A stretch of 64,000 nt of DNA. It comes from Sulfurimonas hydrogeniphila (GTDB taxonomy: Bacteria; Campylobacterota; Campylobacteria; Campylobacterales; Sulfurimonadaceae). Location: NCBI RefSeq assembly GCF_009068765.1, contig NZ_CP035534.1, positions 1,364,001 through 1,428,000 of the forward strand, written 5' to 3'. A program made the position numbers and the translations under genes. Each line of letters opens with the position of its first letter. The first letter of the stretch is position 1. Below the pieces are notes generated by a model. The model did not search any database and was not told the origin of the DNA. It saw only the letters and a program-made list of their open reading frames with translations. Shown here piece by piece: positions 1-64,000 of this stretch.

Positions 1-70
1 GTTTTTTATCTAATCTAATTATAATTATTATAAGATATACTTTTAGCAAAATTATAATTAGGATTAGTTG

Positions 71-466
71 ATGACAAAAACAAATTTTATGGATAAGTAT
101 CCCGTCTTTTCATTACATGTAAAGAAAAATGAAACAAGTTTCAAAAATGCAGATGAAATTATTGCATATTTTCAAGAACACATACAAGAACATCCTGTAG
201 CTACTTTTATAGCGATTTTCGATCACTATCAACACACATCCTCATTACAGGACGCTACTATTGCCCCTGAAATAAAAGATGCAAAAAACATTGTATTTTG
301 TTTTGGCAAACAGCTGCCAAATGCTAAAATACTTGCAGTGCGTCCCAGAAGCATAGGTGTTTGTGAATTGGATGACAGTTTTGAGATCAGTTTTTTAGAA
401 GTTCCAAATGAACAACTCCAAAACGTTGTTTATGAATGGGTACAGGCACTAAAAACTCAAGCCTAG
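71..466 (+). CDS. Conserved hypothetical protein (possibly DUF6858-like)
   Basis: A 131-residue soluble protein with no signal peptide or membrane segment. An in-frame TTG precedes the ATG at 71, but the ATG follows an AGGA about 6 nt upstream and is the better start. The sequence is acidic, with a central stretch (KNIVFCFGKQLP) and a conserved-looking AVRPRSIGVCEL segment. It resembles small proteins I associate with DUF6858 in Campylobacterota, but I cannot confirm the family. It ends 4 nt into the convergent tapT gene. Function unknown. Confidence 0.7.
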   Translation: MTKTNFMDKYPVFSLHVKKNETSFKNADEIIAYFQEHIQEHPVATFIAIFDHYQHTSSLQDATIAPEIKDAKNIVFCFGKQLPNAKILAVRPRSIGVCELDDSFEISFLEVPNEQLQNVVYEWVQALKTQA

Positions 467-1104
467 TTTACTCTTCTCTTAAAGCGTACCGCGTGAGAGC
501 GTGGATTTTGTATCAGCTCTTTTTGGTACGCTATCATTGCATGAAACGGTTTTAAAAAACCGGCTAACTGTTCTTCTTTAATCTGCTCTATTTTCCACTC
601 CTGCAACAACTCCAAAACAACCAAAGTCGATTCTATTGTAGAGAGATAATTTTCATCCGGCTGTATTTTTATTTGATATTGTGACGTTTTTGTCGTTGTA
701 AAGCTCATGTGTTTGAGTTTTTGCAGGTTTTTACTTTGTGTAAACATCTTTTTTGTACAGCTCCACGTAGAGTCTATCAAAAAAATCGCCAGAGGCTTTT
801 GGCTTCTTTTTGGATTTGCAGTTGTCAGGTTCACAGCATCTTCTGAGGGAAAAAGTATATAACTCTCATGTGTGGCAATAATCTCATTAATTCTAGTGTT
901 ACATGTAAAGTCTATGCCGACAAAAAGTTCGGAATTGTCAAGACTCTGATGCGTGAAGTGCCCTGTATTGTTTTTGACCTTTTTAAACTCTTTGGGGTGC
1001 ATCAAAATGACAAATTTTGTTTGTGTCTGTATATGCTCAAAATGCCCGCACATGCAGGAACTTTTGGGTCTATAACACTTATAACATTTTTCTCTGTCGC
1101 CCAT
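463..1104 (-). CDS. tapT: DTW-domain tRNA-uridine aminocarboxypropyltransferase
   Basis: DTW-domain enzymes transfer the 3-amino-3-carboxypropyl group of S-adenosylmethionine to uridine in tRNA (acp3U). The N-terminus carries the zinc motif CYKCYRPKSSCMC (residues about 7-19), and the family signature D-x-T-W appears in LIDSTWSCTKKMF. An ATG 14 codons further upstream (1146) exists, but the ATG at 1104 (MGDREK) is preceded by AGAGAGG and places the zinc motif at the usual distance from the N-terminus. That start lies directly at the left end of an inverted-repeat element, so the ribosome site sits inside the repeat. The 3' end overlaps the convergent upstream gene by 4 nt. Confidence 0.85.
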   Translation of the reverse strand: MGDREKCYKCYRPKSSCMCGHFEHIQTQTKFVILMHPKEFKKVKNNTGHFTHQSLDNSELFVGIDFTCNTRINEIIATHESYILFPSEDAVNLTTANPKRSQKPLAIFLIDSTWSCTKKMFTQSKNLQKLKHMSFTTTKTSQYQIKIQPDENYLSTIESTLVVLELLQEWKIEQIKEEQLAGFLKPFHAMIAYQKELIQNPRSHAVRFKRRVN

Positions 1105-1370
1105 AAGTACCTCTCTATAGATAACCCCAAATTCAGCAAAGAACAAATAGTTCTAGTGCTAGGCAGATTTCTGCAGGACTAACTGGTTAATCCAAAGGAA
1201 TCTAACGACGCAACAGGGCTATTTGCTCTTTGCCCGAAGGGAAGTTTAAAAAGAGAGCTACTGCTTCGTTAAAAATCCTTGAAGCTACTAGTAGCTCCTA
1301 CGAATCTTTGCCTTACATTAGCCCTCTTTTTAAGCTTCTGAAACTGGGGTTATCTATAGAGAAGTACTTT
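1105..1370. repeat. MITE-like element with about 32-bp inverted ends
   Basis: The 306-nt space between tapT and the next gene is almost filled by this element. The left arm (1105-1136) and the reverse complement of the right arm (1339-1370) agree at about 29 of 32 positions and share the core TCTCTATAGATAACCCC. The interior has no convincing ORF and holds a 14-bp palindrome AGCTACTAGTAGCT at 1283-1296 and several GAGCTACT-like repeats. No clear target duplication is visible. The left arm supplies the ribosome-binding region of tapT. It could be a miniature transposable element or a large structured RNA; I favour the former. Confidence 0.55.
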
Positions 1371-1409
1371 AATAAGTTTTCATTAATGCAATTATACTAA
1401 AATTACAGA

Positions 1410-2663
1410 ATGATTGAACCAGAGAATAAAAAACATTATGATGTCATCGTTGTCGGAAGCGGTGCAGCCGGAATCATTGCAGCAATAGTTGCGGCACGTG
1501 AAGGCAAAAAAGTCCTCCTTTTGGAAAAACTCTCAAAAATAGCTTCCAAACTAAAAGCCACAGGCGGTGGCAGATGCAATCTTACAAACACCCTTTCAAA
1601 TGAAGATTTCATGGCACGTTTTGGAAGAGAGGGGCGTTTTATGCAAGATGCACTCAAAGCCTTTGACAACAAAGCTCTCGTCACTTTTATGGATGAAATC
1701 GGCGTAGAGACCCATGCCCCTGACGGATTTAGAATTTTTCCCACATCACACTCTTCTGCCACCATCATTGCCGGGCTCCAAGAAGAGCTGCTCAGACTCG
1801 GTGTCAGCGTTACATGTAACCAAAGAGCCACAAGGCTTTTAGCAACCGGCAATCACATAGACGGGGTTAAAACACAAACAGATATCTTTTATGCACCCAA
1901 TGTCATCATCGCAACCGGTGGGCTTGGTTACCCTGTGCTTGGTGCTGAGGGTGACGGCTACAATCTTGCCAGTGAAATCGGTCATAAAGTAACCGACCTC
2001 TCCCCTGCCATGATGCCCTTAAAAACAAAAGAGAGCTGGGTCAAAAACTGTCGGGCTGACACCATTGCCAAGGTTGAACTGCGTGTCAATCTGAAAAAAC
2101 ATAAAAAATTGCGGGCAAAGGGTGATTTGATTTTTACAAACTCCGGCATACGAGGACCCGTTGTGCTTGATTTTGCCAGAGAGGTCACACCGCTTTTAAA
2201 AAAATACGGTGAAGTGCCACTGCTGTTGAATCTGACAAAGGGAAAAAATGAGGAACAGATACGCGAACATTTTAAAAAAGAGAGTGCAAAAAAAAATATG
2301 ACAAACATCTTGCAACTGCTTAAAACTCTTTTGCCGGAAGCACTTGGCCTTGAGCTGTGCCGATTAGCAGACATAGAGCCAGACACACCATACAAAAAAC
2401 TCGAAGGGAAAAAACGAGACAGACTTATTTCACTCTTGGCATGGACACCCCTCACCGTTACAGGACATGACGGCTTCAAAATGGCAATGATAACAAGAGG
2501 CGGCATCTCCCTCAAAGAGATCAATCCTAAAACAATGCAGAGTAAGATTATGGACGGTTTGTATTTTTGCGGCGAGGTTATGAACCTTGACGGTCCCTGC
2601 GGAGGATACAACCTGCAATGGAGCTTTGCCAGCGGCTTTCTTGCAGGCAAACTTTTAAAATAA
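1410..2663 (+). CDS. HI0933/YhiN-family FAD-dependent oxidoreductase
   Basis: A 417-residue flavoprotein of the HI0933-like (BaiN/YhiN) family. The N-terminal dinucleotide-binding fold is GSGAAGIIAA (about residues 16-25) followed by the family signature KLKATGGGRCNLTN (about 47-60). A second glycine-rich stretch VIIATGGLGYP sits near residue 170, and the C-terminal FAD contact CGEVMNLDGPCGGYN near 389. Length is normal for the family. Substrates are mostly unknown. It stands alone, 40 nt after the inverted-repeat element, with a weak ribosome site. Confidence 0.85.
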   Translation: MIEPENKKHYDVIVVGSGAAGIIAAIVAAREGKKVLLLEKLSKIASKLKATGGGRCNLTNTLSNEDFMARFGREGRFMQDALKAFDNKALVTFMDEIGVETHAPDGFRIFPTSHSSATIIAGLQEELLRLGVSVTCNQRATRLLATGNHIDGVKTQTDIFYAPNVIIATGGLGYPVLGAEGDGYNLASEIGHKVTDLSPAMMPLKTKESWVKNCRADTIAKVELRVNLKKHKKLRAKGDLIFTNSGIRGPVVLDFAREVTPLLKKYGEVPLLLNLTKGKNEEQIREHFKKESAKKNMTNILQLLKTLLPEALGLELCRLADIEPDTPYKKLEGKKRDRLISLLAWTPLTVTGHDGFKMAMITRGGISLKEINPKTMQSKIMDGLYFCGEVMNLDGPCGGYNLQWSFASGFLAGKLLK

Positions 2664-2667
2664 AAAA

Positions 2668-2707
2668 GCTTAACTTAATGACAGTGAGGTTGAAACCCAG
2701 GTTTCAA
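2668..2707. repeat. Dispersed repeat copy with adjoining 8-bp hairpin
   Basis: GCTTAACTTAA-N4-AGTGAGGTT (2668-2691) directly abuts an inverted repeat TTGAAACC-CA-GGTTTCAA (2690-2707). A related unit occurs on the other strand at 25485-25537 with the same 11- and 9-base blocks followed by a different hairpin. It lies between convergent gene ends here, so it may act as a transcription end signal. On the minus strand the block is followed by a T run. Confidence 0.45.
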
Positions 2708-2729
2708 GAAAGTATCGAAAATACAAACT

Positions 2730-3503
2730 TTACTTTTTTTGAGTCTGCCATAGTGGTTTTACCAGAGCACACTCCCAACCGTCATATTTTCCATTATAAG
2801 CTTCACTTACATCTATAAGTTCCACAGTCAAAGCATCTATATCATAATAAAAAGGCTTGTCTTTTCTGTAAAAAGAAATACCGTACATTGTTTCATCTCT
2901 AAAAGGCACTTCACTTCTTTTTTGCTCTGCAAATCCCATCTCCTGAATTTTTTGCACAAATCCTTCTCTGTCATCATTACATGTAAAGTAGCTTTTATGT
3001 TCTATTGCCCTTGCCTGCTGAAGGTCATCACCTTGTTCTTTAAGGTTGTCGCAGGCATGATGATTGGTGATGATCTGCCACTCTTTTACAGTCGGAAAGA
3101 GAAGTTTTTGATAAACCTCCCATTCGCTGTCTATGCGTGATCCAAACTCATAACTGTACTCAGGAAAATGTTTCATCGCATCTTCGACTGTATTTTTCCA
3201 TTCAAAATCCATTTTCAAAGCATAGATAAAATTTACTGCACCCTGTGTGATAATGCGTCCTATATATTTTCCGTTGCGATACCGCAAAGACTCCATCTCC
3301 AGCCTGTCTTCTATAAATCCGACATCATCACCCTCTTGTTCCCAAACCAAACCGTCCTCTTTTGGATTATTCAGTTTTACTTTGACAAATCCTACATACA
3401 TGTACTCCCCATCCGGCACGCTGTCTGCCACACCGGCATTCAATGACACCATCGCCGCATGCCCGTCCATAGGCTTCATATACGCTTCCCAATACTCTTG
3501 CAT
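2730..3503 (-). CDS. DUF695 plus RraB-like two-domain protein
   Basis: A 257-residue soluble protein. Residues about 1-125 look like DUF695 (EAYMKPMDGHAAMVSLNAG at the start), and about 140-255 like the RraB fold (regulator of RNase E activity B), including DNLKEQGDDLQQARAIEH. RraB domains bind RNase E in Enterobacteria. Whether this one touches RNA decay is not known. The ATG is preceded by GGAG 5 nt upstream, and the gene starts 2 nt after hypA, so it is the last gene of the hyp run. A link to hydrogenase synthesis is suggested only by position. Confidence 0.7.
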   Translation of the reverse strand: MQEYWEAYMKPMDGHAAMVSLNAGVADSVPDGEYMYVGFVKVKLNNPKEDGLVWEQEGDDVGFIEDRLEMESLRYRNGKYIGRIITQGAVNFIYALKMDFEWKNTVEDAMKHFPEYSYEFGSRIDSEWEVYQKLLFPTVKEWQIITNHHACDNLKEQGDDLQQARAIEHKSYFTCNDDREGFVQKIQEMGFAEQKRSEVPFRDETMYGISFYRKDKPFYYDIDALTVELIDVSEAYNGKYDGWECALVKPLWQTQKK

Positions 3504-3505
3504 CT

Positions 3506-3847
3506 CTACTCCATTTCCAAACTCATAAGGAACATATCTTCCCCGTCTGTTACATTGACATCAACCGAACCACAACTTTTACAACAGTAATGAATTTTTT
3601 CAAGTTCACTGACTTCTTCACAACTGTTGCACTTTATGACAATCGGCTGAATGTTCATGACAAACTCCGCACCGTCGGCTATGGTCTTTTCCTTAAAGGT
3701 ATTAAACGCAACCTCAAGAAGGTGCGCTTCTATACCGCTCATGACACCGATTTTTACAATGATTTTTGTTACTTTTGTTGCTTCATTTTCTTCGGCAATA
3801 TTTTCAATCTGTTCCAATAGTGCCTGGACTACACTGTACTCATGCAT
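3506..3847 (-). CDS. hypA: Hydrogenase nickel insertion protein HypA
   Basis: HypA delivers Ni2+ to the hydrogenase large subunit together with HypB. The 113-residue protein begins MHEYSVVQALLEQIE, in which His2 and Glu3 form the nickel site. Its zinc domain holds two C-x-x-C pairs, CNSC and CKSC (about residues 73-93). Length is typical. The start overlaps the end of hypX by 8 nt, which indicates coupled translation in the minus-strand maturation operon. Confidence 0.95.
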   Translation of the reverse strand: MHEYSVVQALLEQIENIAEENEATKVTKIIVKIGVMSGIEAHLLEVAFNTFKEKTIADGAEFVMNIQPIVIKCNSCEEVSELEKIHYCCKSCGSVDVNVTDGEDMFLMSLEME

Positions 3848-5513
3848 TTGCTTTTCCTGAATGATTATTCGTTATTGTAGCTTTTAGTCGCTGTGGTGTT
3901 TCTAAAGGGCATATTTTATAGACAAATTCATAGCGTTTTTTATGAAAAGAGCTGCCTTCTTCCCAAAATTCCGGGTACATCACTGCTATTTCTTCTTCAC
4001 GATGATGTTCTATCTGTTTTTTATGTGATTCTATGTATTCCTCTTTGTCCCATAAAAAATCTTCTAATTTTTCCTCATCACAAATAAGTTCCAAACAAAA
4101 ATTTTCAAGTTCTTTTCTATACTCTTTGTGAGCAAAAAGTTTGTCCGCCAAACCTGTCTCTTTTGCTTTGCCTGCACTCAAAGGCAGACACTCCTCTAAA
4201 ATCTTCTCAGCATACTCTTTACCGACCCGCTTTGGTAAGCTGTAGGTGTGATACTCACTGCCACTGAGACGCAATGTTTTGTAGTGGGGATTAAGCACAA
4301 CCCCTTCTTTTACCACAACATAATCACAGGCAAGTGCCAAAAAAACACCGCCTGCTCCCGCATTTTTATGAAGAGAAGCTACAGTGACTACATCATCGGC
4401 AAACAAAACACTTTTTACCAAATCATTTATTGCATTGATATTGCTCCAGCCGTCTTCGCCGTTTTTTTTACTGTCTTCTAAAATATTCAGATGAATGCCA
4501 TTACTGAAAAAATCCTCTCCGCCCATCAGCACAACAATTTTCACCTGCTCTTTGATATATTCAAGAGCATATTTTAATTTCATACACTTGTCACTGCTGA
4601 AGGCACCGTTGTGAAAATTGAAATACAAATATGCCACTTCTTCTTTTATATCACAGCTTATTTCATAAAAAGTTTTATAACTTTTGTCAAAAATCAAAGG
4701 CAGTCTTTGCTCTTTGACACCTTGCAATCGCTCTTTTAAAACATAGGTGGCAGGAAGTTTGAAACGATTTGGCTCTTTGAGATGGGTAATCCAGACCGCT
4801 CCGTCAACAGTTCCCAGGCAGATGGCACCGTCTCGTTTAGCAAGAATCTCTTTTGGTTTACCTCTTAGTTTTTCCTCTCTCCATGCTCCGTACAGGTAAC
4901 ATTCTACTCCTAAAAGTTCATCTTTTACTCCAGGATGAGAATCACTCATATATATTTTTTTTAGAATTTCCTGTGTTGTGTCTTTCTGCCAGTCAATCGC
5001 TCTGTCTTTTTGAGACAGAGCCTGATGCATCGGTAAATTTAACTGCGATGTAAACTTTTTGCCCTGTATATTTTCTAAAAAACCATCAAGCATACTGTAA
5101 AAAGTTGTTATAACTTCATTTCTGTATATACTTGCTTTGTAAGCTTGCCGCATCCCAAAATTTTGTGTAATGACAACATCACCACTGTCAAATTCTCCAT
5201 TTGCTTTAAGAACAGTAACTCCCCACTCTTTTTTGTCAAGCCTGATGGCATTATCTATCGCATACGCCCCTCTGTCACCCAGTACACCAGGATGGACAAT
5301 GTAAGTATCGATGTTTTCATAAATCTCTTTGGGTACAAACTTCTTTAAAAACGGACACAAAATAAAATCGGGGCCAAAACAAAAAACCTCATCTATCATC
5401 TGTTGTTCATTGATGGCAAATACCACATCAACACTGTACTTTCTGTCTTTAAAGTAAGTATATGCCACCTGTGTCAAGGAATTAAAGGCACTGACAAGAA
5501 GAGTAATTTTCAT
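3840..5513 (-). CDS. hypX: HypX/HoxX: CO-ligand synthesis protein
   Basis: HypX makes the active-site CO ligand from N10-formyl-tetrahydrofolate, by a formyl-CoA route, and is typical of organisms that mature NiFe hydrogenases in the presence of O2. The N-terminal half is a formyltransferase-like domain with the signature HPGVLGDRGAYAID (near residue 73). The C-terminal half is an enoyl-CoA hydratase/crotonase-like domain with VVLMGGEDFFSNGIHLN and HKNAGAGGVFLALACDYVV. At 557 residues it is full length. It lies 10 nt after the ndh-like gene and overlaps hypA. Its presence suggests hydrogenase is assembled under oxic or microoxic conditions. Confidence 0.9.
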   Translation of the reverse strand: MKITLLVSAFNSLTQVAYTYFKDRKYSVDVVFAINEQQMIDEVFCFGPDFILCPFLKKFVPKEIYENIDTYIVHPGVLGDRGAYAIDNAIRLDKKEWGVTVLKANGEFDSGDVVITQNFGMRQAYKASIYRNEVITTFYSMLDGFLENIQGKKFTSQLNLPMHQALSQKDRAIDWQKDTTQEILKKIYMSDSHPGVKDELLGVECYLYGAWREEKLRGKPKEILAKRDGAICLGTVDGAVWITHLKEPNRFKLPATYVLKERLQGVKEQRLPLIFDKSYKTFYEISCDIKEEVAYLYFNFHNGAFSSDKCMKLKYALEYIKEQVKIVVLMGGEDFFSNGIHLNILEDSKKNGEDGWSNINAINDLVKSVLFADDVVTVASLHKNAGAGGVFLALACDYVVVKEGVVLNPHYKTLRLSGSEYHTYSLPKRVGKEYAEKILEECLPLSAGKAKETGLADKLFAHKEYRKELENFCLELICDEEKLEDFLWDKEEYIESHKKQIEHHREEEIAVMYPEFWEEGSSFHKKRYEFVYKICPLETPQRLKATITNNHSGKANA

Positions 5514-5523
5514 GTAAAAAAAC

Positions 5524-6639
5524 TTATGACTTCAACTTAAGCGGAATTTTGTAAAACTGTTCTATCGCTTTTTTTCCCAAATACCCGAGTATTCCATCTA
5601 CTTTTACAAATGATGCTGTTGCAATGGCAAATTTTCCTCCAAGGGCTATGGCCAGACCGTAAATTTTTATGTTTGCTTTGATAAGCGGTTTTTGTTTGAT
5701 TGTACGGAGGATATTTTTTGCAGCGATGACTCCGCTTTGTTCTGCGGTTTGTGCGGTTTGCGGTAACGGTTCACCTGTTTTGTCTTTTAAAAATGCACAA
5801 TCCCCGATAGCAAATATATGTTCATCTACTCGCAGATACTCATCGACCTTTAAAAGATTTTTCTCTTTTTCAAAGCCAAGATTTTTTATAAATTCACTTA
5901 CTTCGAGTCCAATGGCTACAACCCCAAAATCAAACTCTATGAGCTCATCCTCAAGGTGTAAGCTGTTTGCTTCAACTTTTTGTACCATTTTTTGCAGTAT
6001 GCGTATGCCGCTGTTTTGTAAAGTTTGCAGTGCTTTTTTTCTGGAGTGTTCATCAAGTTCACTCAAAAAAGCATCTGCAATCAAAGAGATTTGTATCTCC
6101 TGTGCCAAATTTGATTTTAAAAGATAATTTTGCATCTCAGCAGCAATCTCAACACCACTCGAACCGCCGCCGATAACAACTATGTTCGTATTTTTTTTCT
6201 CTTTTTTGAGATGTTTTACGATGGTGTCCTCAAAAGATTGTTTCAAATGCAAAGCATTTGAGAGATTTTTAACTTCAAAAAGATGATCATTTTTAAAAAT
6301 AGAAGGAAGCAGTGTCTTTACCCCTACTGCTATTATGAGATAGTCAAAAAAATATTCTCCTTCTTTACATGTAACCCTATGTGTATCCACCTTGAAAACT
6401 TCATCCTGGATAAAACAAAAATTTTTATCTATCCCTTTGACAAGACTGTCCAAAGGGATGATGATATCATCCAAAGAACTGTTCAATGCAACAAGATTAT
6501 AACTTTCTGTCTGCAGATAATGATAGCGGTTTTTATCTATCATCGTTACCTCGATGTTTTCATTGTTGGCCAAAGTTTCCAGTGTTTTGATACCGCCATA
6601 GCCACCACCGAGAATAATAACTCTTTTTTTTCTGTTCAT
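5524..6639 (-). CDS. Type II NADH dehydrogenase-like FAD protein
   Basis: A 371-residue pyridine nucleotide-disulphide oxidoreductase of the Ndh (COG1252) type. The FAD-binding GGGYGGIKT is near residue 11, the NAD-binding VVIGGGSSGVEIAAEM near 154, and the FAD contact FAIGDCAFLKD near 277. No redox-active CxxxxC pair is seen, which argues against a classical disulphide reductase. NDH-2 enzymes pass electrons from NAD(P)H to quinone at the inner membrane face. Sulfide:quinone reductase-like activity is a less likely alternative. It sits between htpX (3 nt) and hypX (10 nt) in the maturation operon, which is unusual company. Confidence 0.75.
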   Translation of the reverse strand: MNRKKRVIILGGGYGGIKTLETLANNENIEVTMIDKNRYHYLQTESYNLVALNSSLDDIIIPLDSLVKGIDKNFCFIQDEVFKVDTHRVTCKEGEYFFDYLIIAVGVKTLLPSIFKNDHLFEVKNLSNALHLKQSFEDTIVKHLKKEKKNTNIVVIGGGSSGVEIAAEMQNYLLKSNLAQEIQISLIADAFLSELDEHSRKKALQTLQNSGIRILQKMVQKVEANSLHLEDELIEFDFGVVAIGLEVSEFIKNLGFEKEKNLLKVDEYLRVDEHIFAIGDCAFLKDKTGEPLPQTAQTAEQSGVIAAKNILRTIKQKPLIKANIKIYGLAIALGGKFAIATASFVKVDGILGYLGKKAIEQFYKIPLKLKS

Positions 6640-6642
6640 CTG

Positions 6643-7506
6643 TTACCTTCTGCTGTATTCCTGTATATGTTCAAGTCGTGCTTCTATAGGAGGGTGTGAG
6701 GCAAAAAAACTTCCTAAAAATCCGACTATTCCAAATGCTCTGTAATCATCGCTGAGTGCCAATTCTTCTTTTGGAATACGCCCTAATTTCGCCAGTGCAT
6801 AGTATATTCCCTGTGGTCCACTCAAATCAACAGCCCCTTCATCTGCACGATACTCTCTGTGTCTTGAGTACCACATCAGTATAGCAGTAGCAAACAGAGA
6901 AAAAATCATCTCTAAGGCAAAACTTATCGCAAAATACATCATATGATTTGTATTGCCGTTTCTGTCTCGCGCAACCATAGAAGCAAGTAAACGGGAGACA
7001 AATATGACAAAAGTATTCAAAACCCCCTGCATAAGTGTCATCGTAACCATATCACCATTTTTTATATGACTTATCTCATGTGCAAGAACGCCCTCTATTT
7101 CATCTTTGTCCATACTCTCAATAAGTCCGGTACTCACAGCAACAAGAGAATTGTTTTTATCCCAGCCTGTTGCAAACGCATTCGGTGGTGCATCAAATAT
7201 ACCAACTTCCGGCATACCTATATTTGCCTCAACGGCAAGCTTGTGAATTGTACCCAAAAGCCACTCTTCAAAACTGTTTTGCGGTGTATCTATCAGCTCC
7301 ACACCCATGCCTCTGACAGCCATCCATTTTGACATAAAAAGAGAAATAAAACTTCCCCCAAAACCAAAAAGTGCAGCCATCATAAAAAGCCCACTCATAC
7401 TCTGTTGATCAATATAAATACCAAAAAAACTGCTTAGAATAAAAAGTGCTACATACAGTGATGCCATAACAGCCAGGTTCATTACTATTAACATGATTAA
7501 AGACAT
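6643..7506 (-). CDS. htpX: Membrane zinc protease HtpX
   Basis: HtpX is an inner-membrane M48 metallopeptidase that degrades damaged membrane proteins. Visible features are two N-terminal membrane helices (residues about 5-65), the zinc motif HEISH (near 142) within VLAHEISHIKNGD, another hydrophobic pair about 155-200, and the downstream zinc ligand region REYRADEGAVDLSG. Length (287) is normal. It follows hypE after 94 nt that contain a likely promoter of its own, and is followed 3 nt later by the ndh-like gene. Confidence 0.92.
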   Translation of the reverse strand: MSLIMLIVMNLAVMASLYVALFILSSFFGIYIDQQSMSGLFMMAALFGFGGSFISLFMSKWMAVRGMGVELIDTPQNSFEEWLLGTIHKLAVEANIGMPEVGIFDAPPNAFATGWDKNNSLVAVSTGLIESMDKDEIEGVLAHEISHIKNGDMVTMTLMQGVLNTFVIFVSRLLASMVARDRNGNTNHMMYFAISFALEMIFSLFATAILMWYSRHREYRADEGAVDLSGPQGIYYALAKLGRIPKEELALSDDYRAFGIVGFLGSFFASHPPIEARLEHIQEYSRR

Positions 7507-7600
7507 AGTTTTCCCTTTATAAAAAAATTATAATTTATTGTAGCTTCTTTTTTTATGCTCTTTTGCTACATAAGTAGCTTAAGCGCGCCTCTGAAAACCC
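7507..7600 (-). promoter_or_regulatory. Internal promoter region before htpX
   Basis: A 94-nt gap in the hyp run. Read on the minus strand it holds a small hairpin GCTAC-TTAT-GTAGC, then AAATTATAATT with a good -10 hexamer (TATAAT), then an AAGGGAAAACT ribosome site before the htpX ATG. I infer that htpX and the genes behind it can be expressed independently of hypBCDE. Confidence 0.45.
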
Positions 7601-8599
7601 TTAACAGATACGGGGCAAAAGTTCCCCTGTAGGGGTATCTAAAAACCTTTTTGTTCCGTACGGGCTTAACAATATAACTTTTTGACTGTATTGTTTAGTG
7701 ACACTGGCAATTGTAACAGCATTTTTGGAATTTTCAAAACCATGCAGTATATCAAGTGCTTTTTGTGCATCTTCTTTTTTCACTGCCAAAACAAAAGTAC
7801 CTTCATTTGCAAGGTTGAGTGCTTCAAACCCCAACATCTCACATACTCCGTTTACCTCCTGCGAAACAGGAACAGCATCTTCTTGCACTTCTATACAGAT
7901 ATTGGATTGTTTTGCCCATTCATTCAGTACCGCACTGACTCCGCCACGCGTTGCATCCCGCATAGCAGTGACTTTCACACCTGCATCGAGCAAAGCCTGC
8001 ACCTGATGGGTCAGTGATGCACAATCACTCTCTAAGGTAGTTGAGAGTTCTATTCCCTCACGAGCACAAAAGATGGTTGCACCATGACATCCGATATCAC
8101 GACTCAGCAAAATAACATCATCAGTTGTGATATTGTTGGAGCTTATCCCTTTTTTTTGGATTTCTCCTATTCCTGTTGTATTGATAAAGATTTTGTCAAC
8201 ACTGCCACGGGGAACAACTTTTGTATCACCGCTGACAACTACAGCACCATTGACTTCAAGCTCTTTTTTCATACTGCGCACTATTTTTTCAAGTTCACGG
8301 GTTGAAAACCCCTCTTCTATAATAACACTGCATGTAAGATATTTCGGCTTTGCACCCATCATGGCAAGATCGTTACATGTACCGCATACAGCCAGCTTTC
8401 CTATGTCTGCTCCCGGAAAAAAAAGAGGGCTTACCGTAAAACTGTCTGTAGAAAATGCAAGTTCACCGCCATGTATCACCGCGGCATCTTCACTTTTTTG
8501 CAATATCTCATTTTTAAACGCTTTGTAAAAAATTTTGGAGATAAGCTCGTTGTTCTCTTCTCCGCCATTACCCATGGCCAAAGTTATCTGTTTGTTCAT
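7601..8599 (-). CDS. hypE: Hydrogenase maturation protein HypE
   Basis: HypE carries the thiocyanate that becomes the CN ligands of the NiFe site: HypF carbamoylates its C-terminal cysteine and HypE dehydrates it with ATP. The protein starts MNKQITLAMGNGGEEN and ends in the required PRIC tail. The PurM-like fold shows AFSTDSFTVSPLFFPGADIGKLA near residue 50 and ATRGGVSAVLNEWA near 215. Length (332) is typical. The ATGA overlap with the end of hypD shows translational coupling. Confidence 0.95.
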   Translation of the reverse strand: MNKQITLAMGNGGEENNELISKIFYKAFKNEILQKSEDAAVIHGGELAFSTDSFTVSPLFFPGADIGKLAVCGTCNDLAMMGAKPKYLTCSVIIEEGFSTRELEKIVRSMKKELEVNGAVVVSGDTKVVPRGSVDKIFINTTGIGEIQKKGISSNNITTDDVILLSRDIGCHGATIFCAREGIELSTTLESDCASLTHQVQALLDAGVKVTAMRDATRGGVSAVLNEWAKQSNICIEVQEDAVPVSQEVNGVCEMLGFEALNLANEGTFVLAVKKEDAQKALDILHGFENSKNAVTIASVTKQYSQKVILLSPYGTKRFLDTPTGELLPRIC

Positions 8600-9741
8600 A
8601 ATAGATTTCCATATTTATAATACGCCGCACAGGCACCTTCACTGCTGACCATACAGCTGCCAAGCGGTGTCTGCGGTTTGCAGGCTGTACCAAAGATCGT
8701 ACATTCGTTTGGTTTTGCCATTCCTCGAAGTATATCACCGCAGATACAAAGCTTATGGTCTTCTATCTCCTCTTTTGGTAAAATATCAGCATAAATATGT
8801 TCCGCATCAAGATAAGCATATTCGTCTTTGAGTCTGTATCCGCTATCGGGAATATTTCCAAGTCCCCGCCATTTAAAAAGAGAGGCTTTTTCAAAATACT
8901 TCTCTATAAGTGCCTGTGCTTTTTTATTGCCGTCATACGAAACGAGTCGTTTGTACTCCACTTCAAGTTCGCATCTGCCTTCATTGAACTGTCTGACTAT
9001 CATCAAGATAGCTTCCATGACATCGACCGGCTCAAACCCTGCAACCACTACAGGTCTGTTATACTTTTTTGGGAATTTTTCGTAAATTTTACTTCCCGTT
9101 ATAACGCTTACATGTGAAGGCCCCAAAAAAGCATCAATTCTGTTGTTATAGCTGTCTACATGTTCATCTCTGCTGTCTATAAGCTCCACCATGACTTCAG
9201 GAACCGTGACATGGTTGATATGAAAGAAAATGTTTTTTATCTCTTTTTTAATAACAATATCTATAAGTGAAGTTGTCATAGGCGTTGTTGTCTCAAAACC
9301 GATGGCAAAAAAGATTATTTTTTTATCCGGATTTTCCTGAGCAATTTTGAGTGTATCAAGCGGAGAATAGACAAAACGCACATCCGCACCTTTTGCACGA
9401 GCATCCTGCAGACTGCCGTGGCTTCCGGGTACTTTTATCATATCACCGAGTGTTACCAAAATCGTATCATCAAGCTCTGCCAATATGTAGGCATGATCAA
9501 TCCGCTCTTTTGGCATAATACATACAGGACATCCCGGTCCGTGGATAAAGTTTATATTTTTTGGCAGAAGCTGCGGGAGACCAAATTTCATGATAGAGTG
9601 TGTATGACCGCCACAGACTTCCATGATATTAACCGGTTTTGGAAGTTTTTTTGCCTCTTCGTTTATAAGTTTTGCAAAACCCTCGATTACCTCAGGATTT
9701 CGAAAACCGTCATACAGATCTTTTAACTGGAGTTGGCTCAT
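8596..9741 (-). CDS. hypD: Hydrogenase maturation protein HypD
   Basis: HypD is the iron-sulphur scaffold on which, with HypC, the Fe(CN)2CO unit is built. The conserved motifs NIMEVCGGHTHSIMKFG (residues about 39-55) and HGPGCPVCIMP (about 67-77) are present, and the 4Fe-4S cysteines appear in the C-terminal part (CICGDILRGMAKPNEC). The reading frame opens further upstream inside hypC, but the ATG at 9741 (MSQLQLKDLYDGF) has AGAGGTG 8 nt upstream and follows the hypC stop by 1 nt. Length 381 fits the family. Confidence 0.95.
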   Translation of the reverse strand: MSQLQLKDLYDGFRNPEVIEGFAKLINEEAKKLPKPVNIMEVCGGHTHSIMKFGLPQLLPKNINFIHGPGCPVCIMPKERIDHAYILAELDDTILVTLGDMIKVPGSHGSLQDARAKGADVRFVYSPLDTLKIAQENPDKKIIFFAIGFETTTPMTTSLIDIVIKKEIKNIFFHINHVTVPEVMVELIDSRDEHVDSYNNRIDAFLGPSHVSVITGSKIYEKFPKKYNRPVVVAGFEPVDVMEAILMIVRQFNEGRCELEVEYKRLVSYDGNKKAQALIEKYFEKASLFKWRGLGNIPDSGYRLKDEYAYLDAEHIYADILPKEEIEDHKLCICGDILRGMAKPNECTIFGTACKPQTPLGSCMVSSEGACAAYYKYGNLL

Positions 9742-9742
9742 T

Positions 9743-10033
9743 TTATGCACCTCTGTTTGGACAGTTATCATCCTCTTCAACCAAAGAACGCCGCTCTTCC
9801 TCATCAAGTTTTTCTAAAATTTCATTATAAACTCTGAGTGATTCGAGGGCATCCTCTTCATCTATTTTGTTCATAATGAAACCGATATGCAATAATACAT
9901 AATCACCGATTTGTACATCATCTTCTTCCATAAGTTCGAGTCCTGCCTCTCTTGTGATACCCATAGTATCAACAACCGCAACATTACGCTCTTTGTCTAT
10001 CTTTACTACTTTGCTTGGTATTGATAAGCACAT
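9743..10033 (-). CDS. hypC: Hydrogenase maturation chaperone HypC
   Basis: HypC binds the large-subunit precursor and HypD during Fe(CN)2CO assembly. It begins MCLSIPSKV with the required Cys2, followed by the small OB-like fold with VGDYVLLHIGFIMNKID-type sequence (here IGDYVLLHIGFIMNKID). At 96 residues it is slightly longer than many HypC proteins because of an acidic tail ending EEDDNCPNRGA. It is separated from hypB and hypD by single bases. Confidence 0.95.
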   Translation of the reverse strand: MCLSIPSKVVKIDKERNVAVVDTMGITREAGLELMEEDDVQIGDYVLLHIGFIMNKIDEEDALESLRVYNEILEKLDEEERRSLVEEDDNCPNRGA

Positions 10034-10034
10034 A

Positions 10035-10814
10035 TTACCCTCTCATCTTTCTTTTAAACTCTATCCAGTCTATCACTTTTTCAACGGAGGCTTTGTCTTT
10101 GATATTTACTTCCAAAATATCTACATTTGGCTTGATTTTTCGTGCTTCATTTTTTTCATGTTCCACATCATACTCAAAATGCTCAAGCAAATCCGTTTTT
10201 GTAATAAGTATCAAATCAGCCTGACGAAACATTACAGGATATTTTTCTATCTTGTCGCTCCCCTCAGGAACCGAAACAAGGACAATATTCAGATGTGTAC
10301 CGACATCATAAGATGCAGGACAGACAAGATTGCCGACATTTTCCACAAAACAGACATCAATCTCCTCAAGAGGCATTTCATGCAGACCCTTATGTACCAT
10401 AAAAGCATCCAAATGACAGGCACTGCCTGTTTGAATCTGATATGCCGGTATCCCTTTTGCTTTAATCCGCTCAGCATCTCTGCTTGTTTCCAAATCACCC
10501 TCGATGACTCCAAACTTAAAATCAGCCATATCAGCCATATTTTCCAAAAGTGTCGTTTTTCCGCTTCCCGGGCTGCTCATCAGATTAATACTCAAGACAT
10601 TGTGTTTATCAAAATGGGCACGGTTATGTCCTGCTTCATGATTGTTTTTATCTAAAATTTTTGTAATGACACTAATCGTTTTAGAATCATTGAGCTGTGG
10701 GTTATGATGCAGTGTTTCATGTGCTGCCTGGTGTTCATGGCTATGGTCGTGATGATGGTGATGCCCATCTCCTAAAGTTGTTCCTGTTATACTGCATCCG
10801 CAATCTGCACACAT
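10035..10814 (-). CDS. hypB: Hydrogenase nickel GTPase HypB
   Basis: HypB is the GTPase that drives nickel transfer with HypA. The N-terminus MCADCGC contains the high-affinity CxxCGC nickel site, followed by a histidine-rich store (HHHHHDHSHEH, residues about 18-28). The G domain shows the P-loop SSPGSGKTTLLE (near 80), GDLETSRD, and TKTDLLEHF (G4). Length is 259. It follows the Ni transporter by 9 nt. The His-rich stretch suggests both nickel storage and delivery. Confidence 0.96.
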   Translation of the reverse strand: MCADCGCSITGTTLGDGHHHHHDHSHEHQAAHETLHHNPQLNDSKTISVITKILDKNNHEAGHNRAHFDKHNVLSINLMSSPGSGKTTLLENMADMADFKFGVIEGDLETSRDAERIKAKGIPAYQIQTGSACHLDAFMVHKGLHEMPLEEIDVCFVENVGNLVCPASYDVGTHLNIVLVSVPEGSDKIEKYPVMFRQADLILITKTDLLEHFEYDVEHEKNEARKIKPNVDILEVNIKDKASVEKVIDWIEFKRKMRG

Positions 10815-10823
10815 GTTTTCTCC

Positions 10824-11465
10824 TTATCCTAATAACATATCAGCACCTACAAGAACCGATATGAAACCGGCTGTTGTAAAGACTTTTCTTACATTCTTTT
10901 TGTTTGTCAAAACTTCTTTGTTGAGATATAAAATAATGCCTCCGAAAGAAACAAACACAATACTTACCCCTGCTATGAAAAAGAGTATCATCTCAAAATT
11001 TATACTCTTGTCATGAAGAGCACCAAGAGTAACAAGCATACCTCGTACTCCGCCCATACCCATCAGCGCTCCCATGGTCCATGCTGATGCTGTTTCTATA
11101 TTTTCGGTATGTGTATGCTCTTTTCCAAAATAGATATGAATATGTTCTTTTCCGTCATGCATATGTTTGTTGAGATGGATTTTGTCCGTATAGACCATAT
11201 ACAAAAGATATATTCCCATTCCGATAATAACAGTTGAAGAGATAATATCCCCATATGCTGTTATTGCCTCAGGCAATCGATACACCTCTAAGATCTTTGC
11301 AAACATAAAAAGTGTCAATCCGTGGCCAAATGCAAACATAACTGTAATCATCATGGTTTTTTTCATAGACTTTCCGATAGAAAAATCCGCAATAGCTGTT
11401 AAATGGTCAGGCCCAAATGCATGAAGTATCCCGTAATAGAAGATTATCATATATCCTAATTCCAT
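10824..11465 (-). CDS. Nickel/cobalt transporter (HX4DH type)
   Basis: A six- to seven-helix inner-membrane protein of 213 residues in the broad NiCoT/NicO/HupE group. The metal motif H-A-F-G-P-D-H (HX4DH) lies in the first helix (residues about 15-21), and a His-rich cytoplasmic loop (HLNKHMHDGKEHIHIYFGKEHTHTE) is near 97-121. It is the first gene of the nickel-hyp operon, and its upstream region carries both the TetR-type operator and the 21-bp motif also found before hydA, so nickel uptake is probably co-regulated with the hydrogenase. Confidence 0.85.
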   Translation of the reverse strand: MELGYMIIFYYGILHAFGPDHLTAIADFSIGKSMKKTMMITVMFAFGHGLTLFMFAKILEVYRLPEAITAYGDIISSTVIIGMGIYLLYMVYTDKIHLNKHMHDGKEHIHIYFGKEHTHTENIETASAWTMGALMGMGGVRGMLVTLGALHDKSINFEMILFFIAGVSIVFVSFGGIILYLNKEVLTNKKNVRKVFTTAGFISVLVGADMLLG

Positions 11466-11485
11466 AAAGTTTTATCCTTTAAAAA

Positions 11486-11499
11486 TGAATGTTTATTCA
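11486..11499. promoter_or_regulatory. TetR-type operator A (Ni/hyp operon)
   Basis: TGAATGTTTATTCA, an inverted repeat TGAAT-N4-ATTCA, 20 nt before the Ni transporter ATG. On the minus strand, A/T-rich -10-like sequence (TATAAAAT) precedes it by about 18 nt, so it would sit at or just after the transcription start. The same TGAATG-N3-ATTCA pattern recurs at 12910-12923 and (minus strand) 21518-21531, the latter before hydA. Confidence 0.65.
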
Positions 11500-11550
11500 G
11501 GTTTAAAAGATTTTATACTATATTATGTAAAAGAAAGCTAAAAAGCAGTA

Positions 11551-11571
11551 TTTCTTATATAATTTTAGAAC
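11551..11571 (-). promoter_or_regulatory. Shared 21-bp upstream motif, copy 1
   Basis: TTTCTTATAT-AA-TTTTAGAAC on the plus strand. A copy at 21595-21615 is identical at 19 of 21 positions, differing only in the central dinucleotide (GG). Both copies have the same orientation relative to the minus-strand operon and lie 51 and 63 nt upstream of the TetR-type operator. The ends TTCT...AGAA form an imperfect dyad. It is a candidate activator site. Here it also lies just before the plus-strand gene at 11584. Confidence 0.6.
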
Positions 11572-11583
11572 TTTGGAGTTACA

Positions 11584-12267
11584 ATGCACTGGCAAACCGA
11601 ATGTTTATATTGCGGTGGTTACATGTATCGTCTGCATTCACACAATATCAAATGTTCACAATGCAAAAAAAAGCTTTCAATAAAAAGAGTAAATACAGTA
11701 CTTTTTCTGATGGAGGCTTTTTTAGACAACAAAAGTGCTTTAGATGCATCGAAACTGCTGCATATCTCCTATGTCTGTGCAAAAAACTATTATCAGGATT
11801 TCAGAATGCTTTGTGCAAATATCAGTGAAGAGCATTATATGAAAATAAGAGACAATGCCGTAGAATATGAAGAATACTTTTATATAGAAAAATCAAAAAA
11901 ACATAAAAGCGGTGCCATCTTTGATGCATACAATTTTTTGACTTTTGACTATAATGGATATATTTATACACTTTTAATGCCCTCTTTGCAAAAATATAAA
12001 AATCAGTTTCTAGAAGACAACCTTGAAGATACGTATACCAAAGAGTTTAAAAAATTTCAAAGAGCAAGCAAACTCATCCGACTTTCAAACAAAGAAAACA
12101 AAATTCTTGATTTTTGGAAATATTTTGAAAAATCGATTCTTGTATATAAAGGTGTTTCCCATAAACTTTTTGCCTACTATCTCAAAGAGTTTGAGTTTAA
12201 ATTCAATTATTCAAAAGAAGAAGCTTTAGAACTTCTCATACAAAATTATTTTAAAGAGCAGACATGA
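11584..12267 (+). CDS. Zinc-ribbon/HTH protein, transposase-derived regulator candidate
   Basis: A 227-residue protein with an N-terminal zinc ribbon formed by CLYCGG (residues about 8-13) and CSQC (about 27-30), followed by a helix-turn-helix-like stretch SALDASKLLHISYVCAKNYYQDF (about 50-72). This arrangement resembles the DNA-binding part of ISXO2/IS1595-type transposases, but no DDE catalytic domain follows. The C-terminal half is a charged, aromatic-rich segment I do not recognise. A GGAG lies 5 nt before the ATG. It is divergent from the Ni/hyp operon and overlaps the endopeptidase gene by 4 nt, so it may be a domesticated transcription regulator of hydrogenase genes. That role is inference. 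Confidence 0.6.
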   Translation: MHWQTECLYCGGYMYRLHSHNIKCSQCKKKLSIKRVNTVLFLMEAFLDNKSALDASKLLHISYVCAKNYYQDFRMLCANISEEHYMKIRDNAVEYEEYFYIEKSKKHKSGAIFDAYNFLTFDYNGYIYTLLMPSLQKYKNQFLEDNLEDTYTKEFKKFQRASKLIRLSNKENKILDFWKYFEKSILVYKGVSHKLFAYYLKEFEFKFNYSKEEALELLIQNYFKEQT

Positions 12268-12800
12268 AACAATTGGCACTCCTGAGCGTAGGAAACATTT
12301 TAGAATTTGATGATGGTGTAGCTGTCTATGCTTCACAATACCTGGAAAAAAACTACACATTTTCTCCGCAGACAGATATTCTCAACGGCGGTGTTGAAGG
12401 CATAAATCTCTTAAATCTTTTTATGGAGTATAAACATATCATCATTCTTGATGCCATTGAGATAGATGACAAACCCGGCAGTATCTACCATATACCTTCC
12501 AAAGAACTTACAGGATATGGTCTCAATTCCGGCGGAGCACATGAAATAGGTGTGTTGCAGTGTTTTGATATTTTAGAACTTATGGGAAAAGAGATCCCTA
12601 AATCGAGTATCATCGGTATAGTGCCACAAAAAATTGATGTATGCATAGGATTAAGTATGACTATGCAGGAGACTTTTGGTACATATATTGATACTGTCAT
12701 TACTGTCTTGCAAAAAGAGGGAATTCAAGTAAGTAAAAATGAACATCCTGTCTCATTGGAAGCTATTATTGAAAGTTTCAAAAACCCGGTAAGTCGATAA
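12264..12800 (+). CDS. Hydrogenase maturation endopeptidase (HyaD/HupD family)
   Basis: This protease removes the C-terminal extension of the NiFe large subunit after metal insertion. The N-terminal SVGNILEFDDGVAVYA carries the first nickel-sensing acidic residue (D in the DDG, usually E or D), LDAIEIDDKPG carries the second (Asp), and GGAHEIGVLQ carries the histidine. At 178 residues it is full length. Because only hydB in this window has a tail to cleave, hydB is the probable substrate. ATGA overlap couples it to the zinc-ribbon gene. Confidence 0.85.
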   Translation: MKQLALLSVGNILEFDDGVAVYASQYLEKNYTFSPQTDILNGGVEGINLLNLFMEYKHIIILDAIEIDDKPGSIYHIPSKELTGYGLNSGGAHEIGVLQCFDILELMGKEIPKSSIIGIVPQKIDVCIGLSMTMQETFGTYIDTVITVLQKEGIQVSKNEHPVSLEAIIESFKNPVSR

Positions 12801-12873
12801 TGCAGATGCAATAATTTGCTTTGAACTTTGAGGAATTACAGGAGTTGTGGATATATCTCATATCTGCATTATC
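12796..12873 (-). ncRNA. Possible TetR-controlled small RNA hairpin (or 38-codon ORF)
   Basis: Perfect 12-bp arms GATAATGCAGAT (12796-12807) and ATCTGCATTATC (12862-12873) enclose 54 nt in the gap between two convergent genes. Just to the right lies operator B with a minus-strand -10-like TAATAT (12930-12925), so a minus-strand transcript would run into this hairpin and then a short T run near 12780. The same strand also has a 38-codon frame from ATG at 12894 to a stop at 12778, with a weak ribosome site. No protein match comes to mind. Existence of a transcript is inference. Confidence 0.3.
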
Positions 12874-12909
12874 ATGAAAAAGTCGTAGTTGCATCCAAAA
12901 TCTTAAAAA

Positions 12910-12923
12910 TGAATGAACATTCA
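12910..12923. promoter_or_regulatory. TetR-type operator B (orphan)
   Basis: TGAATGAACATTCA; with one more base each side it is a 16-bp palindrome (12909-12924) with 7-bp arms. It is the most symmetrical of the three operators, yet lies between convergent genes. On the minus strand it is followed by ATTTTTAAG, very like the sequence after operator A (ATTTTTAAAGG), so it looks like a copy of that promoter region. Confidence 0.6.
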
Positions 12924-12953
12924 TATATTAATATATTCTATCTTATATTCCTG

Positions 12954-13511
12954 TTAAAAACCACGATTAAATTCTATACTCGGATTGGCAAATATATGCA
13001 AAATATCTTCCAAAGAGCATCTTTTTTCTTTTTCTTTCACAACAATGCCCATATTTTTCAAGGTCTGCAAAATAACACTGATATAGTTTTGCCAATGCGA
13101 CTCAAGAGCTTCGCTCAATGCCACTTCTACCGATATAATATCCTCTGGAACAATACTGATGACCGTTGTCTCTGCCATTTTTTCACTCATAGAACAAATT
13201 TGCAGCATTTCGGCAATTTCGACTTCATTGGCAGTTTTTTTGACAAGCTCTCCGTCTAAAAATTCATCAGTTGTTTTTACACTGATCTCTCCCGTTTTTT
13301 TCATATTATCAGAGGCTGTATTTACAATAATGACTGCATCATATTCCTGCAAAAGAGGCATTAGTCTAAAGCCCAGTGTCCCTCCATCGACTATTTCGAT
13401 TTCCGGTTCAAAATCAAAATTTTCTTTTAAAAACTTTCCGGCATACAGACCGGCCCCTTCATCTTTAAAAAATGCATTGCCGCTTCCGATAAGTGCTACT
13501 TTTTTATTCAT
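12954..13511 (-). CDS. hydD: HydD: divergent hydrogenase endopeptidase homologue
   Basis: A 185-residue relative of the HupD/HyaD peptidases, in the place of hydD behind hydABC. GSGNAFFKDEGAGLYAG retains the acidic ligand (E). The second ligand region reads IIVNTASDNM with Asn where Asp (DA) is expected, and the third reads TANEVEIAEML with Asn where His is expected (compare AHEIGVLQ in the other peptidase of this window). Two of the three nickel ligands therefore appear replaced. The ATG at 13511 (MNKKVALIG) is chosen over an upstream ATG inside hypF; it overlaps the hypF stop by 8 nt. It may act as a chaperone or a metal-independent factor. Confidence 0.75.
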   Translation of the reverse strand: MNKKVALIGSGNAFFKDEGAGLYAGKFLKENFDFEPEIEIVDGGTLGFRLMPLLQEYDAVIIVNTASDNMKKTGEISVKTTDEFLDGELVKKTANEVEIAEMLQICSMSEKMAETTVISIVPEDIISVEVALSEALESHWQNYISVILQTLKNMGIVVKEKEKRCSLEDILHIFANPSIEFNRGF

Positions 13512-15792
13512 AATTTTCCTTGATACTGTTTTGATGTAATGCATAATAGGCCTGCCCCAGTGATATACCACCGTCATTTACCGGTACTTTTGATGCAATA
13601 TTATATTTAATATGATTTTTTTGAAAAAGAGACACAACTTTTTCCAGTAAATAACTGTTTTGAAAAACGCCTCCGCTGAGTATTACTCTTTTGTTTTTAT
13701 GTTGTAAGCTGATTTGTATTATCATCGCAGCAAGAGCATTCATAAATTTTGCCGGTATTAGCTCTTTTTTCTCTTCGGCAAGTATCTCCTTGATAAGATT
13801 TTTACAAGATATCACATCATCTTTTACCTCAAAAGTATACTTCTTTCTTGTTTTAAATTCGCGTGCAAGACTCTCCATAATCATCCCGCTCTCTCCTTCG
13901 TGTCCTAAAGGATTCAAAAAACCACACAAGGCATATACAGCGTCAAAGAGTCTTCCCACAGAAGTAGTCTGTATAGAGTTTATACTCCTGTTTCGCATGA
14001 GGTAGAGCGTTTGTATCTCCTTTTTATCCAAAGAAGATACAAAATCATTGGGCATACTCTTTATTTCCTCAAGAGAAAAAATATCAAATAAAAGAGAAAG
14101 TGCAACTCTCTTTGGTTCTTTTATCGCTTTTTCACCCCCTATCAAAAAAAATTCTTCCATATGGCAGACTCTTTTGTACGCTTTTGGTGTTGCCAAAAGC
14201 ACTTCACCGCCCCATAACACTCCATCGTCTCCAAAACCTGTACCGTCAAAACAAAATGCCAAAACTTCTTCATCCAAAGCATACTCTGCCATCGTACCCA
14301 AAGCATGCGCATAATGATGCTGCAGCTGTATAAGTTCACATAAGGGATGATTTTGTATGTACTCTTTGGCCCATTTTGTTGTTTCATATCCTGGATGTTT
14401 GTCACATACAATAATGTCAGGCTGAAAATTATAAAGTCTTTGAAAAGTTTGCACAGTCTGTCTGAAATATTCCATAGCTCCAACTGTATTTAAATCCCCG
14501 ATATGAGGTGACATAACAATATTTCCCTCAAAAGCCAAAGTAATTGTACTTTTTTGCTGTGCACCGAGTGCCAGGATTTTTTTACTCTTTTGTATCTTTG
14601 TTACAAAACTCAGTGGGGCAAAACCCCGTGCCAACCGTAATGTGATATTTTGATCGGCAATCTGCATCATAACACTGTCATCACAGCCGTTAATAATCTC
14701 ACGGTCATGGTTAAGCGATACTTCCACAACAAGGGGCAATTTTTTAAAGAGTTCTTTTTGATCTTGAATAATCGGTTCATCACTTAAATTTGCACTTGTG
14801 GCTACTATGGGGAATTTGAGTTTTTTTAAAATCAATTCATGTAAGGGTGTATAGGGAAGGAACGCACCGATTTTGTCTATATTCGGAGCAATGTATTTGC
14901 ATAATACCTGTTGCTGGCTTTTCTTTTTTACCAAAACAATGGGACGCTCTTTTGAAACTATGAGTTCTTTTTCACGCTTGGAAACTTGACAGATTTTTTG
15001 TAAAGACTCTATATTTTCAAACATTACAGCCAACGGTTTGCTTGGTCTGTGCTTGTTAATTCTCAAAAGCATCACTGCTTCTTCATTTCTTGCATCACAT
15101 ACAAGATGAAAGCCGCCCAGTCCTTTGACAGCCACTGTTTTACCGGATTTTATACACTCACATATTTTTTCTACAGCCTCATTGTTCTGAGCCTGACACT
15201 CTTCCATCAAAGATACAAATTCCAACTTTGGTCCACAGTCATAACAGGAAATCGGCTGCGCATGATAACGGCGATTTGTCGGGTCCTCATACTCCTCTTT
15301 ACATGTATCGCACATTGTAAAGTTTTGCATTGAGGTGTTTTTTCTGTCATATGGAAGATTTTTTATAATGGTATATCTCGGTCCGCAGTTGATACAGTTG
15401 ATAAAAGGATACATGTAACGGCGGTTTTTCTTATCAAACATTTCACGCTTGCAGTCATCACACAGTGTCATATCCGGGCTCAGCATTGTTGAAAGAGCGC
15501 TGTCTTGGGATTTTACAATACTAAAACCATCATCACTTTTGAGCTGTATATCTTCAATGCCAAGCGTATCTATTCTACTCAAAGGCGGCGCTGAAAAATC
15601 AATCTCTTTGATAAATTCAAGAAGCGTCTCGTTTTCCCCCTGTACTTCAACAACAACGCCATTTCCATCATTAAAAACAAAGCCGCATAACCTGTACCTG
15701 TTGGCTAAGGCATAAATAAACGGGCGAAATCCGACACCTTGAACAATACCGCTGATATATATCTTTTTTCTACAGATAGACTCCGCCGACAA
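13504..15792 (-). CDS. hypF: Carbamoyltransferase HypF
   Basis: HypF turns carbamoyl phosphate into carbamoyl-adenylate and loads HypE for CN ligand synthesis. Domains in order: acylphosphatase with GIVQGVGFRPF (near residue 15), two zinc fingers (CDDCKREMFD...CINCG and CDTCKEEYED...CYDCG), a YrdC-like domain (KTVAVKGLGGFHLVCDA), and a Kae1-like C-terminal domain (HHYAHALGTMAEY, SGGVFQNSYLLEKV). No ATG is available at the right place. A TTG at 15792 follows AAGGAG by about 9 nt and is my preferred start; the frame can be extended to a TTG at 15810. It overlaps hydE by 23 nt. Confidence 0.92.
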   Translation of the reverse strand: MSAESICRKKIYISGIVQGVGFRPFIYALANRYRLCGFVFNDGNGVVVEVQGENETLLEFIKEIDFSAPPLSRIDTLGIEDIQLKSDDGFSIVKSQDSALSTMLSPDMTLCDDCKREMFDKKNRRYMYPFINCINCGPRYTIIKNLPYDRKNTSMQNFTMCDTCKEEYEDPTNRRYHAQPISCYDCGPKLEFVSLMEECQAQNNEAVEKICECIKSGKTVAVKGLGGFHLVCDARNEEAVMLLRINKHRPSKPLAVMFENIESLQKICQVSKREKELIVSKERPIVLVKKKSQQQVLCKYIAPNIDKIGAFLPYTPLHELILKKLKFPIVATSANLSDEPIIQDQKELFKKLPLVVEVSLNHDREIINGCDDSVMMQIADQNITLRLARGFAPLSFVTKIQKSKKILALGAQQKSTITLAFEGNIVMSPHIGDLNTVGAMEYFRQTVQTFQRLYNFQPDIIVCDKHPGYETTKWAKEYIQNHPLCELIQLQHHYAHALGTMAEYALDEEVLAFCFDGTGFGDDGVLWGGEVLLATPKAYKRVCHMEEFFLIGGEKAIKEPKRVALSLLFDIFSLEEIKSMPNDFVSSLDKKEIQTLYLMRNRSINSIQTTSVGRLFDAVYALCGFLNPLGHEGESGMIMESLAREFKTRKKYTFEVKDDVISCKNLIKEILAEEKKELIPAKFMNALAAMIIQISLQHKNKRVILSGGVFQNSYLLEKVVSLFQKNHIKYNIASKVPVNDGGISLGQAYYALHQNSIKENYE

Positions 15793-17695
15793 CAGCACTC
15801 TCCTTGCCAATTGGATAATTCATGTTCATAAGAGGCGGAGACATTTTCAAATTTCTTTGCATTCTTGAAAAAAGTGACTGGTTTGAAAAATATGTTCCGC
15901 ACAGTACAATGTGTTGGGCTTTTGTTTTGGATTTGAGTTCCTGTAAAATATCATTAAAATAATCCCCAAAACTCTCAAATATGGAATAAGCGAGGATAGA
16001 AGTACTTACATCAGCCAACTGGTATGAGATAATGCTTGAGAGAAAAGCCGCATGGTCAAAACGGTTGTCACTTACATGGGTGTCAATTTGGATACCGCCT
16101 TTGCCTACAAATTTCATCGCTTCATTGACAACGCCCCGCATTGTTTCATCTTCAATTCCGAGTAAAATTGCCACTGCTTCAAAAAGCTTCACATCTTTTT
16201 TCTTTTGCAGATGAAGCAGCTTTTTATAAATGCGGGGCATGTTTTTTTCCAAATTGACGACAAGTCTGTCAGACCCTTCTCTGAGATTTTTTATATCTTC
16301 TATGATGTTTTTGCCATCAAAAGCCTTGGGAGGCACAACTCTGAGAACATTTTTACCGTCATAATACAAAAAAGAGGGTTCTTCGTCAAAATAGGCTCCG
16401 ACACATTTTTGTCCGAAAACCTCATGTTCTGCAATCACAGACATAAAAGAAGCCTCTTCGGGCATAAAAATATGCTGATTTGGATGATACACTTCTTCTG
16501 TCCCCTCTATGACATTTACCTGTTCTACATGTAAAGAGTCAAAGTGTTGCATTTCATCAAAAAACATCTGATTTTCTTTTGCAAAGCCGATATATTCGTC
16601 AGCGATAGACAAAACATTTCGTTTTTTCAGATTATGTGAAGGGAAAGAGACTCTCTCTCCCTGGGCAATAAAAGAGACATCTTTGTTTAAAAAGACTCTC
16701 ATGTCTTTTTGCGGATTGATTTCAAGGTCATAATCCATCAGCATATCAGCCTCACAGGCAGCATCAGCATCTTCATAGGCAATAAAATCTACGCCAAGTT
16801 TTTGCAATTCTGCTCCCAGCAAAATACAAAATCCGTCATCAGGATACTTTACATAGGCAGTATTGCGTCCAAGCTTTTCTTTAAGTGCTTCATTTTTAAG
16901 CGTTACATGTAAGATCGGTCGCTCAATACCAAGCAGCGCATTAAACTCCTCTGTAATCAAGGAGAGATGGTCTGTTATTTTGGCCGCATTTATCATCATA
17001 AGTACAGAATCATCATGCATTGTATCGGCTTTGTAAAAAAGACGATATCCCATCGTTGTTTTTATGAGCAGTTTTTTATCATCATTGAGTGCTTTTGCCG
17101 CCACCTCAAACATCGTACGAAAACTTCCTGCATCATTGGCATAGCGTTCACTCGATTTGTTCACAAGACGTACCGGTACACCACACTCCTGGCAGCTGTT
17201 AATGTGATGCGATTCTCTCAAACCGGCACTTTGCATCTCTTCCTTACACGATGCACAGGGAACAACAAATTTCATAGAGGTGTTTTGTCGTGCATAAGGA
17301 TAGGCATGTAAAAAACTGTAATTGCCTCCGCAACAGCTGCATGATGTAAAAGGATAGTAATATCTGCGTGAGCTTACATCAAACATCTCTTTTTGACAGG
17401 AGGGACAAAGTCCCAGGTTTAAAGGGTATTCATTCTTTAATTCTGTCTTCGAAGAGACTTCTTCCTCGTTTGCATAACTTTTGGAAGCTTTTAAAAAGAT
17501 GGAAGCCGGCAGTTTTTGTGCAATTGTATCAAGACACGCTTGTAGATTTTCATGTTCTGATGCAAAAGCACAAATAATTTTTCCTTCTCTTTGCGATATG
17601 TCCGCAACAATATCACAGGTTTTTACAATAGATACGACTGTATTATAAAGATAGTTTTGAGAAGATGTTGTGTGTAATTCCAAGATGAATGCCAT
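15770..17695 (-). CDS. hydE: HydE: HypF-like hydrogenase maturation protein
   Basis: A 641-residue HypF paralogue of the type known as HydE in Wolinella and Helicobacter, where it is needed for hydrogenase activity. It keeps a HypF-like double zinc finger (CPSCQKEMFD...CSCCGG and CASCKEEM...CQECG, residues about 97-180) and a weak C-terminal Kae1-like trace (VLCGTYFSNQSLFSRM). The N-terminus lacks the acylphosphatase signature GxVQGVGFR, and the YrdC and Kae1 catalytic motifs are not recognisable. It probably has no carbamoyltransferase activity and may bind the large subunit or HypE. It lies directly before true hypF. Confidence 0.8.
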   Translation of the reverse strand: MAFILELHTTSSQNYLYNTVVSIVKTCDIVADISQREGKIICAFASEHENLQACLDTIAQKLPASIFLKASKSYANEEEVSSKTELKNEYPLNLGLCPSCQKEMFDVSSRRYYYPFTSCSCCGGNYSFLHAYPYARQNTSMKFVVPCASCKEEMQSAGLRESHHINSCQECGVPVRLVNKSSERYANDAGSFRTMFEVAAKALNDDKKLLIKTTMGYRLFYKADTMHDDSVLMMINAAKITDHLSLITEEFNALLGIERPILHVTLKNEALKEKLGRNTAYVKYPDDGFCILLGAELQKLGVDFIAYEDADAACEADMLMDYDLEINPQKDMRVFLNKDVSFIAQGERVSFPSHNLKKRNVLSIADEYIGFAKENQMFFDEMQHFDSLHVEQVNVIEGTEEVYHPNQHIFMPEEASFMSVIAEHEVFGQKCVGAYFDEEPSFLYYDGKNVLRVVPPKAFDGKNIIEDIKNLREGSDRLVVNLEKNMPRIYKKLLHLQKKKDVKLFEAVAILLGIEDETMRGVVNEAMKFVGKGGIQIDTHVSDNRFDHAAFLSSIISYQLADVSTSILAYSIFESFGDYFNDILQELKSKTKAQHIVLCGTYFSNQSLFSRMQRNLKMSPPLMNMNYPIGKESAVVGGVYL

Positions 17696-17725
17696 TGAAT
17701 GCCTTTAAAATGATTTTTCTGTGTC

Positions 17726-17750
17726 AGAAAGAAGCGCTATGCTTCTTTCT
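17726..17750 (-). promoter_or_regulatory. Hairpin at the hydC/hydE junction
   Basis: Perfect 10-bp arms AGAAAGAAGC and GCTTCTTTCT with a 5-nt loop straddle the hydC stop codon (17737-17739). No immediate T run follows on the minus strand, so it is more likely a processing or stabilising hairpin, or a leaky terminator, that lowers expression of hydE-hypF-hydD relative to the structural genes. Confidence 0.5.
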
Positions 17751-18471
17751 CTTTAACAAATTTGGTACCGCTGACAACAATACCAATGTCTCCCTCTTTC
17801 CAAAATATGGTACGCCATACCTGATAATAGATATGAAAAGCCACCCAGGAAAGGATAAACCACATAGTCATGTGATGCACTATGCGCACATCCATAATAT
17901 TTGTTCCCGTTGCCGTTGAACCAATCATCCATGATGAAACCGGCAGGGTCCAGTCTGTCACCAAATGCAACATCCAGGGCCACCATGACCCTATAGAACT
18001 CAGCCCGGATTCAAGCCCGTGTACATAGAGTTGCAGTCCTGTCAAAAGCATCCATGCAAGCATTAAATGAAACAGCAAAAAGAAAACAGTATTGAAACTG
18101 TCACTGTGAGTAGAATCAAACTTTTTACGGCGGTTCAGCATAACAAGGTTGATGATAACTTCAAAAAACTCTTTGATGTTTCCTGCCGTCGGGATGATCT
18201 TTTTATATGGTTTTTCAAATCTTGAAAAGAAATAAAGATACGCGATAACAATACTGCTGACGTCAAATATGATTGCAATCATAAAATGCACCCATCGGTT
18301 CCATGCCATCACATACTTCATAACAGCAGGCTCAGCAATCAGTGTCTGATAATAAGGATGCCCTATATAGAGTCCGGTTACCACCGCACCTACCATGCTG
18401 AATGCGACAACCCAGTGGTTAAGTCGCATAAAAGCTGTCATCCTTTTGACTTGTTTGTATTTAGGTTTCAT
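17737..18471 (-). CDS. hydC: Hydrogenase cytochrome b subunit HydC
   Basis: The membrane anchor that passes electrons from HydAB to the quinone pool through two haem b groups. Four main hydrophobic helices are visible, with histidines in LNHWVVAF (about residue 19), WVHFMIAIIFD (about 60), LFHLMLAW, LYVHG, and HHMTMWFILSWVAFHIYYQ near the C-terminus. The ATG at 18471 is preceded by AAGGAG at good distance and follows the hydB stop by 11 nt; an upstream frame opening at 18495 inside hydB is rejected. Length is 244. Confidence 0.92.
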   Translation of the reverse strand: MKPKYKQVKRMTAFMRLNHWVVAFSMVGAVVTGLYIGHPYYQTLIAEPAVMKYVMAWNRWVHFMIAIIFDVSSIVIAYLYFFSRFEKPYKKIIPTAGNIKEFFEVIINLVMLNRRKKFDSTHSDSFNTVFFLLFHLMLAWMLLTGLQLYVHGLESGLSSIGSWWPWMLHLVTDWTLPVSSWMIGSTATGTNIMDVRIVHHMTMWFILSWVAFHIYYQVWRTIFWKEGDIGIVVSGTKFVKEKEA

Positions 18472-18482
18472 AATTGTTCTCC

Positions 18483-20261
18483 TTAGATACTGCAACCGGT
18501 ATCTATTTTATAGACACCGAGTTCCTTACCCTTTGTATCAACAACATGCACTGCACACGCGATACAAGGATCAAAACTATGAATGGTACGTATAATCTCC
18601 AGAGGCTGTTCGGGATCAGCCACCTTTGTACCGATAAGTGCTGCTTCGTATGCTCCCAAACGGCCTTTGTAATCCCGTGGTGCAGCATTCCATGTTGAAG
18701 GCACTACTGCCTGATAATTTGAAATTTTTCCGTTTTCTACTCTCACCCAGTGACCGAGTGCTCCGCGAGGTGCTTCGGCAAGTCCCATTCCTTTTGTCTT
18801 CACACTTACTTTGTCAAAATCAAACTCTGTCCATGTTCGCAAATCTCCGCTTGCAGCATTTGCAGCCAACTCATCTACCCACTCAACCATAACATCAGCC
18901 ATAAGCTCTGTCTCAATAGCACGGGCTGCTGTACGTCCGACTGTACTAAAGAGTACCGCTGTCGGTAAATTACCGCGTTTTAAGAAGTTCATGACATATT
19001 TTGTTATTCTCTCATCTTTTTTGGCAACACCGACAACCATACGGGCCAAAGGTCCGACTTCAACACGGGTATCATTATAAATCGGAGACTTGATCCAGGA
19101 GTATTTCTCATCAGTTTTAAGGTAGGCTATGCCATCCTCTTTTTTATCAAGTCCGGTATATTCCGGAATGGTTGTACCATCATACGGATGTTCGGGTTTT
19201 CCTGTACCTGCATACCATGAGTGTGTAACATCTTCTGCAATTTTTTGCGGATCAACATCTTCAACTTTTGACAAATCACCACCATAAACCAGTCCGCTTG
19301 GAAAAAGTGTTTTTGCCTTGTAAAAACCGGTATCGTCAAGTCTAAAATCACCATAGGTCATATAGTTAAGCAGACCTCCGCCGGTTCCGCCGACACCTTT
19401 GCCCTGCATAAGTTCAGTAAATGTTGCTTTCGAATCCGTTGCCTCATCGGCATACATTGTTCCAGCCATATAAACATCCGGAAGATAGGCCTGCTTGACA
19501 AACTTTGTGGTATCTTGTAAAAGCTGCTTGAACAAAGCAATTCTTGCAGGATTTTGAATATCCTGTACACAGGTCACCCCACCGACAACTATAGACTGAG
19601 GATGCGGATTTTTCCCGCCAAATATAGCCTGCATTTTTGCCATATCTCTTTGAATATCCAGTGCTTTGAGGTAATGCGCAACACCAATGAGGTTTTGTTC
19701 CGGAGTCAGTTTATAATGTTTGTTCCCCCAGTAACCATTCCCGAAAATTCCAAGACGGCCCTGTTTGACAAACTTGGCTACTCTCTCTTGGACCTCTTTA
19801 AGATCTCCATATCCTTCATACGGGACTGTTCCGGCTACTGCAGCCCATTTTTCTGCTTCTTTTGCCGCTTTTTTCGGATCTGCCGAGAGTGCTGAAACAA
19901 CATCCACAAAGTCAAGTGCATGCAGGTGATAAAAATGCACCAAATGGTCATGCATATAGAGTGCCCCCTGAATAAGGTTACGCACCAAACGCGCATTTTT
20001 AGGAACAGTAATGTCAAAAGCATCTTCTACTGCCTCAATACTTCGCTGATAATGCGTTCCCGTACAAACACCACAGATACGCATAGCCAACAATCCCGCA
20101 TCGCGTGGATCACGGCCTTTTAAAATTGTCTCAATCCCTCTAAAGAGTGTTGAGGAAGCATACGCATCTACAATTGTATTGTTCTCATCTATAATTGCCT
20201 CTATTCTTAAATGACCCTCGATTCTTGTTATAGGGTCAACTACTATATGTTTCTTTGCCAT
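18483..20261 (-). CDS. hydB: NiFe hydrogenase large subunit HydB (group 1)
   Basis: The catalytic subunit of the membrane-bound uptake hydrogenase, holding the NiFe(CN)2CO site. Motif L1 RICGVCTGTHY (near residue 61) and L2 DPCIACAVHV near the C-terminus supply the four cysteine ligands. After the His of L2 a tail VVDTKGKELGVYKIDTGCSI remains, which is the extension removed by the endopeptidase. At 592 residues it is full length. TAATG overlap with the end of hydA. It is exported with HydA by the Tat system. Confidence 0.96.
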   Translation of the reverse strand: MAKKHIVVDPITRIEGHLRIEAIIDENNTIVDAYASSTLFRGIETILKGRDPRDAGLLAMRICGVCTGTHYQRSIEAVEDAFDITVPKNARLVRNLIQGALYMHDHLVHFYHLHALDFVDVVSALSADPKKAAKEAEKWAAVAGTVPYEGYGDLKEVQERVAKFVKQGRLGIFGNGYWGNKHYKLTPEQNLIGVAHYLKALDIQRDMAKMQAIFGGKNPHPQSIVVGGVTCVQDIQNPARIALFKQLLQDTTKFVKQAYLPDVYMAGTMYADEATDSKATFTELMQGKGVGGTGGGLLNYMTYGDFRLDDTGFYKAKTLFPSGLVYGGDLSKVEDVDPQKIAEDVTHSWYAGTGKPEHPYDGTTIPEYTGLDKKEDGIAYLKTDEKYSWIKSPIYNDTRVEVGPLARMVVGVAKKDERITKYVMNFLKRGNLPTAVLFSTVGRTAARAIETELMADVMVEWVDELAANAASGDLRTWTEFDFDKVSVKTKGMGLAEAPRGALGHWVRVENGKISNYQAVVPSTWNAAPRDYKGRLGAYEAALIGTKVADPEQPLEIIRTIHSFDPCIACAVHVVDTKGKELGVYKIDTGCSI

Positions 20262-21496
20262 TATGCTTCTCCTCCATCTTCTTTCTTCCCTGCTACTGCA
20301 CTGGCCACTGCATGAATACCTATACCTATGCCCGCTGCGGTCAAGAGTCCCAAACCAAACTCATCAACAGTTTTTTCCACACCGCCGGTAGGTGCTTTAA
20401 TTTTCGCATCTGCCATTGGTCTCTCATACGCATATTTATCCCAGAAATCCGGTTCTGAACAGCCGATACATCCGCGGCCCACACCAACAGGCCAGTTCAC
20501 ACCCTCGTTATATCTTACTATGGAACAGTTGTTAAATGTCATTGGACCTTTACAACCGACTTTGTAGAGACAGAAGTTGTTTTTTGCACCCTCGTCACCC
20601 CACTCTTCCACATACTCACCTGCATCAAAGTGCGCTCTTCTTTCGCAGTTGTCATGAATTCTATAGCCAAAAGCAAACTTCGGACGAAGCAGTGAATCCA
20701 GTTCCGGAACCTGTCCGGTTAGGATGTAGTGTAAGATAACCCCTACCATATTTGCAGGATTGGCAGGACAGGCAGGAATGTTGATAAGAGGTTTGCCCTG
20801 TATGACATCCATCACACCTACCGCACCTGTCGGATTTGGAGCAGCCGCAGGCACTCCTCCAAAAGTCGCACAACTTCCGACTGCAACAACAGCAGCTGCA
20901 TGTTTTGCCACACGCAACAAGTGGTCATGCATAGTCTCACCGCTTGCACCTATAGTTCCAAACTGTCCGTTCATGCCAAGCGGTACCGCTCCCTCAACAA
21001 ACAGAAGGTATTTGTCTTTGAAAGTCTCCATCGCATCTTCAAGCTGTTTTTCAGCCTGATGTCCTGCAGCAGCCTGAAGTGTTTCATGAAACTCCAAAGA
21101 GATGATATCAAGCACAATTTCATCAATTTTCGGTCCGTCTGAACGCAGTAATGCCTCAGAGTTTCCGGCACAGTCTGAGAGTTCCAGCCAGATAACAGGC
21201 GCTCTGTTCATAAGCAGCGCAGCGTCAGCTACAAGCGGAGTAAAAGAAGCCGGAAGCATAAGCATACCGGTTACTGCACTTGCCCACTTTAAAAAATCCC
21301 TTCTCTCGATTCCCTGCATCTCCAAAACATCAGTAATGTCCAATCTGTTATTAATCGGTTGTTGCGTTTTTAACTCTTCAATACGGGCTTGACACTTCTC
21401 AAACAGCTTTTCATAATAAGCATCCCCTTTGTTCGTCTCAACGCGTGCACTTTTTGATGTAAAGAGTTTTTTTACACCTTCAATTCTATCCGCCAT
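20261..21496 (-). CDS. hydA: NiFe hydrogenase small subunit HydA (group 1)
   Basis: The iron-sulphur subunit of the uptake hydrogenase. A Tat motif ERRDFLKWA occurs unusually late (about residue 63) after a charged cytoplasmic leader of some 60 residues. Proximal-cluster region SDCAGNSEALL has Asn where a second Cys is usual; further ligands are GSCATFGG, IPACPANP, HDNCERR, NNFCLYKVGC, FNNC and GCIGC. A C-terminal membrane helix (GLGLLTAAGIGIGIHAVASA) anchors it. The ATG at 21496 has AAGGAG 6 nt upstream; the longer frame from 21559 runs through the operator and is rejected. Length 411. Confidence 0.94.
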   Translation of the reverse strand: MADRIEGVKKLFTSKSARVETNKGDAYYEKLFEKCQARIEELKTQQPINNRLDITDVLEMQGIERRDFLKWASAVTGMLMLPASFTPLVADAALLMNRAPVIWLELSDCAGNSEALLRSDGPKIDEIVLDIISLEFHETLQAAAGHQAEKQLEDAMETFKDKYLLFVEGAVPLGMNGQFGTIGASGETMHDHLLRVAKHAAAVVAVGSCATFGGVPAAAPNPTGAVGVMDVIQGKPLINIPACPANPANMVGVILHYILTGQVPELDSLLRPKFAFGYRIHDNCERRAHFDAGEYVEEWGDEGAKNNFCLYKVGCKGPMTFNNCSIVRYNEGVNWPVGVGRGCIGCSEPDFWDKYAYERPMADAKIKAPTGGVEKTVDEFGLGLLTAAGIGIGIHAVASAVAGKKEDGGEA

Positions 21497-21517
21497 AGCT
21501 GACTCCTTCTCTATAAA

Positions 21518-21531
21518 TGAATAATCATTCA
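21518..21531. promoter_or_regulatory. TetR-type operator C (hydA)
   Basis: TGAATGATTATTCA on the minus strand, 22 nt before the hydA ATG. A -10-like TAAGAT (minus strand, 21539-21534) sits 2 nt upstream of it, so a bound repressor would cover the transcription start of hydABC. It matches operators A and B in the pattern TGAATG-N3-ATTCA. Confidence 0.65.
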
Positions 21532-21594
21532 CTATCTTACAAAAGAATAACTTAAACAAATATAATATTTATTAAATTGAACTAAATTTATATT

Positions 21595-21615
21595 TTTCTT
21601 ATATGGTTTTAGAAC
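21595..21615 (-). promoter_or_regulatory. Shared 21-bp upstream motif, copy 2
   Basis: TTTCTTATAT-GG-TTTTAGAAC, 99 nt before the hydA ATG and 63 nt upstream of operator C. It is 19/21 identical to the element at 11551-11571 before the Ni/hyp operon, in the same orientation. The difference in spacing is about one helical turn (12 nt). Candidate binding site for a second regulator. Confidence 0.6.
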
Positions 21616-21631
21616 TAAACAGCTGTCTGAA

Positions 21632-22933
21632 CTAGTGAGTAGTACACACAGAACAGACATCAAAAGTGCGAAATATGAATTTTGCATCTGCCTGTGAGCA
21701 ATGCAGCATTGCCTGTTGTGCGGGGGAAGGATTTTCTTTTGTAGCGCTTGCTATATTGTACTGTGTCGGAGTGATGATTTCATAAGACTTTATAATACCC
21801 TCTTTTATTTGTACTCTGTGAATTAACGGTCCCCTGGGTGCTTCCACAACACCTTCTCCCGTTCCTGAGATGTTTTTAAGAGGAATAGTCTCTCTACAGG
21901 ATGCTTCACTGATATTTATCTCATCCAAAAGTTTTTTGCAAAATCCAAGAAGATATGCGGTCTCATAAATGCGTGCCATAACACGGGTATAGGCACTGTC
22001 TTTAAATCTTCTGTGCATATTTTTTATGAGCTTAAACTCTTTTGCCATGCAACGTGCAAGCGGACCTGTTTCGTAAAACTGGTTTTTATAAAGCGCATTT
22101 TTTGCATAACTCTTCTCATCCGGCGCATAGGCATCCTGTGTCTCTACATATTTGGAAGCTACCTTGAAAAGCTTCGTCCCTTTTACTTTTGCAGCATGAG
22201 AAAACTCATGTATGCCTATACTTAAAAATGTATCTTTTGCATGACCTTTTTTGTGCATCTCCAAATCTATCAATAACTGCTCAATTTTTGCAAAATCACT
22301 CTCAAGCGGTGCAAAGTCTTTACATGATTCAAAAGATAAAAACTCCTCAACACTCGCGCCTAAAGTCTCTGCTTCAAAATACTCTGTCAGTTTTTGCAAA
22401 TGACTTTTTGCCTTTGTAAGGTCCACATAGGTAAAATCACTTGTAATCCCTCCGGGAACCATATAAGAGGAATGCGGCCACTGTCCGGCAAAAATTGCCA
22501 GGATTTTTGTTGCAAAAGAGGCTCCGTAAGCTCCTTTAAGCGGAGTATTGAGCAGTTCTTCGGACTCTGAAAGTTCTCTGAGGTGCGGAACAAGCACCAA
22601 ATATATCCATTTCAGATGGTTTTGAATAATTTCTAAAACCAGTGTTATTTCACGTACCTTTGCTGCTTTGTTTGTTATCTCAACAACAGAATCGCTGTTT
22701 TTATAGGCATCTTCTATTGCCCGCACACTTGCCAAAAGATGGGAATGCCCGCAAATACCACACACTCTTGGGGTAATTACCAAAGCATCCATAGCATTTT
22801 TGCCCTCAAGCATCTTTTCCATACCTCTGAAATGTGGAAAGGCTATGGTTACAAAATCGACGATATTGCCTTTCATATCAAAATAGAGTGAGGCTTCACC
22901 CTCTATCTGTTCAAGTATTGTTTTTGTAATCAA
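21632..22933 (-). CDS. NiFe hydrogenase large subunit, cytoplasmic group 2 type
   Basis: A 433-residue large subunit with L1 RVCGICGHSH (near residue 57) and L2 FDVCSVCTTH at the extreme C-terminus. The chain ends exactly at the L2 His, so there is no extension to cleave, as in regulatory HupV/HoxC-type hydrogenases. Such enzymes sense H2 or act in cytoplasmic uptake. The start is a TTG with GAGGAG 7 nt upstream, overlapping the small subunit gene by 23 nt. No HupT kinase or HupR regulator is nearby; a TetR gene leads the operon instead. Confidence 0.9.
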   Translation of the reverse strand: MITKTILEQIEGEASLYFDMKGNIVDFVTIAFPHFRGMEKMLEGKNAMDALVITPRVCGICGHSHLLASVRAIEDAYKNSDSVVEITNKAAKVREITLVLEIIQNHLKWIYLVLVPHLRELSESEELLNTPLKGAYGASFATKILAIFAGQWPHSSYMVPGGITSDFTYVDLTKAKSHLQKLTEYFEAETLGASVEEFLSFESCKDFAPLESDFAKIEQLLIDLEMHKKGHAKDTFLSIGIHEFSHAAKVKGTKLFKVASKYVETQDAYAPDEKSYAKNALYKNQFYETGPLARCMAKEFKLIKNMHRRFKDSAYTRVMARIYETAYLLGFCKKLLDEINISEASCRETIPLKNISGTGEGVVEAPRGPLIHRVQIKEGIIKSYEIITPTQYNIASATKENPSPAQQAMLHCSQADAKFIFRTFDVCSVCTTH

Positions 22934-23816
22934 TCAGAGGCTCCTCAAGTCGTTTTATGTGGAATGTTTTTGCAATACCTGTTACAGTCAGGTAGGCTCT
23001 CTTTGGTACACCGACAGGAGCATCTGCCGGTATGGACATATTTGTTTTTGTCTCAAAAAGATTTGTTCTTGGAAAGTCACTCTCTGTACAGCCAAAGCAG
23101 GGTGTTCCCGATCTTGTTTTGGAGTTCACACCATTCCAGAGAATTGTATTGCATGATCCGTGTGTCATCGGTGCACGACAACCCTGCTTGTAAAACAGGC
23201 AGCCTTCTTTTTCTCCAAAATGGTTTGCATCCACTTTCCACTCAAAATATTCGTTTCGTGTGCAGCCGTGATGCACCAGGGAGCTGTAAAGTTCTTGTGG
23301 TCTGTGCTCTTCATCAAGAACAATCTTGCGCCTGTCAATAATCATATTCAGTGTGAAACCCAGCCACTCCGGATGAACCGGGCACCCGGACAGGTTGATT
23401 ATTTTTGCATTATATTCCTGCAGAGGACCGTTTTTTTCTGCTTCATTAAAAAGTATACCGGAATTTGTCTGGGGAGAAGTTGCCTTGAATATGCCGCCAA
23501 AACTGGCACAGGTACCGACTGCTATAATGTATTTGGCATTTTTTGCATAATGGCGGAGTATTTTGTCTACAAAAACACCTGCCCTTTTTAAAGACGGATC
23601 ATATGCCCCTTCAAATATCAAAACATCACAGCCTGTTTTGCACTCTGCCATTTCGCTTAAAGCATATTTTGAGGGTAAAAGGGGATGCTGTAAAAATTCT
23701 GTCTTTTCTAAAAGTTCGCCTAAATAATCCAGATTTAAAAAAGAGTGGGCATTCCCGTTACATGTAAGGCCCTGCAGCCAAAAAACCTTTAATTTATGTT
23801 CTTGTTTTGAGTGCAT
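22911..23816 (-). CDS. NiFe hydrogenase small subunit, cytoplasmic group 2 type
   Basis: A 301-residue small subunit without a Tat signal or membrane anchor, so cytoplasmic. WLQGLTCNGNAHSFLN (near residue 12) is a C-x-G-N proximal motif, as I recall from cyanobacterial HupS. Other cluster ligands are GTCASFGG, LSGCPVHP, HHGCTRNEYF, EGCLFYKQGC, GSCN and PCFGC. The frame is open further upstream, but the ATG at 23816 (MHSKQEHK) gives a normal N-terminus. It overlaps the end of the TetR gene by 23 nt, so both are translated from one message. Confidence 0.9.
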   Translation of the reverse strand: MHSKQEHKLKVFWLQGLTCNGNAHSFLNLDYLGELLEKTEFLQHPLLPSKYALSEMAECKTGCDVLIFEGAYDPSLKRAGVFVDKILRHYAKNAKYIIAVGTCASFGGIFKATSPQTNSGILFNEAEKNGPLQEYNAKIINLSGCPVHPEWLGFTLNMIIDRRKIVLDEEHRPQELYSSLVHHGCTRNEYFEWKVDANHFGEKEGCLFYKQGCRAPMTHGSCNTILWNGVNSKTRSGTPCFGCTESDFPRTNLFETKTNMSIPADAPVGVPKRAYLTVTGIAKTFHIKRLEEPLIDYKNNT

Positions 23817-24390
23817 TATAAATGTTCTCAGAAATTGACTGTTTATAATCATCCAATGGTTCAGGAAGAATTTTCTCACCGTAAAGAAATACCATACCGC
23901 CCAGATAGCCCATGAAAAGCCCAAAAGCTGAGAAGAAATCCTGATCATGCAACTCACCTGAAGCCACACCCTTTTCAAAAAATATCATCATTTCCGTAAT
24001 AAAAGGAGAAACACATATCATTCCCTCACATCCGTCTTTAAACACTTCCCTGTTTGAAAGATAGACACGCAAAAAATATTCTATCATTTCAGGCCGTTCT
24101 TTGGCCGTATCAAAATACATGGAGACAATTTTTTCAATTTTTTCCTGTGTACTTATATCACTCTCATTGATAGCACGGATATTTTTGCCCAAATATTCAG
24201 AGATATACATAATGAGTTCTTTTGCCAGAATATCTTTTGAACTAAAGTAGTTGTAAAAATTACCGACACTCATACCGACTTTTTTCGCTATGTCAGGAAT
24301 GGTGGTAATATAAAATCCGTTTTCAGAAAAAAGTTCCAGTGCCGCAGAAATTATTCCGTTTTTACGCTCTTCTTTTGTTGTTCTTGCCAT
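23794..24390 (-). CDS. TetR/AcrR-family transcriptional regulator
   Basis: A 198-residue regulator with a typical N-terminal TetR helix-turn-helix: IISAALELFSENGF, TIPDIAKKVGMS, VGNFYNYFSSKD (residues about 13-57). The C-terminal ligand/dimer domain is not assignable to a known effector class. It is the first gene of the operon with the cytoplasmic hydrogenase, and TetR-type palindromes occur before hydA and the Ni/hyp operon. I infer that it represses those promoters. No operator of this pattern is visible before its own gene. Confidence 0.9.
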   Translation of the reverse strand: MARTTKEERKNGIISAALELFSENGFYITTIPDIAKKVGMSVGNFYNYFSSKDILAKELIMYISEYLGKNIRAINESDISTQEKIEKIVSMYFDTAKERPEMIEYFLRVYLSNREVFKDGCEGMICVSPFITEMMIFFEKGVASGELHDQDFFSAFGLFMGYLGGMVFLYGEKILPEPLDDYKQSISENIYNALKTRT

Positions 24391-24461
24391 ACTCTTCCCA
24401 ATAATTATATTTTCTGATTATAGCACCTTATCAGTGTAAGTGCAAAAATTATCTACCTAAA

Positions 24462-24980
24462 TCAGCCTAAAAAGTAACGTATAGAAGCAAATCCGTAGAC
24501 CTTTGTTTCACTTATCGCATCAATCTGCTCTTGCGTGACAATCCCGCCAAGGGCAAAAATTTTGACATCTGTCATCCCTGCTATACTTTGCAAATCCTGC
24601 ACACCTTTGGGTTCACCCTTGTCTGGAGACGAAAATACGGGACTGTACGTCACATAATCAGCTCCCATCGCCTCGGCTACATGTACTTCATCATGCGTAT
24701 GTGTACTGATGATGACTTCAAGCCCCAGTTCTTTTGCCTTTGGAATATCATCAAACTGTTGTGATGTCAAATGCACACCATCTGCACCCAATTCCTTAGC
24801 CAAGTTATAATCTTGATGCAAAAACACCTTGAGTTCGTGCAGGGGTTTGCACATTTGCACAAAGTTTTGTGCTTCTATGGCGTAGTTTTCATTCTCTTTG
24901 TCACGGTAGAGTGCAAAATCAGGCATATATTTTCTGAGTTGAAAATAAGAAGGAGCGGATGTTATGAGGTACTTTTTCAT
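24462..24980 (-). CDS. ThiE/TenI-like thiamine phosphate synthase family protein
   Basis: A 172-residue TIM-barrel protein of the ThiE/TenI family. LGADGVHLTSQQ (near residue 63), ADYVTYSPVFSSPDKGEPKG (near 107-126) with the phosphate-binding loop, and FALGGIVTQEQI near 145 are typical. It is shorter than usual ThiE, as TenI-like proteins often are, so it may be a thiazole tautomerase rather than the synthase. The start touches the stop of the next upstream minus-strand gene. Confidence 0.8.
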   Translation of the reverse strand: MKKYLITSAPSYFQLRKYMPDFALYRDKENENYAIEAQNFVQMCKPLHELKVFLHQDYNLAKELGADGVHLTSQQFDDIPKAKELGLEVIISTHTHDEVHVAEAMGADYVTYSPVFSSPDKGEPKGVQDLQSIAGMTDVKIFALGGIVTQEQIDAISETKVYGFASIRYFLG

Positions 24981-25408
24981 TATTTTTTCAACAAAGGATT
25001 TTGAAAATCTATTTTCTGCACATCCACATTTTTTGCATAACGCTCTGCCATTGCACTGACATGATAATCCAGCCTGTCAAGCAAATAAAGTTCGGGTTTT
25101 GTATATTTTGCTTTTGCCTCTTCTATATAATTTTGCAAAAATGCCAAAGCTTCTGTTTCATCTTCAAACTTTATCTCGGCTATCATCTTTTGTATCATCT
25201 CATATTCATCCCCGCAGGCAGACAAAAAATCATAACTCAAATCCATAGTTTTAAGGTTGTGATGTGCTTTGGAAAAAGCGAAATGGTTATACAGCATACA
25301 GCCTACAAAGTATTCAATATCCGAGGGTTCATATTCGGAGTACTGATTTGCTTCTTTTGCAAAATGTTTATGCCAGATATCTAAAATCTTTTCTATTTTT
25401 TTATCCAT
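24980..25408 (-). CDS. Conserved hypothetical protein
   Basis: A 142-residue, mainly helical soluble protein, starting MDKKIEKILDIWHKHF. It has several His and acidic residues (HKHFAKEANQYSEYEPSD, HHNLKTMD) but no recognised motif. It shares one base with the following ThiE/TenI-like gene and so is probably its operon partner. The region upstream is occupied by a dispersed repeat and the IS insertions. Function unknown. Confidence 0.7.
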   Translation of the reverse strand: MDKKIEKILDIWHKHFAKEANQYSEYEPSDIEYFVGCMLYNHFAFSKAHHNLKTMDLSYDFLSACGDEYEMIQKMIAEIKFEDETEALAFLQNYIEEAKAKYTKPELYLLDRLDYHVSAMAERYAKNVDVQKIDFQNPLLKK

Positions 25409-25484
25409 TTTTTCTCTCTCTGTTTTTTATAATTTTTGTAAAAGTTCTTATGTTTTCGGGAAACGATGCTTTCGCTTCGTCTTT

Positions 25485-25537
25485 TAGGCTTTAAAGACTA
25501 AAGCCTAGATTAAAACCTCACTACCCTTAAGTTAAGC
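25485..25537. repeat. Dispersed repeat copy with 9-bp hairpin
   Basis: TAGGCTTTA-AAGAC-TAAAGCCTA (25485-25507) is a perfect hairpin, followed by AACCTCACT-N4-TTAAGTTAAGC (25514-25537). On the opposite strand the latter reads GCTTAACTTAA-N4-AGTGAGGTT, the same blocks as at 2668-2691, each directly followed by an inverted repeat. It immediately precedes the IS-interrupted palindrome. Confidence 0.45.
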
Positions 25538-25561
25538 ATTTTTTGGAACCGGTACTTCAGT

Positions 25562-26972
25562 CATAAGTATCTACACAACTTAAAACTCCATCTGCATAAA
25601 GTCATTGAGTTCTTTTTTAATGCTATGGAGTTCTTCAATATCATAAAGTTCAAGCATATCCATAGCAGAGAAGAAGTTCCATAAACCTGCTAACAGAGCC
25701 GGAGAGGTAGATATCTTCTTTCTTGCTACCAATCTCCCGCTTAATCGAACTAAAAACTTTCTAATTGCCAGCATGTTTTTACATATTTGTATGTTCAATT
25801 TCCCATACAAGCAAACAGGCATAAGAGGCAACAAACAAGCGTTTAAATATAGCCTGTGCACTCTCTTGCTGCCATTTTTCCAAATTAAACCCTGAGCTTT
25901 TTAACAGTTTAAAATACGTTTCTATATTCCATCTGTAATAATACCACAATCCTATCCTTGTTATATCAACATCTTTTGGAAGATTGCTTAACAGAAGCCA
26001 GGTAGCAACTGTATTGTTCTTCTCATCTATGAGTCTTTGGACTATAAATCTGTTTTTTATTGGCTTGCCTTTTACTTTTTGTTTTATTGTTTTACCTTGT
26101 GGCGTATCTGTCTTTTGATAGCTGTCTCTTGTTATAAGTATATCTACCGTATTAACATAAATTTTTACTTTTTTATTTTGATACTGTATAGTTTTTACAT
26201 ATTTGCCTTTATCCATTTTTTTGGACAACTCTTTTTGGGTAATATCTTCATCTTCATACCTGACTTTGACATTGTCTAATGCTCGTACTATATATAAATC
26301 CTCTTTTTGCAGTCCTCTGAAAAACCCCGCACTGTCTGCTTCTCTGTCAATTACATGTACAATTTTCTTTTGTATGTTGAGGGATTGATTGATATAAGCT
26401 ATTCTTTGTGTTAATTCACCGAGATGGGTAAGATGACTCTTCATTGTAGGATTATAGCTTGAGAGCACTTTATCTTGTGTCTTTAGGTTCTGTACCAAGG
26501 GAAGGATTGGTTTGCCGCTGCTGCTCTCAATTGCAAGGGAACTTTGCAACTCATATCCTCTTGATGAAGCATTATTTACATTGCTTCTGCGTTTTCGTAT
26601 ACAATCTGTTTTTGCCGTATGGTTTTTATAATTTATGAGTGACCAGTCATGGGCTACAAGTATATATTCATCACTGCTTTTATTAATAGTTTTAATCCCT
26701 CTTGTAAGCATTGGCTCATTGAGTGACTCTATATCTACATGCTCATTATTGTAAAATCTCCAAGCACTTTGTGCTTGTGAAAATCCTTCAGTCTTTTGTA
26801 GCAGGTTTAATCCATTGGTACTGTGTTGTTTATGATTCATATGACTTTTTACCAGTCTCATATATCTTTTTTTTTAAACGCTCTTCCATTGCATAAACTC
26901 TCTTGTTTTTTAAAATCTTATGCAATATCTATTCCGCTTTCTTTGCTTTTTTGAGTTGTGTAGATACTTATG
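25562..26972 (-). mobile_element. IS4-family insertion sequence, copy 1 (frameshifted)
   Basis: 1411 bp bounded by inverted repeats CATAAGTATCTACACAACT (left) and its complement (right), and flanked by the 8-bp duplication ACTTCAGT (25554-25561 and 26973-26980). It is one base longer than copy 2. The extra A near 25782 breaks the transposase frame. The two copies otherwise look identical, which implies recent transposition or duplication. Confidence 0.9.
25580..26861 (-). pseudogene. IS4-family transposase, frameshifted copy
   Basis: The frame from 26861 encodes the first 358 or so residues identically to the intact copy, then ends early (EIEHTNM) because of a one-base insertion in the run encoding the residues after EIEHTN; the remaining C-terminus is in another frame down to 25580. 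The first two catalytic Asp (VAHDWSL, DREADS) and the Y-R-E-K segment (YYYRWNIETYFKLLKS) lie before the break. The truncated protein lacks about 70 C-terminal residues and is probably inactive or inhibitory. Confidence 0.9.
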
Positions 26973-27025
26973 ACTTCAGTGCCGGCTGTTGCAATAATCT
27001 TGCCACTCTCAGCCGGCACTGAAGT

Positions 27026-28435
27026 CATAAGTATCTACACAACTTAAAACTCCATCTGCATAAAGTCATTGAGTTCTTTTTTAATGCTATGGAGTTCTTC
27101 AATATCATAAAGTTCAAGCATATCCATAGCAGAGAAGAAGTTCCATAAACCTGCTAACAGAGCCGGAGAGGTAGATATCTTCTTTCTTGCTACCAATCTC
27201 CCGCTTAATCGAACTAAAAACTTTCTAATTGCCAGCATGTTTTTACTATTTGTATGTTCAATTTCCCATACAAGCAAACAGGCATAAGAGGCAACAAACA
27301 AGCGTTTAAATATAGCCTGTGCACTCTCTTGCTGCCATTTTTCCAAATTAAACCCTGAGCTTTTTAACAGTTTAAAATACGTTTCTATATTCCATCTGTA
27401 ATAATACCACAATCCTATCCTTGTTATATCAACATCTTTTGGAAGATTGCTTAACAGAAGCCAGGTAGCAACTGTATTGTTCTTCTCATCTATGAGTCTT
27501 TGGACTATAAATCTGTTTTTTATTGGCTTGCCTTTTACTTTTTGTTTTATTGTTTTACCTTGTGGCGTATCTGTCTTTTGATAGCTGTCTCTTGTTATAA
27601 GTATATCTACCGTATTAACATAAATTTTTACTTTTTTATTTTGATACTGTATAGTTTTTACATATTTGCCTTTATCCATTTTTTTGGACAACTCTTTTTG
27701 GGTAATATCTTCATCTTCATACCTGACTTTGACATTGTCTAATGCTCGTACTATATATAAATCCTCTTTTTGCAGTCCTCTGAAAAACCCCGCACTGTCT
27801 GCTTCTCTGTCAATTACATGTACAATTTTCTTTTGTATGTTGAGGGATTGATTGATATAAGCTATTCTTTGTGTTAATTCACCGAGATGGGTAAGATGAC
27901 TCTTCATTGTAGGATTATAGCTTGAGAGCACTTTATCTTGTGTCTTTAGGTTCTGTACCAAGGGAAGGATTGGTTTGCCGCTGCTGCTCTCAATTGCAAG
28001 GGAACTTTGCAACTCATATCCTCTTGATGAAGCATTATTTACATTGCTTCTGCGTTTTCGTATACAATCTGTTTTTGCCGTATGGTTTTTATAATTTATG
28101 AGTGACCAGTCATGGGCTACAAGTATATATTCATCACTGCTTTTATTAATAGTTTTAATCCCTCTTGTAAGCATTGGCTCATTGAGTGACTCTATATCTA
28201 CATGCTCATTATTGTAAAATCTCCAAGCACTTTGTGCTTGTGAAAATCCTTCAGTCTTTTGTAGCAGGTTTAATCCATTGGTACTGTGTTGTTTATGATT
28301 CATATGACTTTTTACCAGTCTCATATATCTTTTTTTTTAAACGCTCTTCCATTGCATAAACTCTCTTGTTTTTTAAAATCTTATGCAATATCTATTCCGC
28401 TTTCTTTGCTTTTTTGAGTTGTGTAGATACTTATG
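27026..28435 (-). mobile_element. IS4-family insertion sequence, copy 2 (intact)
   Basis: 1410 bp with the same 19-bp perfect terminal repeats as copy 1, flanked by the 8-bp duplication ACTGAAGT (27018-27025 and 28436-28443). That duplication is the reverse complement of the one around copy 1, because the two insertions occupy equivalent positions in opposite arms of a palindrome. Both copies have the same orientation. Confidence 0.93.
27044..28324 (-). CDS. IS4-family transposase (IS50-like)
   Basis: A 426-residue DDE transposase. The N-terminal DNA-binding domain has AQSAWRFYNNEHVD (near residue 30), as in Tn5-type enzymes. VAHDWSLINY supplies the first Asp (near 70), VIDREADSAGFF the second (near 170), and YYYRWNIETYFKLLKSSGF the YREK signature with the catalytic Glu (near 325). 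8-bp target duplications fit the IS50-like subgroup. Probably functional. Confidence 0.93.
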   Translation of the reverse strand: MRLVKSHMNHKQHSTNGLNLLQKTEGFSQAQSAWRFYNNEHVDIESLNEPMLTRGIKTINKSSDEYILVAHDWSLINYKNHTAKTDCIRKRRSNVNNASSRGYELQSSLAIESSSGKPILPLVQNLKTQDKVLSSYNPTMKSHLTHLGELTQRIAYINQSLNIQKKIVHVIDREADSAGFFRGLQKEDLYIVRALDNVKVRYEDEDITQKELSKKMDKGKYVKTIQYQNKKVKIYVNTVDILITRDSYQKTDTPQGKTIKQKVKGKPIKNRFIVQRLIDEKNNTVATWLLLSNLPKDVDITRIGLWYYYRWNIETYFKLLKSSGFNLEKWQQESAQAIFKRLFVASYACLLVWEIEHTNSKNMLAIRKFLVRLSGRLVARKKISTSPALLAGLWNFFSAMDMLELYDIEELHSIKKELNDFMQMEF

Positions 28436-28504
28436 ACTGAAGTACCGGTTCCGAGAAAACATCTGTTTTTTGCGTATTATACTCAAGTATGATAAACTTA
28501 TACT

Positions 28505-29437
28505 ATGATAAAATTAAACAATGCCTCCTCCAAACAGTTACATGTAATCCTTCCAAATACAAACAAAGCATTGGCGGAGGTGTTGAAAAATGCCTCGCCT
28601 CAGGAGATGCAGACGCTGACACAGTCAAAAGATTTGGGCTCCGTCTTAGAAGCTTTATTGCAACGCTCTGTCAATTCAACAGCAAAACAGGATAAACTTT
28701 TGCTTGATTTGCTGCAGAACAATCCGACACTGAAAAATTTGACAAACATAAACTCGACACTCAAAGAACTCTTACAGACCTTACAACAGAACAAAAATCC
28801 GCTGCCCTTGGAAAAAACACTTGAAGGTTTTTTAACAGATATCAAAGAGATAAACCCAAAAGAGCTAAAAACAAAACTGCAAAATTCCGGTATTTTTTTA
28901 GAAGCAAACATAAAAAATTCACAAAACCCTAAAGAACTTTTTTCATCGGACTTGAAGGCTGTTCTTTTGCAAACCCATGAAGCATTGACGAATTCATCAC
29001 AGCCAAATAAACACGAAATACTCAAACATATAGATAAACTTCTGCTTCAGATAGATTACAGCCAACTGCTTTCGCACCTGGCAAATGCCTCATCGCTTTA
29101 TCTCCCCTATGTATGGGATGAACTTGAAGAGGGGAATATAACTGTAAAAAATGCAAAAAACAATAAATTTTTTTGCGATATCCATCTACAACTCAAAAAC
29201 TACGGAGAGCTTGACCTGAGACTGGCACTTTTTCAGGACAATCAACTCAGTATAAATATAAGTACCCAAAATGAAACACTGAAATCTCTCCTGCAAAGCA
29301 ATCTGCAAAACCTGAAAAAACAGCTTTTACATGTAAACATCCTGCCAAAAGAGATTCGCTTTGTTAACGTGCAGCAAAATGATTACGAAAAACAGATAAA
29401 TGACGACCTGGAAATGGGATTTGAGGTAAAAGCATGA
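28505..29437 (+). CDS. fliK: FliK-like flagellar hook-length control protein
   Basis: A 310-residue protein, polar and Gln/Asn/Leu-rich in its first two thirds, with a folded C-terminal domain of the Flg_hook type (residues about 195-300: LPYVWDELEEGNITVKN, LQLKNYGELDLRLALFQDNQLSINI). FliK-type proteins measure hook length and trigger the FlhB specificity switch. It is shorter than enterobacterial FliK. The ATGA overlap with the FlhB-like gene supports this job. The two IS copies end 69 nt upstream and may have altered its promoter. Confidence 0.75.
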   Translation: MIKLNNASSKQLHVILPNTNKALAEVLKNASPQEMQTLTQSKDLGSVLEALLQRSVNSTAKQDKLLLDLLQNNPTLKNLTNINSTLKELLQTLQQNKNPLPLEKTLEGFLTDIKEINPKELKTKLQNSGIFLEANIKNSQNPKELFSSDLKAVLLQTHEALTNSSQPNKHEILKHIDKLLLQIDYSQLLSHLANASSLYLPYVWDELEEGNITVKNAKNNKFFCDIHLQLKNYGELDLRLALFQDNQLSINISTQNETLKSLLQSNLQNLKKQLLHVNILPKEIRFVNVQQNDYEKQINDDLEMGFEVKA

Positions 29438-29691
29438 AAGAAAAAGCAGTCGCACTCAAATACAACAAAGAAAAAAACCAGGCACCTCTTGTGAGTGCCA
29501 AAGGGGAAGGCAAAACAGCACAAAAAATCATTCAGCTTGCCAAAGAAAACGGTGTTCCTCTCAAAAAAGACGAAGATTTAGTGGAACTGTTGTCCAAGGT
29601 GGAACTTGACAAAGAAATACCTCCGCAGATGTATAAGGCTATCGCTGAAGTTTTTAGCTTTGTTTATTCAGTTACAAGAGAAAAATCATAA
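29434..29691 (+). CDS. flhX: FlhX: free-standing FlhB C-terminal domain homologue
   Basis: An 85-residue protein that matches the cytoplasmic C-terminal domain of FlhB/YscU switch proteins after the cleavage site: AVALKYNKEKNQAPLVSAKG, IIQLAKENGVPLKKDEDLVELL and the end of the domain EIPPQMYKAIAEVFSFVY. There are no membrane helices and no NPTH autocleavage motif. In Helicobacter the same type of protein (FlhX, HP1575) can replace the FlhB C-terminal fragment. Coupled with fliK by a 4-nt overlap. Confidence 0.85.
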   Translation: MKEKAVALKYNKEKNQAPLVSAKGEGKTAQKIIQLAKENGVPLKKDEDLVELLSKVELDKEIPPQMYKAIAEVFSFVYSVTREKS

Positions 29692-29705
29692 ACAAATTAA
29701 GCGGT

Positions 29706-29727
29706 TATATGATATTGTTATCATATA
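29706..29727. promoter_or_regulatory. 9-bp-arm palindrome before the EAL gene
   Basis: TATATGATA-TTGT-TATCATATA, perfect arms, lying between flhX and the ribosome site GGGAAGG of the next gene. It is too A/T-rich for a terminator, so an operator or promoter-associated site for the EAL protein is more likely. Confidence 0.4.
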
Positions 29728-29750
29728 TTTAATTTCTGGGAAGGTCAATT

Positions 29751-31547
29751 GTGGAAGAAGAGCTTACATGTAAAAACTTAAATGAAATACAGCTTGGTCA
29801 GCTTCACATCACTCCAAAAGAGTATGAAAAAATTCTTGACATTCAAAGTGCTGTTTTAAATAAACTGTCACTCAATGACGATTATGAGGATATCCTTCAG
29901 CATTTATGCCTGTTGACAGAACATCTGTTGCCAAATTCTGTCGCATCCATTATGCTTGTCAACAAAGAGACCGGTTTTATGAGTGTACTTTGCGCCCCTT
30001 CTATACCTGATTCAGGACGAAAAGCCTTGGAAAATCTCAAACCGGGACCCGGTGGCGGCTCTTGCGGCAATGCAGTCTTTCACAATAAGCCTCAGTATGT
30101 TTTAAATACATTTAAAGACAAAAGATGGGCTGATTTAAGACAGGTTGCCTATGATTACAATCTCTGTTCCTGCTGGTCCATGCCAATTGTCGATGAAAAC
30201 AACAAAGCCGTCGGAAGCTTTGCCCTCTCCTCTTTTGAACATCGACTGCCGACGCCTTTTCACAAAAAACTTCTTGAAACAGCCGCATTTATTGTTAATA
30301 TTGTATTAAAAAACAAAGAAATAGAGAACAAAATACAACATATGCTTTATTATGACAGTTTAACAGGACTGCATAACAAAACATATATAGACAAATTATT
30401 GAATGACACTCAGGAACATACTCTTTTAATTCTCGATATCAATAATTTCAGCTATATCAACAACACTTACGGTTTTTCTGTAGGCGACGCACTGCTCACC
30501 AATGTTGCAGATATTTTTACAGCAAAACTGCAATATCCGAAAATATGCAAGCTTGAAGCAGACAGGTTTGCCATTATTTTACATGCAGATGCCAATGTAG
30601 AACAAAATGTTAAAAAGATACAGGAGTATTTTTACACACATGAACTGCTTATAGATTCCATAGCCTTGAATATCTCTTTTTCCTACGGAGCTGCCACGGG
30701 CAGCACAAACCTTTTTAAACATGCGATTATCTCCTTGAAACATGCAAAAACAAGAGGCAGAAGTGCCCTCTATATTTTTGACAACAAGGAAGAAAATATT
30801 TTTTTTCAAAAAAGAAAAGAGTTTATTGAGGCAAACAATATTTTGCACAATGCCCTTATTTCAAATAATATTGTTCCTTTTTTTCAGGGTATACGGGACA
30901 ATAACACCGGTGAAATTACAAAATTTGAAGCACTTGCCCGAATAAAAACAGAAAAAGAAATTTTTTCTCCCTACTTCTTTTTGAAACCTGCCCACTCCTC
31001 CGGTCTTCTGCCGGAAATCACCAAAATCATGATAGACAAAACTTTTGAAATTATGTCACATAATGAGTATATCTTTTCAATAAATCTTACAGAAGATGAT
31101 TTGACACGTCACTATATTCTGGATTATTTAAATGAGAAATCTGCCAAATACAGTATAAACCCTTCCCGTGTTATTTTAGAGATACTTGAAGGCATCAGTG
31201 CAAGCGGAAAGAAAAACCATATCCAACAGTTAAATGCTTTAAAAGAAAAGGGATATGCCCTTGCTCTGGACGATTTTGGTATTGAATATTCAAACTTTGA
31301 AAGAGTCTTGGATCTTGATATAGACTTTTTAAAAATTGATGCAAAATATATAAAAGACATTGACACCAATCCAAAAAGTTATGAAATCACCAAAGCGATT
31401 GCATTTTTTGCAAAAAATGCCAATATCCCCTGTGTAGCCGAATTTGTACACAATGCCAGTGTGCAAAAGATTGTTGAAGACCTGGGCATTGAATACTCAC
31501 AGGGATATCATTTCAGCAAACCCAGTCAAACACTTCCTAGCCCATAG
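29751..31547 (+). CDS. GAF-GGDEF(degenerate)-EAL c-di-GMP phosphodiesterase
   Basis: A 598-residue soluble protein: GAF sensor (residues about 45-180, with PGPGGGSCGNAVF), a GGDEF-like domain (about 195-335) in which the signature is replaced by LEADRF so cyclase activity is unlikely, and an EAL domain (about 350-590) with intact FEALAR, EILEG, LDDFG, DFLKIDAKY and AEFV. It should hydrolyse c-di-GMP in response to a small ligand or redox state. The start is a GTG with GGGAAGG 7 nt upstream. Position behind flagellar genes fits motility control. Convergent overlap of 11 nt with the aldo/keto reductase. Confidence 0.88.
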   Translation: MEEELTCKNLNEIQLGQLHITPKEYEKILDIQSAVLNKLSLNDDYEDILQHLCLLTEHLLPNSVASIMLVNKETGFMSVLCAPSIPDSGRKALENLKPGPGGGSCGNAVFHNKPQYVLNTFKDKRWADLRQVAYDYNLCSCWSMPIVDENNKAVGSFALSSFEHRLPTPFHKKLLETAAFIVNIVLKNKEIENKIQHMLYYDSLTGLHNKTYIDKLLNDTQEHTLLILDINNFSYINNTYGFSVGDALLTNVADIFTAKLQYPKICKLEADRFAIILHADANVEQNVKKIQEYFYTHELLIDSIALNISFSYGAATGSTNLFKHAIISLKHAKTRGRSALYIFDNKEENIFFQKRKEFIEANNILHNALISNNIVPFFQGIRDNNTGEITKFEALARIKTEKEIFSPYFFLKPAHSSGLLPEITKIMIDKTFEIMSHNEYIFSINLTEDDLTRHYILDYLNEKSAKYSINPSRVILEILEGISASGKKNHIQQLNALKEKGYALALDDFGIEYSNFERVLDLDIDFLKIDAKYIKDIDTNPKSYEITKAIAFFAKNANIPCVAEFVHNASVQKIVEDLGIEYSQGYHFSKPSQTLPSP

Positions 31548-32556
31548 GATATAAAATTTCCTGATGCACTTTATCGCAGGCGTCAAGCACTTCCTGTGAA
31601 AGTTCTACATCCATTGCCGCCAAACTTGCATCAAGTTGTGCCGGTTGCGTGGCACCTATAATAGTGGATGCAACAAAAGAAAACTGTTTGGACCAGGCAA
31701 TTGCCATAGTTACCGGGTCAAGCCCTGCATCATGCGCTATTTTTAAATATTTTTGCGTCGAAGCGAGCGTCTTGTCATTAAGAAATCTTTGTGCCATGGC
31801 TCTTTGTCTTGCATTTTTTGATTGTACATACGTTGCAAATCTTCCTGTTGCATTATTTGTCTGATTGTATTTGCCGCTCAAGACTCCGCCTGCAAGCGGC
31901 GAATACGGCAAAAGCGAAATCTGCTCTTTTTCACAAAGCACAGCAAGTTCATCCAAAAATCTGCGATTTAAAAGAGAAAAATTGTTTTGAATGGACTCAA
32001 ATCTGGCATATCCTTTGAATTCACTTGTCATTAATGCTTTTGAAGTACCGTAGGCCGTATCGTTGGACGTTCCTATATAACGCACCTTACCGCTTTGTAC
32101 AAGTCTGTCAAAGGCTTTAAGACTCTCCTCAATCGGCACTACGGTATCCGGCCAGTGCATCTGATACAGATCTAGATAGTCAGTCCCCAAACGTTTAAGA
32201 CTTCCCTCAACCGCCTTCTCAATATGAAAACTGTCTATTGCTGTCAGTCCGTGACGAACAGGCGGAACAAACCAACCGCTTGCAGCCCCTGCAACCTTTG
32301 TAGCAAGTATAACACTCTCACGCGGTTTTGTTTTGAGCCATCGGCCTACAATCTCTTCTGTCACTCCTGCAAGTTTGGCAGAAGGAGGTACAGGATACAA
32401 CTCGGCTGTATCAAAAAAATTCACACCTGCTTCATAGGCTTTGTCCATTATTTCAAAAGCAGCCTTCTCATCAGGTGTCTGTGTCCCAAACGTCATAGTG
32501 CCAAGGCATATTGGACTGACTCTCAAGCCTGTTTTTCCTATATATCGAAACTCCAT
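31537..32556 (-). CDS. Aldo/keto reductase (Tas-like)
   Basis: A 339-residue NADPH-dependent aldo/keto reductase. Landmarks are LGTMTFGTQ (near residue 18), the catalytic Asp-Tyr region NFFDTAELYP (near 50), LDLYQMHWPD (near 127), IGTSNDT, and LPYSPLAGGVLSGKYN. This long form resembles Tas/YajO. The start shares one base with the polA stop (TAATG), so it is probably cotranscribed with polA. Substrate unknown. Confidence 0.88.
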   Translation of the reverse strand: MEFRYIGKTGLRVSPICLGTMTFGTQTPDEKAAFEIMDKAYEAGVNFFDTAELYPVPPSAKLAGVTEEIVGRWLKTKPRESVILATKVAGAASGWFVPPVRHGLTAIDSFHIEKAVEGSLKRLGTDYLDLYQMHWPDTVVPIEESLKAFDRLVQSGKVRYIGTSNDTAYGTSKALMTSEFKGYARFESIQNNFSLLNRRFLDELAVLCEKEQISLLPYSPLAGGVLSGKYNQTNNATGRFATYVQSKNARQRAMAQRFLNDKTLASTQKYLKIAHDAGLDPVTMAIAWSKQFSFVASTIIGATQPAQLDASLAAMDVELSQEVLDACDKVHQEILYPMG

Positions 32557-35279
32557 TATTTTAATTCTCCCCAGTTATCTCCGATATTTAAACTTGCCCG
32601 CAGAGGTATTTTGAGTTCTACAATATGATCCATAATATTTCGGAATCTCTCTCCGAGTACATCAACTTCTTTTGCATCAACTTCAAAAATCAGTTCATCA
32701 TGAATTTGCAGTAACATTTTAGCCGGCAGTTTTTCCTCATTGATAATAGTATGGATTTTATTCATACTGAGTTTTATTATATCACTCACACTTCCCTGAA
32801 AAACAGTATTGACTGCTTCTCGCTCATAGGCAGCCTTGTACATCGGCGTGGCGTTTTCATAGTCAAAATAGCGTCTGCGTTTGAGTAATGTTTCTACATA
32901 TCCCTGTTCTTTTGATTTTTCCACTATAGAACGAAAGTAGGCTTTAACTGTCGGAAAGGATGCAAAATACTTCTCTATAATTGCTTTTGCCTCTTTTGTT
33001 GGAATGCCCAGAGTATCTGAGAGTTTTTTCTGCCCCATTCCATATAAAAGTCCAAAATTAACGGTTTTTGCTATGTTTCTTTTTGCTTTTGCTTCCTCTT
33101 CACCGAATAATACCACAGCCGTCTGTAAGTGAATATCTTTGTCATGCATAAATGCATCCACCAAAACAGGATCCTGTGAAAAATGCGCCAAGAGGCGCAG
33201 TTCCATCTGCGAGTAATCAATACCAATGAGTTTTTTGCCCTCACCGGCTACAAATGCTCTACGGATTTTTGCACCCAGCGGTGTTCTTGTCGGAATATTT
33301 TGCAAATTCGGGTTTTTTGAGCTCAGTCTTCCTGTTGCTGTACCGGTTTGCACAAAAGAGGTATGAATTCTATGGTGTTCATCCTCATCCGCCAATTTTA
33401 AAAGCGGGTCAATATAGGTAGAGTAGAGTTTATGAACCTCACGATACTCCAGTAGTTTTGGGATGACGGGATGCTTCTCTTTTAAAGAACTGAGCACTTT
33501 TTCATCTGTAGAATAGCCTGTTTTTGTCTTTTTTCCCACAGGAAGCCCGAGTTTTTCAAAAAGTATCTTGCCGAGTTGCTGTGTTGAATTGATGTTAAAC
33601 TCACTCCCCGCAAGTTCATAGATACTTTTTGTCAAGTGTTCGAGTGTCTCTTTTACCTCAATCAAAAACTTTTCTAAAAAGGCTGTGTCGACCTCTATCC
33701 CCTCCTCTTCCATTTTCAAAAGTGTATGAATAAACGGAATTTCAACTGTTTTTGCCTCTTCTATGAGGTGTGTCGCATCCTGGAGTTCCAGTTTTTGTAA
33801 AAAGAGTTTATAGAGTTTTCGTGTTATAAAAGCGTCCTCTGCGGCATACACACAGGCATCATCAAGTTCCACGGTAGAAAAGTTTTCCCCTTTTTTTACC
33901 GTATCTTTGAAATGCACCATTTCATGCCCTAGGAGTTTGTCAGAAAGTTTGTCCAGGCTTAAAGCAGATTCCGGGTTAATAAGCCATGCCAAAATCATAC
34001 TGTCACAATATACAGGCAGCTCTTTTTCATCTAAAAAACGTAAAACAAAATGCAAATCAAATTTTATGTTATGACCCACTACACGAGAGTTGAAAATACG
34101 GCGCATAGCACTTCTGGCAACATCTTTGCTTACCTGATCAGCCACTCCCAAATAAAAATGCCCAAAAGGAACATAATAGGCTTCCTCATCATTAAAAGAA
34201 AAGCTAAAACCGACAAGTTTGTTTTTTATATAATCCAGTCCCGTTGTTTCCGTGTCAAAAGCAACAACTGTATCTGCATCGAGTTTGTCAAGAACCTTGT
34301 TCAACTCTGTTTCGTCCGTAAGCAGTGTCGCTTTAAAATCCAGTTTTGAAGCTTTTTCCTCACAGGACTCTTGCAGTTTTTTGGCGCTTTCCTGACGCTC
34401 GGGGCTGACCATGTTTTTTGCATGAAGTGTACGCAGAATTGCATTTTGTTCATACTTGACCAGTTCGTCATAAATATTTAAAAACGGATTTTCCACATCC
34501 ATTTTATACTCTTCAAAATCAAAATCTTTGCACTCAAACACATCAGGATGCAAAGTTACCAACTCTTTTGACATATAAGCCTGTTCTTTTGACGCTATGA
34601 GCTTTTTTTGTGTCGCGCCCTTGATTTCGTCTATATGGGCATAAATATTATCAAGCGTGCCGTACTCTTTTAAAAGTTTCTCGGCACCGACTTTTCCTAT
34701 GCCTTTGACACCGGGAACATTATCCGCACTGTCGCCGAGAATTGCCTGATAGTCTACAAACTGCTTGGGTGTTACGCCGTATTTGTCATAACATGCTTTT
34801 TCATTTACATATTTTCTTTTAATAGCATCGACAATAACGACTTTGTCGTCGTCTATGAGCTGGTAGAGGTCTTTGTCATGGGAAACGACTCTGACTTTGT
34901 ATCCTTTTTCTTTTGCACATTTTACGACCGTGGCAATAATATCATCCGCTTCAAATCCGCTTTTTCCAAGTGTTTTATACCCCATCTTGTTTATCCATTC
35001 TATGGCAACGGGAAGCTGTTGTGTGAGTTCCGGCGGCGGCGCACTTCGGTTTGCTTTGTAATTGACATCTATTTCATTTCTGAAAGTATCGCCTTTGGAG
35101 TCTATGGCAAAAATGATATAGTCACTGTCATGCTCTTTTTGCAAACTCGAAATAAAATTGGTAAACCCGGTTAAAAGTCCGGTCGGGAAACCGTCTTTTG
35201 TACGTAAATGCTGAGGAAGTGCGTAAAAACTCCGAAAGAAAAATCCGAATGTATCTATGACTGTAACTGTTTTGCTCAT
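32556..35279 (-). CDS. polA: DNA polymerase I
   Basis: A 907-residue polymerase with all three domains. The 5'-3' nuclease has GSGNVPG-like H3TH sequence (DSADNVPGVKGIGKVGAEKLL). The 3'-5' exonuclease motifs VAFDTETTGLDY, VGHNIKFDLH and YAAEDAFITRKLY are intact, so proofreading is expected. The polymerase has IGIDYSQMELRLLAHFS, NIAKTVNFGLLYGMGQ and LLQIHDELIFEV. It acts in Okazaki-fragment processing and repair. The ATGA start overlaps the HDOD gene. Confidence 0.97.
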   Translation of the reverse strand: MSKTVTVIDTFGFFFRSFYALPQHLRTKDGFPTGLLTGFTNFISSLQKEHDSDYIIFAIDSKGDTFRNEIDVNYKANRSAPPPELTQQLPVAIEWINKMGYKTLGKSGFEADDIIATVVKCAKEKGYKVRVVSHDKDLYQLIDDDKVVIVDAIKRKYVNEKACYDKYGVTPKQFVDYQAILGDSADNVPGVKGIGKVGAEKLLKEYGTLDNIYAHIDEIKGATQKKLIASKEQAYMSKELVTLHPDVFECKDFDFEEYKMDVENPFLNIYDELVKYEQNAILRTLHAKNMVSPERQESAKKLQESCEEKASKLDFKATLLTDETELNKVLDKLDADTVVAFDTETTGLDYIKNKLVGFSFSFNDEEAYYVPFGHFYLGVADQVSKDVARSAMRRIFNSRVVGHNIKFDLHFVLRFLDEKELPVYCDSMILAWLINPESALSLDKLSDKLLGHEMVHFKDTVKKGENFSTVELDDACVYAAEDAFITRKLYKLFLQKLELQDATHLIEEAKTVEIPFIHTLLKMEEEGIEVDTAFLEKFLIEVKETLEHLTKSIYELAGSEFNINSTQQLGKILFEKLGLPVGKKTKTGYSTDEKVLSSLKEKHPVIPKLLEYREVHKLYSTYIDPLLKLADEDEHHRIHTSFVQTGTATGRLSSKNPNLQNIPTRTPLGAKIRRAFVAGEGKKLIGIDYSQMELRLLAHFSQDPVLVDAFMHDKDIHLQTAVVLFGEEEAKAKRNIAKTVNFGLLYGMGQKKLSDTLGIPTKEAKAIIEKYFASFPTVKAYFRSIVEKSKEQGYVETLLKRRRYFDYENATPMYKAAYEREAVNTVFQGSVSDIIKLSMNKIHTIINEEKLPAKMLLQIHDELIFEVDAKEVDVLGERFRNIMDHIVELKIPLRASLNIGDNWGELK

Positions 35280-36097
35280 GAAGAAACCTCTGCAGCATCA
35301 AGCATATCATTGATTGCCTCTTGCAGTATGCTTGAATCATAACCGGTATCTTTGGCACGTTTGAGTCCAAAATTAACTGCCTGTTCTGACAAAGGATTAT
35401 TAACAGGAATGACAGTCTTGACTATATTCAAAGCAATAGCATACTCCTGTACCTCTTCCGGTGCACTCGAAGGATTGTCCGCATAACGAATCATTTCAAC
35501 AAATTCTTTCTCAAAACTCCAGTGCTCAAAGATTTTTGCTGTTACCTGAGAACTTGTCACTTCTACATATGCTTTTTCCAGCTCTGCCAAATTGTTGGAA
35601 TGCTCTGCTTCTGATTGAAAACTCACACCTTCATCTTCCTGGATGACATCACTTGCTATCAGAATTTTTCCTGTTTCTTGCAAAAATGCAGCCAAATACA
35701 ATGTATCAGCCTTTTGTTTATCTATTTTTGCATACCATTTACGCATAAGCGTTGCCTGCATACTGGAGATTTCTGCAAATTTCTCACTTGTTACTCCGTA
35801 AGGTTGCATATCTACATTTAAAAGTTTACGCACAGAGTTTCCAAGCGCAATAGAGCGTGTCATGCTCATACCAAAAAGTGAAACAGCCTGTGCAACACTT
35901 TTAATCTCTCTCCCAAAACCATACAAAGGAGAATTGGCATGTTTAAGTAAATTGGCAACTATCATAGGATCACGTTCCACGACCTTGACCAAGTCACCGA
36001 CACCTGCCTCTTCATCCGCATAAACCCGGTTAATGTCAATAATAGTTTTTGAAAGAGGAGGAAGCGATTTTATACTCTCAATAATTGAGCTCTTCAT
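35276..36097 (-). CDS. HDOD-domain signalling protein
   Basis: A 273-residue single-domain HDOD protein: LPPLSKTIIDINRVYADEEAG (near residue 12), VERDPMIVANLLKHANSPLYG (near 40), and AVSLFGMSMTRSIALG. HDOD proteins are HD-fold relatives without the catalytic metal motif that act as signalling scaffolds, often in motility or stress control. It is transcribed just ahead of polA with a 4-nt overlap. Confidence 0.88.
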   Translation of the reverse strand: MKSSIIESIKSLPPLSKTIIDINRVYADEEAGVGDLVKVVERDPMIVANLLKHANSPLYGFGREIKSVAQAVSLFGMSMTRSIALGNSVRKLLNVDMQPYGVTSEKFAEISSMQATLMRKWYAKIDKQKADTLYLAAFLQETGKILIASDVIQEDEGVSFQSEAEHSNNLAELEKAYVEVTSSQVTAKIFEHWSFEKEFVEMIRYADNPSSAPEEVQEYAIALNIVKTVIPVNNPLSEQAVNFGLKRAKDTGYDSSILQEAINDMLDAAEVSS

Positions 36098-36176
36098 AAA
36101 ATAAGCCTTTATTTTTCTTTTATTATAACATATTGTGCTAAAATGTTTTTAGAGCAAATACAACAAGGTTATGAGA

Positions 36177-38804
36177 ATGAAAACATATGATGATAATTTA
36201 ACCGGATTGACACAAGAAGAAGTGCAAGAACGCCTGAACAAATACGGCTACAATGAATTAAATGAAAAAGAAGAGAGTTGGCTGCATCGACTTTTACGAC
36301 GATTTTGGGGACCTATTCCGTGGATGATTGAAACAGCTGCTGTTCTTTCTGCCATTGCACGCAGGTGGGAAGATTTTGCTGTCATCTTGTTTATGCTGCT
36401 TGTCAATGCTTTTGTTGATTTTTATCAAGAATCAAAAGCACTGAGTGCCATCGCCGTTTTAAAGAAAAAACTGGCAAGAAAAGCACTTGTACTGCGTGAG
36501 GGAACATGGCAGAATATTGATGCAAAAGAGCTTGTACCCGATGATATTATCAAAGTAAAAATAGGGGATGTTGTTCCGGCAGACTGTAAACTCCTGGGCG
36601 GCGGAGAGTTTTTGCAGGTTGACCAGTCTGCACTGACGGGAGAATCTCTGCCTGTCAACAAGCAGGCCCAAGAGGATCTCTATGCCAATGCTATTATCAA
36701 ACAGGGTGAGATGATAGCACGTGTAACAGCTACAGGAATCAACACCTACTTTGGCAAAACGGTCGGTCTTGTCGCCAAGGCCGAAAAAGAGGAGCAGGGA
36801 CATTTCCAGAAAATGGTTATCAAAGTGGGAGATTTTCTCATTGCTGTGACAGTTGTCCTTATAGGGATTATTATCTGGCATGGAGTCTCCAGAGGCGAGC
36901 CGCTTTTGGACCTGCTGATATTTGCACTTATTTTAACCATTTCGGCGATTCCTGTGGCGATGCCTGCGGTTTTAACAGTGACTATGGCACTGGGTGCCAG
37001 AGTCCTGGCAACCAAAGAAGCCATCGTTACAAAACTCTCAGCCATTGAAGAAGCAGCGGGCATGGACATTTTATGTTCAGACAAAACAGGCACGCTCACA
37101 CAAAACATTATGAGTCTTGCCGAGCCGTATCTTGTCGGAGACTTTACACAGGAGCAGTTACTGCTTTATGCTGCATATGCCAGTAAAAAAGAGAATGAAG
37201 ATCCCATAGAAAAACCGATTTTTGACTATATTGAGGCGCATCATCTCAGCAAAAAACTTCAAAAATCAAAAATGAAAAAGTTCATCCCTTTTGATCCGGT
37301 GCATAAAAAAACAGAAGGCGTCTTTGAGGATGGCTTCATTTATACCAAAGGGGCTCCCCAGGTTATTATAGAGTTATGTGATGAAAAAGAGTTTGATAAA
37401 AAAGAAGCCTACAAAAAGGTGGATGATTTTGCGCAAAAAGGGTTTCGCACACTTGGTGTGGCCTATAAAAAATGCGAAGAGGACTTCTACCATTTTGCCG
37501 GACTCATTCCGCTTTTTGATCCTCCGCGTGAAGATTCCAAAGAGGCCATAGCCGAAGCAAATGCCAAAGGTGTGGCAGTGAAAATGGTCACCGGTGACAA
37601 TATCGCTGTTGCAAAATATATTGCCGGTATTTTAAATATCGGACAGGATATAGAAAACATCAAAGAACTCAAAGGACAGAGTACAAAAGAGTACATCTAT
37701 CTTTCAGAAATTATCGTACGTTCAATATTGAAGACTTTGCAAAAAGATGCGGACAAAGAGGAAATTAAAAAAGAGGTAACCCAGATAGTCGAAGAAGTGC
37801 AAAAAGAGCTTGATGCGCAGCCGCTTCCTGAGGGAACTGTCCGTCAGCATGAGAGTGAAATTGTCAAAATTATTGAAAATGCCGACGGTTTTGCACAGGT
37901 TTTTCCGGAAGACAAATACTTTATAGTAGACAAGCTCCAAAAAGCAGACCATATTGTCGGTATGACCGGTGACGGGGTCAATGATGCTCCTGCACTTAAA
38001 AAAGCCGATTGTGGAATTGCGGTAAGCGGTGCGACTGATGCCGCGCGGGCAGCAGCGGATATTGTACTTATGGCTCCGGGTTTACATGTAATTGTAGATG
38101 CGATTGAGCAGGCACGTATTGTATTTGAGAGAATGAAAAGCTATGTTGTTTACCGTATAGCAGAAACCATTCGTATTTTGGCATTTATGACACTGGCTAT
38201 TGTGGTGTTTGATTTTTACCCTATTACCGCGATTATGATCATTCTTTTGGCACTGCTCAATGATATTCCCATTATGGCAATTGCTTATGACAACACAAAA
38301 GTAGAGGAAAAACCGGTACGATGGGATATGAAAATCGTCTTTATTCTCTCGAGTTGGCTTGGAGTTGCCGGAGTGCTGAGTTCTTTTACCATCTTTTATA
38401 TCACAATGGTCTATTTAAAATCACATCCCGATACAGCAATGTTCCTGCCGGAAGTTCCCTCATGGATCGATATGCATGATGATAAATCATTTTTGGGATT
38501 TGTCCAGACACTCTTCTTTGTGAAGCTTATTCTCGCCGGGCATTATACGATTTTTAACACCCGTATTGCTGACTGGTTCTTTAAAAAGCCGTATCCGTCA
38601 TGGCCGCTTTTCCTGGCATCTTTTTTGACAGCACTCATCGGCACGGCCATAGGTCTGTACAGTTTTGGACTCATGACCCGTATTAACTGGCAGTGGGCCC
38701 TCTTTTTATGGGGCTATGTAAGCGTCTGGTTTGTATTTAACGACATGGTCAAACGCATAGTTGTCCGATATTATGAAAAACGCTATGGAGAGGAGGCCTT
38801 GTAA
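36177..38804 (+). CDS. P-type H+-ATPase (plasma-membrane type IIIA)
   Basis: An 875-residue P-type ATPase of the proton-pump type. Visible: the N-terminal cation domain TGLTQEEVQERLNKYG, the actuator motif LTGES (near residue 160), the phosphorylation site CSDKTGTLTQN (near 300), MVTGDN, and GMTGDGVNDAPALKKAD. There are about ten membrane helices. Between the nucleotide and hinge regions (about residues 490-562) is an extra, charged, probably helical segment (KTLQKDADKEEIKKEVTQ) not seen in the usual type. The second ATG (36177) is better spaced from AAGG than the first (36171). It heads an operon with PPK2 and a DUF4010 protein. Confidence 0.88.
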   Translation: MKTYDDNLTGLTQEEVQERLNKYGYNELNEKEESWLHRLLRRFWGPIPWMIETAAVLSAIARRWEDFAVILFMLLVNAFVDFYQESKALSAIAVLKKKLARKALVLREGTWQNIDAKELVPDDIIKVKIGDVVPADCKLLGGGEFLQVDQSALTGESLPVNKQAQEDLYANAIIKQGEMIARVTATGINTYFGKTVGLVAKAEKEEQGHFQKMVIKVGDFLIAVTVVLIGIIIWHGVSRGEPLLDLLIFALILTISAIPVAMPAVLTVTMALGARVLATKEAIVTKLSAIEEAAGMDILCSDKTGTLTQNIMSLAEPYLVGDFTQEQLLLYAAYASKKENEDPIEKPIFDYIEAHHLSKKLQKSKMKKFIPFDPVHKKTEGVFEDGFIYTKGAPQVIIELCDEKEFDKKEAYKKVDDFAQKGFRTLGVAYKKCEEDFYHFAGLIPLFDPPREDSKEAIAEANAKGVAVKMVTGDNIAVAKYIAGILNIGQDIENIKELKGQSTKEYIYLSEIIVRSILKTLQKDADKEEIKKEVTQIVEEVQKELDAQPLPEGTVRQHESEIVKIIENADGFAQVFPEDKYFIVDKLQKADHIVGMTGDGVNDAPALKKADCGIAVSGATDAARAAADIVLMAPGLHVIVDAIEQARIVFERMKSYVVYRIAETIRILAFMTLAIVVFDFYPITAIMIILLALLNDIPIMAIAYDNTKVEEKPVRWDMKIVFILSSWLGVAGVLSSFTIFYITMVYLKSHPDTAMFLPEVPSWIDMHDDKSFLGFVQTLFFVKLILAGHYTIFNTRIADWFFKKPYPSWPLFLASFLTALIGTAIGLYSFGLMTRINWQWALFLWGYVSVWFVFNDMVKRIVVRYYEKRYGEEAL

Positions 38805-39562
38805 TGAAAAAAGACATCTACAAACAAGAGTTATATGCCCTGCAGGTTGAACTTGTGAAATTTCAAAAAGAGGTCATTGCAAAAAACTTAAAAGTATGTG
38901 TGATTTTTGAAGGTCGTGACGCTGCCGGAAAAGACGGTATGATAAAACGTTTTACAGAGCACTTAAGCCCCAGAGATGCCAGAGTGGTCGCACTTGGAAA
39001 ACCCAGTGATGTAGACAAAAAATCATGGTATTTTCAAAGATATGTCCAGGAACTTCCTGTTGGAGGGGAAATGGTCTTTTTTAACCGCAGCTGGTACAAC
39101 AGAGCCGGCGTAGAAAAAGTAATGAATTTCTGCACACAAAAAGAGTATGAACATTTTATGAAAGAGGTTGGCAATTTTGAGCACCTCTTGGTCAATGCGG
39201 AAATTATTTTCATCAAATATTATCTTGATATTTCCAAAGAGGAGCAGAAAAAAAGACTGCAGGAGAGAAAAAAAGACCCGCTCAAACAGTGGAAACTCAG
39301 CCCGATTGACGAACAGGCACAAAAACACTGGAAAGCCTACTCAAATGCGCGCGATGAGATGTTTAACAAAACCTCCTTTGTCTTTGCCCCCTGGTATGTT
39401 GTACACAGTGATGACAAAAAAACAGCACGGATCAATACCCTCAAACATTTTTTATCACAGGTTGATTATAAAGACAAGAACAAAGAGTGTTTACGCTTTG
39501 ATCACAGTGTCGTATGCCTTTTTGATGAGAGCTGTTATACAAAAGGATTAATTTATAAATGA
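38804..39562 (+). CDS. ppk2: Polyphosphate kinase 2 (PPK2)
   Basis: A 252-residue single-domain PPK2, which transfers phosphate between polyphosphate and nucleotides. Walker A FEGRDAAGKDGMIKR (near residue 36), the lid/Walker B region FFNRSWYNRAGVEKVM (near 86), and DISKEEQKKRLQERKKDP are typical of class I enzymes. A strong GGAGG ribosome site lies in the end of the ATPase gene, and start and stop share one base. Pairing with an H+-ATPase suggests use of polyphosphate to sustain ATP or pH balance, which is inference. Confidence 0.92.
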   Translation: MKKDIYKQELYALQVELVKFQKEVIAKNLKVCVIFEGRDAAGKDGMIKRFTEHLSPRDARVVALGKPSDVDKKSWYFQRYVQELPVGGEMVFFNRSWYNRAGVEKVMNFCTQKEYEHFMKEVGNFEHLLVNAEIIFIKYYLDISKEEQKKRLQERKKDPLKQWKLSPIDEQAQKHWKAYSNARDEMFNKTSFVFAPWYVVHSDDKKTARINTLKHFLSQVDYKDKNKECLRFDHSVVCLFDESCYTKGLIYK

Positions 39563-40824
39563 GTTTAAATATTGATTTGGTACATTTTCTGGTTGTCACT
39601 GTTTTTAGCTTTTTGGTCGGACTCGAAGTCAAATCATACAGAAAACAGTATATTACTTCCAAAACAGAAAATCTTTTCTTTGGAGATGTACGCACCTACA
39701 GTTTTGTAGGAATTTTAGGCTTTGTTTTATTTGCGGTTGATTCGAGTCTGCATATTCTGTATGCGGGAGGTTTTTTGTCAATTACACTCTTGTATGCCCT
39801 GCTCTATCAAAAAAATCTTCAAGAAAACCAACGCAGTATTTTACTCTACATTGTTATGCTCCTTGTCTACTCTTTTGGCGCTCTGATTCAGACAGAGGCC
39901 TTATGGATGACAGCACTTCTGTATGTCAGTATTGTCTTTATATTGAATGTCAACAAAGGTGTTGAGAAGTTTACACAAGAGATCAATATCAGCGAATTTG
40001 AAACATTAAGCAAAATGATACTCCTCTCTGTCGTCATCCTGCCTCTGCTTCCCGATACAAAAATAATTCCCTACATTCCGCTCTCTCCTTTTAAAATATG
40101 GTTGGCTGTTGTAGTGATCTCAGGTATCAGTTACAGTGGATATATACTGCAGAAATACTTTTTTCCCTCCAAAGGCTACTACCTGACAGGAATTTTTGGC
40201 GGTTCCTACTCTTCGACGGCAACAACTGTTGTCCTGGCAAGGAAGGCAAAACAGCTGCAAGGATATGCCGTCATAGATGCAGCGATTATTTCGGCAACCG
40301 CGGTAATGTATCTGCGTCTCATTGTTATTGCCTTGATTTTTAATATTGAGATTGGAAAAAGTCTGCTTTTTCCTTTTATACTCCTGGCACTTACAGGATT
40401 TCTGATTTCTCTGTTTTATTTGAAAAGCGAACAAAAAACACAGGAAAATGTTGAAATTGTCGACCACAATCCCTTGGAACTCAAAACTGCTTTTTTGTTT
40501 GCCTTTTTGTTTGTTGCCATGATTGTCATTACCCATTTTGTGACAAAACATTACGGAACATCAGGCCTGGAAATACTCTCTTTTTTAGTCGGATTTACCG
40601 ATATTGATCCTTTTATACTCTCTATACTGACAGGCAAGTTCTCTATCGAAAACACCCAGACAACTGCCGCTATAATGATTGCCGCAGGAAGCAACAACCT
40701 CCTTAAAGCTATTTATGCCTTATGGTTTGGTACAATAAAAAATACCTATAAATCGGCACTGTGGATTTCTCTCTTAGGTGTCATTACCATCGTATGGGGA
40801 CTCTATTTTGAACATATATTGTAA
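39559..40824 (+). CDS. MgtC/DUF4010-family membrane protein
   Basis: A 421-residue integral membrane protein with about 11-12 hydrophobic helices. The N-terminal third is MgtC/SapB-like (FLVGLEVKSYRKQ near residue 18) and the C-terminal two thirds is a DUF4010 domain (GGSYSSTATTVVLARKAK near 214 and FTDIDPFILSILTG near 345). Function is unknown; MgtC-like domains modulate ATPases and Mg2+ homeostasis. The 4-nt overlap with ppk2 makes it part of the ATPase-PPK2 operon. Confidence 0.82.
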   Translation: MSLNIDLVHFLVVTVFSFLVGLEVKSYRKQYITSKTENLFFGDVRTYSFVGILGFVLFAVDSSLHILYAGGFLSITLLYALLYQKNLQENQRSILLYIVMLLVYSFGALIQTEALWMTALLYVSIVFILNVNKGVEKFTQEINISEFETLSKMILLSVVILPLLPDTKIIPYIPLSPFKIWLAVVVISGISYSGYILQKYFFPSKGYYLTGIFGGSYSSTATTVVLARKAKQLQGYAVIDAAIISATAVMYLRLIVIALIFNIEIGKSLLFPFILLALTGFLISLFYLKSEQKTQENVEIVDHNPLELKTAFLFAFLFVAMIVITHFVTKHYGTSGLEILSFLVGFTDIDPFILSILTGKFSIENTQTTAAIMIAAGSNNLLKAIYALWFGTIKNTYKSALWISLLGVITIVWGLYFEHIL

Positions 40825-40834
40825 GGAATGATAA

Positions 40835-41743
40835 ATGAAAATGAAAAAAACCGTTTTACCCTGGGAACATCCAAAACTGCAAGAAGAAGACCCGCAGTCG
40901 TTAGAACTGATAAAAACCATTATGCAAAGCCCGACATATGCGATGGCGGAAGAAGACAAAGAGTTTATCAACTCTTATGAGGCAAGAGGTGTCCGACTCG
41001 AACTTGATTATCTCAAACCGGAACTCCAAATGAACAAACACGGCATAGAACATACCATAGTTGTCTTTGGAAGTGCACGGATTGTCGAAAAAGAGACTGC
41101 AATGAAACGGCTTTCTGCCATTGGGGAAATGCTGCAGAAAAAACCCAACAACAGAGACCTCTTACATGAACTCTATGTTGCAGAACGGATGGTTGGCAAA
41201 AGTATTTACTATGATGATGCCAGAAAATTCGGTCAGCTTGTAGGAAAAAGCGGAAAGAGTGCTGAGGACTGCCGTGTCACCGTGATGACCGGAGGCGGTC
41301 CCGGCATTATGGAAGCAGCAAACCGCGGTGCGTATGATGTCGGAGCCAAAAGCATAGGACTCAATATCAAACTGCCGCATGAGCAGTATCCTAATCCTTA
41401 TATTACCCCTGATTTGTGCTTTTTGTTTCACTATTTTGCCATCAGAAAACTGCATTTTTTAAACCGTGCAAAAGCTTTGGTGATTTATCCGGGCGGATTT
41501 GGAACTTTTGATGAACTGTTTGAGACACTGACACTGATTCAAACAAGAAAATCACAGACAATCCCTGTTGTGCTTGTCGGCAAAAGCTACTGGAACAAAG
41601 CAATAGATTTTGAATTTTTAAAAGATGAGGGTGTCATTGCACCGCAGGATACAGAGATCATTACATTTGCAGACAATGCAGAAGAAGCATGGGAATACAT
41701 TCTCTCATGGCATCAAGAACAGGGAACACCACTCTACAGCTAA
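40835..41743 (+). CDS. LOG-family nucleotide phosphoribohydrolase-like protein
   Basis: A 302-residue protein with the LOG signatures MTGGGPGIMEAANRGA (near residue 151) and YPGGFGTFDELFE (near 216). LOG/PpnN-type enzymes cleave nucleoside 5'-monophosphates to base and ribose 5-phosphate. The family was formerly annotated as lysine decarboxylase. The long N-terminal part (about 65 residues before VVFGSARI) is like the longer bacterial form. It follows the DUF4010 gene by 10 nt. Confidence 0.88.
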   Translation: MKMKKTVLPWEHPKLQEEDPQSLELIKTIMQSPTYAMAEEDKEFINSYEARGVRLELDYLKPELQMNKHGIEHTIVVFGSARIVEKETAMKRLSAIGEMLQKKPNNRDLLHELYVAERMVGKSIYYDDARKFGQLVGKSGKSAEDCRVTVMTGGGPGIMEAANRGAYDVGAKSIGLNIKLPHEQYPNPYITPDLCFLFHYFAIRKLHFLNRAKALVIYPGGFGTFDELFETLTLIQTRKSQTIPVVLVGKSYWNKAIDFEFLKDEGVIAPQDTEIITFADNAEEAWEYILSWHQEQGTPLYS

Positions 41744-41756
41744 AAGGCAGTCATGT

Positions 41757-42500
41757 ATGGATATATATTTTGCAGTATTAAACTTCACTCTCTCCGGAGC
41801 CATCGGGTTGGTAGGTATCCTCACGCTTCAAAAAGTGAGTACACCCAATGAAGTTCTTTTTGCTCTCTTGCCGCTTTTATTTGCCCTGCATCAGTTTGAT
41901 GAAGGTTTTGTCTGGCTTGGAATGGGTGGGCATATTGATACACGTGCCCTGGAGATTGCCGCAGGTATTTTTGTCTATTATGCGCAGGGTTTGCTGCCCT
42001 TTCTCATTCCTCTGGCTATCTGGCTCATAGAAAAAGACGGATACAAAAAAAAGCTGGTTGGAATTTTGGCAATTTTGGGTTTTGGTCTTGCTGTCTATAC
42101 AATGTATGGACTCTCAACAGTACCAACAAGTGTCAGTGTTGTAAACAACACACTGTATTACAAAAATCCATGGACTGAAAACTTTTATGATGCCGGCATT
42201 TATATACTCACAACCTGCGGCTCTTTGATGCTCAGCAGCAGTATTGCCATAGAACTTTTTGGACTTTTAAACCTCATCGGTCTTGTTGTTATATATATTC
42301 TCAGACCTTACGGTTTTACCTCTTTATGGTGTCTGTATGCAGCAGCTATCAGCGGATTATTATATTTTTATTTTATTGAACGACGTATTCAGTTTCTCCA
42401 GGAACTCAAAACAAAAAAAGACGGTATAGGTAAAAAACTCGAACAGGAATTAGACAGACTCAAAAAAGCACATCCAAAGCTTTTTACTTCACGCCTCTAA
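41757..42500 (+). CDS. Seven-helix membrane protein (DUF6629-like)
   Basis: A 247-residue membrane protein with seven hydrophobic segments. LLPLLFALHQFDEGFVWLG (near residue 34) resembles the HQ-x-E-G/A-FVW signature I recall for DUF6629 proteins, mostly known from actinobacteria. A much longer open frame overlaps the LOG gene, but the ATG at 41757 (MDIYFAVLN) has an upstream AAAGGCAG and gives a normal first helix. The C-terminal 40 residues are charged. Function unknown. Confidence 0.7.
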   Translation: MDIYFAVLNFTLSGAIGLVGILTLQKVSTPNEVLFALLPLLFALHQFDEGFVWLGMGGHIDTRALEIAAGIFVYYAQGLLPFLIPLAIWLIEKDGYKKKLVGILAILGFGLAVYTMYGLSTVPTSVSVVNNTLYYKNPWTENFYDAGIYILTTCGSLMLSSSIAIELFGLLNLIGLVVIYILRPYGFTSLWCLYAAAISGLLYFYFIERRIQFLQELKTKKDGIGKKLEQELDRLKKAHPKLFTSRL

Positions 42501-43204
42501 TGACACTGCAACAGTGTTCTGAGAGGATTCGTCAAGTAGTCATACCCATTGTAAATCGTAAATATCCCGTATAAAATCACAGCCACTGAAGAGAGGCTCA
42601 TCATCATATTTCTAAAACTCGTCGCAGAGGCAAGAGAAGATAAAAATCCTAAAGAAAACATTGCCGGAATAGTACTGATACCGAAAATAAACATTACCAA
42701 AGCACCGTAAAGCGGACTTGCCGTACTTGCAGCCGTGATGGCAAAAAAGTAAACAAAACCGCAAGGAAGCAGTCCGTTTAACATACCGAGAATAAAAAAG
42801 CTTGTATTTGATTTTGAGTGTAAAATAGCCTGAAAAGATTTTTTGTAAAAATGTGATGAAGAGATGGAATGTTCTATCAATGTAAGAAATTTTATTTTTC
42901 CCATTAACGACAAACCTGCCAAAATCATTGCAGTTCCTGCGATGATGAGCAGTGTACCGTTTGCGGTATTGCTAAAAGTTGCCACCCCGCCGATTGCGCC
43001 AAAGAGTGCTCCTAAAATTGTATAGGTCAACACACGTCCAAAGTTATACAGCAGATGAGCCACTGTTTTGGAGACCTTGGAGCTTGCAGGTTCAATTTTA
43101 ATGGTTGAATAGGCAAGGACGATACCCCCGCACATACCGATACAGTGTCCAAAAGAGCCTAAAAAAGCGATAGTGACAATTGTCAATAAATTTACCGTAT
43201 CCAC
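42497..43204 (-). CDS. DsbD_2/SafE-like membrane transporter
   Basis: A 235-residue protein with six hydrophobic helices and the paired motifs GHCIGMCGG (near residue 19) and NGLLPCGFVY (near 141), as in the DsbD_2 / sulphite exporter TauE-SafE-like group often linked with cbb3 oxidase and copper handling. The Cys/Met/His in the first helix could bind copper. It follows a NosL-like gene by 1 nt, which supports copper traffic. Its 3' end overlaps the convergent gene by 4 nt. Confidence 0.8.
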   Translation of the reverse strand: MDTVNLLTIVTIAFLGSFGHCIGMCGGIVLAYSTIKIEPASSKVSKTVAHLLYNFGRVLTYTILGALFGAIGGVATFSNTANGTLLIIAGTAMILAGLSLMGKIKFLTLIEHSISSSHFYKKSFQAILHSKSNTSFFILGMLNGLLPCGFVYFFAITAASTASPLYGALVMFIFGISTIPAMFSLGFLSSLASATSFRNMMMSLSSVAVILYGIFTIYNGYDYLTNPLRTLLQCH

Positions 43205-43205
43205 A

Positions 43206-43709
43206 CTATTGTCCCAGCAGCTGTTTTCTTATTTTTGGATCTTTCATTGTTTCGCCTCGGAGCATTTTTAGACGCATCGTATCGAAATCGACCATGCCCT
43301 CTTTTTTGTGCTCATAAGCTCCAAAGCCATACCCCATAGGTGTCAGTTCATTTAATGTATAATAGGCCTTTCTTCCGTCTATCCATCGGTGCGTATCTCT
43401 GCTCATCACCCAGATAACGGCCCTGTCTTGAAATTTTTTGTCACTGAGCCAATGCACAAAATCCCCATGATCATGAAAAAACCAGGTCTTCCCATCGGGT
43501 GCGACAACCTGAGAGGCATATGTCAAATCATCTATGACCATGCCACAGTCACTGTCTTGAAACTTATGCAACTCCATTTTCAAAGGCAACTGTTTAAGAT
43601 TTCCCTCTTTGATAACAACCATTTTCTGCGTTTTTTCCAAAGAGAGAAAAAGTGTAACAATAACAATAACAATAATTCCGATAAGAAGAATCGGCATAAA
43701 TTTTTTCAT
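43206..43709 (-). CDS. NosL-like copper-binding protein, membrane anchored
   Basis: A 167-residue protein with one N-terminal membrane helix (residues about 4-24) and a periplasmic domain like NosL. DSDCGMVIDDLTYASQV (near 53) carries the C-G-M copper motif, and FFHDHGDFVHWL (near 77) the following NosL-like strand. NosL proteins deliver Cu(I) to nitrous oxide reductase; here no nos genes are in view. It is not a lipoprotein, unlike typical NosL. It probably works with the DsbD_2-like protein encoded next. Confidence 0.78.
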   Translation of the reverse strand: MKKFMPILLIGIIVIVIVTLFLSLEKTQKMVVIKEGNLKQLPLKMELHKFQDSDCGMVIDDLTYASQVVAPDGKTWFFHDHGDFVHWLSDKKFQDRAVIWVMSRDTHRWIDGRKAYYTLNELTPMGYGFGAYEHKKEGMVDFDTMRLKMLRGETMKDPKIRKQLLGQ

Positions 43710-43766
43710 ATTTTTTTAACCTTTATGTGAAATATGTCCTTCAGCCCAATTAAACAGCTTTTTTAA

Positions 43767-43830
43767 AACCGGTACTTCATACAATTTAGACTTTTGCACA
43801 CCCAATAGTCGGCACTAAAGTACCGATTCC
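43767..43830. repeat. Degenerate relative of the IS-target palindrome
   Basis: AACCGGTACTTCA at 43767 and CGGCACTAAAGTACCGATTCC-like sequence (43810-43830, written here as CGGCACTAAAG + TACCGATTCC) match the outer arms of the palindrome rebuilt at 25545-28452, including the preceding T run, but the left inner arm has diverged. This empty copy confirms that the palindrome is a repeat family rather than part of the IS. Confidence 0.6.
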
Positions 43831-43866
43831 GATGAAGCATTATATAGCGAAATTGTTACAGTTGTA

Positions 43867-44343
43867 TTAATCTCTTCTTTTTTTACCTTTTCCCAGATCA
43901 TCATAATGCAAAAACCTTTGTAAATCCTCTTGCAAATCCTCGTCCAAAGCATCCCAGATTTCTTTTTTTTGGGCATATCTGGGGAGATCTTCTTTTTTTG
44001 ACTTTTTAATATCCCGGATAAGGTAATGATAGCGTACAATTTTTTTCGTGTATTCACTGATAAAAGGCCAGTTTTTTATAATCTGATAACTTTTCTCTTC
44101 ATGGTCCGTAAAACTCCATTCATGAAACTCATAATCCTCTGCATCTTTTTTATAGGCAACAAAAGGCTTTCCGATATCATGCAAAAGTCCTGCAGCAAAA
44201 AACTTGAAATCTCCCGCTTTGAGGGCATAATATGTCACACGAAGCGTATGCAGCAAAACACCGTGCTGATGCCATTTGTTCTGTGTAAAAAAGAGCGAAT
44301 CCAAAAAAGCATAGGAAAATATTTTGTTGTTTGTTGTATTCAC
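43867..44343 (-). CDS. HD-domain phosphohydrolase
   Basis: A small HD-superfamily protein (158 residues from the preferred start). KWHQHGVLLHTLRVTYYAL gives the first His, GLLHDIGKPFVAY the HD pair, and FTDHEEKS a further metal ligand. An ATG at 44370 is open, but a GTG at 44343 follows AAAGGAG by 5 nt and overlaps the xerH-like stop as GTGA, so I choose it. HD proteins of this kind are nucleotidases or (p)ppGpp-type hydrolases; the substrate is unknown. Confidence 0.8.
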   Translation of the reverse strand: MNTTNNKIFSYAFLDSLFFTQNKWHQHGVLLHTLRVTYYALKAGDFKFFAAGLLHDIGKPFVAYKKDAEDYEFHEWSFTDHEEKSYQIIKNWPFISEYTKKIVRYHYLIRDIKKSKKEDLPRYAQKKEIWDALDEDLQEDLQRFLHYDDLGKGKKRRD

Positions 44344-45167
44344 AGTGACTCCTTTGCCATAGGATGACATACTTCTACAGTATCTTTTAAATCCTGTTTT
44401 TGAATATGGGTGTATATTTGTGTTGTCAGCAGTGAAGCATGCCCTAAAAGTTCCTGTACTACCCGTAAATCGGCTCCACCACGAATCAGTGAAGTTGCAT
44501 AGGAGTGACGCAGTACATGGGGGGAGACTCCAAGATATTTTTGTGTTATTTTATACGCGGAAATTCGACTGAGTTTTCCTCCCTGGTAATTACACCAGAC
44601 ATACTCTTTTTGCATGTTACATGTAAGCAGATAGGCATCTATTGCCTGTTTTGCAACTTTTGCCAGAGGAACAATGCGCTCTTTTTCTCCCTTTGCGTGC
44701 CTTACATGTAACCATCCGCCTTCTATATCGCCGAGTTCCAGCTCCAGACATTCGCTGATACGCGTGCCGCTTGCATATAAAAACAGTATAAGGGCATAGT
44801 CTCGCAAGCCTATCCAGTTGCTTCTGTCTATCAGGTCCAGACCGTGTAATATATCTTCATAAGATAAAAATTTCGGAAGAAGTTTTGGAATTTTTGCAAA
44901 TTTCAGTTTCGTTTTTTCACTGCTGAATTGCTGTCTGTAGCAAAATTCAAAAAAGGCATTGACAGAGGAGAGCTTTCTGTTGAGTGTGCGTTTGTTTTCA
45001 TACGAAGACAAGAGAGTCATAAGTTTTTGTGTATCAAGAAAAATCAACGGTTTGGAGAGTTTTTCTTCAATGGCACACAGATCACTTTTGTACGCCTCTA
45101 CACTCTTTTTACTCAAAGCTCTTGTTACAGTAATATACTCTAAAAAAGCTTCCAGTTCGTTTGACAT
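44340..45167 (-). CDS. xerH: Tyrosine recombinase, XerH/XerD-like
   Basis: A 275-residue tyrosine recombinase. The N-terminal SAM-like core-binding domain covers residues about 1-85, and the catalytic part shows ASGTRISE (Arg), KGEKERIVPL (Lys), PHVLRHSYATSLI (His-x-x-Arg), LLGHASLLTTQIYTHI (His and Tyr). Campylobacterota usually resolve chromosome dimers with one such enzyme, XerH. No second Xer and no attachment-site or integron context is seen. Two TTACATGTAA copies lie in the gene. It abuts the lipoprotein gene with no gap. Confidence 0.85.
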   Translation of the reverse strand: MSNELEAFLEYITVTRALSKKSVEAYKSDLCAIEEKLSKPLIFLDTQKLMTLLSSYENKRTLNRKLSSVNAFFEFCYRQQFSSEKTKLKFAKIPKLLPKFLSYEDILHGLDLIDRSNWIGLRDYALILFLYASGTRISECLELELGDIEGGWLHVRHAKGEKERIVPLAKVAKQAIDAYLLTCNMQKEYVWCNYQGGKLSRISAYKITQKYLGVSPHVLRHSYATSLIRGGADLRVVQELLGHASLLTTQIYTHIQKQDLKDTVEVCHPMAKESL

Positions 45168-46163
45168 CTATTGTATAGAAATTTTCTCATTATCTACAAA
45201 GAAGGCTTTTTTACCGACAAAAACAAGCCCGTCATCCAAATCCACTTCATGAACGGTATAATCAAATGTTTTTTTATTGACCACTATCATATACCCCTCT
45301 TTTTCCAGAACATATAAATTATCTCCATCACTGATCATCCCCAAAAAGTGTGCAAAGGGAAACTTTATTTTAGAATCAACCTGCAAAGAGGGTGTCAAGG
45401 AGAGTATTTCTCCCTGTTTTGTTGTAATATACAAAGCTTTTTCATCATGCACGATATTTCGTAATTCATATTTGGCACGCAGTTCTTTTTGCGAAAGTGA
45501 CAAGATTTTGGAATCACTTGCGGCAATGATTTTATCATCAAATATACTGAAATAGACAATATTGTTAAAATAGTCATCAGACGAGACTATGACAGTTCTG
45601 AGTCTTTTTTTCAGTTTTGTATTCACAATGATGACTTTGCCGTCTAATGTTGAAAAGATAACCAGATCATTCATAAAGTACGGCTGAACAATTCGAATAT
45701 CATTGGCTATCGCTTTGCCGCCCTGTTCTTTGAACAAAAGCTCTTTTGAATGCATATCATATAAGGCTATTTCATTATTGGCAAACAAAACTGCCAGAAT
45801 ATTATCTTTGACACCTGCGGTTGCTATTGTTCTTTTTAAGGCAAAATGTTTTGTCATTTTCGCTGATTGCTCTGATGTAAGCGTCAAGTTTCCGTCAATT
45901 GCGGCAGATAAAACCCAACCGTCACTTTCACCGAGTACTCTTTGATGCTCTTTGTCTATTTGTATGCTTATATTTCCGTCTCTGTCTAAAACTTTTCCAT
46001 TATCCAAAAGTGCCGTATTTGATGAAATATCAACTATTTCATCTTCAATTTTGGCATGATTTTTCCAGTCATAAGAAACTTTTTTTGGTGTAAAAACCTC
46101 TTTTGTACTACATCCGCTCAGCAATACAAGCATAATTGATGCTAAAAATATATATGTTTTCAA
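45168..46163 (-). CDS. BamB-like beta-propeller lipoprotein
   Basis: A 331-residue lipoprotein with signal peptide and lipobox LVLLSGCS (Cys about residue 18), followed by repeating beta-strand blades with weak similarity to PQQ/WD40 propellers (DNILAVLFANNEIALYDMHSK, NDLVIFSTLDGKVIIVN). With the adjacent YfgM-like gene (3 nt away) it mirrors the yfgM-bamB order of gammaproteobacteria, so a role in outer-membrane protein assembly is plausible. Sequence similarity to BamB is weak by eye. Confidence 0.65.
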   Translation of the reverse strand: MKTYIFLASIMLVLLSGCSTKEVFTPKKVSYDWKNHAKIEDEIVDISSNTALLDNGKVLDRDGNISIQIDKEHQRVLGESDGWVLSAAIDGNLTLTSEQSAKMTKHFALKRTIATAGVKDNILAVLFANNEIALYDMHSKELLFKEQGGKAIANDIRIVQPYFMNDLVIFSTLDGKVIIVNTKLKKRLRTVIVSSDDYFNNIVYFSIFDDKIIAASDSKILSLSQKELRAKYELRNIVHDEKALYITTKQGEILSLTPSLQVDSKIKFPFAHFLGMISDGDNLYVLEKEGYMIVVNKKTFDYTVHEVDLDDGLVFVGKKAFFVDNEKISIQ

Positions 46164-46166
46164 AGT

Positions 46167-46763
46167 CTATTTTACTCCATAGTGCATTAAAGCACGGGAA
46201 ACCTGTGCCAATGGAGAGTTCACACTGATCATACTGAGTTTTGAATGTGCCTCTTCTATCTTTTTGTCATGCATTAGTAAAATTGCAAGTTGCACCTGAG
46301 CCAAGTCCCTGTATATTGCATCCTGTTTTTCAGTGTACTCTTCAAGTTTATTGCTATCCTGAAGATTTTGTGCCACTTCATAGCTTGACAAATCACCAAG
46401 CAGTAAAGCCTGAGAATTTTGCAGTTTTTCCAATTCTTTTATATTTTTGCTCACAACGGCCCGGGAATAGACCCAAAGATCATGCAGGTTCGGACTTAAA
46501 GTTGCCAAAGTTGCCAGTGTCGCTTCATCTTTCGGATTTTTCTGTAATGTCAAAAGTGCCTGGTTTGCCGCTTCAAGTGTATGCTGTTTGTTAATATTGT
46601 ATGCAATGTCACCGGCAACAAACAGTGCAATTGCCACAACAGAACCTATCATTGCTTTTTTGTATTTTTTTACAAATTTCTCCGTAACCACTGCTTTTTC
46701 AAAAAACTTTTCTTCTGATGTCAGCTCTTCTTTTACCATTTCAATATTTTCTTTTAAACTCAA
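46167..46763 (-). CDS. YfgM-like membrane-anchored TPR protein
   Basis: A 198-residue protein with a cytoplasmic N-terminus (about 37 residues), one membrane helix (AMIGSVVAIALFVAGDIAY), and a periplasmic helical domain of TPR type (LEAANQALLTLQKNPKDEAT, DLAQVQLAILLMHDKKIEEAHSKL). This layout matches YfgM, a SecYEG-associated periplasmic chaperone. The next gene is a BamB-like lipoprotein, which supports the assignment. Confidence 0.7.
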   Translation of the reverse strand: MSLKENIEMVKEELTSEEKFFEKAVVTEKFVKKYKKAMIGSVVAIALFVAGDIAYNINKQHTLEAANQALLTLQKNPKDEATLATLATLSPNLHDLWVYSRAVVSKNIKELEKLQNSQALLLGDLSSYEVAQNLQDSNKLEEYTEKQDAIYRDLAQVQLAILLMHDKKIEEAHSKLSMISVNSPLAQVSRALMHYGVK

Positions 46764-46831
46764 AAATTCTTCCTTATATCTATATCGATTGTTTTATAAA
46801 GTTTCTAATATTACCCATAAATAAGTTAAAG

Positions 46832-46853
46832 TTTTATCAAATATATGATAAAA
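46832..46853. promoter_or_regulatory. 8-bp-arm palindrome between divergent genes
   Basis: TTTTATCA-AATATA-TGATAAAA, perfect arms, in the 119-nt space between the yfgM-like gene (minus) and gatC (plus). It may be an operator or part of the gatC promoter. Confidence 0.35.
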
Positions 46854-46882
46854 TCAAAATAAACTATTATACAGGACAGACA

Positions 46883-47173
46883 ATGCAAGTAGATGACACA
46901 CTATTAACACGACTGGAAAAACTTTCCTATTTACATGTAAGCGATGATAAACGTGAAGAAATTATATCGCAGCTCTCAGAAATAGTAAGTTTTGTAGATA
47001 ATTTAAGTGAGTTGGATACAAGTGAAGTGGATAGTACTTTTGCTATGGATGACCGAGCAACACCTTTACGCGAAGATATTCCCAAATGTGACAGTACCAT
47101 CAGCCAGGAAATTTTAAAACACGCTCCAAAAAGTGCAGATGATTTTTTCATCGTTCCTAAAATCATTGAGTAG
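46883..47173 (+). CDS. gatC: Glutamyl-tRNA(Gln) amidotransferase subunit C
   Basis: GatC stabilises the GatCAB complex that converts Glu-tRNA(Gln) to Gln-tRNA(Gln). At 96 residues it has the expected helices and the conserved middle and tail: QLSEIVSFVDNLSELDTSEV and RATPLREDIPKCD, ending APKSADDFFIVPKIIE. The frame is open upstream, but the ATG at 46883 has AGGA 8 nt before it and gives the standard length. gatA and gatB are not in the window. Confidence 0.93.
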   Translation: MQVDDTLLTRLEKLSYLHVSDDKREEIISQLSEIVSFVDNLSELDTSEVDSTFAMDDRATPLREDIPKCDSTISQEILKHAPKSADDFFIVPKIIE

Positions 47174-47177
47174 TGCC

Positions 47178-47519
47178 ATGATAAAAGTTTATGGCATTAA
47201 AAACTGTGACAGCGTCAAAAAAGCACTCTCTTTTTTTAAAAAACACAATCTGGCGTATGAACTTTTTGATTTTAAAACACAGCAGCTTCCATCTGAAAAA
47301 GTAGACTACTGGGTGTCAAAAGTCGGCATCAAACCCCTCTTCAATACCAGAAGCACCACCTACAGAAATCTCAAACTCAAAGAACTGAACCTGGACGAGC
47401 AGCAACAACAGGAGTGGCTCTGCAAAGAAAACCTGCTGATTAAGCGTCCTGTCGTAGAGTATAACGATGATGTTCTTGTCGGTTTCAATGAAGAACAATA
47501 CCAAAGGAGTTTTTTATGA
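47178..47519 (+). CDS. ArsC/Spx-family thioredoxin-fold protein
   Basis: A 113-residue member of the ArsC/Spx/YffB family: KVYGIKNCDSVKKALSFFKKHNL at the N-terminus with a single Cys (C-D-S-V), and the family segment LFNTRSTTYRNLKL near residue 54. There is no CxxC, so it is closer to YffB than to Spx. Arsenate reduction is not established. The start follows the gatC stop by 4 nt; the end overlaps pilT by 4 nt. Confidence 0.85.
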   Translation: MIKVYGIKNCDSVKKALSFFKKHNLAYELFDFKTQQLPSEKVDYWVSKVGIKPLFNTRSTTYRNLKLKELNLDEQQQQEWLCKENLLIKRPVVEYNDDVLVGFNEEQYQRSFL

Positions 47520-48613
47520 ATGAAGAAGTAAAAACAGAGAGTTCCACGCAACGCTTAGATATCAAAAAGCTGTTAAAAAGTGTCTTGGCATTTAAATCTT
47601 CGGATTTACACCTTGTTGTAGGCAGTGAACCGCAAATCAGAATAGACAAAGAGTTGCGTGCTTTGAATCTTCCTGTCCTTACCGCCAATGATATTGAAGA
47701 GATGGCCTATTCTCTCATTGAAGACAAACAAAAGAAAGTTTTTGAAGAGCGCAATGAACTGGACTTCTCATTTGAACTCAAAGATGTTGGTCGTTTTCGT
47801 GCAAACTTTTACAGAACCATTCACGGAATTGCCTGTGCTTTTCGTATGATTCCTATAGAAATTCCGACACTGGACGAATATGGAAATCCGCCTATTTTCA
47901 AAGAACTGGTAAAAAAAGAAAAAGGACTTATTTTGGTCACCGGTCCTACGGGTTCTGGTAAATCAACAACACTCGCTTCCATGCTGCATGAGATAAATAT
48001 GACAGAACGTCGTCATATTATCACCATTGAGGATCCTGTGGAGTTTGTTCATAAAAACATCAAATCTCTTTTTTCTCAGCGTGATGTGGGAAACAGTACA
48101 GAATCTTTTGCCACAGCACTCAAATACTCACTGCGTCAAGATCCGGACATCATTCTCATCGGGGAAATGCGGGATGCCGAAACCATCGGTGCCGCACTTA
48201 CAGCAGCCGAAACAGGGCACCTGGTATTTGGAACCCTGCATACAAACTCTGCACCGGGAACAATCAACCGTATTATTGATGTATTTGACGGAGAAGAACA
48301 GGCCCAAATTCGGGCACAACTCTCCTCTTCTTTGGTAGCGGTTATTGCACAGACACTTATTCCAAGAATAGGCGGCGGTAAAGTAGCCACACAAGAGATA
48401 CTTATTACAAATCCGGCAATCCAAAATCAGATTCGAGAAGACAAAGTGCACCAGATTTATTCTCAAATGCAGTTAAACCAGCAAGAGACACATATGACAA
48501 CACAGACACAACAACTCATAGAACTGCTTCAGAAAAATATTATCTCAAAAGAAAATGCCATTAAAAACTCCAACAGACCCGAAGAGTTAATGAAAATGAT
48601 AGGTTCCCTTTAG
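47516..48613 (+). CDS. pilT: Type IV pilus retraction ATPase PilT
   Basis: A 365-residue secretion ATPase. After a PAS-like N-terminal domain (SDLHLVVGSEPQIRIDKEL) come Walker A GPTGSGKSTTLASM (near residue 143), the Asp box region IEDPVEFVHKN, Walker B DPDIILIGEMRDAETI, and the His box ETGHLVFGTLHTNSA. PilT depolymerises type IV pili for twitching and DNA uptake. The latter is of interest given the highly repeated TTACATGTAA motif. The 3' end overlaps the convergent MidA gene by 4 nt. Confidence 0.93.
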   Translation: MNEEVKTESSTQRLDIKKLLKSVLAFKSSDLHLVVGSEPQIRIDKELRALNLPVLTANDIEEMAYSLIEDKQKKVFEERNELDFSFELKDVGRFRANFYRTIHGIACAFRMIPIEIPTLDEYGNPPIFKELVKKEKGLILVTGPTGSGKSTTLASMLHEINMTERRHIITIEDPVEFVHKNIKSLFSQRDVGNSTESFATALKYSLRQDPDIILIGEMRDAETIGAALTAAETGHLVFGTLHTNSAPGTINRIIDVFDGEEQAQIRAQLSSSLVAVIAQTLIPRIGGGKVATQEILITNPAIQNQIREDKVHQIYSQMQLNQQETHMTTQTQQLIELLQKNIISKENAIKNSNRPEELMKMIGSL

Positions 48614-49608
48614 GAACCTTTTCGAAAACGAATCATTTTAAATCTTTCCCCCAAAAAGTTTGGCATGATGAGCATCTTTACTTTTTCAAGTTCCTGTTTG
48701 TATATTTTTTCATCAGCATGCTCTCTAAGCATCTCCAAAAGTTCTAAAATACCCATATCAACGAGTGCGACCATCTGCGCTTTGAATTCTACAAACTTCA
48801 CCCCTGCCTCTTCATAGGCATCCTTTACATGTAAGAAGGTGACATCATAGGTGATATCGCTTTTTGCAAAGAGTTCTTCTGTGTTTAAACCCTCTTCAAA
48901 GAACGGATGCACTTCATGCTTTGTATAAATTCTGAGTGAAAAATCGGGACGGGCCTGCATCTCACCGTAATCAAAGCTTATAAATTCAAACTTCTTCGCA
49001 GCATTTGCCATCTCTTTTGCAAATGCTTCATATCCTCGTGCAATTTCCCCTCTGTCTTTGTGGTATTTTTTTGCCTTTTGCTCCACCCAGTCATCTTGCT
49101 CATCAAAAATCACTTTATGGTTTTGTACCCGTGCACTTTTGCCTTTAAAATACAGTTCACAGGGAAATGCATCAAATATTTCATTGGCTATAAAAAAGGC
49201 ATTGTTACATGTAAGGTCAGAGAGAGATTTGTAATGTTTCAAAGATACAGCATCACCAAAACTTTCTGAAAAATATTCTCTTTGATGTTTCTGCAAATCA
49301 TCAAAACGTTCTATAATGACAAACTCAAAACTTGACAACAGCTCCGGTCGCAGAGTATAAAGAAACTCACACACATCCGCCAAAAAGTACCCATGATGTG
49401 CCCCTATTTCACAAATAACCGCATCTTTTTGTAAAAAACCTTCATCAACAAGTGAAATAATATGCCTGGCAATGGTACCGCCAAAAAATTTGCTTGTACT
49501 GACTGCCGTATAAAAATCACCCTCTTTGCCTATATTTTTGTATGTTGCATAATAGCCGTTTTCACCATACAGCCACTCTGCCATATATTCACTAAATTTT
49601 TGACTCAT
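48610..49608 (-). CDS. MidA/NDUFAF7-like SAM-dependent methyltransferase
   Basis: A 332-residue methyltransferase of the DUF185 type. GDFYTAVSTSKFFGGTIARH (near residue 30) is the family N-terminal signature, VICEIGAHHGYFLADV (near 64) the SAM-binding loop, and FIANEIFDAFPCELY (near 135) the next conserved block. The eukaryotic homologue methylates an arginine of complex I. A role for the bacterial protein is not settled. It carries two exact TTACATGTAA copies. Confidence 0.88.
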   Translation of the reverse strand: MSQKFSEYMAEWLYGENGYYATYKNIGKEGDFYTAVSTSKFFGGTIARHIISLVDEGFLQKDAVICEIGAHHGYFLADVCEFLYTLRPELLSSFEFVIIERFDDLQKHQREYFSESFGDAVSLKHYKSLSDLTCNNAFFIANEIFDAFPCELYFKGKSARVQNHKVIFDEQDDWVEQKAKKYHKDRGEIARGYEAFAKEMANAAKKFEFISFDYGEMQARPDFSLRIYTKHEVHPFFEEGLNTEELFAKSDITYDVTFLHVKDAYEEAGVKFVEFKAQMVALVDMGILELLEMLREHADEKIYKQELEKVKMLIMPNFLGERFKMIRFRKGS

Positions 49609-49620
49609 TCTTTTTCCCGT

Positions 49621-50856
49621 TTATTTTTCATTGCTGATATACATTTCATACAGATTCAAGAGTTCCAACTGCTTGTCCAGCTCATATATTTTTGTATCTA
49701 TATTTTGTATCCGCAAAGAATTTGCAAGTCTTTGCACATCATATTCTGTCTTGTACCCAGCCTTAAAAAGTTTTTTTGTATCTTCCAAAAGCTTCGTATA
49801 TAATACGATATTTTCATTACTCAACGCTATCTTTTTATTATAATTTTCTATATTGTGCATGACCTGTTCATACAAAGAGTTCAATTCTCTTTGTTTGTCT
49901 TTTAACACAATTTTTGCCTTTAAGTAGTCTACTTTTGCAGATTCTATATCTCTGAATGTATTAATATCGAGTGGAATTGAAAGGGCAATACCATAATCAT
50001 AGTAGTTTAACTCATTTGAATTGCTGACTATTGTCGGACCTACCTGAAAAGCCTGATTTGTCGTAAGCTTCCAGTTATATCCTGCTGTAAGATTTACTTT
50101 TGGAAGATATTTTGCAAGAGTAACATTTTTATTGTATCTGTTTTTCTCTGTCTGGGCTCTATCCATTTGCAGCACTATATTATGTTGTAAAAACTCGTCA
50201 TGTTCTAAAAGTTTTAATTTCGGAATAGCGACTTTTGTATAATCCAAATCACTCAAAGCATGAAAGGAGCTTACAAGTTTTTCCTTCGCAGCCTGAATAT
50301 CGTACAAAACAGACAAGGCTGTATTTTTTTGAATCACAGCATCATCTAAAAACCCTGAATCAAGCTGTCCGCTGAAATACTCCTCTTTTTTCTGTTGCAG
50401 ATTTATTTCACTGTTTTTAATTTGCAGTTTTTGCTTTTGCTCTTTGAACTCTGTTTGTTTTATCTGCATCAAAACAGCAATAGTATCTTTAATCATTTTT
50501 CGCTTTGCCACATCAATAGAGTATTTCGTATAATATTTACTCGCATTGGCAAATTTTATGCCGTAATAGATCCCTCCGCTTTGAAAAATTGGCTGATTTA
50601 TGCGAATAGCCGCATTTTGGTTTGACTGTCCAACACCAAAAGCATTGTTTTTGGAGTAACTGTAATTGATCTGAACAGGAACTATCCATGAGTCACGCAG
50701 TTTGGAACTCTCCGCTTCATTTTTTTCATAATCATACTGAAACTGCAACTGCTTGTAAGAAGATATGAATTGCTCCAGACCAGCATTGTCATCAGCTCCA
50801 AAAAGAGGGAAACTACAGCTGAGACATAGCAGAGTTAAGAGCACTGAAGCCTTCAT
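49621..50856 (-). CDS. TolC-family outer-membrane efflux protein
   Basis: A 411-residue protein with a signal peptide (MKASVLLTLLCLSCSFPLFG) and long coiled-coil helices of the TolC type (residues about 120-200 and 290-380), interspersed with beta segments such as VQINYSYSKNNAFG and NLTAGYNWKLTT. The ATG at 50856 has AGAGGAA upstream; the codon before it is TTG. The gene overlaps the 3' end of argD by 44 nt, a long overlap. An HlyD-like adaptor gene is two genes upstream. Confidence 0.85.
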   Translation of the reverse strand: MKASVLLTLLCLSCSFPLFGADDNAGLEQFISSYKQLQFQYDYEKNEAESSKLRDSWIVPVQINYSYSKNNAFGVGQSNQNAAIRINQPIFQSGGIYYGIKFANASKYYTKYSIDVAKRKMIKDTIAVLMQIKQTEFKEQKQKLQIKNSEINLQQKKEEYFSGQLDSGFLDDAVIQKNTALSVLYDIQAAKEKLVSSFHALSDLDYTKVAIPKLKLLEHDEFLQHNIVLQMDRAQTEKNRYNKNVTLAKYLPKVNLTAGYNWKLTTNQAFQVGPTIVSNSNELNYYDYGIALSIPLDINTFRDIESAKVDYLKAKIVLKDKQRELNSLYEQVMHNIENYNKKIALSNENIVLYTKLLEDTKKLFKAGYKTEYDVQRLANSLRIQNIDTKIYELDKQLELLNLYEMYISNEK

Positions 50857-51994
50857 CAATTTCCTCTTTTGTAATTGTCAGCGGTGGTAAAAATCTTAAT
50901 GTGTTTCTTCCTGCTTTAAGCATAATGACACCATTTTCCTTTGCCAGGTTTATAATATTTGTCAGTGTATCTGCATCTTTGACACGCAGACCACACATCA
51001 TACCAATCCCGACTTTTTGTGTAAATATTTCCCTGTTGGCATTATAAAATTTTTCCAAAGACTGATTGAACATCAAAGAGGTTATTTCCAAATCACCGCT
51101 TTGTTTTTTTTCATTGAGTATATCTACCACTTCACATACAGCACGGCTGCTCAGATAGTTTCCGCCAAATGTCGATCCATGATCTCCTGCGCTGAGAACA
51201 TGCTTGAGTGTTGTCATGACTATTCCTACAGGAACACCTCCTCCGATGCCTTTTGCCAGTGTGATAATCTCAGGGGAGATTCCATAAGCCTGCGATGCCG
51301 TAAATTCACCGATTCTATAGGCACCGGTTTGTACTTCATCGACAATCAAAGGAATTTCACGCTCTTTTAAAAGCTTTGCCAGTGCCTGTACTTTTTCTTT
51401 GTCCTGCGGCTCTACTCCGCCCTCGCCCTGAATCAGTTCGATCATTACACCCGCTGTATGGTCGTCCAGCAGTGCTTCGATTTCGTCTATACCGTCTGCA
51501 TATACAAAGCCGTCAGGAAAAGGTCCGAAATAGTTATGCATCGCCTCCTGCCCTGTTGCCTTGACTGTTGTAATGGTTCGTCCGTGAAAAGAGTGGTTGA
51601 GTGTAATTATTTTGTATCTTTTTATCTCTCCGTCACGCTCCCCGTGTTTTCTGGCAATTTTTATAGCTCCTTCATTTGCTTCTGCACCACTGTTTGCAAA
51701 AAAGCACTGCATATCATACCCGCTTGTCTCGACAACTTTTTGAGCAGCCAGTGCCTGGGGTGCTATATAGTAAAGATTCGATGTATGTGTCACACTTGCC
51801 AGCTGTTCGCACAAAGCCCTGCTCACTCTTTCATTTGCATGACCGACTGAAACAACACCGATACCGGAAGTAAAATCTATATACTTTTTCCCCTCACTGT
51901 CAAAGAGAGTAGCGTTTTTTCCTCTTACAAACTCTATATCTGCCCGTGCATATGTCGGTAAAACATATTTATTATCCATTTCTTTAATGTTCAT
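50813..51994 (-). CDS. argD: Acetylornithine aminotransferase ArgD
   Basis: A 393-residue class III PLP aminotransferase for the arginine pathway. SGIGVVSVGHAN, FFANSGAEANEGAIKIARK (near residue 100), NHSFHGRTITTVKATGQ, VDEVQTGAYRIGEF (near 218) and the PLP lysine in ITLAKGIGGGVPVG (near 246) are all present. Length is standard. The 3' end runs 44 nt into the TolC-like gene. Confidence 0.93.
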   Translation of the reverse strand: MNIKEMDNKYVLPTYARADIEFVRGKNATLFDSEGKKYIDFTSGIGVVSVGHANERVSRALCEQLASVTHTSNLYYIAPQALAAQKVVETSGYDMQCFFANSGAEANEGAIKIARKHGERDGEIKRYKIITLNHSFHGRTITTVKATGQEAMHNYFGPFPDGFVYADGIDEIEALLDDHTAGVMIELIQGEGGVEPQDKEKVQALAKLLKEREIPLIVDEVQTGAYRIGEFTASQAYGISPEIITLAKGIGGGVPVGIVMTTLKHVLSAGDHGSTFGGNYLSSRAVCEVVDILNEKKQSGDLEITSLMFNQSLEKFYNANREIFTQKVGIGMMCGLRVKDADTLTNIINLAKENGVIMLKAGRNTLRFLPPLTITKEEIDEGFSALNSAMSQL

Positions 51995-52008
51995 TTTGTC
52001 TACTCTCT

Positions 52009-53751
52009 TTATTTTTTAGCAATTTTAACTTTATTTTCTTGAAAAACAGCACATTTACCCTCATAAGAGTGCTTTGAGGATGTCAGATTGTTGACACCCG
52101 GTGTGCCGCTGTATATAAGCACAGTATCTGTACGCAGTCTGCTGTCATTTTTTACTCTCAGAACAACACTTCCGTTTTGTGAACTTATTTCAATCTCTTC
52201 ACCGTCTTTATATCCATGAAAGGGATGTATATAGAGATGTTTTTCTCTGTAAAACTGAGAATTTAAACTTCTGGGACTCTTGGGTGTTATGAGATTAAAC
52301 TCATCCTCAGCCTCACTCTGCTGTGTTTCAAACTCTTCCAAAAAAACAAATTCACCGTCATTGGTATCAAAACCGTTTTGATACGGAACTGCTTCTCTGT
52401 TTTCAACCTCAAAACATCCGTTAATTTTTTTCACACCAAAATTTTTAAAATACTGCAGATACTCCTCTTCTGCTTTAATTTCTATATCAAATGCCTGACA
52501 CAGATACGCTGCCAAATCATACTCACTGATACCGATGTCACTCTCAATCTGTTTATGCATCACCATCAGTCCGTTATGGGCATAGGAGGTACGTATATCA
52601 TCTTTTTCCAAAAATGTTTTTGCAGGAATCACCAAGTCTGCCATTGCACTTGTTTCATTCTCGTACAAACCGAAATAAACTACATTTTGTGTTTTTTGTA
52701 AAGCATTTTTGACTCTCAAACTGTCTGGCATCTGTGCAAGAGGATTTGCACCCTGAATAAACACGGTTTCAAAGGCATCAAAGTCAGTATTGACCTTGGA
52801 GACTCGTTTGGCTTTTGTTTCAAATGGAGAGCTGATTCCCTCTTTGGAATTTCCAAGGTATGCCACACCGCAGCCCTCTTTTCCAAAAAAGCCAAGGGAG
52901 ACGGCAAAGGCATCAATACTGCGCATCACATCCGCCCCGTCTCTGTATTTTTGAATACCTACACCACAGACAATAGCAACCTTTTTATCTATAGTCATAT
53001 GTAAAATATCGCCAATATCGCCCAAAGTCACACCGATATCTTCAAGTGTTGCTTTAATGCGCACACCCTGGGTCAATTCGTAATACTCCTCAAATTCACT
53101 TGCATACTGTTGTATAAACGCTTCATTCAAACTGTCATTAATGTATACAAATCGTGCTAAAAGTAATGCAAGGTATATATCTGTATGCGGTTTTATCTGT
53201 ACATGTAAATCAGCCATCTGGGCAATTTTGGTTTTAACCGGGTCTATCACTATAATGGTTTTGTCTTTTATAAGCGGTAGTATGTGAGAAGAAGTCGTAT
53301 GCGGATTTCTTCCCCAGAATATAATCACATCTGATTTTTCAATTTCACTCAAAGGCATATTTTTGTTGCTGCCTCTGCCTTCTATTATTCCGGCTTCTCC
53401 TGCTCCGTCACACAAGCTTCCATCCGTAAGCGTTGCCCCAAAATTCGCAAAAAAGTGGTCTGTCACTTCCTGCATCAAAGCAAAATTTCCGCTGCCTCTG
53501 TAATGTAAAACATCACTTTTAAACTCTACTGCAAGCAACTCTTTTAGTTTTAACAGTGCTTCTTCCATCGTAATTTCTTTTCCCTGAAATCGTGCTTTTT
53601 CTATCCTTTCAAATTTGTCATAATGGTTGAGATGGGGGCATAAAAATCCCTTTGTATGTCCAATTTTAAGAGGTTTGAGTTTTTTTTCATCATACACTAA
53701 CCCGCAGGCGTCATAACAGTCAAGAGGACAGGCCGTAAGACTACTTTTCAT
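52009..53751 (-). CDS. Molybdopterin oxidoreductase, cytoplasmic (YyaE/YoaE-like)
   Basis: A 580-residue member of the DMSO reductase family. The N-terminal 4Fe-4S motif TACPLDCYDACGLV...CPHL (residues about 7-40) is followed by molybdopterin domains (FWGRNPHTTSSHILPL, VFIQGANPLAQMPDS) and a C-terminal guanine-dinucleotide-binding fold. It has no Tat signal, so it is cytoplasmic, and is shorter than usual. It resembles Bacillus YyaE/YoaE proteins of unknown substrate. The ATG at 53751 is preferred to a TTG at 53772. It overlaps the HlyD-like gene by 11 nt. Confidence 0.8.
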   Translation of the reverse strand: MKSSLTACPLDCYDACGLVYDEKKLKPLKIGHTKGFLCPHLNHYDKFERIEKARFQGKEITMEEALLKLKELLAVEFKSDVLHYRGSGNFALMQEVTDHFFANFGATLTDGSLCDGAGEAGIIEGRGSNKNMPLSEIEKSDVIIFWGRNPHTTSSHILPLIKDKTIIVIDPVKTKIAQMADLHVQIKPHTDIYLALLLARFVYINDSLNEAFIQQYASEFEEYYELTQGVRIKATLEDIGVTLGDIGDILHMTIDKKVAIVCGVGIQKYRDGADVMRSIDAFAVSLGFFGKEGCGVAYLGNSKEGISSPFETKAKRVSKVNTDFDAFETVFIQGANPLAQMPDSLRVKNALQKTQNVVYFGLYENETSAMADLVIPAKTFLEKDDIRTSYAHNGLMVMHKQIESDIGISEYDLAAYLCQAFDIEIKAEEEYLQYFKNFGVKKINGCFEVENREAVPYQNGFDTNDGEFVFLEEFETQQSEAEDEFNLITPKSPRSLNSQFYREKHLYIHPFHGYKDGEEIEISSQNGSVVLRVKNDSRLRTDTVLIYSGTPGVNNLTSSKHSYEGKCAVFQENKVKIAKK

Positions 53752-54550
53752 TATTTCTCGCTTTGAATTCAATTTTTACCAATCCGGAAAATACTTTTTG
53801 CGCATCTATAATAATTTGCGCTTTGTATTTTGAAATATTTTTTGTATCTGCTATATAAGAAACACGTGAGACTTTATACGGTGTCTCTTTTCCGTTGATA
53901 TATATCACTTTTTTCTTCACATTTTTTAAATCATTTTTATCCAAATAAACACTCAGCAGAGCCTTGGAGGTATCTGCAATTTTGGCCAAAGGGGTAGAAA
54001 CCCCTACCGTTTGACCCGCTTTGACGGAGATTTCATACAATACAAAGTTTTTGGCACTGATGTTTTTGTCTTTTATGGTTTTTACAAGCTGTTTTCGTCT
54101 TAACTCCAAATCGGCTATAGTGGTTTTTAGATTGTTTATCTCTTTTTGTGTTGCAAGAGAAGAGTTCTCACTGCTCAGCAAGTCATAAAACTCTTTGTCT
54201 TTTTCTATACTGGATTTTATCTTTAAATGCTTGATTTTTTGATAATTTTCTCGCTTTTTTTCTACAAGTTGTCGTAGGTTTTGTAGTATTTTTTCATTCA
54301 AAAGCAAGGTGTTTTTTTGATAAGAGAGCTTTTTCTCAACAGCCTTTAATTCATCTTCATCAAGTTCTGAATCAATTTTTATAAAGACTTTTGATGTGAG
54401 TTTTTTTCCAGTCATATTGTCATCTGTGTAAAGCACTTTGCCCGAAACATTTGATGCAATTGTTCTTATTTCATAAGGTTCTACTTTTGAATAGTATACG
54501 TTGGAAAACAAAAAGGTAGTGATAAAAAGTAATGTTACTATTATTTTCAA
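53741..54550 (-). CDS. HlyD-like periplasmic adaptor protein
   Basis: A 269-residue protein with a signal peptide (MKIIVTLLFITTFLFSNVYY) and the fold order of membrane-fusion proteins: a half-lipoyl segment (IRTIASNVSGKVLYTDDNM), a long coiled coil (residues about 65-165), a second half-lipoyl segment (VLYEISVKAGQTVGVSTPLAKIAD), and a beta domain. No partner inner-membrane pump is in view. The TolC-like gene three genes downstream is its probable partner. Confidence 0.75.
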   Translation of the reverse strand: MKIIVTLLFITTFLFSNVYYSKVEPYEIRTIASNVSGKVLYTDDNMTGKKLTSKVFIKIDSELDEDELKAVEKKLSYQKNTLLLNEKILQNLRQLVEKKRENYQKIKHLKIKSSIEKDKEFYDLLSSENSSLATQKEINNLKTTIADLELRRKQLVKTIKDKNISAKNFVLYEISVKAGQTVGVSTPLAKIADTSKALLSVYLDKNDLKNVKKKVIYINGKETPYKVSRVSYIADTKNISKYKAQIIIDAQKVFSGLVKIEFKARNNEK

Positions 54551-54665
54551 AAATTCTTTCCTGAGTGATATTATAAAGCTATTTTAACATTTCATTACTA
54601 ATATTCAAGCCAAATTCATTTTATTTTCGCTACTATTAATGCCTATTTAAAATTAAAGGTATTAT

Positions 54666-55607
54666 ATGTCTGTATTAGACAATGTCGACGCTGCCACAAA
54701 TCTGGCAAAAAATAATGAATTACAACTGTTGGTCTTTAGGGTAAGTGAGAAGAGAGACTCAGCTTTTTATGCTATCAATATCTTTAAAACCCGAGAAGTG
54801 GTCGAATCTAAAAATCATTTTTTGACACAGATACCCTCTGCTCATCCCTTGTTTGAAGGGACAATCGTTCTTCGGAACCTGCAAATACCCATTTTAAATC
54901 TTCCTGCATGGCTGGATGTGACATTAAATGAAAATGAAATTTCTCATTCCAAAATTTTAATTTGTGACTTTAACGGTATTATTATAGGACTGAGAATTAT
55001 GTCCGCCTACAGAGTGATCAAAAAGAACTGGAATGAGATGCACGCACCGGACAGTTACAGACTCAAAGAAGATGGTGTAGTCATGAATGACACAAGACTT
55101 GAAGATGGAAGCCTCTGTCTTATCCTGGACTATGAAAAACTTCTTGCTGATGTCTTACCGCAGGCACTTGTAAATGTAGACAAAGATATAGAATTTTTAA
55201 AAGATATTGTCATTCCCGATAAGCTGAAATACGGAACCGTCCTCATTGCAGAAGATTCAAAAACAGCACAGCGACACCTTATACAGCTTTTTCAAAAAGC
55301 AAACATCAATATCAAACTTTTTGACAATGGTAAAAAACTGATTGACTACATTAAAACGCTCGGCGAATCTGTAAAAGAGATACCGGCAATAATTACAGAT
55401 ATTGAAATGCCGGAAATGTCCGGTTTTACCGTCATTCAAAATTTAAAAGCCAATCTGCTCACAAGAGATATTCCTGTAATTGTCAACAGCTCAATGACAG
55501 GAGACAATAACAAAAGAGAAGCAGAAGATTTAGGCGCAAGCGGTTTTATAGATAAAACAAAAAGTCATAATGTCATCCCTTTGATTGTTTCGGTAATGGA
55601 ATCATAA
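54666..55607 (+). CDS. cheV: Chemotaxis coupling protein CheV
   Basis: A 313-residue CheW-REC fusion. Residues about 15-165 form the CheW-like domain (LQLLVFRVSEKRDSAFYAINIFKTREVVE, GTIVLRNLQIPILNLP), and about 190-310 the receiver domain with IAEDSKTAQRH, phosphorylatable Asp in ITDIEMPEMSG, and the Lys in FIDKTKSH. CheV links chemoreceptors to CheA and is adjusted by phosphorylation. An AAAGG lies before the ATG. It is convergent with the signalling operon that follows. Confidence 0.93.
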   Translation: MSVLDNVDAATNLAKNNELQLLVFRVSEKRDSAFYAINIFKTREVVESKNHFLTQIPSAHPLFEGTIVLRNLQIPILNLPAWLDVTLNENEISHSKILICDFNGIIIGLRIMSAYRVIKKNWNEMHAPDSYRLKEDGVVMNDTRLEDGSLCLILDYEKLLADVLPQALVNVDKDIEFLKDIVIPDKLKYGTVLIAEDSKTAQRHLIQLFQKANINIKLFDNGKKLIDYIKTLGESVKEIPAIITDIEMPEMSGFTVIQNLKANLLTRDIPVIVNSSMTGDNNKREAEDLGASGFIDKTKSHNVIPLIVSVMES

Positions 55608-55623
55608 AAACAGTACAAGTTTT

Positions 55624-56790
55624 TCAGTTAGTCTTTTCTCTTAAATCTAGCATAAAACAAACTCCATCATCCCTGTTTTTAACAGTAAGTTTTCCGTTGT
55701 GATGTTCTTCAACAATTATTTTAGACATATAGAGTCCAAGTCCTGTACCATTTTTTTCACTCTTAGTAGAAAAATAAGGGTCAAAAATATTTTGTAGGAT
55801 ATTTTCTGAAATTCCCCCTCCATTATCACAGATTGAGAGTACTTTATTATTAACTGTTATATCAATACAAGGGTTTGAAATATTTTTTTCCCGAAAATTA
55901 TCCTGTGCATTTTTTAAAATATTTAGAATAACCTGCATAATTTCGCTGTCATACATTTTTATTTTTTCTAAACGAATATAATTAAAAGTCACTTGAATAT
56001 TATTATTTTTCAAAGATGCAAGAATGATATTTAATGATTTATCAATAACTTCTTCAAACGTGCATAAAATTGACTGCTTGTTTGGTTTATAAAAATTTCT
56101 GAAATCATCAATGGTATTTGTCAGGTTTTGAACAAGATTTTCAATAACATTTAGCTGTTGTAAAAAATAATTTTGACACGCTTCCTGCTCTTGTAAATTA
56201 TTCAGATTATAAGATTCCAGCTCTATTTTCATAGATAAGTTAACAGATGTACTGGCAATGGCACCAAGAGGCTGTCTCCACTGATGTGCAATCATTGAGA
56301 TCATCTCTCCCATTTGTGCCAAACGGGATTGTTGTTGGAGTTGCTGATCCTGTTTTCTGTTTTTCGCTACTTCTTGTTGAATCCGCTCTTCGAGTGTTTT
56401 GTTTAACTCTCTGAGTTTCTTCTCCTGCTGGACCCTTTGTGTAATATCTTCTATAATAAAAATCGTCCCGTCAAGCATCGCTCTCATTTTTATATTCAAA
56501 ATTTTATCTTTAAAAGAAAACTGTTCTATATCAACGCTTAGTTGATTTTTCTGAATCATTTTCTCCACATAGATATCAATAATTTCCGGAACCTCAAAAA
56601 AAAGTTTTTTGTAATCTTTATCTATATAATTATGTAAATTTTCTTCGTTGATTTCTAAAATTTCTAATATATTACTGTTGAGCATACTAATTTCTGAATT
56701 TTCTGAAACAGTAAGAATCCCGTAGGGAATATTTGTAATGATGCCACTTAAATATTGATGCAGGGCGAGGGACTGCTTAGTTTCTGACAT
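55624..56790 (-). CDS. PAS-domain sensor histidine kinase
   Basis: A 388-residue cytoplasmic kinase. A PAS domain (about residues 10-115, GILTVSENSEISMLNSN) and coiled coil (LRELNKTLEERIQQEVAKNR) precede the phospho-acceptor MISMIAHQWRQPLGAIAST and an ATPase domain with SICDNGGGISENI, FDPYFSTKSEKNGTGLGLYM. It overlaps the RsbT-RsbX-like gene by 14 nt and is the last gene of the signalling operon. Natural partners are the REC proteins encoded upstream in the same operon. Confidence 0.9.
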   Translation of the reverse strand: MSETKQSLALHQYLSGIITNIPYGILTVSENSEISMLNSNILEILEINEENLHNYIDKDYKKLFFEVPEIIDIYVEKMIQKNQLSVDIEQFSFKDKILNIKMRAMLDGTIFIIEDITQRVQQEKKLRELNKTLEERIQQEVAKNRKQDQQLQQQSRLAQMGEMISMIAHQWRQPLGAIASTSVNLSMKIELESYNLNNLQEQEACQNYFLQQLNVIENLVQNLTNTIDDFRNFYKPNKQSILCTFEEVIDKSLNIILASLKNNNIQVTFNYIRLEKIKMYDSEIMQVILNILKNAQDNFREKNISNPCIDITVNNKVLSICDNGGGISENILQNIFDPYFSTKSEKNGTGLGLYMSKIIVEEHHNGKLTVKNRDDGVCFMLDLREKTN

Positions 56791-57760
56791 TGTTCTCTTC
56801 CCTCTTTACAGCTATTATCGTTGAAGCATCATCAAGATTATATTTATTGAAAATATCTGTTGCCAACTCTAAAGTTGATAAATTACAGACCTCTTTATTT
56901 AAAAAATCATTATACTCAATACCGTCACTTGCCAGTACAATACAAAACTGCTCAGGAAGCAACTCTTGTTGTACTGATAAATCTTCAGGCAATTTCAGGC
57001 AGGAAGCTTGCGTATATGCTTGAAATTTCATCTCAGGATAAGAGAGAATAAAACCATTTCCCAAAATCAGATATTCAAGTTTATCAGGCAACAAACGCAA
57101 CAGCACAAGAGTGATATCTTCAAAAGCATCATTATTCGAAAGCATAAGGTTGATATACCTTACAATGTCTTTTAAGGGCAACCGGTACTCTTCCAACAGA
57201 AGTCCTTTTACACTTTGTACGGTTTTATATGCCGACAGATCATCTCCTTTGCCTTCAATAATAGCAAATAAACTTTTATCTCCATCATAATGTTTAATAA
57301 AATATGCATCACTGTTAAACTGACTTGCCTCTTTTTTTACAGAAACTGGAGAGTATTCATATGTAGGTTCATCAATATATTTTCTAAGAATAATTGATGT
57401 TCCGCTTGTATCACTTTTTTCAATCAAAAACTCATCAACCGATCTTTTTGCAGCACCAAGCCCAAATCCCAGACTGTCTTTTGCAGAAGAGTTACCATCT
57501 TGTAAGGAGTGTTGAATATTTTTTATACCTTTGCCTTTGTCTTCAATATAAACTTCCAGCCCTTTGTTGTTTTGTGTATATCTGCAACTTACTTTGACAT
57601 CCTTTGCATAGCGAATACTATTAATAACAATCTCTGTAACTGCAATTGAAAACATGCCTGCATCAAACCGGGAAAAACCAAACTCTTTCGCTATTTCGTT
57701 TATTTGTCTTGCACACTGATAGGCTTCAATCTCATCTAAAATATGGAAAACAAGTGACAT
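56777..57760 (-). CDS. RsbT-like kinase fused to RsbX-like PP2C domain
   Basis: A 327-residue fusion. Residues about 10-135 form an RsbT/RsbW-type ATPase: VTEIVINSIRYA (N box), EDKGKGIKNIQHSLQDG (G1), LGFGLGAAKRSVDEF (G2), SGTSIILRKY. Residues about 150-320 look like RsbX/SpoIIE-type PP2C phosphatase (GDKSLFAIIEGKGDDLSA, LVLLRLLPDKLEYLILGNG, IVLASDGIEYNDF), but the usual D-G-x-G-H metal site reads EGKGDD, so phosphatase activity is uncertain. In stressosome modules RsbT and RsbX are separate proteins. It follows the STAS gene by 7 nt. Confidence 0.78.
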   Translation of the reverse strand: MSLVFHILDEIEAYQCARQINEIAKEFGFSRFDAGMFSIAVTEIVINSIRYAKDVKVSCRYTQNNKGLEVYIEDKGKGIKNIQHSLQDGNSSAKDSLGFGLGAAKRSVDEFLIEKSDTSGTSIILRKYIDEPTYEYSPVSVKKEASQFNSDAYFIKHYDGDKSLFAIIEGKGDDLSAYKTVQSVKGLLLEEYRLPLKDIVRYINLMLSNNDAFEDITLVLLRLLPDKLEYLILGNGFILSYPEMKFQAYTQASCLKLPEDLSVQQELLPEQFCIVLASDGIEYNDFLNKEVCNLSTLELATDIFNKYNLDDASTIIAVKREENNVRN

Positions 57761-57767
57761 AATACAA

Positions 57768-58193
57768 CTATTTTTCTGTTTTTATAAGTTCATACCCTGT
57801 AACTTTAAAACTCACAAGCAGTGCATCTTGCAAATTTCTGATTATCTGTATTCCGCTAAACTGAATATCTGTTTTTACCATCTTCTCTGCCAACTCTGCT
57901 TTAATACCGCATATAATAGGTTCAATACCCATCAGTTTAAGTATATTTCCCAATCTGTTTATATATCCGGCAACTGCTGTATCAATTGCATCAACATTGT
58001 ATAAATCTAATATTACGCATACAATTTTGTCTGATTCACTGATTTTGGTTATTTTTTTTGAGACATCTTCTATACGAGCTGAATCCAACAGTCCAAATAA
58101 GCTTACATAAATACACTCATCTGTTAATTTGTTTGCAACCATAGAAGTTTCAAGTCCGATTTGCTTCTTGCTTAGTGCCATTTTTTTATCCAT
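57768..58193 (-). CDS. RsbS-like STAS-domain protein
   Basis: A 141-residue STAS protein, the likely partner of the RsbT-like kinase. ECIYVSLFGLLDSARIEDVSKKI (near residue 26) and VILDLYNVDAIDTAVAGYINRLG (near 65) match the RsbS/RsbR signature, with Thr at the position usually phosphorylated (D-T-A). The N-terminal extension of some 25 residues is too short to be an RsbR sensor, and no RsbR gene is present. It belongs to the seven-gene operon. Confidence 0.85.
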   Translation of the reverse strand: MDKKMALSKKQIGLETSMVANKLTDECIYVSLFGLLDSARIEDVSKKITKISESDKIVCVILDLYNVDAIDTAVAGYINRLGNILKLMGIEPIICGIKAELAEKMVKTDIQFSGIQIIRNLQDALLVSFKVTGYELIKTEK

Positions 58194-58202
58194 TTTTTTC
58201 TC

Positions 58203-59882
58203 CTAAATTATTTTTTCATTTGGTTCATAAAAATAAAAACCTTGATAATCATCCACCTGAAAAGATTTTAATATTTCAAAAATCTTTTTAGAGTGTACAA
58301 ATTCAGCAATTACTTTTATATTGAGTTTATGAGAAAACTCCACTATCGCTTCTACAAGAATAAAAGATTTTTCATTTTTGTCAATATCTTTTATAAGCGA
58401 ACCATCTATTTTAATATAGTCTGGTGCTATGTTTAAAATATTTTCAAAATTTGAAAATCCGCTGCCAAAATCATCAATGGCAAATTTTACACCATATTTC
58501 CTAAAACGATTAATAAATATTTTTATATCATCAAAATTTTCCATACTCTGACTCTCAGTAATCTCCATAACAACCAATGAACCGACATCAGGATTCTTTC
58601 GAATATAGTCCTCAATCTCATCGATAAAAAGTTTGTTTTTAATATCATTGACTGTAAAATTAATGCCAATAGGTGTTTGTATCTCTTTTATCTTTTTCAG
58701 ACTCGTAAATATTACATACGAAGAGAGTTGCGGGTAGAGTCCTGTTTTTATTGCAATATCCAAAAAAAAGTAAGGAGAGATCAGCGTGCCATCCTCATCA
58801 CGAAGTCGCATGAGTGCTTCATATTTGACTACTTTTTCTTCCTGATTGACGATACCTTGGTAAACTGTAACAATATCATTATTCTCAATTGCATTTTTAA
58901 TCTTGTCTTTCCAGATAAGAATATCCTGTTTTGCAGATCGGTTATCAATAGTATTGGAATACATCATATACTGTTTTTTATGTTTTTTAGCATACTCCAA
59001 TGCAATTGTTGCATATTCGTACGAATTATATTGTGAAGTTGATATACCTACAGTAACTTCTATGGAAATTATGTCCTGCTCAGTTACAACCCGAAAAGAT
59101 GCAAACTCTCTGAAGAAGTCTTGTAGAAAAATTTCATATTTTTCAAAGTCAATATATTCACAGTCATCCAAAACAACAAACTCATCTGCAGAAATTCTAT
59201 AGGTTTTATAGTTTTTACCTGCAGTAAAATGTTGTAAAAAATGAGCAAACTCTTGTAATACAAAAGAACCTGTCTCTGCGCCATAAATTTCATTAATAGA
59301 TTTAAATCCATTGATATCTATAATAAAAATAATTGGTACCGTAATTTTTTTTAAATCTTCAAACAAAGCATAGCGGTTGCACAAACCGGTTAAATCATCA
59401 AAATATAGCTTATGCCTCAACTCCTGCGTTTGTTTTTTAATTTCTCTTTCAAGGTGTTCTTGATAATTTTTAGCAAGTGTCTCCAGGTGAATCTTTTCCA
59501 ATGCTTTTTTTAAAACTGTAAGAAACTGTTGATAGATAAGCGGTTTTATAATAAATCCGTCAATCCCAAGCTGAATCGCTCGTAAAATATATTCTGCATC
59601 ATTATAGGCAGATAAAATGAAGATTGGAATTTTTGTATCTTGTTGGCGAATTTGTTCTATCATATCAAGACCATTCATTACAGGCATATTTATATCTGTG
59701 ATAATTATATGAAATTTTTCATTTTTAAATTTTTCTATTCCCTCCTGACCGTTTGTAACGACTGTAATATGGGTAAAGATATTTTTCAACATCTCAAATG
59801 TGCTTGTTCGCGCATCTAAATCATCTTCGACAAAAAGCAAGTGAAGTTCTTTGGCGTAATTTTTCAACTCCTGCAGTGGCAC
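58203..59882 (-). CDS. Response regulator REC-GGDEF(degenerate)-EAL phosphodiesterase
   Basis: A 559-residue protein. The receiver (about 10-130) has FVEDDLDART, the Asp in ITDINMPVMNG, and the Lys in FIIKPL. The GGDEF-like domain (about 155-300) reads ISADEF at the signature, so it is probably not a cyclase. The EAL domain (about 310-555) keeps YEALMR, EITES, IDDFGSGFSN, DYIKIDGSLI and AEFVHS, so c-di-GMP hydrolysis is expected, gated by phosphorylation. It lies between a chemoreceptor and the STAS gene in one operon. Confidence 0.9.
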   Translation of the reverse strand: MPLQELKNYAKELHLLFVEDDLDARTSTFEMLKNIFTHITVVTNGQEGIEKFKNEKFHIIITDINMPVMNGLDMIEQIRQQDTKIPIFILSAYNDAEYILRAIQLGIDGFIIKPLIYQQFLTVLKKALEKIHLETLAKNYQEHLEREIKKQTQELRHKLYFDDLTGLCNRYALFEDLKKITVPIIFIIDINGFKSINEIYGAETGSFVLQEFAHFLQHFTAGKNYKTYRISADEFVVLDDCEYIDFEKYEIFLQDFFREFASFRVVTEQDIISIEVTVGISTSQYNSYEYATIALEYAKKHKKQYMMYSNTIDNRSAKQDILIWKDKIKNAIENNDIVTVYQGIVNQEEKVVKYEALMRLRDEDGTLISPYFFLDIAIKTGLYPQLSSYVIFTSLKKIKEIQTPIGINFTVNDIKNKLFIDEIEDYIRKNPDVGSLVVMEITESQSMENFDDIKIFINRFRKYGVKFAIDDFGSGFSNFENILNIAPDYIKIDGSLIKDIDKNEKSFILVEAIVEFSHKLNIKVIAEFVHSKKIFEILKSFQVDDYQGFYFYEPNEKII

Positions 59883-59886
59883 TATT

Positions 59887-61179
59887 TTACTCCTCTATCA
59901 TTAAATCAAGTAAATTAAAAAGCTCATTACTTGCATTTTCCATAACAGTAAAGTTTTTGATAATCTCTTCTGTGTTTTCAGGGAAAAGAGCTGTTTTACT
60001 CTCGGCAAACTTCATGTTTTTTATGGCAGAGTCATGAACTGCTTTGTGGTGGGCATCAAGTTTGTTATACACTTTTGTTTTGCCAAACTGCTTTTTACCG
60101 TCATTAAGATACCATTTTCCAAAACGGCATGAAAGATGATCTGCTAACGGTTCCGAAATATTCTGACTTAAGAGTGTCGAATATGCTTTTGATTTAAAGA
60201 CTATATGATCAATTTTTGCAACGGATACAAGGAAAATATTGTTAATATGATTTGCATTATCGGCAGTTTCTTTTGCTGATTTGTTAAAACTTTTCAGTGT
60301 CGTATATAAACTCTCCAGATATTTTTGAGACTCTTTTGCTAATTCATACATTGTCTCAGACTCTTCCGATATTTCATTGGTTTCTTGTTTTAGAGTTGAA
60401 ATAGTCATAGATATCTCTGTCGTAGCTTTTTGTGTTCTTTCTGCCAGTTTTCTTACTTCATCGGCAACAACGGCAAAACCTCTGCCGTGTTCACCGGCAC
60501 GTGCGGCTTCTATCGCAGCATTGAGCGCAAGCAGGTTTGTCTGTTCTGCTATATCTTGAATCAATTCAACAATGGTAGAAATTTCTAATGACTGTTGATT
60601 GAGGGCATCAATCCCTTTTACTGTTTCAGTTATGCTTTCATCAAGTTTTTCAAAATTCTTTTGAACAGATTCTATCGATTGGATACTGTCCTGCGATGCT
60701 TTGCTGGTATCTTTTGATGTTTGTAAAATTGTCTTGGATATCTCATTACCAAACTCTATATCTTTTTTCACCTGTAAAACACCGCCAACACTGCCGCCTC
60801 CGATTTCATTAAATTTTTTCGAAAGATTTCCCTGTGTTTTTAACTGTATTCCTGACTTAATACCCTCTAATGATTTATTAATCGGCTCAACTGAACGGGC
60901 AAATATACCTTTAAATCCATCTTGAAACATCACTATACTGTTATCACCATTAGTTGCAAGTTTTATAGCAGTTTCACTGTCACGCATGAATGCCTCAACC
61001 TGGTCTAATAAATTATTGTAATTCCATGCCATATTATAGTATTTAGAATCTTCCGGAATATTGGTAACTCTTTTTTCAAGGTTGCCGTTTGCCGCGTCTG
61101 CCATGACACTGTTTATCTGATCCAGTAGTGCTTCATCACTTTTTCTTTTTTTATTTTTGAAGATTGAGAATAAATTCAT
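59887..61179 (-). CDS. Soluble chemoreceptor with C-terminal CZB zinc domain (TlpD-like)
   Basis: A 430-residue methyl-accepting chemotaxis-type protein with no membrane helix. HAMP-like repeats (about residues 15-130), the signalling tip [40 protein letters not shown] (given here only as landmark, residues about 215-253, key E/A/R residues intact), and a C-terminal CZB domain with [10 protein letters not shown] near 345 and [10 protein letters not shown] near 370, whose His/Cys bind zinc. Similar architecture to Helicobacter TlpD, which senses oxidative or energy stress. It overlaps the PAS gene by 29 nt. Confidence 0.9.
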
Positions 61180-61636
61180 CGTAGTTTTTCCCTTCTTGTT
61201 GTAATTGTTTTTCCAATATTTTCAATGAAGCACTTATGCCGCCACTCGCTTCAGCTTGACGTAACTCTCTATAGAGTTTTTCAATTATATGTACACCTCT
61301 TGCAGAGGGAGCTCTTCTAACCGAATAGTAGCCTACAATATTTCCATGGACATCTAAAGATGCAGTAACATTTGCAAAAACCCAATAATAATCTCCGTTC
61401 TTTGTAAGGTTTTTCACATAAGCATTGATATACTTTTTGACTTGAATACGATCCCACAAAAGTTTAAAAATGACACGCGGCATATCGGGATGTCGCAAAA
61501 TATTATGTGGAGCATTGAGTAACTCTTTTTCTGAATAACCCGATATTGAGATAAAATATAAATTACCATAAGTAATCCGCCCCTTCGTATCTGTTTTTGA
61601 GACAATAAGCTCATCTTGCTTCATTTGTATTTCCAT
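61151..61636 (-). CDS. Aer-like PAS energy-sensor protein
   Basis: A 161-residue PAS protein with the Aer-type core [36 protein letters not shown] and [23 protein letters not shown]. Aer PAS domains hold FAD and sense redox state. There is no membrane or signalling domain, so it probably signals through the chemoreceptor encoded immediately downstream, as CetB does with CetA in Campylobacter. The pairing here is inferred from the 29-nt gene overlap. Confidence 0.88.
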
Positions 61637-61703
61637 AAAATATCCTAGTAAAATTCTATTAGAAAAATTATATTATTTAGAAGTGTCAAGAAAGTGTCAA
61701 AAA

Positions 61704-62408
61704 CTAGATACTCAGAGAATAACCTAAATCTTTGTGTGTTTGTATTGAGGATGAAGGGATTTTTTTTCTAAGGCGCTTAATAAAGCTTTTTATAGAATCT
61801 TCCGAAAACTCTTTCGTGTCTTCAAAAAGATAAAGGTGTAGATCAATAGCAGAAAAAACAGTATTAGGATAGCTTAAAAACAGATCTAAAAGTTTAGTTT
61901 CATTGGCACTCAATATAATCTCTTTCCCTTCCAAAAAAAGTTTTTTCAACTCTCTATTCCATAAAAATCCATCTTGAAAGGGGAGAATTGTTTCATATTC
62001 CTCTTTATAAAAAAGAGATACAGTCGTTAAAATATTCAACAGTTCTTGACGCTTAATAGGTTTTTGCAAAAATCCTATAACAGCTCCAGTATTAATAAGT
62101 TCAATAAAATAGCTTGTTTCATTATAAGCAGATATAACGATAAATTTTTGTTCTATATTTATAGATAATATTTCTTTTGTAAGTTCTATGCCGTTTAAGT
62201 GTGGCATCAAAATATCTGTAATTACAAGATCGATATTCGCAAGATTGTTCTTATATGCCGCTAAAGCTTCCCTCCCGTCAGATGCAGTATATACATGAGA
62301 GAAAAAATTTTTCAATAAAGCAGTTGTACTTTTTCTCATCTCCAGGTCATCTTCCGCATATAAAACAGTAAGTTTTTTTGTTGTAGATAATAATTCTGTA
62401 TTTGTCAC
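61704..62408 (-). CDS. OmpR-family response regulator
   Basis: A 234-residue regulator with receiver (AEDDLEMRKST, Asp in ITDILMPHLNG, Lys in FLQKPIKR) and a C-terminal winged helix (ILSANETKLLDLFLSYPN, SEDSIKSFIKRLRKKI, HKDLGYSLSI). It is the first gene of the minus-strand signalling operon, 67 nt ahead of the PAS gene. Its receiver is similar to that of the REC-EAL protein, so the same kinase may address both. Confidence 0.9.
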   Translation of the reverse strand: MTNTELLSTTKKLTVLYAEDDLEMRKSTTALLKNFFSHVYTASDGREALAAYKNNLANIDLVITDILMPHLNGIELTKEILSINIEQKFIVISAYNETSYFIELINTGAVIGFLQKPIKRQELLNILTTVSLFYKEEYETILPFQDGFLWNRELKKLFLEGKEIILSANETKLLDLFLSYPNTVFSAIDLHLYLFEDTKEFSEDSIKSFIKRLRKKIPSSSIQTHKDLGYSLSI

Positions 62409-62682
62409 CTGTTCGCCTGATTTAATTAGTTACAATTTATTATATTTTTATTCTATATAGTGAATATTCAAAAATGTAATTGTTCGATACAATTATGCGA
62501 ATATTATTTGATATGTCAGCCAAACTTCATACTTATGCATAAATATTTTCAGCTGTTGTTTCAAGTTGTAACAGCAGTATTGGGGTTTAAGATAGTAGAA
62601 ATTGAGAAGGAAGTGTATTCATAGTGCGGGAAGAGGAGATAACGACGCAATTGCGCCGCTATTTGAATTTCGTGCCGATTAA
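62409..62682. other. Intergenic region with small palindromes
   Basis: 274 nt without a credible gene. It contains the promoter region of the OmpR-type regulator near 62410-62470 (A/T-rich), an imperfect hairpin GCTGTT...AACAGC near 62552-62576, and the palindrome CGCAATTGCG near 62644-62654. The stretch TAACGACGCAA followed by GCTATTTG near 62639 resembles TAACGACGCAACAGGGCTATTTG-like sequence at about 1202 inside the MITE-like element. Confidence 0.4.
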
Positions 62683-64000
62683 TTACTGAAAAAGTGAAAT
62701 AAGCACACCAGCTGCTACTGCTGAACCGATAACTCCTGCCACATTCGGACCCATTGCATGCATTAAAAGCATGTTTGTACGGTCATATTCCATACCGACC
62801 TTATTTGATACACGTGCCGCCATCGGAACGGCAGAAACACCTGCTGAACCGATTAACGGATTGATTTTGTGTCCAGGGAAAAGGTTCATAAACTTCGCCA
62901 TCAATACACCTGCTGCAGTTCCTACAGAAAATGCAATAATTCCTAAAACCATAATAAACAAAGTTTCAGGTACAAGGAACTGATCAGCTGCAAGCTTCGA
63001 ACCGACACCAAGTCCCAAGAAAATAGTTGTAATATTGATAAGGGCATTTTGTAATGTATCATTCAAACGTTCAACAACACCTGATTCTTTTAAGAAATTA
63101 CCGAACATAAATGCACCGATAAGCGGTGTAGATTCCGGTAAAACCAAAATTGCCAGCATCAAAACAAGGATCGGGAAAACAAGTTTTTCCAAACGGGAAA
63201 CATGACGAAGTGTCGTCATCTTGATCTTTCTCTCTTTTTCGCTTGTCAGTGCTTTCATAATAGGAGGCTGAATAATAGGCACCATCGCCATATAACTGTA
63301 TGATGCAACCGCAATAGCTCCCAAAAGTTCCGGTGCAAGTTTCGTTGCGATAAAGATGGATGTAGGACCATCCGCCCCGCCGATAATCGAAATTGCAGAA
63401 GCCTGCTGCAGAGTAAAATCAACAAAACCAAAATGAGCAAGCGCAACAGCACCCACAAGTGTTCCAAAAATACCAAACTGAGCCGCTCCGCCAAGCAGTG
63501 CTGTTTTAGGGTTTGACAACAGTGGACCAAAATCAGTCATTGCCCCGACACCCATAAAGATGATAATAGGAAAAAGCTCATTTGAAAGTCCCATATTGTA
63601 AATTACACCAAGGAAACCATGTTCTCCTGCAATACCGGCTATAGGAATGTTCGCCAGCAGTCCGCCAAAGGCAATTGGCAAGAGTAACAATGGTTCAAAC
63701 CCTTTTGCAATTCCAAGATAAAAAAGCAAAAAGACGATAAGAATCATAATCACACGGCCCAGACCTTTATGAAAATCACTCATTTTCTGCCCTGTTGCAC
63801 TCATCTCATCATCTCTTGGACTTACAAGAGCGACAATTCCTGTTGATTTGAGAAAATTTACTATCATTTCACCCATTGGTTTTGGATGATAGTTTTCTTC
63901 TTTATGTGTTGATTGTGCTTCTTGAGCAACTGTTGCATGCTCTGATGCCATTGCATTTGAAAATGCAAAGAGCATTATAAGAGCTAAAAACTTAAGTACA
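62683..64000 (-). CDS. oadB: Na+-translocating decarboxylase beta subunit (OadB), 5' end cut by window
   Basis: The membrane subunit of an oxaloacetate-type decarboxylase sodium pump. Conserved segments are [17 protein letters not shown] (near residue 195 of the visible part), [11 protein letters not shown], and [20 protein letters not shown] and [21 protein letters not shown] at the C-terminus. The first internal ATG is at 63975, but the frame stays open to the window edge and reads as a hydrophobic signal-like segment ([19 protein letters not shown]), so the true start is probably beyond 64000. An N-terminal extension of about 60 residues before the usual first helix is unusual for OadB. 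Confidence 0.88.

Follow-up and report, generated by a model that had tools for sequence, protein, structure and literature searches.

The element lies at positions 43767–43830 of the window, the 64,000-nucleotide stretch of DNA that we analysed (C1:1364001–1428000 of the Sulfurimonas-like genome G000, 2.34 Mb in one contig), and is housed in the intergenic gap between two minus-strand open reading frames (ORFs; 43206–43709 and 43867–44370). Its left arm, AACCGGTACTTCA, reads at 43767–43779 and its right arm, CGGCACTAAAGTACCGATTCC, at 43810–43830, with a T run (43760–43764) immediately 5′ of the left arm. The right arm falls within an intact REP unit on the minus strand (43807–43830), which consists of a GGAA foot (43827–43830), the hairpin TCGGTACTTTAGTGCCGA (43809–43826) and the dinucleotide CT (43807–43808); this unit matched our genome-wide REP pattern exactly and was also recovered by a strict hairpin scan. 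The left arm is weaker, a 13-nt match to the 5′ half of a CCGG-type hairpin. Its sequence, the alignment of sister copies and the intact left REP of G153 (same genus) mark 43765–43779 (plus strand) as a decayed left REP, in which an AAAA foot (43765–43768) replaces GGAA, the half-stem CCGGTACTTCA persists and its distal counterpart is missing; at the left-arm position, the nearest sister copy (C1:2129743) reads AACCACTCCTTCA. Between the arms, the interior (43780–43806, TTAGACTTTTGCACCC...) has diverged and, by BLAST and alignment, is mostly common to the copies at C1:2129743, 280335 and 2274084. Ahead of the left REP, alignment delimits a plus-strand linker (43750–43764) that is TTAAACAGCTTTTTT-like, ends in the T run and is found before GGAA feet elsewhere.

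A first-pass annotation of this DNA had read the element as an empty relative of a palindrome split by IS copies elsewhere in the window, with matching outer arms, a preceding T run, similar length (64 versus 71 bp) and a diverged interior. The comparison held for the interior, for the T run and for the lengths, the rebuilt palindrome measuring 71 bp when joined from 25545–25561, 26973–27025 and 28436–28452; as for the arms, the right one is an exact unit of the family and the left one, 13 nt with an AAAA foot, agrees less well. BLAST of 43700–43900 against its own genome gave at least 51 matches with E ≤ 0.001, the best of them outside the query itself at 3.3e-18 (40 of 105 initial candidates scored), and the similarity of the right arm to other repeats of the genome is far beyond chance. 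The repeating unit is a hairpin of 22–24 nt, not the whole 64 bp, and the element is a REPIN with a decayed left half. As DNA, 43767–43830 folds modestly on the two strands (z −2.8 and −2.2) and the rebuilt 71-bp REPIN far better (−34.4 kcal/mol, z −12.1). A search of 43000–44500 against Rfam yielded no match up to E 1.

At the same site, G153 carries a full 67-bp pair with the left REP intact, in which each REP folds as a hairpin of its own (z −2.3); G102 carries 248 bp, where by eye one or more units are intact and others partial. In five relatives without the element the gap is 18 (G157), 9 (G166), 35 (G086), 6 (G087) or 10 bp (G161), lengths that follow the ends of each individual alignment. 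The DNA missing from these five, as judged from the ends of the synteny alignments, amounts to approximately 109 bp (roughly 43727–43835) and is thus larger than the 64-bp element. Because the occupied sites of G000, G102 and G153 differ from one another and five relatives lack the element, we conclude that it entered the gap in the ancestor of these three genomes, or separately in each, and that it has since become different in each.

The REP unit and its pairing into REPINs

Alignment of 70 core sites in register defined the REP unit as GGAA followed by an 18-nt hairpin and CT, in several stem versions. A degenerate 24-mer of this form (up to 3 mismatches) found 143 sites genome-wide, and a second pattern covering other stems found 36, with 0 matches to the reversed control in either case, which bears out the proposal of the first-pass annotation that the element belongs to a repeat family with further copies in the genome. 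The foot emerged equally from a scan that did not presuppose it: among 103 strict 8-pair hairpins in 126,420 bases of the genome, GGAA directly preceded 74, and no other tetramer preceded more than 3. The bases scanned comprise the window plus further stretches, some of them selected for similarity, and the proportion of 74 in 103 therefore does not describe the genome as a whole. The foot is not the canonical GT[AG]G head, GTAG being absent among the 15 tetramers listed before these 103 hairpins.

In 99% of 86 distinct GGAA units a C directly follows the hairpin, and in 80% a T comes next. Positions −6 to −1 of the foot are T/C rich in the same units, with C at −1 in 74%; this pyrimidine tract is a feature of the family, and the T run at 43760–43764 fits it. 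Stem versions differ by paired changes (CCCG/CGGG, CCCA/TGGG, CCTA/TAGG and TCGG/CCGA). In the genome stretches that we retrieved, the hairpin centre fell within an ATG-initiated ORF of at least 150 aa for only 4 of 78 hairpins, though such ORFs cover 73% of the bases. REP units are extragenic and dispersed over the chromosome.

The units pair at fixed distances. For all 13 neighbouring pairs of units with outward feet no more than 150 bp apart, the inner spacer is 23, 26 or 27 bp, so that the inverted pair, or REPIN, measures 67–71 bp; neighbours with feet facing each other (23 pairs) are separated by 10–65 bp. A GGAA lies upstream at a spacer of 23, 26 or 27 bp for 22 of 78 distinct right-hand units, compared with at most 2 units for each of the other lengths between 10 and 49. 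When partners were chosen by spacing and GGAA alone (14 distinct), 107 of 112 stem cells paired, against 78% when the halves were re-dealt. The remaining 56 of 78 right-hand units have no GGAA partner at the fixed spacing, and many units are therefore single or worn. The family thus shows the two inverted REPs and fixed short spacer by which a REPIN is recognized, and the copy at 43767–43830 has a broken left REP. Secondary structure, which the first-pass annotation had named as a check, gave a graded answer: strong for the rebuilt REPIN, modest for the element itself and negative for the pair beside the transposase gene described below, which folds no better than its shuffles (z −0.5).

The RAYT, its relatives and the spread of the REPs

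A whole-genome search found a single Y1_Tnp (HUH) gene. It encodes a REP-associated tyrosine transposase (RAYT, TnpA-REP) of 169 aa (C1:1545209–1545718, minus strand) and sits directly between inverted REP units, which end approximately 40 bases before its start and begin 4 bases after its stop; G102 and G153 have a RAYT at the same locus. The protein scores 42.9 bits against Pfam PF01797 (cut-off 23) and 74.8 bits against the NCBIfam model for REP-associated tyrosine transposases (NF047646), under the cut-off of 80, as do all eight relatives scanned (64.6–74.6 bits). The HuH and Tyr columns are invariant in the 23 aligned RAYT rows, and the residue after the conserved W is A in 15 of them. 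A PDB sequence search returned IS200-type transposases at best (E 0.048, not significant), and a prediction of the G153 RAYT structure made without an alignment had a mean pLDDT of 38.6 and was set aside.

Some RAYT match occurs in 100 of the 228 genomes of the family, many of them weak and to longer Y1-like frames. A closer set (about 43% identity or more, two members being fragments) comprises 27 genomes including our own, 25 from the same genus group and 2 from another. Within 500 bp of the RAYT at the 26 non-own loci, a relaxed scan recovered 229 hairpins, with the feet GGAA (65), GGAT (14) and GGAG (7). A GGAA hairpin stands within this distance at 19 of the 26 loci, on both sides in 13, and the relaxed scan found none within 500 bp at the other 7. 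Because a lone Y1 HUH transposase lies between the repeats and its relatives mostly have adjoining GGAA hairpins, the system is a REP/RAYT system (REPtron) in the broad sense, with the foot GGAA in place of GT[AG]G. The enzyme association anticipated in the first-pass annotation is thereby found, and we conclude that the RAYT very probably spread the REP hairpins. Three RAYTs of the same clade, at L082 (G163), L072 (G167) and L075 (G112), adjoin hairpins without GGAA (GGGC, GGGG or no clear foot).

The stems of the hairpins beside RAYTs vary by lineage. Our own REP pattern (up to 2 mismatches) is present in 7 of 228 genomes (G153, 274; G102, 147; G000, 133; G157, 44; G176, 23; G179, 3; G152, 1) and has 0 matches in the remaining 221; the single match of its reversed control was in G074. 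Identity to our RAYT is 88% in G153, 88% in G102 and 64% in G176 (a fragment), and G086 has a RAYT that is 72% identical, yet other stems. A second stem type was positive in 16 of 135 genomes, including G138 (51 copies), G140 (36), G114 (14), G115 (14), G145 (11), G120 (5) and G216 (5); it was defined beside the RAYTs of G216, G140, G114, G120, G138 and G115, which are positive by construction. Among the matches listed, 5 of these 6 source genomes have copies away from the RAYT, and all 5 sites of G120 adjoin it. In the draft genomes G157, with its 44 REP copies, and G145, with its 11 units of the second type, no RAYT match was found; either the gene is missing from the draft or the REPs have outlived the enzyme.

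On a RAYT tree of the 23 aligned rows (alignment and tree both leave out L076 and L084, with in-frame stops, the partial L085 and L086, and the distant L087–L089), stem types that we assigned by hand required 10 changes; shuffled labels needed 14.8 on average, and 0 of 200 shuffles were as low. For two stem types clustering is clear, for GTGAGG it is not (59 of 500 shuffles as low), and the GTACGAC type shows no clustering among the 23 rows. REP type goes with RAYT lineage overall, and not every stem type clusters. Two candidate rules involving the foot were rejected. A base-pairing guide from foot to cutting site would predict covariation of the last foot base with the post-hairpin dinucleotide, and this was not clear: CT is commonest after GGAA (36 of 80), and GGAT (n = 18) is followed by CT in 5, CA in 4, CG in 4, CC in 3 and others in 2. 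By eye, the residue after the conserved W did not match the foot consistently over the 23 rows: D and E occur in the GGGC and GGGG rows, rows with L, V, S and one with Q also have GGAA, and two W-A rows, L080 and L082, have no GGAA foot.

From this evidence, 43767–43830 is in all likelihood a partly decayed REPIN of a REP family dispersed by the single RAYT of the genome. By analogy with work on TnpA-REP, the RAYT would bind the foot and the folded hairpin as single-stranded DNA, would cut close by, near the CT that follows the hairpin, as the Escherichia coli TnpA-REP is described to cut at CT in the part of PMC8266576 available to us, and would move or copy the REPIN as a pair. The copy at 43767–43830 would no longer be mobile, given the damage to its left foot and left hairpin. 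The first-pass annotation had also suggested that the family might have its own mobilizing enzyme; the RAYT between the REPs is a candidate, and of the kind that the annotation had named for checking, its role as mobilizer being our inference. An alternative that we consider improbable is that the hairpins persist chiefly because of a host role such as transcription termination, protection of mRNA 3′ ends or provision of gyrase or IHF sites (roles of REPs cited in PMC1525189), their spread being old or due to recombination. Functional hairpins, too, would be expected to be extragenic and to show compensating stem changes; however, the foot is constantly GGAA and the inner spacers are fixed, neither of which obviously serves termination, stem types cluster overall on the RAYT tree, and five relatives have no element in this intergenic gap.

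The anatomy of REP/RAYT systems and REPINs is already known (PMC2817692, PMC3116915, PMC6006769, PMC3733652), and a table in PMC12306157 counts palindromes in S. gotlandica; the comparisons that follow refer to the parts of the cited papers available to us. Dispersal by the RAYT would agree with canonical REP/RAYT systems (PMC2817692, PMC6006769), which likewise have a Y1 HUH gene between inverted hairpins, more than 100 dispersed extragenic copies and different hairpins beside different transposase lineages. Unlike the canonical GT[AG]G, the foot here is GGAA (GGAT, GGAC, GGGC or GGGG near some relatives), and unlike a canonical RAYT, ours scores below the NCBIfam cut-off. A GT(A/G)G head is the rule in this literature, with subclass 2.6 and class 3 (foot CnGA) as exceptions. 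No GGAA foot appeared in the portions searched of the published REP/RAYT work, nor among the entries listed for GGAA-bearing REP sequences or for REP, REPIN or RAYT in Sulfurimonas; supplementary tables may list one. Among the groups of PMC6006769, our RAYT resembles TnpAY1 subclass 2.4 (NH[IFV]H, YIxNNP) in its NHIH and YIKNNP motifs, unlike that subclass with its WQ and GT[AG]G feet; W-A in 15 of 23 rows contrasts with the WQ of subclasses 2.4–2.7. It resembles class 3 (W[TA], foot CnGA) in W-A and a non-GTAG foot, often CGGA-A here, unlike that class with its Y----Q. The REPINs of Pseudomonas fluorescens SBW25 (PMC3116915) similarly comprise two inverted REPs with a near-constant short spacer, about 70 bp in all, and occur in tandem clusters and close to RAYTs; their foot and stems differ.

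We propose, as a matter on which the evidence stands about evenly, that a clade of RAYTs in Sulfurimonas and its near relatives has abandoned the GT[AG]G code. Its members would read a GGAA foot (GGAT, GGAC, GGGC or GGGG in side branches), would have a changed guide-contact region, mostly WA rather than WQ, and would thus constitute a separate REPtron class, foot and stem both having drifted under one transposase fold. REP/RAYT systems are among the smallest bacterial mobile DNAs, and recognition by their enzymes is known from few members, with GTAG feet. If the proposal is true, the guide code of RAYTs could be tested across natural variants. The RAYTs of 27 genomes, most beside GGAA hairpins with differing stems, form a natural series for separating foot-reading from stem-reading residues.

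Insertion sequences at the REP tips

Elsewhere in the window (25545–28452), one 71-bp REPIN has been struck twice by the same IS, once in each hairpin tip, and its 53-bp middle remains between the two. On the plus strand, the 5′ part of the left hairpin up to the IS lies at 25545–25561 and includes the 8-bp repeat ACTTCAGT; the middle, ACTTCAGT...ACTGAAGT, lies at 26973–27025; and the 3′ part of the right hairpin, ACTGAAGT ACCGGTTCC, lies at 28436–28452. IS copy 1 (25562–26972; minus strand, from its orientation relative to copy 2) occupies the left tip with target duplication ACTTCAGT, and IS copy 2 (27026–28435), with its DDE transposase gene on the minus strand, occupies the right tip with target duplication ACTGAAGT.

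The genome holds at least 18 copies of this IS (13 full, 4 interrupted by a nested element and 1 remnant; 40 of 70 initial candidates scored). Among the copies found, the ends abut the REP tip sequence ACTNNAGT on the left in 18 of 18 and on the right in 17 of 17, the abutting motif being ACT(TC, GA, TT or AA)AGT. Equal 8-mers flank 13 of the 17 two-ended copies; in the remaining four the two ends differ, as they would if the copies had recombined or moved as a composite. The bare 8-mer ACTTYAGT has 287 matches genome-wide, against 409 for its reversed control, and because the REP sites number 133 (up to 2 mismatches), most but not all with the 8-mer, a large share of its occurrences lies outside REPs, yet 18 of 18 insertions are in REPs; the 8-mer by itself would not account for the targeting.

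The transposase is of the DDE_Tnp_1 type (PF01609, 29.5 bits, over the cut-off of 23); the nearest model is an IS4 one, NF033590, with 86.5 bits against a cut-off of 160. Relatives (42–55% identity) occur in five other genomes, where by eye the flanks are mostly AT-rich and show no REP tips, and REP targeting may therefore be special to the IS of our own genome. At four loci of G211 (L098, L105, L108 and L111), distant relatives of the IS seem, by eye, to occupy AT-rich, partly palindromic sites.

The tight association of IS and repeat, 18 of 18 IS copies found lying in REP tips, could be read as the mark of a MITE, that is, a non-autonomous derivative of the DDE element, moved by the targeting IS. 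We judge this very improbable: the ends of one IS compared by eye, CATAAGTATC...GATACTTATG, share nothing with the repeat ends GGAA...TTCC, repeats abound in G102 and G153, where no relative of the IS was found at E ≤ 1e-20, and the IS sits within the repeat and is flanked by an 8-bp duplication, the arrangement of an insertion at a target. The IS is a target-specific passenger of the REPs and not their mobilizer, and of the two characters that the first-pass annotation had offered, REP-like or MITE-like, the anatomy bears out the former and the IS ends speak against the latter. Least credible of all is an integron attC-like or CRISPR-like array: repeats do cluster in places with periods of roughly 80–93 bp, but the period is that of a REPIN plus a variable outer spacer (10–65 bp), not of cassette genes or spacers, and the units are dispersed across the chromosome, single pairs included.

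With the REPs taken as a RAYT-dispersed family, the IS found only at hairpin tips makes this a case of one repeat family hosting another. A precedent is ISRm22, an IS4-family element of Sinorhizobium meliloti, for which the part of PMC1525189 available to us describes 9 of 9 copies at the REP symmetry axis with 6-bp repeats. As with ISRm22, all IS copies found here are in REPs at the symmetry axis, some with unequal direct repeats; unlike ISRm22, the target repeat is 8 bp rather than 6 bp, and host and REP are different.

Two further arrangements of IS, REPIN middle and IS, at C1:1828407–1833696 and 1894503–1898584 (L037, L045, L049 and L050), have an identical middle. In the first, the same sequence, ACTAAAGT, stands at both outer ends (1828407 and 1833696), as if this pair had moved as a composite unit carrying the REPIN core. 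The four split IS copies are interrupted at the same position (about 408–416). The nested element in L047 (1996–3101; C1 about 239.9–241.1 kb), which looks ISAs1-like, has its transposase reading frame in two pieces.
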